NCBI GenBank assembly: GCA_944358865.1 | Contig: CALVRV010000016.1 | Span: 1 to 32,221 of the forward strand | Reading direction: 5' to 3' | Length of the DNA: 32,221 nt | From: an uncultured Bacilli bacterium | GTDB taxonomy: Bacteria; Bacillota_I; Bacilli_A; RFN20; CAG-826 | In this document: piece after piece, positions 1-32,221 of the stretch | How positions within the stretch are numbered: the first letter of the stretch is position 1 | How the letters are laid out: every line of letters starts with the position of its first letter | Program-made: the position numbers and the translations under genes | The notes under the pieces: model-generated | What the model saw: the letters and a program-made list of their open reading frames with translations, nothing else | What the model was told of the DNA's origin: nothing | The model's database searches: none

Positions 1-142
1 GCGCTACAACTTATAAATGGTTAATTTCAGATGATGATGGGTTTGGTAGTAATGTAATTCTTATCAGCGCTACAACTGTAGGCGCGACAGGTGTTAATGA
101 TCTTAAGTTTGGTAGTAATGTAATTCTTATCAGCGCTGCTTT
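1..142 (+). CRISPR. Trailer end of a CRISPR array (36-bp repeat, 30-bp spacers)
   Basis: One complete 36-bp repeat lies at 41-76; it starts GTTTGGTAG and ends CTACAAC. A second copy at 107-142 is identical over its first 31 bases and degenerate in the last five (GCTTT instead of ACAAC). Bases 1-10 are the last ten bases of a third copy. The spacers at 11-40 and 77-106 are both exactly 30 bp and unrelated to each other. The 66-bp period, GTTT start, AC end and partly complementary ends (GTAG/CTAC) match type II repeats of Bacilli. Decay of the final repeat marks the leader-distal end, so the leader and cas genes should lie upstream, outside the window. No cas gene, tracrRNA or anti-repeat is visible here. 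The subtype is inferred from repeat form only. Confidence 0.88.
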
Positions 143-225
143 TAAAAATGATAGTGTCCCTTAAATACCTATATTTTTTTATTATTTTTATTTTTGCATA
201 AATCCCACTTTAACCTTTTAACATC

Positions 226-254
226 TTTTCAACATATCTTTACTATGATATAGT
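226..254 (+). promoter_or_regulatory. Probable promoter of the DegV gene, with overlapping palindrome
   Basis: A -35-like TTTTCA (226-231) and a -10 TATAGT (249-254) are spaced 17 bp apart. The AAAGGA at 264-269 is the likely ribosome binding site for the ATG at 285, although the spacing is rather long. A perfect 7-bp inverted repeat (TTACTAT, GAT, ATAGTAA; 240-256) overlaps the -10 and could be an operator. Confidence 0.45.
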
Positions 255-284
255 AAGACATCGAAAGGAAAACAATTATATATT

Positions 285-1160
285 ATGAAAGTTGCTGTTG
301 TTACAGATCAAAATGCTGGATTTACAATAGATGAAGCAAAACAATTATCTCTTAATGTTATTAAGATGCCTATTGTTATTGAAGGTGAAGATTATTTTGA
401 AAATTATACAATTTCTGAAGAAGAATTTTTTAATAAATTAGCGAGTACTGAAAATGTTAAGACTAGTCAACCATCCATTGGTGAAATTATGGATTTATGG
501 ACTAATTTATTAAAAGAATATGACAATATTGTTCACATTCCTATGTCAAGCGCTCTTAGTGAAGGATGTGCTTCAAGTAAAGCCTTAGCAAATGATGAAC
601 AATTTAAAGGTAAAGTATTTGTTGTAGATAATCACCGTATATCTGTTACCTTAAAAAGTGCAGTTAGAGATGCTTTATATTTAGCAAGTATTGGTAAAAG
701 TGGTGCCGAGATTAAACAAATATTAGAAGATGAAGCTTATAATTCAACAATTTATATTATGGTTGATACTCTTAAATATTTAAAAAGGGGTGGCAGGGTT
801 ACACCTAGTGCAGCATTACTTGGAGAAGCATTACATATTAAACCAGTTTTAACTATTTTAGGTGGTAAACTCGATGCTTTTAAAAAAGTCTTAGGAACTA
901 AAAAAGCAAAAAGAGTCATGATTGACGCAATTAAAAATGATAGAAATAATAAATTTAAAGATATTAAAGATGAAGATTTAGTGTATGCAATTGCTTATAC
1001 ATATGATAAAGATGCTGCTAATATGTTTAAAGATGAAGTAGTTAAAGAATTTAATTTAGATCCTAATAATGTTGAAGTTAATCCTTTATCATATAGTGTT
1101 GCTACTCATATTGGGCCTGGTGCTTTAGCGGTTACTATTTCTAAAAAAATATATAGGTAA
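285..1160 (+). CDS. DegV family fatty-acid-binding protein (FakB-like)
   Basis: This 291-aa protein has the length and motifs of the DegV/FakB family, which binds one fatty acid and presents it to the kinase FakA for phosphorylation and entry into phospholipid synthesis. Visible landmarks are TSQPS (60-64), the SSALSEG loop (88-94, where the family usually has SSGLSG), GGRVT (about 168-172) followed by ALLGEALHIKPVL, and HIGPGALAV near 274-282. It is cytosolic, with no signal peptide. Four bases separate it from the thioesterase gene, so the two are probably cotranscribed. A separate small FakA-like domain follows at 1755, but a complete FakA is not in the window. The family call is firm; the fatty-acid role comes from family knowledge, and which fatty acid is bound cannot be read from the sequence. 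Confidence 0.9.
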   Translation: MKVAVVTDQNAGFTIDEAKQLSLNVIKMPIVIEGEDYFENYTISEEEFFNKLASTENVKTSQPSIGEIMDLWTNLLKEYDNIVHIPMSSALSEGCASSKALANDEQFKGKVFVVDNHRISVTLKSAVRDALYLASIGKSGAEIKQILEDEAYNSTIYIMVDTLKYLKRGGRVTPSAALLGEALHIKPVLTILGGKLDAFKKVLGTKKAKRVMIDAIKNDRNNKFKDIKDEDLVYAIAYTYDKDAANMFKDEVVKEFNLDPNNVEVNPLSYSVATHIGPGALAVTISKKIYR

Positions 1161-1164
1161 TTTT

Positions 1165-1671
1165 ATGAAAGTTATATCTAAACAACATAATTCAAAAATG
1201 TGCTTTATATGTGGTATGGATAATCGAATTGGATTACATGCTCAATTTTATAATATGGAAGATAATAGTGTTATGACCATATTTAAATATAATAAAGAAC
1301 ACCAATCATTTCCTAATCGGGTCCATGGTGGATTAATTGCCACAATGCTTGATGAATTAGGTTTACGAGCGTTATGGGCATTAAAAGGAGAAACATCTTT
1401 TGGTGTCACTACTTCTTTAGAAGTTAAATATAAAAAACCTGTTCCATATGATACGACATTGATAGGAAAAGGGGTCGTATCATATTATTCAAAATTATTT
1501 GTTGATATAGATACTTATATTTATGATGAATATGGTACATTACTAGCAATTGGTAAAGATAAATATATGTTATTAGATGTTAATAAAATCGCTAGTGATG
1601 TTAAAGTTCATGAAGAGATGCCTTATTTAATTGAAGATAATGTTAAAGAAATTAATTTTTTAACTAAATAA
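1165..1671 (+). CDS. PaaI-type hotdog-fold thioesterase
   Basis: A 168-aa cytosolic protein with the arrangement of PaaI/YbgC-like acyl-CoA thioesterases. It has an N-terminal CFICGMDN segment, then HGGLIATMLDELG (about 54-66), which is the central hotdog helix with its conserved His-Gly-Gly. The strands that follow (SFGVTTSLEVKYKKPVP) are typical of the fold. The likely reaction is hydrolysis of an acyl-CoA or acyl thioester; the substrate is unknown. The start follows the DegV stop by 4 bp, so translation is probably coupled. Its placement beside a fatty-acid-binding protein suggests acyl-chain turnover, which is inference. The Cys pair at the N-terminus (CxxC) is common in this subgroup but its role is unclear. 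Confidence 0.82.
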   Translation: MKVISKQHNSKMCFICGMDNRIGLHAQFYNMEDNSVMTIFKYNKEHQSFPNRVHGGLIATMLDELGLRALWALKGETSFGVTTSLEVKYKKPVPYDTTLIGKGVVSYYSKLFVDIDTYIYDEYGTLLAIGKDKYMLLDVNKIASDVKVHEEMPYLIEDNVKEINFLTK

Positions 1672-1701
1672 ATAAGCAATTATTTAGCGAATAAATAAAT
1701 A

Positions 1702-1730
1702 TTTAACGATTTTTTTAAGTTTGATATAAT
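1702..1730 (+). promoter_or_regulatory. Promoter of the 1755-4483 operon
   Basis: TTTAAC (1702-1707) and a perfect TATAAT (1725-1730) lie 17 bp apart. A GAAGGGA ribosome binding site (1739-1745) precedes the ATG at 1755. Confidence 0.7.
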
Positions 1731-1754
1731 GAATTCAAAGAAGGGATAATATTT

Positions 1755-2006
1755 ATGCTAGAATTTCGTTACGATACACAATTATTAATTGAGGGTAAAA
1801 ACCTTGATGAAGATAAAATTAATGAATATATTACTAAGAATTTTAAAGGTGATTGCCTTTTAGCGGTCGGTGATGATGAACTTATTAAAATTCATTTTCA
1901 TACAAATGAGCCTTGGGATGTATTAAAATATTGCGCTACACTTGGTGAAATATATGATATTGTCGTTGAAGATATGGATCGACAAGCAAGAGGATTAAAA
2001 GGATAA
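1755..2006 (+). CDS. Stand-alone FakA C-terminal-like domain protein
   Basis: This 83-aa protein resembles only the last ~80 residues of FakA/YloV, the fatty-acid kinase related to dihydroxyacetone kinase. The shared pattern is an N-terminal FRYDTQLLIEG strand, then LLAVGDDELIKIHFHTNEP (about 35-53; FakA has a VVGDDxLVKVHVHTN motif), and an ending like IVVEDMDRQ (FakA: KIENMREQ). The DhaL nucleotide-binding and middle domains are absent, and the upstream DNA holds a promoter rather than a broken kinase, so this is a free-standing gene and not an obvious pseudogene. It has its own TATAAT promoter and SD. The downstream gene starts at the next base. In FakA this domain is linked to the interaction with FakB. 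Here it may serve the DegV protein at 285, or it may be a remnant; the sequence cannot decide. Confidence 0.7.
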   Translation: MLEFRYDTQLLIEGKNLDEDKINEYITKNFKGDCLLAVGDDELIKIHFHTNEPWDVLKYCATLGEIYDIVVEDMDRQARGLKG

Positions 2007-2447
2007 ATGTCAGATCAATTAGTTATTGATGGCGCTAATGTGATAACTTTAAATAAAAATAACAAATTTAAAGCGATGACTTGTGCTTGGACCATGATGG
2101 TAGATTATGATCGTATTTTGATGCTGATTGGTAGTCAATCTGATACCGGCAATTCTTTATGTGTTGGTGATTTTGTTGGTGTATCAGCTTTAAATAAAGA
2201 TCAAAAAGATATTGCTATTGAATTTGGTGAAAACCATTCTGATTCTTTTGACAAATTTTATTCTTTACATCTTAGTAATTATAATGGTGTCTATGTTGTT
2301 AAAGATGCAAAAACTATCATGCACTGCCAAGTACTAGATATTATTCATTTAAAAGAAGAAGAAAAAGATCATCTCGTTCATCTAAAAGTATTAAATTATC
2401 AGACTAATCCAGATAAAAGATTTTTAAATTATGATGAGGTGTATTAA
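2007..2447 (+). CDS. Flavin reductase-like FMN-binding split-barrel protein
   Basis: A 146-aa protein with the N-terminal pattern of the flavin reductase-like family: an early strand GANVITL, then KAMTCAWTMMVDYDRILMLI (about 22-41), then a conserved region with SLCVGDFVGVSAL (about 50-62), where related proteins place the flavin phosphate. These proteins bind FMN and pass electrons from NAD(P)H or another donor. The start ATG directly abuts the previous TAA, with AAAAGGA upstream as SD, so the genes are translationally coupled. It has no signal peptide although it precedes an exported nuclease. The partner and substrate are unknown. Confidence 0.72.
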   Translation: MSDQLVIDGANVITLNKNNKFKAMTCAWTMMVDYDRILMLIGSQSDTGNSLCVGDFVGVSALNKDQKDIAIEFGENHSDSFDKFYSLHLSNYNGVYVVKDAKTIMHCQVLDIIHLKEEEKDHLVHLKVLNYQTNPDKRFLNYDEVY

Positions 2448-2449
2448 GA

Positions 2450-4483
2450 ATGAAACATTTTAAATCTTTACTATTATTAAGTGCTATATCATTAATTGGT
2501 ATAGCAAGTTTTTCTTTTGCGCCAATTAATATTAGTAAAGTAGAAGCTAGTGTTGGTAATCATGTTACTGATCCTAATACTTATTATGATGACGTAGAAA
2601 ATTTAATAGGTAATGATTTATTGCTTGGTTTACACGATTTAATGTTTGAAACACATAAAACTTATACCTCTTATGCTGATTTAGGCAAAAATGAATATCA
2701 AAGATATACCGATCCTTATCCTGGTAAGGATGGATATGTTATTGGTTTTTATAGCCACCGAGCTATTAAAGCAGATTGGGATGGTAATACATATAATCGT
2801 GAACATGTATGGGCTCAATCTTTAAGTGGAAAAACGATAGATGGTGAAGATGATTTATATGGCGAATCTGGTGGTGGTGCTGACATGCATCATATTCGTC
2901 CAGAAGTCTCAGGTCTTAATAGCTCAAGAGGCAATAAATTATTTGGTGAAGTTAGTAATGGCTCAACTTGGGATGGCTATATTAAAGGTGATTTAGTTTC
3001 CTGTTATAGCGGTAATGTTTTTGAACCCCATGATGAAGTTAAAGGTGATGTAGCAAGAATTGTTATGTATATGTATATGCATTACAATACTAGAACCTAT
3101 TTAGGTGGAAGCGCTGCTACTTATAATGAAAGATATACTGATATCAATAAACCATTAATTATTACTAATATTATTGCTAAACCAAACACAGATGATTGTT
3201 TTAATTTATTATTAGAATGGAACGATTTAGATCCAGTTGATGAAATTGAAGAAACAAGAAATGAAGCCGCAAGTAAATATCAAGGCAATCGTAATCCATT
3301 TATTGATCATCCTGAATATGCTGAATATATTTGGGGAGATCAAACAATCGTTGATAAAGAAGTTGTTGGAATGGAAATTGATACTTCAAATGTTAAAACT
3401 TTATTTAATGTTGGCGATACATTTACTTATGATGGCTTAGAAGTATCTTATGTTTATGATGATAACACTACTAAGACTACTAGTGATTATGAAGTTATTG
3501 CTCCTAGTTTAGATAGTAAAGGTGTTAAAACTGTTACTGTTAATTCTAAAAGTTACGATTATAGTGCAACATATAACATTACTGTTACTGATGTAGAAAT
3601 TCCTTCGAGTGGTTCACAATTTGAAAAAGTGACAATTGTTAGTCAAATTGAAGATGGCCAATATCTAATTGTTAATGAAAATCATAATGTTGCCCTTAAT
3701 AGCGGTCTAGCACCTATTGATGCCGTTAATAATTATGTAGAGGCCACTATTAATGATAATATTATTGCCTATGATGATTCTTTAAGTAATGCGGTGGTTA
3801 CAATTACAAAAGAGAGTAGCGATAATTATTCTATTCAAACCTCTTTAGGTACTTATATTTATAGTACAGGTAGTGAAAATGAACTAAATACTTCATCTAG
3901 TAAACAAAATGTCACTATTTTCTTTACAAATAATGATGTTGATATTTGTTTTAATAATAAACGTTTAAGATTTAATTCTGATAAGAATCAGATGCGATTT
4001 AGATTTTATAAAGAAACATCATATACTGGTCAAGAAGCTATCCAATTATATAAATATGTAGAAGGGGATAATTATTTTGCTAATGCGATTGATTTTGCAA
4101 AACAATTTAATAATAAAATCGATTCTGTCTGTGATTATAATGGTAATACCGATATTGATGAATTAAATAATATTTGGTTAGAATTAAAGGATACTTATTT
4201 AAATCTTGATCAAAATATTAAAAATTATTTAACTGATGATTATGGATTGATAGATGATAATATTTATGAATTTTTATCTAGCTATGATTATATTGTTAAT
4301 AAATATCTTAATTTAGATGATTATTTATTAAGAAGAAGTGCTTCTAATAGCAACAATTTATCAAATATCGTTATAAATAACACTGATTCATTAATAATTA
4401 TTATTGTAACAAGCGCTATTTCATTAAGTTTAATTTTAGTAAGTGTTTTAATCTTTAAAAACAAGAAGAAAAATCAACAATAA
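2450..4483 (+). CDS. Secreted, membrane-anchored endonuclease I family nuclease
   Basis: A 677-aa surface protein. Residues 1-34 form a signal peptide (KSLLLLSAISLIGIAS core). Residues about 50-270 are an Endonuclease I (EndA/Vvn-type) domain with NREHVWAQS (117-125) carrying the probable catalytic His, DMHHIRPEVSGLNSSRGN (145-162), and an aromatic/Met-rich helix after FEPHDEVKGD (191-200). A bacterial Ig-like domain follows at about 305-390 (VGMEIDTSN through NITV). A Ser/Thr-rich beta region and a helical region come next. A C-terminal TM segment (about 645-668) followed by KKKNQQ anchors it to the membrane; there is no LPXTG. The family digests DNA or RNA outside the cell for nucleotide scavenging, biofilm or defence roles. 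It sits 2 bp after the flavoprotein gene in the same operon. Two features differ from the short secreted family members: the Ala in HVWA (many relatives have Pro) and the C-terminal anchor. Confidence 0.88.
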   Translation: MKHFKSLLLLSAISLIGIASFSFAPINISKVEASVGNHVTDPNTYYDDVENLIGNDLLLGLHDLMFETHKTYTSYADLGKNEYQRYTDPYPGKDGYVIGFYSHRAIKADWDGNTYNREHVWAQSLSGKTIDGEDDLYGESGGGADMHHIRPEVSGLNSSRGNKLFGEVSNGSTWDGYIKGDLVSCYSGNVFEPHDEVKGDVARIVMYMYMHYNTRTYLGGSAATYNERYTDINKPLIITNIIAKPNTDDCFNLLLEWNDLDPVDEIEETRNEAASKYQGNRNPFIDHPEYAEYIWGDQTIVDKEVVGMEIDTSNVKTLFNVGDTFTYDGLEVSYVYDDNTTKTTSDYEVIAPSLDSKGVKTVTVNSKSYDYSATYNITVTDVEIPSSGSQFEKVTIVSQIEDGQYLIVNENHNVALNSGLAPIDAVNNYVEATINDNIIAYDDSLSNAVVTITKESSDNYSIQTSLGTYIYSTGSENELNTSSSKQNVTIFFTNNDVDICFNNKRLRFNSDKNQMRFRFYKETSYTGQEAIQLYKYVEGDNYFANAIDFAKQFNNKIDSVCDYNGNTDIDELNNIWLELKDTYLNLDQNIKNYLTDDYGLIDDNIYEFLSSYDYIVNKYLNLDDYLLRRSASNSNNLSNIVINNTDSLIIIIVTSAISLSLILVSVLIFKNKKKNQQ

Positions 4484-4543
4484 TTAACTTTATTTAATTT
4501 TTGATTATGATAAAATGTTTTTGTTAAGAGAGGTCTATTTAAA

Positions 4544-4768
4544 ATGAAACTTGCAGCTTTTATTCTTTCATTAATTACAACTATTTCTTATGGAGTATTT
4601 ATTATTCCTTTATTTTGGTGTATTCCAATGACAGTTCACATTTATAAAGCTTATAAAGGAGAAACTACTTTAAGTGTTGAATTTAAAGTATGCGAACTCT
4701 TATTTGTAAATCTTGTTTCTGGTATTTTGCTTTTAGTAGATAACGATGAAGAAACACAAACTAATTAA
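4544..4768 (+). CDS. Small two-TM membrane protein of unknown function
   Basis: This 74-aa protein has two hydrophobic segments (about 3-30 and 50-66) separated by a short polar loop with YKAYKGETTLS. It ends in an acidic tail (DNDEETQTN). Small proteins of this form are widespread in Firmicutes but I do not recognise a function. An AGAGAGG-like SD (4527-4533) precedes the ATG by about 10 bases. A TAAAAT (4511-4516) may be its -10, without a clear -35. The end of the gene overlaps the next gene by 23 bp in a different frame. Confidence 0.65.
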   Translation: MKLAAFILSLITTISYGVFIIPLFWCIPMTVHIYKAYKGETTLSVEFKVCELLFVNLVSGILLLVDNDEETQTN

Positions 4769-5189
4769 TAAAATTGCCTTATTAGGGATTATTCCTTTTA
4801 TTATTTCTTGTCAAAATAATAATGCTTATTATCAAGATTATATAAATAATAAGCAAGTTTTATCTTTAGATTATTATAATCATTTAGTGTCACAAGGATC
4901 CTACATGAAGGGATTAGAATTATATTGTTATAATTATCAAGATAATTATTATTCTATTTTAATGTTAGGTACAAATAGATTAAAATACCAAGATGAAATT
5001 ATTTATTTACAAGATAATTATTTTCTTGATATCGAATCTATGAAAGAAATTATATCTTTATATCCTAAACAAGATGAAATATCTTTGATGTTAATAAATT
5101 ATCATCCTAGTGAAGATGAATTAAGTTCTTGTCATCAATTTGATGATAGTGAAGAATATGTAATGCTAGCGACATATTTTAATTTGTAA
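4746..5189 (+). CDS. Putative lipoprotein, unknown function
   Basis: A 147-aa protein with a lipoprotein signal: positive MKKHK start, hydrophobic core, and IISC|QNNN lipobox with the Cys near residue 22. The mature part is rich in Tyr and Asn, has no recognisable domain and has no further TM, so it should sit outside the cell, tethered to the membrane. It starts inside the previous gene (23-bp overlap) and lacks a clear SD, so translation probably depends on coupling. The overlap suggests the two small proteins are made together. Confidence 0.6.
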   Translation: MKKHKLINKIALLGIIPFIISCQNNNAYYQDYINNKQVLSLDYYNHLVSQGSYMKGLELYCYNYQDNYYSILMLGTNRLKYQDEIIYLQDNYFLDIESMKEIISLYPKQDEISLMLINYHPSEDELSSCHQFDDSEEYVMLATYFNL

Positions 5190-5224
5190 TTAAAAACTTA
5201 TAATCATTTAAATTTTTAAAGTAT

Positions 5225-5230
5225 TATAAT
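5225..5230 (+). promoter_or_regulatory. -10 box placing the start site at the ZIP gene ATG
   Basis: A perfect TATAAT ends 6 nt before the ATG at 5237, so transcription should begin at or within a base of the start codon. There is no SD between the box and the ATG. No good -35 is visible. Confidence 0.5.
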
Positions 5231-5236
5231 ATCTTT

Positions 5237-6061
5237 ATGATTTACATGATTATTTTTTCTTTTATAGGAACACTATTTGCCACATTTTTAGGTTCTTTAA
5301 TTTCATTATTAACAAATAATATTAATAAAAGAATTTTAAATTTTTTAAATAATTTTTCTTTAGGCATCATTATTGGATTTATCTTTTTAGAATTAATTAA
5401 AGAATCAATCGAATTATTTTCTAGCGCCGTTAATGATAATATTTTAGGAACTTTTTATAGTGTACTTATTATTATTTTTAGCGGTCTAATATTTTATTTA
5501 TTACATGAACTTATCCATAAATTTTCATCTCATCATCATAAAGATAATGATGATAAAATCCCTTGTTTAGATCATGGACATATTTTAGAAATTAATAAAA
5601 ATAGTTCGTTATTAAATAATATTGTTTTTATTTTAGCTATTTTAATTCATAACATACCAGAAGGATTATCTTTAGGAGTTAGTTTTACTTTATTAAATAA
5701 TGATAATATTCCAATATTTGGAATAATTATGGCCATTATTTTATTTTTACATAATCTAATAATTGGTTTTATGATGTCAAATAATTTAAAAAATATTACT
5801 AATAATAAATACAAATTATTATTTGTTCCTTTATTAACAGCGTTTATGAGTTATACATTTGCCTTAATTGGATATTTTGTTACTAATTTAGATATATCTT
5901 TATTATTTAATGCGATTGCCTTATCAATAAGTTCTGGATCATTATTATATGTTTTATTTATTGAATTAATTCCACAAAATTATTATCAATATAAAGATCG
6001 ATTTTCTTTTATTTATATTATTCTTGGGATAGGAATTTGTCTTATTTTAATAGCGATTTAA
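5237..6061 (+). CDS. ZIP family divalent metal transporter
   Basis: A 274-aa integral membrane protein with about eight TM segments. The ZIP signature HNIPEG (138-143) lies in the TM that forms the metal site. LHNLIIG (171-177) occupies the place of the second metal helix. The loop between TM3 and TM4 is rich in His and Asp (HELIHKFSSHHHKDNDD, about 90-106), as expected for a metal-collecting cytosolic loop. ZIP proteins import Zn2+, Fe2+ or Mn2+; the ion is not fixed by the sequence. The gene lies alone between a lipoprotein gene and the MerR gene, on its own promoter, and its mRNA is predicted to be leaderless. The initiator could also be the Met at residue 4, but the promoter position favours 5237. 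Confidence 0.87.
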   Translation: MIYMIIFSFIGTLFATFLGSLISLLTNNINKRILNFLNNFSLGIIIGFIFLELIKESIELFSSAVNDNILGTFYSVLIIIFSGLIFYLLHELIHKFSSHHHKDNDDKIPCLDHGHILEINKNSSLLNNIVFILAILIHNIPEGLSLGVSFTLLNNDNIPIFGIIMAIILFLHNLIIGFMMSNNLKNITNNKYKLLFVPLLTAFMSYTFALIGYFVTNLDISLLFNAIALSISSGSLLYVLFIELIPQNYYQYKDRFSFIYIILGIGICLILIAI

Positions 6062-6069
6062 TTTTTATA

Positions 6070-6100
6070 TTGACATAAAGTTAACTCTAGATGTTATTTT
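6070..6100 (+). promoter_or_regulatory. MerR-type promoter with 19-bp spacer and palindromic operator
   Basis: TTGACA (6070-6075) and TATTTT (6095-6100) are separated by 19 bp. This is the over-long spacer used by MerR activators, which twist the DNA to realign the boxes. The spacer contains an imperfect palindrome around AGTTAACT (centre near 6082), like operators of AdhR-type regulators. The expected start of transcription coincides with the ATG at 6107. Confidence 0.72.
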
Positions 6101-6106
6101 AATATT

Positions 6107-6451
6107 ATGACAATTAAAGAAGTAGCGATTAAATTTAATATCAATGAATCAACATTAAGATATTATGAACAAGAACAACTTATTGATAAAGTTGAAAAAT
6201 TAAAAAATGGACATAGAAATTATAATGATGAAAACATCAAACAAATTGAATTTGTATGTGTGCTAAGAAACGCTAATATCCCAATTCAAGTAATTAAAGA
6301 ATATGTACAATTATCTAAAATGGGTGATAATTATAAAAAACAAAGAATTGCTATTTTAAAAAATGAAAAACATAAAATAGATATACAAATTAAAAAATTA
6401 AAACAAGCATCTAAAATATTAAATAATAAGATACAATCAAACAATTATTAG
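6107..6451 (+). CDS. MerR family regulator, AdhR-like
   Basis: A 114-aa regulator. Its N-terminal winged helix reads MTIKEVAIKFNINESTLRYY with the family EQEQLI and NGHRNY signatures (1-40). This is followed by FVCVLRNANIPIQVIKEYVQL, with Cys51 at the position of the single reactive Cys of the AdhR/YraB group that senses aldehydes. A C-terminal coiled coil (about 78-110) gives the dimer. It sits on a typical MerR promoter, probably its own target, and is 9 bp upstream of an alcohol dehydrogenase gene, as in AdhR-adhA loci. Predicted role: switch on the ADH when reactive aldehyde (or another electrophile) modifies Cys51. The family is certain; the inducer is inference. No SD precedes the ATG. 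Confidence 0.85.
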   Translation: MTIKEVAIKFNINESTLRYYEQEQLIDKVEKLKNGHRNYNDENIKQIEFVCVLRNANIPIQVIKEYVQLSKMGDNYKKQRIAILKNEKHKIDIQIKKLKQASKILNNKIQSNNY

Positions 6452-6460
6452 GAGGTAAGT

Positions 6461-7636
6461 ATGTTAGGTAATTTTTCTTATTGTAATCCGACAAAACTTT
6501 ATTTTGGAGATGAGTCTTTATCTTATTTAAAAGATGAATTAAAAAAATATGGAAACAAAGTGCTGTTAGTTTATGGTGGTGGCTCTATTAAAAAAATCGG
6601 CTTGTATGATGAAGTAATTAATATTTTAAAACAAGCAAATAAAGAAATATTTTTTGATAGCGGTGTAATGCCAAATCCAACTTTAGAAAAATTATATGAA
6701 GGAATTAAAATTGCTAAAGACAATAATATTGATTTTATTTTAGCTGTTGGTGGTGGTAGTGTTATTGATTATAGTAAAGCCTTATCAGCGTCAATTCATT
6801 GTAAAGAAGATCCATGGAAAAGATATTATGAAAAGATGTTAGAACCGGATTGTAAAATTGTTCCTATGGGATGTGTTTTAACAATGGTAGGCACTGGTAG
6901 TGAAATGAATGGTGGCGCGGTTATTACAAATACAGATAAAAAATTAAAAATTGGTCATGTTTTTAATGAAGAAGTTTTTCCTAAATTTGCTATTTTAAAT
7001 CCTAAATATACATATTCTTTGCCACATTATCAAATGGTCGCAGGTATTTTTGATATCTTTTCTCATATTATGGAACAATATTTTAGTGATTTTGATGATA
7101 ACACTAGTGATTATATTATGGAAGGATTAATGAATTCTTTAATTAATTCATCACTTATAGCAAATAAAGATCCTTTAAATTATGAAGCAAGAAGTAATAT
7201 CATGTGGATTGCGACATGGGCATTAAATACATTAGTCGCTAAAGGTAAGACAACAGATTGGCAAGTACATATGATCGGTCAACAAGTCGGAGCGTTTACT
7301 AACGCTACACATGGTATGACTCTAAGTGCTGTTTCTATTCCTTATTATCGTTATATCTTAAAAGATGGATTATTTAAATTTAAACGGTTTGCAATTAATG
7401 TTTTTAAAGTTGATCCAAAAAATAAATCTGATGAAGAAATTGCAAATGAAGGATTAAATTGTTTATTAGATTATATGAAAACACTTAATCTAGTTTTAAG
7501 TATCAAAGACTTAGGTGTCAAAGAAGATATGATTGATGATATTGCTAATTCATGTTTTTGTAATCAAGGTGGATATAAAACCTTAAATCATGACGATATT
7601 AAAAAAATATTATTAGAATCATATAATCAAGAATAA
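6461..7636 (+). CDS. Iron-containing alcohol dehydrogenase (YqhD/BdhA-like)
   Basis: A 391-aa group III Fe-ADH that interconverts aldehydes and alcohols with NAD(P)H. The N-terminal half is the nucleotide-binding domain: GGGS at 97-100, and GTGSEMNGGAVITN (about 144-157). The metal ligands expected for the family are present: Asp198 and His202 (FDIFSHIMEQ), His270 (WQVHMIG) and His284 (ATHGMTLS). The length and spacing match YqhD/BdhA enzymes. A strong SD (AGGAGG) precedes the ATG, and the gene is 9 bp from the MerR regulator, so it is probably cotranscribed and induced by it. Likely use: aldehyde detoxification or fermentative alcohol formation. Whether NADH or NADPH is used cannot be told. 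Confidence 0.92.
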   Translation: MLGNFSYCNPTKLYFGDESLSYLKDELKKYGNKVLLVYGGGSIKKIGLYDEVINILKQANKEIFFDSGVMPNPTLEKLYEGIKIAKDNNIDFILAVGGGSVIDYSKALSASIHCKEDPWKRYYEKMLEPDCKIVPMGCVLTMVGTGSEMNGGAVITNTDKKLKIGHVFNEEVFPKFAILNPKYTYSLPHYQMVAGIFDIFSHIMEQYFSDFDDNTSDYIMEGLMNSLINSSLIANKDPLNYEARSNIMWIATWALNTLVAKGKTTDWQVHMIGQQVGAFTNATHGMTLSAVSIPYYRYILKDGLFKFKRFAINVFKVDPKNKSDEEIANEGLNCLLDYMKTLNLVLSIKDLGVKEDMIDDIANSCFCNQGGYKTLNHDDIKKILLESYNQE

Positions 7637-7646
7637 TTTTTTGTAT

Positions 7647-7690
7647 AAAAAAAGCATGAACTAATGTCAATATCATATTCATGCTTTTTA
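7647..7690. terminator. Bidirectional terminator between convergent genes
   Basis: A 12-bp stem (AAAAAGCATGAA 7649-7660 with TTCATGCTTTTT 7678-7689) has A-runs and T-runs on both sides, so it can end transcription of the ADH gene and of the leftward ABC exporter operon. Confidence 0.88.
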
Positions 7691-7702
7691 TTTTGGTTTA
7701 TT

Positions 7703-9628
7703 TTATTCTAATTCTAAATTACCAGTATAAAGTTGATAGTAAGTACCTTTTTTAGCAATTAAATCTTCATGAGTACCACGTTCAATAATTCTTCCATGTT
7801 CTAATACCATGATCGCGTCAGAATTTCGAATTGTTGATAATCTATGTGCGATAACAAATACGGTTCTTCCTTTCATTAAAGCATCCATACCTTTTTGGAC
7901 AAGCGCTTCTGTTCTTGTATCAATTGAAGAAGTAGCTTCATCTAAAATTAATACTGGAGGATTAGCAACCGCAGCACGAGCAATAGATAATAATTGTCTT
8001 TGACCTTGGCTAAGATTCGCGCCATCACTTGTTAACATCGTATTATAGCCTTGTGGTAAACGCATAATAAAGTCATGAGCGTTAGCAAGTTTAGCCGCTT
8101 CAATACATTCTTCATCGCTAGCGTCTAATTTACCATAACGGATATTTTCCATGATCGTATTAGAAAATAATGATGTATCTTGTAAAACCATACCAAGAGA
8201 ACGTCTTAAATCTCCTTTTTTAATCTTGTTAATATTAATTTCATCATATCTAATTTTGCCATCAGCAATATCATAGAAACGATTAATTAAATTGGTAATT
8301 GTTGTTTTACCAGCACCGGTAGAACCAACAAAAGCAATTTTTTGTCCAGCATGAGCGTAGACATTAATATCATGTAGGACAAGATGATTTGGATTATAAC
8401 CAAAATCAACATCTTTTAAAACGATATCACCACGAAGTGGGGTATAGGTTAATGTTCCATCACTATGAGGATGTTTCCAAGCCCATTTACCAGTGCGATG
8501 GCTAACTTCTTTAATATTGCCATTTTCATCAATTTCACAGTTAACTAATTTAACATAGCCATTATCAACTTCTTTTGGTTCATCGATTAAATTATAAATT
8601 CTAGTTGCACCTGCCATACCTAATATAACAGCGTTAAATTGACTAGAAGCTTGGCTTACTGAACCAGAAAATTGTCTAGCAATCAATAAAAATGAGACAA
8701 TCGTGGCAATTGAAATACTTTGAAAGCCGGTGATTGTTAAGTTATTGACATTTAATACAATTAAAAGGCCTCCAACAATTGCGGTACATATATACATTAA
8801 ATGACCAGTATTATTTAATATAGGCATTAATATATTTGTGTATTTATTACCTTTTTCACCATAAGTAAAGAAAACATTATTTACTTTATCAAAACCTTGT
8901 AATGATCTTTCTTCATGGCAGAAAACTTTAACAACTTTAAGTCCACCGAGCATTTCTTCAACATATCCTTCGACTGCAGCAAGATTTTTTTGTTGTTGTA
9001 AGAAACATTTACTTGAAATATTTCCACACCATCTCGTAATAAATAACATCAAAATAGAAAATCCAATAACAACCAATCCTAAATATATTGAAAATATCAA
9101 CATGATAGTAAATAAAATTAAGATAGTTAAAATATTCATTAATAACTGAGGTAATGTTAAAGATGCAAGTTGATAAAGAGCATCTTCATCATTAGTGTAT
9201 GTCGACATAATCGCACCATGTTTATGGGTGTCAAAATATTTGATTGGTAAATCTTGCATGTTATTAAACATTCTAATACGAATATTTAATATAAATTTTT
9301 GTCCAGTAATCGCAATTAAGCGTTGATAGAAAAAGACTGAAACAGTGCCAATAATATATATTCCACACATGATTGAAACAAGAATAATTAATCTTTGTTC
9401 TGCTACTTCAAAAGCAATTGAACCATCTTGAAATACTTCAATAATATTTGAAACTAAATAATTAGTCATGACAGTATTTGAGATGCTGCTGACAGTGGAG
9501 ATAATTAATAAGATTAAAATTGCAACATAAGAAAGTGGGAAAGTTTTAATCATATCTTTAATAAGACGTCCTAAAACTTTAAAAGTAGGTCTTTCAACAT
9601 TTTTTAAATTGACAGAACTCTTATTCAT
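7703..9628 (-). CDS. Heterodimeric ABC exporter subunit with canonical ATP site
   Basis: A 641-aa type IV ABC exporter half: about six TM helices (roughly 30-330) fused to an ATPase domain. ATPase motifs are intact: Walker A GSTGAGKTT (about 433), signature LSQGQRQ (about 537), Walker B LILDEATSSID with the catalytic Glu (about 559), and the switch IAHR (about 594). A ~45-residue linker with RTGKWAWKHPHSDG sits between the membrane and ATPase parts, as in other members of this subgroup. The start is placed at the ATG at 9628, because the longer frame would start at a GTG inside the AAGGAGG SD (9637-9643). It overlaps the partner gene by 8 bp. It likely exports a drug, lipid or peptide together with its partner; the substrate is unknown. 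Confidence 0.9.
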   Translation of the reverse strand: MNKSSVNLKNVERPTFKVLGRLIKDMIKTFPLSYVAILILLIISTVSSISNTVMTNYLVSNIIEVFQDGSIAFEVAEQRLIILVSIMCGIYIIGTVSVFFYQRLIAITGQKFILNIRIRMFNNMQDLPIKYFDTHKHGAIMSTYTNDEDALYQLASLTLPQLLMNILTILILFTIMLIFSIYLGLVVIGFSILMLFITRWCGNISSKCFLQQQKNLAAVEGYVEEMLGGLKVVKVFCHEERSLQGFDKVNNVFFTYGEKGNKYTNILMPILNNTGHLMYICTAIVGGLLIVLNVNNLTITGFQSISIATIVSFLLIARQFSGSVSQASSQFNAVILGMAGATRIYNLIDEPKEVDNGYVKLVNCEIDENGNIKEVSHRTGKWAWKHPHSDGTLTYTPLRGDIVLKDVDFGYNPNHLVLHDINVYAHAGQKIAFVGSTGAGKTTITNLINRFYDIADGKIRYDEININKIKKGDLRRSLGMVLQDTSLFSNTIMENIRYGKLDASDEECIEAAKLANAHDFIMRLPQGYNTMLTSDGANLSQGQRQLLSIARAAVANPPVLILDEATSSIDTRTEALVQKGMDALMKGRTVFVIAHRLSTIRNSDAIMVLEHGRIIERGTHEDLIAKKGTYYQLYTGNLELE

Positions 9629-11435
9629 GTAAATCACCTCCTTGTTTATTTTGAGAATAATATACTTCTTGATAAATTTTATTAGTTTTTAATAAATTAT
9701 CTGGAGTATCAAATGCATCGATTTTTCCATCGTTCATGACAATAACTCGATCGGCATCACAAACTGAAGCAATACGTTGTGCGATGATAAATTTGGTTAC
9801 TTCTGGAATATATTGTTTAAATGAAGAACGAATTTTAGCATCAGTTTTAGTGTCAACTGCAGAGGTAGAGTCATCTAAAATTAATACTTTTGGATTTTTT
9901 AATAACGCTCTTGCGATACATAATCTTTGTTTTTGACCACCTGAGACATTTGTGCCTCCTTGTTCAATCATATGATCATAACCATCTTTAAATTGCGTAA
10001 TGAATTCATCAGCACACGCTAATTTGCAAGCGTGAATAACTTGTTCATCACTAGCGTTTTCATTACCCCATTTAAGGTTATCTTTAATAGAGCCAGAAAA
10101 TAAGACATTTTTTTGTAAAACTACCGCAACATTATTTCTTAAAGTAGTTAAATCATATTCTTTGACATTGACTCCTCCTACTTTAACTTGACCATCAGTG
10201 GTGTCATATAATCTTGAAATTAAATTTACTAAGGTCGATTTAGCGCTTCCAGTTCCACCAATAACACCGATAGTTTCACCAGATTTAATATGTAAATTAA
10301 CATCACTTAAGGCAAATCTTTCTGCGTCAGCTTTATATTTAAAAGAAACATTTTCAAAATCGATAGAGCCATCACTAATTTCATAAATTGGATTATCGTT
10401 ATCTTTAATTGTTGGAACTTCAGTTAATATTTCATAAATACGTCTTAATGAAGTTGTTGCCATCGTAATAGAAATTAAGACTTGTGATAACATCATCAAT
10501 GAAAATAATGTTTGAACACCATATAGCATTAAAGAATTAAAGCTTCCTAAAGTCATTATTCCATTTAAGATATAATTACCACCAAACCAAGTACATAAGG
10601 TAATTAATAAATAGATAGCAAATTGCATAACTGGATTTCCTAAAACGAATATTTTATCCGCTTTAATAAAATTATTAGCAACTGCATCAGCGCGTTTTTT
10701 AAATAACTGTTTTTCATAATCGCTTCTTACATATGATTTAACAGTTCTCATACCTTTAATATTTTCTTCAATACGGTCATTTAAATCATCTAATTCATCA
10801 AAGACTCTTACAAATATTGGAGAGGCTTTTAAAATAATAAAAGTTAGAGCAACTGCAACAATTGGAATAATAATTAAAAATGTCCACCATAATTGTGGGG
10901 CTAAAACAAAACACATCACTAATGAAAAAATAATCATTAATGGTCCTCTAACAGCAATACGAATAATATTCATAACCGCCATTTGGACATAATAGACATC
11001 TGTTGTAATTCTTGTTACTAGACCACTTGTCGCGTATTTATCAATATTTTCAAAAGAAAATGTTTGTATTTTTTCAAACATATCATGTCTTAAATTTTTT
11101 GATAAACCAAGTGACGCTGTCGCAGCAAATCTACCTGATAATAAACCAAAAATAAGGCTAAGAATCGCTAACGGGAGCAATATTGAACAATAAATTAAAA
11201 TACTATCCATTGCTTGTCTTGCAATTTCATCAGTAATGACTTCATTAAGAGCTAATTCATTTAATGTATCAATTAATTGAGCAATAACAATAGGGATAAT
11301 ACATTCCATAATAACTTCTAACGCGACAAATATTGGCGTTAATATCATTTGTAACTTAAATTCGCGAACAGATTGAGCAATCTTTTTTGTAATCTTCCAG
11401 TATGATACTTTGTTTTTATTTTTTGTTTTTTTCAT
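9621..11435 (-). CDS. Heterodimeric ABC exporter subunit with degenerate ATP site
   Basis: A 604-aa partner half-exporter with about six TM helices (roughly 30-325) and an ATPase domain. The motifs are altered as in the non-catalytic half of asymmetric exporters: Walker A GGTGSAKST (about 391) has Ala for the third Gly, Walker B is LILDDSTSAVD (about 515) with Asp replacing the catalytic Glu, and the switch His is Gln (IAQR, about 548). The signature VSGGQKQ (about 497) is intact and would serve the partner's ATP. This supports a heterodimer of the TM287/288 or BmrCD type. The ATG at 11435 is chosen because a GGGAGG SD (11441-11449 region) lies just upstream and the longer frame begins at a TTG before that SD. 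It is the first gene of a two-gene leftward operon. Confidence 0.9.
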   Translation of the reverse strand: MKKTKNKNKVSYWKITKKIAQSVREFKLQMILTPIFVALEVIMECIIPIVIAQLIDTLNELALNEVITDEIARQAMDSILIYCSILLPLAILSLIFGLLSGRFAATASLGLSKNLRHDMFEKIQTFSFENIDKYATSGLVTRITTDVYYVQMAVMNIIRIAVRGPLMIIFSLVMCFVLAPQLWWTFLIIIPIVAVALTFIILKASPIFVRVFDELDDLNDRIEENIKGMRTVKSYVRSDYEKQLFKKRADAVANNFIKADKIFVLGNPVMQFAIYLLITLCTWFGGNYILNGIMTLGSFNSLMLYGVQTLFSLMMLSQVLISITMATTSLRRIYEILTEVPTIKDNDNPIYEISDGSIDFENVSFKYKADAERFALSDVNLHIKSGETIGVIGGTGSAKSTLVNLISRLYDTTDGQVKVGGVNVKEYDLTTLRNNVAVVLQKNVLFSGSIKDNLKWGNENASDEQVIHACKLACADEFITQFKDGYDHMIEQGGTNVSGGQKQRLCIARALLKNPKVLILDDSTSAVDTKTDAKIRSSFKQYIPEVTKFIIAQRIASVCDADRVIVMNDGKIDAFDTPDNLLKTNKIYQEVYYSQNKQGGDLHE

Positions 11436-11464
11436 AGCTTTCCTCCCTTCGACATGCAATTAGT

Positions 11465-11493
11465 ATTTTCTTTTTTTAAAAGAAAAAAGTCAA
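11465..11493 (-). promoter_or_regulatory. Promoter of the ABC exporter operon with spacer palindrome
   Basis: Read on the minus strand, TTGACT (11493-11488) and GAAAAT (11470-11465) are 17 bp apart. Between and over them lies a perfect inverted repeat (11466-11486) with arms TTTTCTTTT and AAAAGAAAA around AAA, a plausible site for a repressor. No exporter-linked regulator gene is adjacent. Confidence 0.5.
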
Positions 11494-11520
11494 GAAATAA
11501 ATTAATATTTATTTAAAACC

Positions 11521-11530
11521 TTGCTATAAT
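11521..11530 (+). promoter_or_regulatory. Extended -10 promoter of the flavin reductase gene
   Basis: TTGCTATAAT contains TG-N-TATAAT, the extended -10 form, which can compensate for the weak -35 (TTAATA, 11502-11507). The SD AAGGAGA (11540-11546) precedes the ATG at 11554. Confidence 0.65.
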
Positions 11531-11553
11531 ACAATTCATAAGGAGAAATTTTT

Positions 11554-12477
11554 ATGTCTAGTTTTAAAGATTTAAGAATTGTTGATAATTTTTATCAAAC
11601 ATCTTCATTTTTTCCAATGCCCACTATTTTAATTTCAACATTAGATGATGATGGCAATACTACTTTAGGAGCGTATTCACTTTGCTTTCCTTACTATATT
11701 GCGGGGAAAGATTATTATGCGATGATTTTAGAATGTCGTAATTCATCAAATACCGCACAAAACATTTTAAAAAGAGGAGTATGCGCTTTAAACTTTTTAC
11801 AAGATGATAAAAAATTGTTTAAAGAAACGGTTAGATTAGGATTTCCTGGTGAGACTAGTAAAGAAAAAATGAAAGACTGTCCTTTAGTTTTTGAAAAAGG
11901 TTTAGCTAATGGTAATCGTCCAAAAGTATTAAAAGATGCTTTTCAAGTATTTGAATGTAGCTGGGATGATAAATTAGAAGATGCCTATTTAGATAAAACA
12001 AAAGTTGGACAATTAGATGGTATAGAAGGACCATATCGTAATTTTAATGGTGTTACTTCAAAATATGGTTGCCATTTTATTTTAAAAATTGACAAAATTT
12101 TAATGAAAGAAAAATATTATAATTCCATCATTAATGGTGTTAAGTCTAATAATTTTCCACGCGTTCCAGTTGATTATGGTTATCGTGACAGCACAAATTT
12201 TTGGTATAGCAAATTTAAAAAACCAATCGCGATGCCAATTCCAGCTGGTAAAGAAGCTGATATTCAAAGTGTTAAATACGCTGCATCAAGAATTGATCCA
12301 GAAATTAAATTTAGTGATGATGCTTGTCAAATGTTAGTTAAAGTTCCACGTGTCTTTCTTAAATTAGTTTTAACTGGATGCGTTAATTATGCAAAAGAAA
12401 ATAACATTAAACTTATTGACGCTGAAGTAATGAAATTAATTAATGATAAAAGAAAACAAGAAAAAGGTAAAAAATAA
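11554..12477 (+). CDS. Flavin reductase-like protein with PCP_red-like C-terminal domain
   Basis: A 307-aa cytosolic protein. Residues about 1-200 follow the flavin reductase-like split barrel: PMPTILISTLDDDGNTTLGA (22-41), then an ECRNSSNTAQNILKRG stretch and VRLGFPGETSKEK. The C-terminal ~55 residues (from about 250, FSDDACQMLVKVPRVF, then NYAKENNIKLIDAEVMKLI) resemble the PCP_red helical domain. That domain is known from light-independent protochlorophyllide reductase subunits and from various redox proteins. There is no chlorophyll pathway here, so the tail is probably a generic partner-binding or folding module. The gene is on its own promoter and next to pyk but separate from it. FMN binding is likely; the electron donor and substrate are unknown. 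Confidence 0.75.
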   Translation: MSSFKDLRIVDNFYQTSSFFPMPTILISTLDDDGNTTLGAYSLCFPYYIAGKDYYAMILECRNSSNTAQNILKRGVCALNFLQDDKKLFKETVRLGFPGETSKEKMKDCPLVFEKGLANGNRPKVLKDAFQVFECSWDDKLEDAYLDKTKVGQLDGIEGPYRNFNGVTSKYGCHFILKIDKILMKEKYYNSIINGVKSNNFPRVPVDYGYRDSTNFWYSKFKKPIAMPIPAGKEADIQSVKYAASRIDPEIKFSDDACQMLVKVPRVFLKLVLTGCVNYAKENNIKLIDAEVMKLINDKRKQEKGKK

Positions 12478-12541
12478 GTTAAATAACAAATTTATTAATT
12501 ATTATTCCACATATATTGAATAAATTTATTTAAAAAATAAA

Positions 12542-12570
12542 TTGAATAGCCAATTTAACTATGCTATAAA
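12542..12570 (+). promoter_or_regulatory. Promoter of pyk
   Basis: TTGAAT (12542-12547) and TATAAA (12565-12570) lie 17 bp apart, with TG one base before the -10 (extended form). The SD AAGGGA (12588-12593) precedes the ATG at 12603. Confidence 0.72.
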
Positions 12571-12602
12571 AATTATGGAACTACACAAGGGAGATAATAA
12601 AA

Positions 12603-14015
12603 ATGCGCAAAACAAAAATCATATGCACCATCGGTCCTGCTTGCGAAGATGAAAAAACTTTGACAGAAATGTGTCTAGCAGGAATGAACGTGGCGCGCTT
12701 AAATTTTAGTCATGGTACTCACGAAGAACATCAACATAAAATCGATTTAATTAAAAAAGTTAGGGAAAAATTAAATTTACCAATCGCAATTATGTTAGAT
12801 ACTAAAGGCCCTGAATATCGTATCAAAACTTTTAAAGATAAAAAAATATTTTTAAATGATGGAGATACTTTTACTTTTACTACTGATGATATTATTGGAG
12901 ATCAAAGCCGTGTCTCAGTTAATTATGATCATTTAATCGATGATTTAAAAATAGGTGACACGATTATGGTCAATAATGGACTTGTTATTTTTAAAGTTAA
13001 AAAATTAGAAGGTCATGATGCAGTATGTGATGTTGTGGTCGGTGGAGAAATAAGTGATCGTAAATCAATGAATTTTCCAAATAAAGTTTTAAATCATGCT
13101 TTTTTAAGTGAAGTTGATAAAGATGATTTGTTATTTGGTATTAAAAATGATGTTGATTTTGTCGCAGCAAGTTTTGTTAGCAAAAAAGAAGATGTCGCTT
13201 CAATGAGACAGTTTTTAAATGATAATGGTGGTAGTGATATTGATATTATCGCTAAAATTGAAAATAGAAGTGGTGTTGATAATATTGATGAAATATGTCA
13301 AGTTTGTGATGGTATTATGATTGCAAGAGGTGATCTTGGTGTAGAAATACCATTTATTGAAGTTCCTACTGTTCAAAAATATTTAATTAAAAAATGTCGT
13401 TTATTAGGAAAAAGAGTCATCACTGCGACAGAGATGTTAGAATCAATGATTCATAATCCTCGTCCAACACGTGCTGAAATTAACGATGTCGCTAATGCGG
13501 TATATGATGGTAGCAGCGCTATTATGTTATCTGGAGAAACTGCTAATGGTAAATATCCTGTTTTAGCTGTAAAAAATATGGCTGAAATAGCTCAATATAC
13601 TGAAAATGGTATTGATTATCGTCACTGGTTTAAAACAACTAACTTTATTATAAGAAATAATACTGATGCTTTATCCCATGCGACATGCGCTATGGCTATT
13701 GATGTTCAAGCTAAAGCCATTGTTGTTTCTTCTTTAAGTGGTATGACTGTTAGAATGGTATCTCGTTTTAGATGTCCAATTGATATTGTTGGCATTACAA
13801 CAAGAGAAAAAGTTTATCGCAAACTAGCGCTTTCATGGGGTGTTACTCCAACCATGGGCAAAAGATGCAATACTACCGATGAAATGTATGAAGATGCTTT
13901 ACAAGCCGCTAAAAAGATTATGCATTTAAATGATGGTGATAATGTTGTCTTAACTGGTGGGGAAATTAATGGTTTAAGCGGAAACACTAACACAATAAAA
14001 GTTGAAAAAGCTTAA
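12603..14015 (+). CDS. pyk: Pyruvate kinase
   Basis: A 470-aa enzyme of glycolysis (PEP + ADP to pyruvate + ATP). Signature residues are all present: RKTKIICTIGPA at the start, Arg32/Asn34/Ser36/His37 in ARLNFSHG, LDTKGPE (65-71), the catalytic Lys218 and metal ligand Glu220 in AKIENRSG, Gly243-Asp244 in ARGDLGVEIP, and Thr275 in ITATEMLESM followed by NPRPTRAE. The length fits the basic A-B-C domain form and lacks the extra PEP-utilizer-like domain of Bacillus enzymes. It is monocistronic, with its own promoter and a clear terminator. It supports a fermentative metabolism fed by the sugar operon that follows. Confidence 0.98.
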   Translation: MRKTKIICTIGPACEDEKTLTEMCLAGMNVARLNFSHGTHEEHQHKIDLIKKVREKLNLPIAIMLDTKGPEYRIKTFKDKKIFLNDGDTFTFTTDDIIGDQSRVSVNYDHLIDDLKIGDTIMVNNGLVIFKVKKLEGHDAVCDVVVGGEISDRKSMNFPNKVLNHAFLSEVDKDDLLFGIKNDVDFVAASFVSKKEDVASMRQFLNDNGGSDIDIIAKIENRSGVDNIDEICQVCDGIMIARGDLGVEIPFIEVPTVQKYLIKKCRLLGKRVITATEMLESMIHNPRPTRAEINDVANAVYDGSSAIMLSGETANGKYPVLAVKNMAEIAQYTENGIDYRHWFKTTNFIIRNNTDALSHATCAMAIDVQAKAIVVSSLSGMTVRMVSRFRCPIDIVGITTREKVYRKLALSWGVTPTMGKRCNTTDEMYEDALQAAKKIMHLNDGDNVVLTGGEINGLSGNTNTIKVEKA

Positions 14016-14059
14016 TTTTATTAAAAATTTCTTAATATAATACTATTTATATATAATAT

Positions 14060-14091
14060 AAAACAGTGTTAAAAACGACACTGTTTTGTTT
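14060..14091 (+). terminator. Rho-independent terminator of pyk
   Basis: The 10-bp stem AAAACAGTGT (14060-14069) pairs with ACACTGTTTT (14078-14087) across an 8-nt loop and is followed by GTTTT. Confidence 0.88.
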
Positions 14092-14093
14092 TA

Positions 14094-14107
14094 GTGTTCA
14101 CGAGCAC
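14094..14107 (+). promoter_or_regulatory. Candidate LacI-family operator
   Basis: GTGTTCACGAGCAC is an imperfect palindrome (GTG-N-TC-N2-GA-N-CAC) lying 10 bp before the -35 of the LacI-type regulator gene. It is the best candidate for the autoregulatory site; the assignment is inference. Confidence 0.4.
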
Positions 14108-14117
14108 AAAAAAATTG

Positions 14118-14146
14118 TTGACAATATTTTATCCCTTTGTTAAATT
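14118..14146 (+). promoter_or_regulatory. Promoter of the sugar regulatory/catabolic operon
   Basis: A consensus TTGACA (14118-14123) and TAAATT (14141-14146) lie 17 bp apart. This predicts a leader of about 40 nt before the ATG at 14195. Confidence 0.65.
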
Positions 14147-14194
14147 TATATTGTTAAAGCACATAGCTTGATAATTTGTTTAGGATTTATATTT

Positions 14195-15235
14195 ATGACG
14201 ATTAAAGAAATTGCTATACTTGCAAAGACGAGCCGCGGCACAGTTGATCGTGTTGTCAATGGTCGTGGTAAAGTTAAAAAAGAAGTAGAAGAACGTGTTT
14301 TAAAAGTGATTAAAGAAACTAATTATGTCAAAAACGAAGTTGGTAAATCTTTATCTAAGACACGTGATTTTAAAATCGGTGTTGTTATTGGAAGTGGTGG
14401 TAATTCATTTTTCTCTTTAATTGATCAAGGTATTAATCGTGAAATTAATCGTCTAAAATCATATGGTTTTAGAACAATTACTAAAAAAGTTGATATTTAT
14501 GATTCTAAATCAGTTTTAAAAGCATTAGATCAATTAGCAAAAGAACCTGGTTTAGCCGGTTTAATTATTTCAGCTTTAAATGATGATGATGTTATTGCTA
14601 AAGTAAATACATTTAAATGTCCTGTTGTTGCATTAAATCTTGATTTAGCGTGCAATAAATTATCTTATGTTGGTGTTGATTATTTTAATTCTGGTGCATT
14701 GCTTGCTAATTTTGCTAATTTAGTATTAAAACAAAACGCTAACATTGCTATTGTTATGGGTTCATTAGAACACTCTGGTCAAAAGCAAAGATTAAATGGT
14801 TTAAAAAATGTCTTAAGAGAAGATATTAATATTGTTGATATTAAACAAAACTATGACGATTTAGTTAAAGCAAGAAGTATTGTCAGTGAACTTATTGAAA
14901 AATATAAAGATGGAATTGATTGTTTTATATTCTTAGGTGCTGGTACAACTGGTGGTCTTCGCGCCATAAGAGAAGCAAATGTTTTATATAATTATGGTTA
15001 TAAGGCAATTACTGTTGACCAAACTTATGAAATAGAAAGAGCCTTAAAAGATGGAATGGTGCTTGGCACAATTACTCAACATCCATACACTCAAGGCGTC
15101 AAAGTTGTAGATGTATTTTATGACCTCTACGTTAGAGAAAGCAAAATCGATCCTCTTAAAATTATTGATAATTCAATTTTATTAAGAGAATCGTTTATCC
15201 CACATCAACTCAATAATAAAAAATATAGCGATTAG
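14195..15235 (+). CDS. LacI family transcriptional regulator
   Basis: A 346-aa regulator with an N-terminal LacI helix-turn-helix (MTIKEIAILAKTSRGTVDRVVNGRGKV; key residues Ser13, Thr16, Val17, Arg19, Asn22, 1-28) and hinge helix. A periplasmic-binding-like effector domain follows (from about 60, FKIGVVIGSGGNSFF). RGTVDRVVNGRG replaces the usual PxTVSRVLN, a variant seen in regulators of several sugar ABC loci. The start at ATG 14195 fits the HTH; the longer frame starts at an implausible TTG with nine extra residues. It is 18 bp from the isomerase gene with a strong SD between, so regulator, isomerase and oxidoreductase form one operon. Likely it senses the imported sugar or a derivative and represses this locus. 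Confidence 0.87.
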   Translation: MTIKEIAILAKTSRGTVDRVVNGRGKVKKEVEERVLKVIKETNYVKNEVGKSLSKTRDFKIGVVIGSGGNSFFSLIDQGINREINRLKSYGFRTITKKVDIYDSKSVLKALDQLAKEPGLAGLIISALNDDDVIAKVNTFKCPVVALNLDLACNKLSYVGVDYFNSGALLANFANLVLKQNANIAIVMGSLEHSGQKQRLNGLKNVLREDINIVDIKQNYDDLVKARSIVSELIEKYKDGIDCFIFLGAGTTGGLRAIREANVLYNYGYKAITVDQTYEIERALKDGMVLGTITQHPYTQGVKVVDVFYDLYVRESKIDPLKIIDNSILLRESFIPHQLNNKKYSD

Positions 15236-15253
15236 AAAAGGAGAGTAAAATTT

Positions 15254-16249
15254 ATGGGAAAAAGATTAGTTACACTCGTCACTTGTCAATGGTCAGACAT
15301 GGATTTCGAGACATTATGCAAAACCGCAAAAGCTATGGGCTATGATGGTTTAGAACTTGCTACATGGGGCAATGCATTTGATTTAGACCGTGCTTATGAA
15401 GATGATTCATACATTGACTTTATTAAAACTACATTAAAGAAAAATGGCTTAGTCTTATCTGCTTTAGCCACTCACATCATCGGTCAATGCACTACTGACT
15501 TAGATGATCCACGTTTAAATAATTTTGCGCCTGCACGTTTAGCTAACAAACCAGATGAAATTAGAGCGTGGGCAGTTGAAAGCATGAAAAAGGCTGCTGT
15601 TGTTGCTAAAAAACTTGGTGTCAAAGTTATTTCAGGCTTTACTGGATCACCAATTTGGCGTTATTTATATAGCTTCCCACAAACTCCAGAAGAAATGGTT
15701 GAAGCCGGATTTAAAAAGGTTAGAGAAGTTTGGCTTCCAATCTTAGATGCTTTTAAAGAAAATGGAATTAAATTTGCTTTAGAAGTTCATCCAGGTGAAA
15801 TTGCTTTTGACTATTATAGTGCAAAACGTTTATTAGAAGAATTTAAAGATCGTCCAGAATTTGGTTTAAATTTTGATCCTTCTCACTTATTATGGCAAGG
15901 CGTTACACCTCATGTCTTCTTAGAAGATTTTATTGATAGAATTTATAATGTTCATATGAAAGACGCTGCTGTTACCTTAGATGGTAGAACCGGTTTATTA
16001 GGTAGTCATATTGATTTTGGTTCCTTAAAAAGAGGCTGGAATTTCCGTTCATTAGGTCATGGTCAAGTTAATTTTGAAGAAATTATTCGTGTTTTAAATG
16101 AACACCACATTGACTGTGCATTAGCGGTTGAATGGGAAGACAGCGGTATGGAACGTATTTCTGGCGCTACTGAAGCTTGTGCTTTTGTTAGAAAAGTTGA
16201 TTTTGAACCATCCTCAATTAAATTTGATGATGCTATTTCAAATAAATAA
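15254..16249 (+). CDS. Sugar phosphate isomerase/epimerase (AP endonuclease-2-like TIM barrel)
   Basis: A 331-aa member of the xylose-isomerase-like TIM-barrel family. The four expected metal ligands are visible: Glu177 (ALEVHPGE), Asp208 (NFDPSH), His234 (NVHMKD) and Glu293 (VEWED). An N-terminal GYDGLELATWGN strand (29-40) is typical. Proteins of this kind isomerise or epimerise sugars and keto-sugars, often downstream of a Gfo/Idh/MocA dehydrogenase, which is exactly the next gene (16 bp away). It probably handles an oxidised or rare sugar linked to the transported substrate. The actual substrate is not evident, and it is not XylA itself, which is encoded separately at 22329. Confidence 0.87.
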   Translation: MGKRLVTLVTCQWSDMDFETLCKTAKAMGYDGLELATWGNAFDLDRAYEDDSYIDFIKTTLKKNGLVLSALATHIIGQCTTDLDDPRLNNFAPARLANKPDEIRAWAVESMKKAAVVAKKLGVKVISGFTGSPIWRYLYSFPQTPEEMVEAGFKKVREVWLPILDAFKENGIKFALEVHPGEIAFDYYSAKRLLEEFKDRPEFGLNFDPSHLLWQGVTPHVFLEDFIDRIYNVHMKDAAVTLDGRTGLLGSHIDFGSLKRGWNFRSLGHGQVNFEEIIRVLNEHHIDCALAVEWEDSGMERISGATEACAFVRKVDFEPSSIKFDDAISNK

Positions 16250-16265
16250 TTAACGAGGTATGGAT

Positions 16266-17417
16266 ATGGAAAAAACACTACGTTATGGTATGGTTGGAGG
16301 CGATTTAAAAGCCTTCATTGGTGAAGTACATAGAAAAGCTATTAATTTTGATACAAGAGCAAAATTAGTTGCAGGTTGTTTCTCTATTGACCCTGTATTA
16401 GGTAAAGAAACCGCGATTGCTTATGGTGTCGATATGTCAAGAAATTATCTTGATTATAAAGAAATGGCCGAAAAAGAATCTCAAAGAGAAGATGGTATTG
16501 ATTGGGTCAGTATTTGTACTCCTAACTTCTTACATTATCAAGTTGCTAAAGAATTCTTATTACACAACATCAATGTTGTTTGTGAAAAACCTCTTTGCTT
16601 TACAATTGAAGAAGCTGAAGAATTAGAAAAAATAGCTAAAGAAAGAGATTTAGTATTCGCTATTACATATACTTATACCGGTTATACAATGGTTAAAGTT
16701 GCCCGTGAAATGATTAGAAAGGGTGAAATTGGTAAAGTTGTTAATATTAATGTTGAATACGCTCAAGATTGGTTAGTTAATTCTTTAGATCCAAAAAATC
16801 AAAAAGCAACAACATTAAGCGTTTGGAGAAGCGATCCTAAATATTCTGGTATCTCTAATTGCATTGGCGATATTGGCACTCATGCTGAAAATATCATCCA
16901 TTATTTAACTGGTTTTGATATCAAACGTTTAGTTTGCACAACAGATAATTATGGAATGGCTCTCGACTTAAATGCTAATATGATTTTAGAATATGAAAAT
17001 GGTGTTAGAGCATCCTTATGGTGTTCACAAGTTGCATGCGGTCATCTTAATGGCTTAGTATTTAGAATCTATGGTGAAAAGGGTTCGATTGTTTGGGCTC
17101 AAGAACATCCAGATTATCTATCTGTTACTCCAACTGGTGAACCTACTCAAACATGGGCAAGAGGAGCCTCATATACGATGAAATATGATGCTGGACATTA
17201 TTCAAGAATTCCAGTTGGTCATCCTGAAGGTTTAGTTATTGCCTTTGCTAATATTTATAAAAATGTCATTACGACAATTCTTAAAAAGAAAAATCACGAA
17301 ACCGTTACTGAAGCTGACTTAGATTTCCAAAACGTCACTAACGGTGTCGATGGTGTTAAATTCATCCACAAAGCCATTGAATCTTCAAAAGAAGGCAAGT
17401 GGGTTGAATATAAATAA
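16266..17417 (+). CDS. Gfo/Idh/MocA family NAD(P)-dependent oxidoreductase
   Basis: A 383-aa dehydrogenase. The N-terminal Rossmann fold begins RYGMVGGDLKAFIG (6-19). The family motif EKP is at about 107-109 (VVCEKPLCF), and the C-terminal alpha/beta domain contains DIGTHAENIIHYLTG with the conserved Asp/His pair. It oxidises or reduces a sugar, polyol or their derivatives with NAD(H) or NADP(H). The start is placed at the second Met (16266), since the GAGG at 16255-16258 is too close to the ATG at 16260. Pairing with the isomerase/epimerase suggests a two-step oxidation-isomerisation route. No terminator follows, so read-through into the transporter genes is possible, although these also have a promoter-like region. 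Confidence 0.9.
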   Translation: MEKTLRYGMVGGDLKAFIGEVHRKAINFDTRAKLVAGCFSIDPVLGKETAIAYGVDMSRNYLDYKEMAEKESQREDGIDWVSICTPNFLHYQVAKEFLLHNINVVCEKPLCFTIEEAEELEKIAKERDLVFAITYTYTGYTMVKVAREMIRKGEIGKVVNINVEYAQDWLVNSLDPKNQKATTLSVWRSDPKYSGISNCIGDIGTHAENIIHYLTGFDIKRLVCTTDNYGMALDLNANMILEYENGVRASLWCSQVACGHLNGLVFRIYGEKGSIVWAQEHPDYLSVTPTGEPTQTWARGASYTMKYDAGHYSRIPVGHPEGLVIAFANIYKNVITTILKKKNHETVTEADLDFQNVTNGVDGVKFIHKAIESSKEGKWVEYK

Positions 17418-17423
17418 TTAGGT

Positions 17424-17461
17424 TTGACGGGTTTAATAAACCCTATAAATAGAAATTTCTA
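17424..17461 (+). promoter_or_regulatory. Probable internal promoter with two palindromes, before the binding-protein gene
   Basis: TTGACG (17424-17429) is followed after 16 bp by TAAATA (17446-17451). A perfect palindrome, GGGTTT-AAT-AAACCC (17429-17443), fills the spacer, and a second, TAGAAATTTCTA (17450-17461), covers the -10/start region. Both could be operators or, in RNA, a stabilising hairpin. AAGGAGG (17471-17477) is the SD of the next gene. Confidence 0.5.
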
Positions 17462-17487
17462 TATATAAAAAAGGAGGAAAAATTTCT

Positions 17488-18561
17488 ATGAAAACAACAA
17501 AATTAGCCGGCTTAGCAGCAGTAGCGATGTTAGTTGGCTCACTTGCTGGTTGTGATACTGGAAAACCACAAGTCATGATTTTAGTACCATCCGCTGACCA
17601 TGGTTGGACTGGTGCAGTATTAACTAACGCAAGAGACTATGCAAATGAATTAAATGCTAATGGTGATGCAGAATACGAATACGTTGTTCAAACTTCTGAT
17701 TCATCTGAACAACAAGTCTTACAAATGCAAGACTTAGTTGCTCGTGCAGGTTCAGTTGCTGGTGTCGTTACACTTCCATGGGACTCTGGTGCTAGAACTG
17801 GTGTTGAAGCTTTAGCAAACGCTAGCATTCCATTTGTCGTTGTTGACCGTGTTATTACTGATAGTGACATTATCAATAACTCTGAATATTGGGTTGGCGA
17901 TGTCCGTGGTAACAACGAAATGATTGGTGAATTAACCGCAAAAACATTTATCGAACAATATGATTTGCAAAAAGATGAAAAAATCTTAGTTATTCCTGGC
18001 GATAACTCCTCTGTGCCTACAGCTCGTAACGATGGTTTCAAATCCGTTTTAAAAGAAAATGGCTGGAGTGATGAAGAAATTAAAGCTGCATGGGATGAAC
18101 TTCCATCTACTGGTTGGTCAAGAGCAACTGCAGCTAAAAACTTTGAAGCCTGGTTAGCAAGAGTTTACTCTAACGGCACATTAGATCAATATCGTTTAGT
18201 CTTTACACATGACTCTGAATGTTCAATGGGTGTCTTAGAAAAATTAGCAGATACTACTTCCGAACTTAGTGCTGAAGCAAAAACTGCTTTCGGTCAACAA
18301 ATTGATGTTATCGCTTCTTCTTCTGGATTAAACGAAATGTATCAAGTCATTAAAGGCGAACATCCAAGACAAGCTGAATTTGATAAATACGTCGCAGATG
18401 TCGATTTCTTTGATGTTACTTATCCACCATCAATGATTAGAAATGGCGTCGATGCCATGAACGATTATTTAGAAGACGGCACTCACATTGCTAATCACGA
18501 CCTCGTTATTCCTGTCGAAGTTGTTGATAAAGACAATGTTGCCAATTTCACTGGCTTCTAA
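17488..18561 (+). CDS. Sugar ABC transporter substrate-binding lipoprotein
   Basis: A 357-aa lipoprotein: signal peptide 1-21 with lipobox SLAGC and acylated Cys22, then a two-lobed periplasmic-binding-protein fold of the ribose/xylose class. Segments that line the sugar site in this class are visible: SADHGWTGAV (about 33-42), PWDSGART, FVVVDRV, DNSSVPTARNDGF and a hinge region THDSEC. It delivers the sugar to the ATPase/permease that follow. It has the strongest SD of the cluster and more C-ending codons than neighbouring genes, consistent with high expression. It is followed by an intercistronic hairpin, typical for a binding protein made in excess over the membrane parts. With xylA/xylB downstream, xylose or a xylose-containing sugar is the likely ligand, though this is context only. 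Confidence 0.9.
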   Translation: MKTTKLAGLAAVAMLVGSLAGCDTGKPQVMILVPSADHGWTGAVLTNARDYANELNANGDAEYEYVVQTSDSSEQQVLQMQDLVARAGSVAGVVTLPWDSGARTGVEALANASIPFVVVDRVITDSDIINNSEYWVGDVRGNNEMIGELTAKTFIEQYDLQKDEKILVIPGDNSSVPTARNDGFKSVLKENGWSDEEIKAAWDELPSTGWSRATAAKNFEAWLARVYSNGTLDQYRLVFTHDSECSMGVLEKLADTTSELSAEAKTAFGQQIDVIASSSGLNEMYQVIKGEHPRQAEFDKYVADVDFFDVTYPPSMIRNGVDAMNDYLEDGTHIANHDLVIPVEVVDKDNVANFTGF

Positions 18562-18599
18562 TCTAAAAAATAATTATTAAAAACTTAAGTTAAATTTTA

Positions 18600-18634
18600 T
18601 TGGAGGTTGTGTCTCGCTACAACATAACCTCCAA
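18600..18634 (+). promoter_or_regulatory. Intercistronic hairpin between binding protein and ATPase genes
   Basis: A strong stem, TTGGAGGTT (18600-18608) with AACCTCCAA (18626-18634), encloses a loop that can extend the helix through GTTGT/ACAAC. No T-run follows, so it is more likely a 3'-end stabiliser or partial attenuator that keeps binding-protein mRNA in excess than a full terminator. Confidence 0.7.
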
Positions 18635-18663
18635 TTGTTACGAAATAGGAAAGGAGAATATAA

Positions 18664-20163
18664 ATGGTTAAACTTGAAATGATTAATATCAACAAATCAT
18701 TCTTCGGTGTTCAAGTTTTACATAATGTTTCCTTAAAAGTTCATAAAGGCACTGTTCATGCTTTAATTGGTGAAAATGGTGCTGGTAAATCGACATTGAT
18801 GAACGTATTAGGTGGTGTCCATCAACCTGATTCAGGTATTATTAAAATTGATGGCAAAGAAACTGGCACTTTAAATGTTAATGCATCTGAAAAATTAGGT
18901 GTCGCTTTCGTCCACCAAGAGATAAACTTATTTAACGATTTAAAAGTTTATGAAAATATTTTCATCACTAAGGAAATTACTAAATTTGGTTGTATCAATG
19001 CTAAAAAAATGATAGAAATGTCAAATAATTTGTTTAAACAATTAGGTGTTGATATTGACGCTAACGAATTGGTGGCCAATTTATCAACTGGAAAAAAACA
19101 ATTACTTGAAATTTCTAAAGCACTATTTGCTAATGCTGATTTGTTTATTTTAGATGAACCTACAACAGCCTTATCAAATGAAGAAATTGATCACTTTTTC
19201 AATATTATTAATAATCTTAAAAAACAAGGCAAAACATTTATTTTTATTTCTCATAAAATGCCAGAAATATTTAAATTATGTGATGAATATACTGTTTTAA
19301 GAAACGGATATTATATTTCAAGTGGTAAAATTTCTGATACTACTCCTGAACAAGTAACCAAGGATATCGTCGGCCCTGGATATGATAGTACCGATTATTA
19401 TAAAAGAAGAAAACTAGGCGAAGTTGTGTTAGATTTAGTTAATTTTTCTGGTCCTGGTTTTAAAAATATTAATTTAAAAATAAGGAAAGGCGAAATCGTT
19501 GGATTTACAGGTTTGCAAGGTTCTGGTTCAAGTGAATTAATGCAGACTTTATTTGGAGTTAATCGCTCTAGTGGCGGTGACGTAATTGCTTTTGATAAAC
19601 AAATAACAAATAAATCAATTAAAAAAGTAATGCGAAATAAAGTTGGAATGGTTCCATCTAATAGAAAAGAAAATTCTGTTTTTGAATCGCTTTCTATTTT
19701 AGATAATACATCTGTGGCTTCAAATAATGTTAATAAAAACCCAATCTTTTCACCTCGAAAAGAAAGAAAATTATATGAAATTTATAAAAAACAATTAAAT
19801 ATTAAAGCTTCTTCTTCTAATGACTTGCTCGTATCTTTATCAGGCGGCAATCAACAAAAAGTTATCATTGGAAGATGGCTTAAAACTAACGCTGATATAT
19901 TATTACTTGATAATCCTACTCAAGGTATTGACGTAGGTGCAAAAAGTGAAATTTATAAATTATTATTGGAATTAGCAAGTCAAGGTAAAACAATTATCTT
20001 TAATACACTTGAAGTTCCTGAAATTATGAAGTGCGCTGATAGATGTTGCGTTTTCTATCATGGCACAATTGAAAAAATATTAGATCATGACGAAGTTAAT
20101 GAAGAAAGAGTCATGTATTATGCAACAAGCGCAAATAAAGCGGAGGTAGGTGCAAATGTTTAA
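18664..20163 (+). CDS. Sugar ABC transporter ATPase, two ABC domains (RbsA/XylG/MglA type)
   Basis: A 499-aa cytosolic ATPase with two fused nucleotide-binding domains. Domain 1 has Walker A GENGAGKST (36-44), signature-like STGKKQ, and Walker B LFILDEPTTALS. Domain 2 has a degenerate Walker A GLQGSGSSEL (about 284) lacking the Lys, an intact signature LSGGNQQK (about 392), and LLLDNPTQGIDVGAK (about 414) with Asn in place of the catalytic Glu. Asymmetry of this kind is normal for the CUT2 family, where domain 2 is the weak site. AAAGGAG precedes the ATG. The gene overlaps the permease gene by 8 bp, so the pair is translationally coupled. It powers uptake of the sugar captured by the lipoprotein upstream. 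Confidence 0.93.
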   Translation: MVKLEMININKSFFGVQVLHNVSLKVHKGTVHALIGENGAGKSTLMNVLGGVHQPDSGIIKIDGKETGTLNVNASEKLGVAFVHQEINLFNDLKVYENIFITKEITKFGCINAKKMIEMSNNLFKQLGVDIDANELVANLSTGKKQLLEISKALFANADLFILDEPTTALSNEEIDHFFNIINNLKKQGKTFIFISHKMPEIFKLCDEYTVLRNGYYISSGKISDTTPEQVTKDIVGPGYDSTDYYKRRKLGEVVLDLVNFSGPGFKNINLKIRKGEIVGFTGLQGSGSSELMQTLFGVNRSSGGDVIAFDKQITNKSIKKVMRNKVGMVPSNRKENSVFESLSILDNTSVASNNVNKNPIFSPRKERKLYEIYKKQLNIKASSSNDLLVSLSGGNQQKVIIGRWLKTNADILLLDNPTQGIDVGAKSEIYKLLLELASQGKTIIFNTLEVPEIMKCADRCCVFYHGTIEKILDHDEVNEERVMYYATSANKAEVGANV

Positions 20164-22186
20164 TCCTTTTTTAAGAGATGATACCTATTTTAAAAATGGG
20201 GAATCATTTAAAAGAAGAATAACAGGAAAAGAATTTGGTTCCAGTTTAAAAAACTTTTTTAAAGTTAGTTGGTCTAAAGCAAATTTTATTTACATTTTCC
20301 TTGTTGTTTTACTTATTTATATTTTTTCAACAATTAGATATTTTAATTGGGCGATGTTTACAGGTATTTTTACATCAACTATTATGGTAGGTATTGTAGC
20401 TGTTGGCATGGGGCTTATCATATTGCTTGGTGAAATTGATTTATCTGTTGGTAGCATGTATGCACTAAGCATTATTTTGGCGATATTTTGCTATAATTCA
20501 ACCATTGTTTCGACCGGGAATACCTTATTAGGCTTCTTTGTGTGTTTGCTAGTTGCCATTTTTTCTGGGGTAATATTTGGCTTTATAAACGGTTTCTTTA
20601 TTGGTATTTTAAAAATGCCATCATTTATTGTCACTTTAGCGACAATGTTAATTTATCGTAGCGTTGGTCAATATATAGGCGACGTCGTTAGAACAAATGC
20701 TAACACCTCGAGCTGGGTTAATGGTTCTATTTTTAATATGTTAAATTATGGGCCTGATTTTAATAACTGGGTTCGTGAATTAGGTGTCGCTCAATGGGCT
20801 GCGATTACTTTGCCCACCCTCTTATTTATTTTAACTGCCGTTTTAATTTGGGCGATGACAAAATATACTAAATTTGGTCGTAAAATTTACGCTGTTGGTA
20901 GTAATCCTAAAGCTGCTGGTCTTGTTGGTATTAAATCTAATTGGATGAAAACTATTGTTTTCTCTATTGCTGGCGCCTTAGTTGGCTTTGCTGCATTTTT
21001 ACATATTGCCACTAGAGGTAATGTTGACTGTGCAACAAGTGGCAATTCTTATGAATTATACGCTATTGCTTCTGTTGTTTTAGGCGGTATTGCTATGAGT
21101 GGTGGTCGAGGCACTATTATCGGTGTAATTTTTGGTGCTGCAGCATTCCAAACCATCGATAAAATTATTGCTGCATTGAATTTAAATCCATTCTTAAACG
21201 ACGCTATCAAAGGCGGAATTTTAATTGTAGCTATTTTATTACAAGTTATTCATTTTGATAAACAATTTTATGTATCTTTATTACAAAAACTTAATGTTAT
21301 ATTTACACCTAACAAGGATTTAATTCTTGAAGCAAAATATAAAACCGAATGCGAAAACTTAGAAAAACTTTATACTAACAAAATTAACAAAGTTAATCAT
21401 TCAAAATTAAGTGAAGAAGAAATTGCTGCAAAAATTAATGGCTTATTAGATGAAAAAGAAGCTAAACTTCTTGATTTGAAAAATAAATATGATGTTTTGA
21501 TTGAAAAAGCTAAAGTTGAAGCTAAAGTTCACGACGAAAAAGAAGAACTTAAAGCAAAAATTAAAACTAAAAAACATGAAATTTTAAATCAAAAACAATA
21601 TGATATTTATTTATTAAATAATAAGAAAAAAGAACTTTCTCCATGGCAAGGTGATTATTATAAATTTGAAAAACAATTAAGTCTAGAACACGCTAAACTT
21701 GCATATAATAATAATCAAGACATCCTTGAATATAAATCTAGATTTGGTATGGATGCTAAACAAATTGAATCTTTAAGAGAATTTATATTACCTTATGCCG
21801 GCGAAAATAAAGATAAAATTAATGCTGAATATGATGCGAAATTAGCAAAATATAATGCCTATCAAGAAAAAATTAATCAAGTAAAAGTCAAACTTGAAGC
21901 ATCTAATAAAGATTTGATTGAAAAATTAAATAATTCTTATGATGCTAAAATTGAAAAGGCTGTTTCTAAAGACGAACAAAATAATGAACAATATAAAGTT
22001 AAAAAACAATCTTTAGAACAAAAAGAAAAAGATAAATTAGCCTTAAAAGAGCAAAAAGTTAAAGATAAAGCGGATCGTAAAGCTCAAAAAGAAGCTTTAA
22101 AAGCTGAAAATAATGCTCATAAAGAAGAAGTTGAAAAACAACTTAACAAACGTTTAGAAACAATTATTAAAAATAGAAAAAAATAA
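20156..22186 (+). CDS. Sugar ABC transporter permease with long C-terminal coiled-coil tail
   Basis: A 676-aa protein. Residues about 35-380 are a CUT2 (RbsC/XylH-type) permease with 8-10 TM helices and the hallmarks GEIDLSVGSM (about 96-105), KMPSFIVTLATM, GSNPKAAGLVGI (a cytosolic loop) and GGIAMSGGRGTIIG. Family members normally end here. This one continues for about 290 residues that are highly charged, rich in Lys, Glu, Asn and Gln, lack TM segments and show long heptad-like helices (for example KLSEEEIAAKINGLLDEKEA; QSLEQKEKDKLALKEQK), ending KNRKK. The frame is open and codon use continuous, so it is a real extension and not a frameshift. Starting at ATG 20156 gives proper spacing from CGGAGG; the longer frame uses a GTG only 3 bp from the SD. 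The tail should be cytosolic. Confidence 0.9.
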   Translation: MFNPFLRDDTYFKNGESFKRRITGKEFGSSLKNFFKVSWSKANFIYIFLVVLLIYIFSTIRYFNWAMFTGIFTSTIMVGIVAVGMGLIILLGEIDLSVGSMYALSIILAIFCYNSTIVSTGNTLLGFFVCLLVAIFSGVIFGFINGFFIGILKMPSFIVTLATMLIYRSVGQYIGDVVRTNANTSSWVNGSIFNMLNYGPDFNNWVRELGVAQWAAITLPTLLFILTAVLIWAMTKYTKFGRKIYAVGSNPKAAGLVGIKSNWMKTIVFSIAGALVGFAAFLHIATRGNVDCATSGNSYELYAIASVVLGGIAMSGGRGTIIGVIFGAAAFQTIDKIIAALNLNPFLNDAIKGGILIVAILLQVIHFDKQFYVSLLQKLNVIFTPNKDLILEAKYKTECENLEKLYTNKINKVNHSKLSEEEIAAKINGLLDEKEAKLLDLKNKYDVLIEKAKVEAKVHDEKEELKAKIKTKKHEILNQKQYDIYLLNNKKKELSPWQGDYYKFEKQLSLEHAKLAYNNNQDILEYKSRFGMDAKQIESLREFILPYAGENKDKINAEYDAKLAKYNAYQEKINQVKVKLEASNKDLIEKLNNSYDAKIEKAVSKDEQNNEQYKVKKQSLEQKEKDKLALKEQKVKDKADRKAQKEALKAENNAHKEEVEKQLNKRLETIIKNRKK

Positions 22187-22248
22187 TCTTCATTTATATC
22201 TTTAAGATATAATTATTCTTCATTTATCTATAATTATAAATATCATAA

Positions 22249-22278
22249 TTGGCCTTTTAAAATATTAGTTAAGATAAT
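22249..22278 (+). promoter_or_regulatory. Possible xylA promoter
   Basis: TTGGCC (22249-22254) and GATAAT (22273-22278) are separated by 18 bp. The 142-bp gap before xylA also holds a perfect palindrome, ATATCTT-T-AAGATAT (22196-22210), and two copies of TCTTCATTTAT (22187-22197 and 22217-22227), 30 bp apart. Confidence 0.4.
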
Positions 22279-22282
22279 TATT

Positions 22283-22301
22283 ATTTTAGGTCGCTTAAAA
22301 T
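22283..22301 (+). promoter_or_regulatory. Candidate operator at the xylA transcription start
   Basis: ATTTTA (22283-22288) and TAAAAT (22296-22301) form an inverted repeat around GGTCGCT, placed where transcription from the predicted promoter would begin. It differs from known Bacillus XylR sites. AT-rich arms make chance occurrence possible. Confidence 0.25.
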
Positions 22302-22328
22302 CATAATAAAGAAAGGAAAAAATACATT

Positions 22329-23648
22329 ATGAAACGTTATGATGAAATTAAAAAAATCGAATATTTAGGACCAAATAGCAAGGAGCCATTTGCTTTTAAA
22401 TATTACAATCCTGATGAAGTAATTCATGGCAAAAAAATGAGAGAACATCTTAAATTTGCTCTTTCTTATTGGCACACTATCAATTATAGCGGTACCGATA
22501 TGTTTGGTGGTGATACTGAGGATAAAACTTTCTCAGAAGAAGATTTAATGAAAAGATATAAAGCAAAAGCGGATTTTGCTTTTGATTTAATGAATAAGCT
22601 TTCCATTGATTATTATTGCTTCCACGATGTTGACGTTTATCCTTATGATCCTAATGATTTGAAAAAATCTTTAAAGAATTTTAATGAAATTGTTGATTAT
22701 TTAGATGAATTACAAAAGAAATACAATAAAAAATTACTTTGGGCTACATCTAATAACTTTGGCGATAAAGCTTTTATGGCTGGTGCGGCAACCTCTCCTA
22801 ATGCTGATGTTTTTGCTTTAAGTGCTTTAAAAGTTAAAGCTGCATTAGATGCTAATATTAAATTAGGTGGTAGTTGTTATGTCTTCTGGGGTGGAAGAGA
22901 AGGATATGACACCTTATTAAATACTAATATGGGTTTAGAATTAGATAATATCGCTAAATTCTTTACCATGGCTCGTGATTATGCACGTAGCAAAGGATTT
23001 AAAGGTGATTTCTTATTAGAACCAAAACCAAAAGAACCAACCAAACATCAATATGACTTTGACGTTGCTACATGTTGTAATTTCTTAAGAACTTATAATT
23101 TATTAGGTGATTTTAAAGTTAATATTGAAGCAAACCACGCCACATTAGCAGGTCATACATTTGAACACGAATTAAGAACTGCTCGTGTTAATGGGGTTTT
23201 CTCTAGTATTGACGCTAACCAAGGTGATCCAATGTTAGGATGGGACACCGATCAATTCCCAACCAATATTTATGATACAGTTTATTGTATGTATGAAGTT
23301 ATTAAAGCGGGTGGATTTGTCAATGGTGGTCTTAACTTTGATGCTAAAACAAGAAGACAATCTAATACTTTTGAAGATATCTTATTAGCCTATATTGCTG
23401 GTATGGATACATTTGCTTTAGGTCTAAGACTTGCTTATAAACTCATTGATGATGGACGTATTGATGAATTTGTTAAAAATAGATATGCAAGTTATGATTC
23501 CGGCATCGGTTTAAAAATTAAAGAAGGCAAAACTACTTTAGAAGAATTAGCGGATTACGCCTTAAATAATCCTCATAAGATTACTGTCGAAAGTGGTAGA
23601 CAAGAATATCTTGAATCTATTATTAATAACGTTTTCTTTGAAAAATAA
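22329..23648 (+). CDS. xylA: Xylose isomerase (class II)
   Basis: A 439-aa enzyme converting D-xylose to D-xylulose, with the usual class II length. Active-site residues are present: His99 and Asp102 in [19 protein letters not shown] (187-196), metal ligands Glu231 ([13 protein letters not shown]), Glu267 and His270 ([12 protein letters not shown]), and Asp295, Asp306 and Asp308 (SIDANQGD and [10 protein letters not shown]). It is cytosolic and works directly with XylB, encoded 18 bp downstream. SD AAAGGA (22312-22317). Its presence behind the sugar ABC genes is the main reason to propose xylose as the transported sugar. Confidence 0.97.
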
Positions 23649-23666
23649 TATAAGTAGGTATTAATT

Positions 23667-25115
23667 ATGAAATATTATCTTGGTATCGATTTAGGAACTA
23701 GTTCTATTAAATTGTCTTTAGCGGATGAAAAAGGGAATATTTTAGACAGTGCTTCTAAAGATTATCCTTTATATCTTCCAAAAGTCAATTGGTCTGAGCA
23801 AGATCCTAATTTATGGTATCAAGCAATGCTTATTTGTTTTGATAAATTAAACGAAAAACACAATTTAAAAGATGTTTGTAGTTTATCATTTTCTGGACAA
23901 ATGCATGGTTTAGTTATTCTTGATGAAAATGATAATGTGATAAGAAATGCCATATTATGGAACGATTCAAGAACAACAAAACAAGTTGATTATTTAAATA
24001 ATGTTATTGGCAAAGATAATCTTATCAAATATACCTCTAATATTGCTTTATGTGGCTTTACTGCTCCTAAAGTTTTATGGGTGTATGAAAATGAGAAAGA
24101 TAATTTTGATAAAATTAAAAAAATTATGCTTCCAAAAGATTATCTTGCCTATAAATTAAGTGGAAATTTCGCAAGCGATGTTTCGGATTTAAGTGGAACA
24201 TTATATTTTGATGTCAAAAATAATGATTATTCAGATGATATGTTAAAAATTTTACATATTAATCGCAATATGTTACCTAAAATATATAACTCTTATGATG
24301 TTGTTGGAACATTAAAAGAAGATTTAGAGGAATTAACCCACTTATCAAAAAATTGTAAAATCGTTATTGGTGGTGGAGATCAAGCAATAGGAGCAACTGG
24401 GACAAATACTTTAGTCGAAAAAGAAATATCTATTTCTTTAGGAACATCAGGTGTTGTTTTTGCTCCAGTTGATTCTTATCGTTATGATAAATTAGGTCGA
24501 GTACATTGTTTTAGACATACGACCGGTAAATTCCATTTAATGGGTTGCACTTTAGCGGCAATGGGATCTTTAAAATGGTATATGGAAGATATCTTACAAA
24601 CAAAAGATTATTCTTTGATTGATCAACTTCCTGATGAGATTAGCGATATCTTATTTTTACCTTATTTAATGGGTGAAAGATCACCTATTAATGATCCTGA
24701 CGCAAGCGGATATTTAACTAATTTAAAATTATCACATAGTCGCTTAGATATTTTAAAAGCTGTTATTGAAGGAATATGTTTCTCTTTATATCACAATTAT
24801 AAAGTAATGGTTGAAGATGGAATTATTGCTAATAGCGCTAGAGTTATTGGTGGTGGAACTAAATCTAAAAACACTATTCAAATATTAGCGGATATATTCG
24901 GAATTAAAATTAAAACTATTAATTCTAGTGATGGTGGTGCACTTGGTGCGATTATATGCGCAATGGTTGGAGATGGTTTATATAAAGATGTTACAGCTGC
25001 TGCTAGTGCATTAATTAAAGATAAAGAAATTTTTTATCCAAACTTAGATAAACATCTACAATATGAAGAAAAATTTAATAAATATCTTAATTTATATTTA
25101 AGAAATAAAAATTAG
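23667..25115 (+). CDS. xylB: Xylulokinase (FGGY family)
   Basis: A 482-aa kinase that phosphorylates D-xylulose to xylulose-5-phosphate, feeding the pentose phosphate or phosphoketolase route. FGGY landmarks: GIDLGTSSIKLSL (5-17), SFSGQMHGLVILD (about 74-86) with the Met-His-Gly that contacts xylulose, ILWNDSRT, then GGGDQAIGATGTN (the catalytic Asp follows GGG), GTSGVVFAP and the C-terminal VIGGGTKSKNTIQILADI ATP-binding helix. It follows xylA directly, and the SD is weak (TAGGT), so coupled translation is likely. It ends the operon: a hairpin and a terminator follow. Confidence 0.96.
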   Translation: MKYYLGIDLGTSSIKLSLADEKGNILDSASKDYPLYLPKVNWSEQDPNLWYQAMLICFDKLNEKHNLKDVCSLSFSGQMHGLVILDENDNVIRNAILWNDSRTTKQVDYLNNVIGKDNLIKYTSNIALCGFTAPKVLWVYENEKDNFDKIKKIMLPKDYLAYKLSGNFASDVSDLSGTLYFDVKNNDYSDDMLKILHINRNMLPKIYNSYDVVGTLKEDLEELTHLSKNCKIVIGGGDQAIGATGTNTLVEKEISISLGTSGVVFAPVDSYRYDKLGRVHCFRHTTGKFHLMGCTLAAMGSLKWYMEDILQTKDYSLIDQLPDEISDILFLPYLMGERSPINDPDASGYLTNLKLSHSRLDILKAVIEGICFSLYHNYKVMVEDGIIANSARVIGGGTKSKNTIQILADIFGIKIKTINSSDGGALGAIICAMVGDGLYKDVTAAASALIKDKEIFYPNLDKHLQYEEKFNKYLNLYLRNKN

Positions 25116-25122
25116 ACTAAAA

Positions 25123-25172
25123 GAAGAGCGGGAGCCTCCTTGTAAAAAATGATGTGTATGTTTCCGCTCTTC
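25123..25172 (+). other. Large hairpin with CCTCCTT loop after xylB (possible 3'-UTR RNA)
   Basis: A 9-bp perfect stem (GAAGAGCGG 25123-25131 with CCGCTCTTC 25164-25172), extendable by G-T and A-T pairs, encloses a loop holding CCTCCTT (25135-25141 region). That loop is complementary to Shine-Dalgarno sequences. No T-run follows directly; the true terminator comes later. C-rich single-stranded loops of this kind occur in Gram-positive regulatory RNAs, so this could be part of a 3'-derived small RNA. That is inference. Confidence 0.45.
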
Positions 25173-25181
25173 GTGATACTT

Positions 25182-25218
25182 TTTAAAAAAATAGCATGAG
25201 CAAATCTCATGTTTTTTT
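25182..25218 (+). terminator. Rho-independent terminator of the xyl operon
   Basis: The short stem CATGAG (25195-25200) pairs with CTCATG (25206-25211) over a CAAAT loop and is followed by seven T's; an A-run lies upstream. Confidence 0.8.
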
Positions 25219-25286
25219 ATTTTAAAATAGACAAATTTTATAAAATTAACTGCAAAACCTTAATATTTTTAATAATTTTGAATAAA

Positions 25287-25306
25287 TAGTTAGTTATAAC
25301 TAACTT
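25287..25306 (+). promoter_or_regulatory. Upstream palindromic operator of the feo operon
   Basis: The site reads TAGTTAG-TTATAA-CTAACTT; its inner 18 bp (25288-25305) are a perfect palindrome. It lies 5 bp upstream of the -35. The arms and 6-bp centre spacing are the same as in the second site (25345-25364). The form recalls DtxR/MntR-family operators. Confidence 0.8.
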
Positions 25307-25311
25307 TTTTG

Positions 25312-25339
25312 TTTACATTTATTTTAAAAGTATTAATAT
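25312..25339 (+). promoter_or_regulatory. feo promoter
   Basis: TTTACA (25312-25317) and TAATAT (25334-25339) with a 16-bp spacer lie between the two palindromes. This arrangement lets a bound repressor exclude RNA polymerase. Confidence 0.6.
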
Positions 25340-25344
25340 ATATG

Positions 25345-25364
25345 TAGTTAGATAAGACTAACTA
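25345..25364 (+). promoter_or_regulatory. Downstream palindromic operator of the feo operon
   Basis: The site reads TAGTTAG-ATAAGA-CTAACTA, with 7-bp perfect arms. It covers the expected transcription start and touches the AGGAGG SD (25364-25369) of the first feoA. Centre-to-centre distance to the upstream site is 58 bp. Confidence 0.8.
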
Positions 25365-25374
25365 GGAGGTTATT

Positions 25375-25587
25375 ATGCCTATTTCAATTGCGCCATTGAA
25401 TCAAGAATTAACTATTATACGTGTTTCTAATGATCCCAAAATTAAAAAACATTTAGAATCATTAGGAATTGTTATCAATAGTAAAATTACCATTTTAAGT
25501 TCACATCATGGTAATGTCATCATTGCCTTAAAAGAAGGACGTTTAGCTTTAGATAGAAATATTGCTAATTCGATATTTGTTTGTTAG
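25375..25587 (+). CDS. feoA: FeoA-like SH3-fold protein (first copy)
   Basis: A 70-aa protein of FeoA size and pattern: an N-terminal beta strand, the central helix segment KKHLESLGIVINSKITIL (FeoA: RRLxxLGIxxGxxIxVL), and a final strand with GNVIIALKEGRLALDRNIA. FeoA is a small cytosolic partner of the Fe2+ transporter FeoB. A strong AGGAGG SD follows the downstream operator. It is the first gene of the operon. Its central motif is less typical than in the second copy (no Arg pair, Ser before Leu-Gly), so the two FeoA proteins probably have different roles. Confidence 0.85.
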   Translation: MPISIAPLNQELTIIRVSNDPKIKKHLESLGIVINSKITILSSHHGNVIIALKEGRLALDRNIANSIFVC

Positions 25588-25595
25588 GAGGTTAT

Positions 25596-25832
25596 ATGCA
25601 AATTACTTTAGATAAACTAAAGATTAATCAAAAAGGAACAATTGTTGCAGTTAAAGGTCAAGGAGTGACAAGAAGAAGACTTTTTGATATGGGTGTAACA
25701 CCTGGTGCTTTAGTTACTTTGATTAAATTAGCACCTTTAGGTGACCCTTTAGAAATTAATATTCGTAATTATGAGCTTACATTAAGAAAAGATGAAGCAA
25801 AAAATGTCATATTAGAAGTGGAGGATAATTGA
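25596..25832 (+). CDS. feoA: FeoA family protein (second copy)
   Basis: A 78-aa FeoA with the typical core VTRRRLFDMGVTPGALVTLIK followed by APLGDPLEINIRNYELTLRKDEA, the commonest FeoA pattern (key residues Arg-Arg-Leu, Met-Gly, Pro-Gly, Gly-Asp-Pro). The ATG at 25596 is chosen because AGGAGG (25587-25592) lies just before it; the longer frame starts at a TTG before the SD. It lies 8 bp after the first FeoA gene, and its TGA stop is one base from the FeoB start, so the genes are tightly coupled. It is thought to modulate the FeoB GTPase or pore. Confidence 0.92.
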   Translation: MQITLDKLKINQKGTIVAVKGQGVTRRRLFDMGVTPGALVTLIKLAPLGDPLEINIRNYELTLRKDEAKNVILEVEDN

Positions 25833-25833
25833 T

Positions 25834-28194
25834 ATGATACGCGTTGCTTTAGCGGGTAATCCAAATAGCGGTAAAACAACACTTTTTAATTCTTTAACTG
25901 GCTCTACTGCCCATGTTGGTAACTGGCCAGGTGTTACTGTTGATAAAAAAGAAGGAACATATAAAAAAGGAAAAGAGCCAGTTAATATTATTGACTTACC
26001 TGGTATTTATTCTTTATCGCCTTATACTCCAGAAGAAGTTATAGCTAGAAACTATATTATTGATGAAAGACCAGATTGTATTATCAATATTGTTGATGCG
26101 ACAAATCTAGAAAGAAATTTATATCTAACAACACAATTATTAGAAATGGATGTACCTGTTGTTATTGCTTTAAATATGATTGATGTTTTAGATAAAAATA
26201 AAGATAAAATCGATATTAAAGGTTTAGAAAAAGAAATAGGTGTTCCAGTTGTCGCTATTTCAGCTTTAAAAGAAGAAAATCTTACAACTTTAATGGATGA
26301 AGTTATTAATTTTTCTAAAGTTGAGCGTAAAGGCACGACAATTTTAAAAAAATGTAAAGCTTATCCAATTATTGAACATATTCAAAAACAATTAGAAGAT
26401 GACAATTTATTTTCTAGTTTATTTCATGCGATCAAACTAGCGGAAAATGATGAAATTGAAATTAAAATGCATCCAAAACAATATGAATATGTTTTAAAAG
26501 AAAAAGAAAATATTAAAGATCCTATCTTTGAAAATGATTTAGAAGCCATTATTGCTGACGCTAGATATAAATATATTAGTAAACATTTCTCTAGCAAATT
26601 AACTAAATCTGATCGACTCGAAGAAATTAAAGACAAAAATGGCAATTTTGTTAAAAAAGAAAAACGTTCCATTTCTGATCGTATCGATAGAGTTTTAACA
26701 AATCGTGTTTTTGGTATTTTAATATTTGTCGTTATTTTATTTTTTGTTTTCCATCTAACCTTTGGTGAAGATTTATTTTATTTATCAGCCATGGGAGCGT
26801 TTAGCTCATTAGGTGATGAATTTGCTTTAGCAAGTGGTACAACATTTGAAGGAATATTATTTTCTAGTGGTGGTATTCAATCACCAGGTGTTTTCTTACA
26901 AACTGTTGTAATTGGATTTACTGATTGGATTACTGAACTAGTTAGTCAAGGATTAACATCTTTAGGTGCCTATAATTGGGCTGTTGCCTTTATTTGTGAT
27001 GGACTTTTAGCAGGTATTTTCTCTGTATTAAGTTTTCTTCCGCAAATACTATTATTATTCTTATTCTTCTCATTTTTAGAAGATTCTGGATACATGGCTC
27101 GTGTCGCGTTTATTTTAGATCGTATATTTAGAAAATTTGGTGTCTCTGGACGAGCTTTTATGCCTTTAATTATGGGATTTGGTTGTTCTATTCCCGCGAT
27201 GACTAATACAAGAACTTTAGCAACTGAAAAAGAAAGAATCGCTACTGTTAGAGTTATTCCATTTTTCTCTTGTAGCGCAAAACTTCCAATCTTAACTGCA
27301 TGTGCTGGTGCAATTGTTTCATTATTTGGTGTTGGTAACGCTGATTTAATTACTTTAGGTATGTATTTTAGCGGCATAATAATTGCAATTATTGCCTTAT
27401 TATTTATGCGAAATACAACATTAAGAGGTGAGACCCCGCCATTTATTATGGAATTACCGGCATATCATTTACCTCAATTTAAATCTTTAATGATTCATCT
27501 TTGGGATAAAGCAAAACATTTTATTAAAAAAGCTTTCACTATTATTTTAATTAGTAATATCTTAATTTGGTTCTTACAATCATTTACTCCATCTTGGCAA
27601 TATATCGAATATGTTGAAGGGGAAGGATTTTTAACAAGTGTAACCACTAATGATTCAATACTTGCTCAAATTGGTATGATTATTCAACCATTATTTACTC
27701 CATTAGGATTTGGTAGTCAATTAGGATCTTTTGGTTGGGTATTTGCCGTTGGCGCTATTACGGGTTTAATTGCTAAAGAAAATGTTATTGCAACATTTGC
27801 AATGCTTGGTGCAGTAGTGGCTAATGTTATTGATCCATCTACATTACCTGGTTCATTAGAATTATATGAAGGTGCAAGTGATGTTGCCTTAATGATTCAA
27901 GCAACCGGTATTAATATTCCTGGAATTATAGCATTTATTGTCTTTAATATGACAACAATTCCATGTTTTGCCGCAGTAGCGACTGCTAAAGCCGAACTTA
28001 AAAAAGGTACATTAAAAAATACGATTGCTTTCTGGCTAATTACTTCATATATAGCCGCTAGTGCATTCTATTTAATTGGAACATGGTGGTGGACATTATT
28101 TATTTATCTTGCTTTAGCTGCCGGTGTTATTGTTTTTATTTACTTCTATAATAAAAAACATCCTATTAAACCCCAAGGGGCGGCAACGATATGA
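25834..28194 (+). CDS. feoB: Ferrous iron transporter FeoB
   Basis: A 786-aa membrane protein importing Fe2+. The N-terminal G-domain shows G1 GNPNSGKTT (8-16), the switch region NWPGVTVDKKEG, G3 DLPGIYSLSPY and G4 NMID. A GDI-like helical region follows (about 175-280). The membrane part begins near residue 285. It carries the two gate motifs expected in FeoB: GFGCSIPAMTNTRT (about 448-461) with its Cys, and TTIPCFAAVATAKAE (about 706-720). It ends HPIKPQGAATI with a TGA that overlaps the next gene (ATGA). Expression is probably repressed by iron through the palindromes at 25287 and 25345. FeoC is absent; the Cys-rich protein downstream takes its position. Confidence 0.97.
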   Translation: MIRVALAGNPNSGKTTLFNSLTGSTAHVGNWPGVTVDKKEGTYKKGKEPVNIIDLPGIYSLSPYTPEEVIARNYIIDERPDCIINIVDATNLERNLYLTTQLLEMDVPVVIALNMIDVLDKNKDKIDIKGLEKEIGVPVVAISALKEENLTTLMDEVINFSKVERKGTTILKKCKAYPIIEHIQKQLEDDNLFSSLFHAIKLAENDEIEIKMHPKQYEYVLKEKENIKDPIFENDLEAIIADARYKYISKHFSSKLTKSDRLEEIKDKNGNFVKKEKRSISDRIDRVLTNRVFGILIFVVILFFVFHLTFGEDLFYLSAMGAFSSLGDEFALASGTTFEGILFSSGGIQSPGVFLQTVVIGFTDWITELVSQGLTSLGAYNWAVAFICDGLLAGIFSVLSFLPQILLLFLFFSFLEDSGYMARVAFILDRIFRKFGVSGRAFMPLIMGFGCSIPAMTNTRTLATEKERIATVRVIPFFSCSAKLPILTACAGAIVSLFGVGNADLITLGMYFSGIIIAIIALLFMRNTTLRGETPPFIMELPAYHLPQFKSLMIHLWDKAKHFIKKAFTIILISNILIWFLQSFTPSWQYIEYVEGEGFLTSVTTNDSILAQIGMIIQPLFTPLGFGSQLGSFGWVFAVGAITGLIAKENVIATFAMLGAVVANVIDPSTLPGSLELYEGASDVALMIQATGINIPGIIAFIVFNMTTIPCFAAVATAKAELKKGTLKNTIAFWLITSYIAASAFYLIGTWWWTLFIYLALAAGVIVFIYFYNKKHPIKPQGAATI

Positions 28195-28358
28195 TAAATA
28201 TTATTATCGCCATCTTTGGTGTTAGTTTATTTATTGGATTAATTATTTACTTTATTGTTCAAATTAAAGTAAAAAAGAATAATCCTTTTAGTGAATGTGA
28301 TTGTTGTAAAAAGAAAAATATATTAAAACAATATCATAAAAAATATAAAACAAAATAA
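28191..28358 (+). CDS. FeoB-associated Cys-rich membrane protein
   Basis: A 55-aa protein starting MINIIIAIFGVS, with one TM helix (about 2-25) and a Lys-rich cytosolic tail containing CDCC (36-39) after NNPFSE. It fits the small FeoB-associated Cys-rich membrane protein family found after feoB in Firmicutes; the family often has four Cys and here three are visible. Its ATG overlaps the feoB stop (ATGA, 4 bp), so translation is coupled. The role is unknown; Fe2+ handling or a redox link to FeoB is suggested. A terminator follows. Confidence 0.82.
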   Translation: MINIIIAIFGVSLFIGLIIYFIVQIKVKKNNPFSECDCCKKKNILKQYHKKYKTK

Positions 28359-28382
28359 TCTTTCCATCAAATATACTCCTAA

Positions 28383-28414
28383 AAAAAGTCTAACATTTGA
28401 TTGTTAGGCTTTTT
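28383..28414 (+). terminator. Rho-independent terminator of the feo operon
   Basis: A 13-bp stem (28383-28395 with 28402-28414, one G-T pair) encloses a 6-nt loop and has a T-run in its 3' arm. Its 3' arm overlaps the -35 of the next promoter. Confidence 0.85.
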
Positions 28415-28429
28415 AATTTGTATTAAAAT
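28401..28429 (+). promoter_or_regulatory. Promoter of the lipoprotein gene, leaderless
   Basis: TTGTTA (28401-28406) and TAAAAT (28424-28429) are spaced 17 bp apart, and the ATG at 28438 follows the -10 by 8 nt. No SD is present. The -35 lies within the feo terminator stem. Confidence 0.55.
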
Positions 28430-28437
28430 GATATTGC

Positions 28438-29010
28438 ATGAAAAAAGGAAAAAGTATATCTATTTTGTTAATTTGTTTTTCAACTTTATTAAGTGGTTGT
28501 TCTGTTTATAAATTAGAATATACGCCTCAATATAATTATATAAGTAATAATTTTAATGTTATTTTTAAAGATGATTACGCTAGTAAAAATAATTTGGGAA
28601 TCATTAATAGTTACACTAGTTTAGTAAATTATTTATCAACTAGAAATGATTATATTGTTACAAATGATAATACGAGCACAAATTCTTATGCTAGATATTT
28701 TTTAAATCAAATAATAATAGACTATGATGAAACGTTCTTTTTTAATAATTATTTTTTAGTGGCAAATATTATTTATAGCAGTTCATCTATTTATTATTTA
28801 ACTGAATTTAAAGATAATAAAATAATTTATCATCAATATAGTAATAATTATGCTAATACTGATATTGTCGGAACACTTATTTTTACAAAAATTTCATATT
28901 ATGATGTTAATATTAATTCATTTAATTTTGATATAAATAGTCACATATTAAATGATTTACAAATATCCGCTATTGAAAATTTTGCTAATCAGACAACAAA
29001 ATATATTTAA
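28438..29010 (+). CDS. Putative lipoprotein, unknown function
   Basis: A 190-aa protein with a lipoprotein signal (MKKGKSISILLICFSTLLSGC; lipobox LSGC, Cys21). The mature part is Asn-, Tyr- and Ser-rich, beta-strand-like, and has no domain I recognise. It should be anchored outside the membrane. Its ATG lies 8 nt after a -10 box without an SD, so the mRNA is probably leaderless. It is followed by an esterase gene on the same transcript (19 bp gap). Confidence 0.65.
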   Translation: MKKGKSISILLICFSTLLSGCSVYKLEYTPQYNYISNNFNVIFKDDYASKNNLGIINSYTSLVNYLSTRNDYIVTNDNTSTNSYARYFLNQIIIDYDETFFFNNYFLVANIIYSSSSIYYLTEFKDNKIIYHQYSNNYANTDIVGTLIFTKISYYDVNINSFNFDINSHILNDLQISAIENFANQTTKYI

Positions 29011-29029
29011 ATCATTAGGAGTTAAATTT

Positions 29030-29896
29030 ATGAAACCATTAAAACAAATTGGAAATTTTAAACTTTATCGACAAAAACCAAATACCTTAAGTAAAGGCTA
29101 CTTATATATAGGATATGTTAATGTTGATGTTAAAAACGTTGATAAAAAAAGATTAGTGAGAATTTATCTTCCTAGCGATTATGAATTTGATAATCCTAAT
29201 AAAAGATTTCCAGTCATGTATATGATGGACGCTAAAAACTTATTTGATGAATATACATCATATGTTGGAGAATGGCATGTTGATGAAACAATAGAAAATA
29301 GAATTAAAGAAAAGAAAAAATCTTTTATTGTTGTTGGTATTGATTCTGCTAAAAAAGATTTAGATCGTATGGAAGAGATGACACCGTCTTCTAGTCATAT
29401 TACTTATCATAAGAAGACAACGATTTTAGGTTATGCTCAAATTTTAGCGGATTATATGTTTAATGAATTAAAACCATTAATTGATGATTTACTTTTCACT
29501 TTAAAAGATAAAGAAAATACCGCTATTGGCGGATCTTCTATGGGAGGGTTATTTAGCTTTTATTGTGGAATGAAATTTAAAGAAAAAATTGGCTTTTCGC
29601 TGTGTTTTTCTCCTGGTTTCCTAGTTTATCAAAAACAATTTTTCAAAAAAGAATTGAAAAAATATAATTTTAATAAAGACGATTATGGTCGATTTTATTT
29701 CTTTGTTGGAGGTCAAGAATTCGAACATCGTTTTATTGAATTAACATTTTTTACTTTTAATTATTTAACTCATAAAGGGTTTGATAATTATCAGATTAAA
29801 CTTGTTTACGATTCTAATTTGAAACATCACGAATCTTCTTGGGCAAAATATTACCCTGATGGAGTTAGTTATTGGTTAGATGAATATGTTTACTAA
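29030..29896 (+). CDS. Esterase D-like alpha/beta hydrolase
   Basis: A 288-aa hydrolase of the esterase/enterochelin-esterase-like fold. LVRIYLPSDYEFDN and RFPVMYMMDAKNLFDEY (about 42-77) form the early strands and the oxyanion region. The nucleophile elbow is GGSSMGG (167-173, Ser170). FFVGGQEFEH (about 226-235) probably gives the acid, and KHHESSWAKYYPDG near the C-terminus (about 265) the catalytic His. It cleaves ester bonds of an unknown small substrate. There is no signal peptide. The start at ATG 29030 is chosen because TAGGAG (29016-29021) lies before it; the longer frame overlaps the lipoprotein gene. The end overlaps the next gene by 17 bp. Confidence 0.85.
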   Translation: MKPLKQIGNFKLYRQKPNTLSKGYLYIGYVNVDVKNVDKKRLVRIYLPSDYEFDNPNKRFPVMYMMDAKNLFDEYTSYVGEWHVDETIENRIKEKKKSFIVVGIDSAKKDLDRMEEMTPSSSHITYHKKTTILGYAQILADYMFNELKPLIDDLLFTLKDKENTAIGGSSMGGLFSFYCGMKFKEKIGFSLCFSPGFLVYQKQFFKKELKKYNFNKDDYGRFYFFVGGQEFEHRFIELTFFTFNYLTHKGFDNYQIKLVYDSNLKHHESSWAKYYPDGVSYWLDEYVY

Positions 29897-30659
29897 TATT
29901 TTAAAAGCTTTAGAAAATATAACTCCAACAAGAAATTTTAATTTGCTTTATATTATTTTAGATTCTATATTTATTTGCTTATTACTTGGATTACTTATTT
30001 ATCAAAAGAAATATATCACTCTTATATGGGCAATATTTGGTGGCGTTCTTTATTTTTTAGTCGATTATGGTTATTTTTATTGGATTAGTGGATCTAGAGT
30101 AGTAACTGTTAATGGTGTTTCTAGTGAGGCTAATACTGCTTTAGTCTTACTTTGGATGTCACTTAGTTATGGAATTACAAATTTTATTTTTATTTGGCTC
30201 TGTCTTAAAAAAGATAAAAATTTAAAAGAATATTTATTTTTAATTATTATTTGGTGGCTTGTTATTCCTAGTGTTGCTTCTTTAGGTGGAGAAAGTAATA
30301 TTCAAACATTTAGAACTACCGGTGCTTATCATGGTTATATGGCTATCATTTTACTTGTTGGCTATATCGGACTTGCTATTTATAATATCGTAAGCAAAAA
30401 GAAGATGATTAAAATTTTATATTTAAATTTAATCGGTATAAGCGTTCAATTTTGTTGGGAATTTGCGTTATTAATTAATGGTATTAGACCATTAAATGAA
30501 AATTCAATTATGACATTAATAATTAATTCAATAATTGAAACTAATCTTGGTATGCCATATATCTATTTAATATTTGTTCTTGTCTATTCACATTTTAATG
30601 AAGATTTAACAAAAACTGATCATTTTGTTAATCCATGGGAAAAAGAAAAATTAAATTAA
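29880..30659 (+). CDS. Seven-TM integral membrane protein, unknown function
   Basis: A 259-aa protein with seven hydrophobic segments (roughly 19-39, 43-66, 78-105, 112-133, 148-170, 176-200 and 216-236) joined by short loops. I do not recognise a functional motif. Conserved-looking polar spots are YFYWISGSR in the second loop, NTALVLLWMSLSYG and GGESNIQTFRTTG. It overlaps the esterase gene by 17 bp, so it is probably part of that operon. No clear SD precedes either possible Met (29880 or 29886). A small-molecule transporter or sensor is possible, but nothing in the sequence shows it. Confidence 0.6.
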   Translation: MNMFTNILKALENITPTRNFNLLYIILDSIFICLLLGLLIYQKKYITLIWAIFGGVLYFLVDYGYFYWISGSRVVTVNGVSSEANTALVLLWMSLSYGITNFIFIWLCLKKDKNLKEYLFLIIIWWLVIPSVASLGGESNIQTFRTTGAYHGYMAIILLVGYIGLAIYNIVSKKKMIKILYLNLIGISVQFCWEFALLINGIRPLNENSIMTLIINSIIETNLGMPYIYLIFVLVYSHFNEDLTKTDHFVNPWEKEKLN

Positions 30660-30663
30660 TAAA

Positions 30664-31038
30664 TTATTGATAATTTTTTACGTGCTCTTTAATTTTTTGA
30701 TACGTCTCATCACTTAAATCATGCTCAATTAAACAAGCATCTTTTAGGGCTGTTTCTTTATTTACACCAATACTTATTAACCATTTTGATATTGTCTTAT
30801 GTCTTTCATAAATTTTATTTGCAATTTCTTCACCTTGTTTAGTTAATATAATCGCACCATTCTCATCTATGATGATTAATTCTTGTTGTCTTAATTTTTT
30901 AAGTGCGACCGAAACTGAGGCTTTACTAAAATTCATGTCTTTTGCAATATCAATAGCATGAACTTCTTTTGTGTTATGCTTTTCTTGTATCATTAAAATA
31001 CGTTCTAAATAATCTTCTCTAGATTCGTGTTCGTGCAT
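30664..31038 (-). CDS. DtxR/MntR-family metal-dependent repressor
   Basis: A 124-aa repressor without the C-terminal SH3-like domain. The winged helix (about 18-65) shows HAIDIAKDMNFSKASVSVALKKL and TKQGEEIA. Metal-site residues can be matched to the family: Asp and Glu in SREDYLERI (family D8/E11), His in ERHKTISKWL, and the C-terminal ALKDACLIEHDLSDE. There the Cys-x-x-Glu-His order follows iron-type DtxR (Cys102, Glu105, His106) more than MntR (Glu99), which favours Fe2+ sensing. The real start is the ATG at 31038; the longer frame begins at a TTG. It follows the 31041-32027 gene with 2 bp between them, so they share an mRNA. It is the best candidate to bind the twin palindromes in front of feo; that link is inference. 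Confidence 0.88.
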   Translation of the reverse strand: MHEHESREDYLERILMIQEKHNTKEVHAIDIAKDMNFSKASVSVALKKLRQQELIIIDENGAIILTKQGEEIANKIYERHKTISKWLISIGVNKETALKDACLIEHDLSDETYQKIKEHVKNYQ

Positions 31039-31040
31039 AA

Positions 31041-32027
31041 TTACCAATCCAATCCAAAAAATGTTGTAGCAAAGAAGAATTTGCCAAAAACATATTTATT
31101 ACAAGCAGATTCTGTTAAAGTAATGATTTGATTTGTTTCTTCATTATAATCTAAATCCTCACTCATAGCAGGACCTTTTAAAGTTTTATCATATTGATCT
31201 AGATAATAAAGTGGTGCATCATCAAAAAATAAACCACCGGAGTCAGTTTTATTACCGCTGTTGTAATAATAAAAAACTGAATCAGTAAGGCCATAAGAAG
31301 TAGATAAAATAATATCTCCATTTGGTTTAACAGCAAAACCTTGTACTTTATTTCTTATTGAATAGACTTCGATAGGCTTAACTTGACTTCCATCGTTATT
31401 AATAAAATCATTAATATCATATTTTGAACAAATAGCATAATAAGTGCCATCATGTTCTGTCTTATATTCATGATCAGTTACATAGGCACCTCCATCATGA
31501 AATTCTCCAACATATAAAAATTCATCGTTAGTAAAAACATAACTAGCAGCGTTATTAACTTTTATTCCTTCGCCTATATCAATATTTGTTATATCTTTAT
31601 TTAATACATCGTCCAATTCAATAGTAAAAATTCTTTCATCGTTAGCGATAAAAACATGATCACCAGTTGTAGCGACACCTCCAGCATGGCCTTTATAAAG
31701 CTTGCCATTTCTTGTTAATGTAACATATCTAGATTCATTATCGGTGTTTGTTATATATAATCTAGAATTAGTCTTATCAGACATATAACCAGAAATAATA
31801 TAAACATCATTTTCTTCGCTGACGCAAATTCCTTGTGGGACAAAATTGTCATTTAAACCAGGTAGGGTAGCTATATCTTGTTTAACACTATAAAAATCAC
31901 TATAAATTGCGAATTTTAATACACTTAAACCTCCCCAAACAAGACAAAACAAGCCTACTAAAGAACATATAATAATTAGAGGTATTTTATACCATAAACT
32001 TTTTTTTGATTTCTTTTGTTTTTCCAT
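31041..32027 (-). CDS. Membrane-anchored extracellular protein, unknown function
   Basis: A 328-aa protein starting MEKQKKSKKSLWYKIP with one N-terminal TM segment (about 14-40), so the rest should face outside. The large domain has repeated strand patterns (VPQGICVSEENDVYIISGY, AGGVATTGDHVFIANDE, TNDEFLYVGEF, VQGFAVKPNGDIILSTSYG) that suggest a beta-propeller-like fold. I cannot assign a family. The start is moved from 32093 to 32027: the longer frame reads through an AT-rich region that contains the promoter, and Met23 begins the positive N-terminus. Its ATG is 7 nt after an extended -10 (TGC-TATTAT), so the mRNA is probably leaderless. It is cotranscribed with the DtxR-family gene, so it may have a role in surface metal or nutrient handling, which is a guess. 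Confidence 0.65.
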   Translation of the reverse strand: MEKQKKSKKSLWYKIPLIIICSLVGLFCLVWGGLSVLKFAIYSDFYSVKQDIATLPGLNDNFVPQGICVSEENDVYIISGYMSDKTNSRLYITNTDNESRYVTLTRNGKLYKGHAGGVATTGDHVFIANDERIFTIELDDVLNKDITNIDIGEGIKVNNAASYVFTNDEFLYVGEFHDGGAYVTDHEYKTEHDGTYYAICSKYDINDFINNDGSQVKPIEVYSIRNKVQGFAVKPNGDIILSTSYGLTDSVFYYYNSGNKTDSGGLFFDDAPLYYLDQYDKTLKGPAMSEDLDYNEETNQIITLTESACNKYVFGKFFFATTFFGLDW

Positions 32028-32034
32028 ATTATAA

Positions 32035-32043
32035 ATAATAGCA
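32035..32043 (-). promoter_or_regulatory. Extended -10 promoter of the 32027-30664 operon
   Basis: On the minus strand TGC-TATTAT (32043-32035) is followed by 7 bases and the ATG at 32027. There is no SD and no strong -35 (TTAAAA at the expected place). Confidence 0.5.
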
Positions 32044-32149
32044 AAATTAAATAAAAATTTTAATAACAATATTAATTTAAGGTATATAGGCATTAAAATT
32101 GAACCTTATTTATTAAAATGCAATCATTAATTAATATTTTTTACCGTGA

Positions 32150-32207
32150 ATTCTTAAACTAAATTCCGTTTTATACCAAAAAGTCACGATTCTTAGAATA
32201 AATTCCG
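32150..32207. repeat. Imperfect direct repeat, 39-bp period, at window end
   Basis: Two copies of ATTCTTAnAnTAAATTCCG (32150-32168 and 32189-32207) match in 17 of 19 bases at a 39-bp distance, and the sequence continues to the window edge. On the minus strand one open frame reads SEFILRI and then, 13 codons later, TEFSLRI. It may be the start of a longer tandem array beyond the window. The unit is too imperfect to be a CRISPR repeat. The region 32028-32221 holds no gene that I can support. Confidence 0.5.
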
Positions 32208-32221
32208 ATTCGACTATCTAA

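What the first reader, a model, noticed from the sequence alone, without database searches (positions are those of the whole stretch)
1..142. Leader-distal end of a type II-like CRISPR array
The repeat and spacer sizes (36 and 30 bp, period 66) and the degenerate last repeat are seen directly in the sequence. The repeat form fits type II arrays, so a Cas9 locus is expected just upstream of the window. The two full spacers record past invaders of this lineage.
Basis: partly seen in the sequence, partly recalled or inferred. Interest (0 to 1): 0.7.

Follow-up and report, generated by a model that had tools for sequence, protein, structure and literature searches.

The report
Tail of ordinary type II-A CRISPR array
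The first 142 bases of the window are the old (leader-distal) end of a bacterial CRISPR array whose Cas9, Cas1, Cas2, Csn2 and guide-RNA partner lie on another contig of the same genome; it is a normal type II-A immune locus in an uncultured Bacilli-type bacterium, and nothing about it is unusual.

Summary
In detail: window 1-142 holds the last 10 nt of a 36-nt repeat, two 30-nt spacers, one full repeat and a terminal repeat that differs from the others in 4 of its last 5 bases. The window is a whole contig (C16). The same repeat occurs 9 more times at the end of contig C18 of the same genome, next to cas9-cas1-cas2-csn2. The leader ends in ATTTGAG|GTTT. On the strand opposite cas9 there is a tracrRNA whose anti-repeat is the best pairing partner of the repeat in the 12-kb locus. 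Two genomes of the same genus keep the whole order cas9-cas1-cas2-csn2-array-degV-thioesterase without a break, so C18 and C16 are most likely two halves of one locus split inside the array. The rival 'repeated 22-aa protein' is refuted: 31-nt spacers on C18 shift the frame and every forward frame has stops. It is a type II-A CRISPR-Cas locus: a new member of a known kind, ordinary. No convincing protospacer was found in phages, plasmids or 224 family genomes for any of the 10 spacers, nor in viral contigs for the 6 tested there. So 'records past invaders' is expected but not shown; the PAM is unknown.

The parts
1..10 (+). last 10 nt of a CRISPR repeat, cut by the contig end
   Evidence: GCGCTACAAC = end of the 36-nt repeat; contig C16 starts here
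11..40 (+). spacer, 30 nt (TTATAAATGGTTAATTTCAGATGATGATGG)
   Evidence: no protospacer found
41..76 (+). full CRISPR repeat, 36 nt
   Evidence: identical to the 9 repeats of contig C18
77..106 (+). last (oldest) spacer, 30 nt (TGTAGGCGCGACAGGTGTTAATGATCTTAA)
   Evidence: no protospacer found
107..142 (+). terminal, 3'-degenerate repeat (last 5 nt GCTTT instead of ACAAC)
285..1160 (+). flanking gene, DegV family; not part of the system, but the syntenic neighbour of the array in two same-genus genomes
   Evidence: Pfam DegV 8.1e-58; synteny

Best explanation
The stretch is the leader-distal end of the array of a complete type II-A CRISPR-Cas locus, split by an assembly break inside the array. 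On contig C18 lie the tracrRNA (about C18:19214-19300, minus strand), cas9 (19337-23536), cas1, cas2, csn2, a leader with a promoter-like stretch, and 9 repeats. The array continues after a gap of unknown length (possibly none) as window 1-142. By homology, Cas1-Cas2-Csn2 add new spacers at the leader end, so the two window spacers are the oldest ones. The array transcript pairs with the tracrRNA through the 5' part of each repeat and is processed to crRNAs that guide Cas9 to cut matching DNA. Shown here: the repeats, the genes, the nuclease motifs, the leader motif, the tracrRNA pairing and the synteny. Inferred: expression, processing, cutting, and what the spacers target.
For: Same 31-nt repeat core 9x on C18 and 2x in the window. 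Cas9 TIGR01865 783 bits with HNH_4, REC, PI, bridge-helix and RuvC domains; cas1_NMENI 288 bits; cas2 72 bits; type II-A Csn2 TIGR01866 115 bits. Leader ends ATATTTGAG|GTTT, the Group 1 motif of type II-A loci (PMC5382924). tracrRNA: -21.2 kcal/mol, best pairing in the 12-kb locus outside the array; 0 of 200 shuffled repeats reach it in the cas9-upstream region; cofold gives a repeat:anti-repeat stem with an internal bulge, a short hairpin, and a terminator hairpin with a T run. In all 9 loci compared, each anti-repeat pairs best with its own repeat. Synteny cas9-cas1-cas2-csn2-array-degV-thioesterase is uninterrupted in G004 and G001.
Against: No read or assembly link joins C18 to C16; the join rests on the identical repeat and on synteny. 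No protospacer was found for any spacer. No expression data.
Confidence: 0.97

Rival explanations
1. The repeats are part of a gene for a protein with 22-aa repeats.
For: 66 nt = 22 codons, and one window frame is open across the repeats: ATTYKWLISDDDGFGSNVILISATTVGATGVNDLKFGSNVILISAAFKNDSVP*.
Against: Three spacers on C18 are 31 nt and shift the frame; all three forward frames of the C18 array hold many stops. The unit sits directly after cas9-cas1-cas2-csn2 and a type II-A leader. The repeats are identical at DNA level between unrelated spacers.
Confidence: 0.01
2. The window end is a separate, cas-less (orphan) second array with the same repeat, served in trans by the C18 locus.
For: No sequence joins the two contigs.
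Against: C18 ends inside the array and C16 begins inside a repeat, each exactly where the other is missing. In two same-genus genomes degV follows the single array directly. No third group of repeats exists in the genome.
Confidence: 0.02

Closest known systems
Type II-A CRISPR-Cas loci of Streptococcus (S. pyogenes, S. thermophilus), Group 1 leader type (ATTTGAG)
   Same: cas9-cas1-cas2-csn2 order, 36-nt repeat starting GTTT and ending in AAC, 30-nt spacers, ATTTGAG|GTTT leader-repeat junction, tracrRNA just upstream of cas9 on the opposite strand
   Different: Cas9 only about 31% identical to streptococcal ones; repeat and anti-repeat sequences are its own
Type II-A locus of the same-genus genomes G004 and G001
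   Same: same gene order, same flanking degV and thioesterase, near-identical tracrRNA layout
   Different: Cas9 57% identical; repeats differ at positions 6-7 and in the 3' part (GTTTGAGAGTAATGTAATTCTTATCAGCACTAATAC in G004); spacers not shared; terminal repeat intact there

Membership tests
CRISPR-Cas type II-A | array of near-identical repeats with unique spacers of constant length | tested here: met
   11 full-length repeats (9 + 2, the terminal one degenerate), 10 different spacers of 30-31 nt
CRISPR-Cas type II-A | cas9 with HNH and RuvC nuclease domains | tested here: met
   TIGR01865 6.2e-235; HNH_4, Cas9_RuvC, Cas9_REC, Cas9_PI; motifs GLDVGTNSVGWA, DIDHIYPRS, HHAHDAYLN present in the translation
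CRISPR-Cas type II-A | type II cas1 and cas2 adjacent | tested here: met
   TIGR03639 288 bits, TIGR01573 72 bits
CRISPR-Cas type II-A | csn2 (separates II-A from II-B and II-C) | tested here: met
   TIGR01866 3.5e-33, above cut-off
CRISPR-Cas type II-A | tracrRNA with anti-repeat | tested here: met
   transcription itself not tested
CRISPR-Cas type II-A | conserved leader end at the repeat junction | tested here: met
   ATTTGAG|GTTT as in PMC5382924
CRISPR-Cas type II-A | RNA-guided cutting of protospacers next to a PAM | not testable with these tools
   no protospacer found, so no PAM could be read

The most novel reading that the evidence does not exclude
A divergent type II-A Cas9 (best match among solved structures 9jwk; about 31% identical to streptococcal Cas9 proteins) with its own repeat:tracrRNA pair and possibly an undescribed PAM, in a lineage of uncultured small-genome Bacilli.
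Probability: 0.5. Interest if true: 0.25.

Novelty: new member of a known kind. Interest (0 to 1): 0.12.

Why it matters
It shows that this small-genome uncultured lineage carries a complete, apparently intact type II-A immune locus, and it supplies one more Cas9 with its matching tracrRNA and repeat. It changes nothing in the understanding of CRISPR.

Tried and rejected
Protein-repeat reading: rejected. Spacer targets: all 10 spacers against phages and plasmids (only chance-level matches, E about 4-5) and against 224 family genomes (only the array itself plus weak A+T-rich matches, mostly to spacer s5). Of those, the G189 match (26/31) lies in an open frame that reads like a condensation-domain protein and the G073 match is 27/31; both were put down to chance. 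Full spacer 77-106, and 20-22-nt 3' parts of six spacers, against viral contigs: nothing. The repeat itself in viral contigs: nothing. The second HNH_4 hit (C9:15913-16020) is an HNH domain at the C-terminus of a 283-aa protein, not a second Cas9. A stretch in the leader (L014 about 11427-11460) looked like another pairing partner, but it is not conserved in G004 or G001. Rfam gave no match at gathering thresholds.

Full report
Observation. The window begins in the last 10 bases of a repeat and shows spacer 11-40, repeat 41-76, spacer 77-106 and a terminal repeat 107-142. The full repeat is GTTTGGTAGTAATGTAATTCTTATCAGCGCTACAAC. The terminal copy agrees over 31 nt and then reads GCTTT instead of ACAAC.

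Where the rest is. The window is the whole of contig C16 of a 1.19-Mb, 39-contig genome. The 31-nt repeat core occurs 11 times in that genome: twice here and nine times at the end of contig C18 (25483 to the contig end), with zero matches for the reversed pattern. Contig C18 ends exactly at the end of a repeat, and C16 starts 10 nt before the end of one. The simplest joining gives 11 repeats and 10 spacers; more may be missing between the contigs.

The cas genes. Upstream of the array on C18 lie cas9 (1399 aa), cas1 (287 aa), cas2 and csn2 (216 aa), all on the strand of the array. Pfam and NCBIfam assign them to type II Cas9 (TIGR01865, 783 bits), type II Cas1 (TIGR03639), Cas2 and type II-A Csn2 (TIGR01866, above its cut-off). 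The RuvC and HNH motifs GLDVGTNSVGWA, DIDHIYPRS and HHAHDAYLN are present, as in S. pyogenes Cas9 (motif identity from general knowledge; translation). Solved structures matched include many Cas9 proteins, best 9jwk.

Leader. The sequence before the first repeat ends ATATTTGAG|GTTT. ATTTGAG is the commonest 3' leader end of type II-A loci (87 of 167 in that study), shown in S. thermophilus CRISPR1 to be needed for adaptation (PMC5382924). This fixes the direction: the leader is on C18, so the window end is the leader-distal, oldest end.

tracrRNA. A pairing scan of the 12-kb C18 stretch, with the array's own complement left out, puts the best partner of the repeat's first 24 nt just upstream of cas9 on the opposite strand (L014:5274-5301, -21.2 kcal/mol). 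None of 200 shuffled repeats reaches this value in the cas9-upstream region (best -18.0). Cofolding gives a lower stem, an internal bulge, an upper stem, a short hairpin and a terminator hairpin with a T run, the layout of known tracrRNAs. A similar element stands upstream of cas9 in the eight relatives compared, and in the 9x9 table every anti-repeat pairs best with its own repeat. For example, position 6 of the repeat is G here and A in G004, and the anti-repeat changes from C to T to match. Caveat: for L015 and G040 the cas9-upstream element was only the third-ranked hit of the scan, and it was picked for the table by its position and its similarity to the others.

Synteny. In two genomes of the same genus the order is: up136 homologue, XRE regulator, cas9, cas1, cas2, csn2, array, degV, thioesterase. 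Here the first part is on C18, and degV-thioesterase follows the array in the window. This supports one locus split by the assembly.

Rivals. A protein with 22-aa repeats is excluded: although one window frame is open (66 = 3 x 22), three C18 spacers are 31 nt, so the frame shifts, and all forward frames hold stops. An orphan second array cannot be excluded by sequence alone but has no support.

Targets. No convincing protospacer was found for any of the ten spacers in phages, plasmids or 224 family genomes. Six spacers were also searched in viral contigs (one in full and as a 20-nt part, five as 20-22-nt parts) with no match; only exact matches could be found there. Therefore the claim that the spacers record past invaders rests on general knowledge of CRISPR, and no PAM could be derived. 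The absence says little about function, since phages of such uncultured lineages are probably poorly represented in the collections (inference).

Host. The host is therefore probably an uncultured member of the Bacilli with a small genome (inference).

Verdict.

Noticed in passing
window:1-142, third + frame: One reading frame runs open through both repeats and spacers to a stop (ATTYKWLISDDDGFGSNVILISATT...), because the period of 66 is a multiple of 3; an accident of spacer length, broken on C18.
   Followed up: yes
L064 (G004) array, spacers 1 and 4: The same spacer (CCCTTATTTCAAGACAGCATAAAGATAGGT) occurs twice in the array of a same-genus genome, probably by a duplication.
   Followed up: no
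L072 (G001:C27): The same-genus genome G001 has a second, smaller Cas9-like frame of about 1070 aa with cas1 and cas2 on a short contig, perhaps a second type II system of another subtype.
   Followed up: no
G042:C23:15114-19311: In one order-level relative the cas9 homologue is broken by stops and frame changes (three separate matches).
   Followed up: no
window:2450-4483: 677-aa protein with an Endonuclease I domain (Pfam PF04231, 4e-37) and a long remainder without a Pfam match; conserved near degV in G004 and G001.
   Followed up: no
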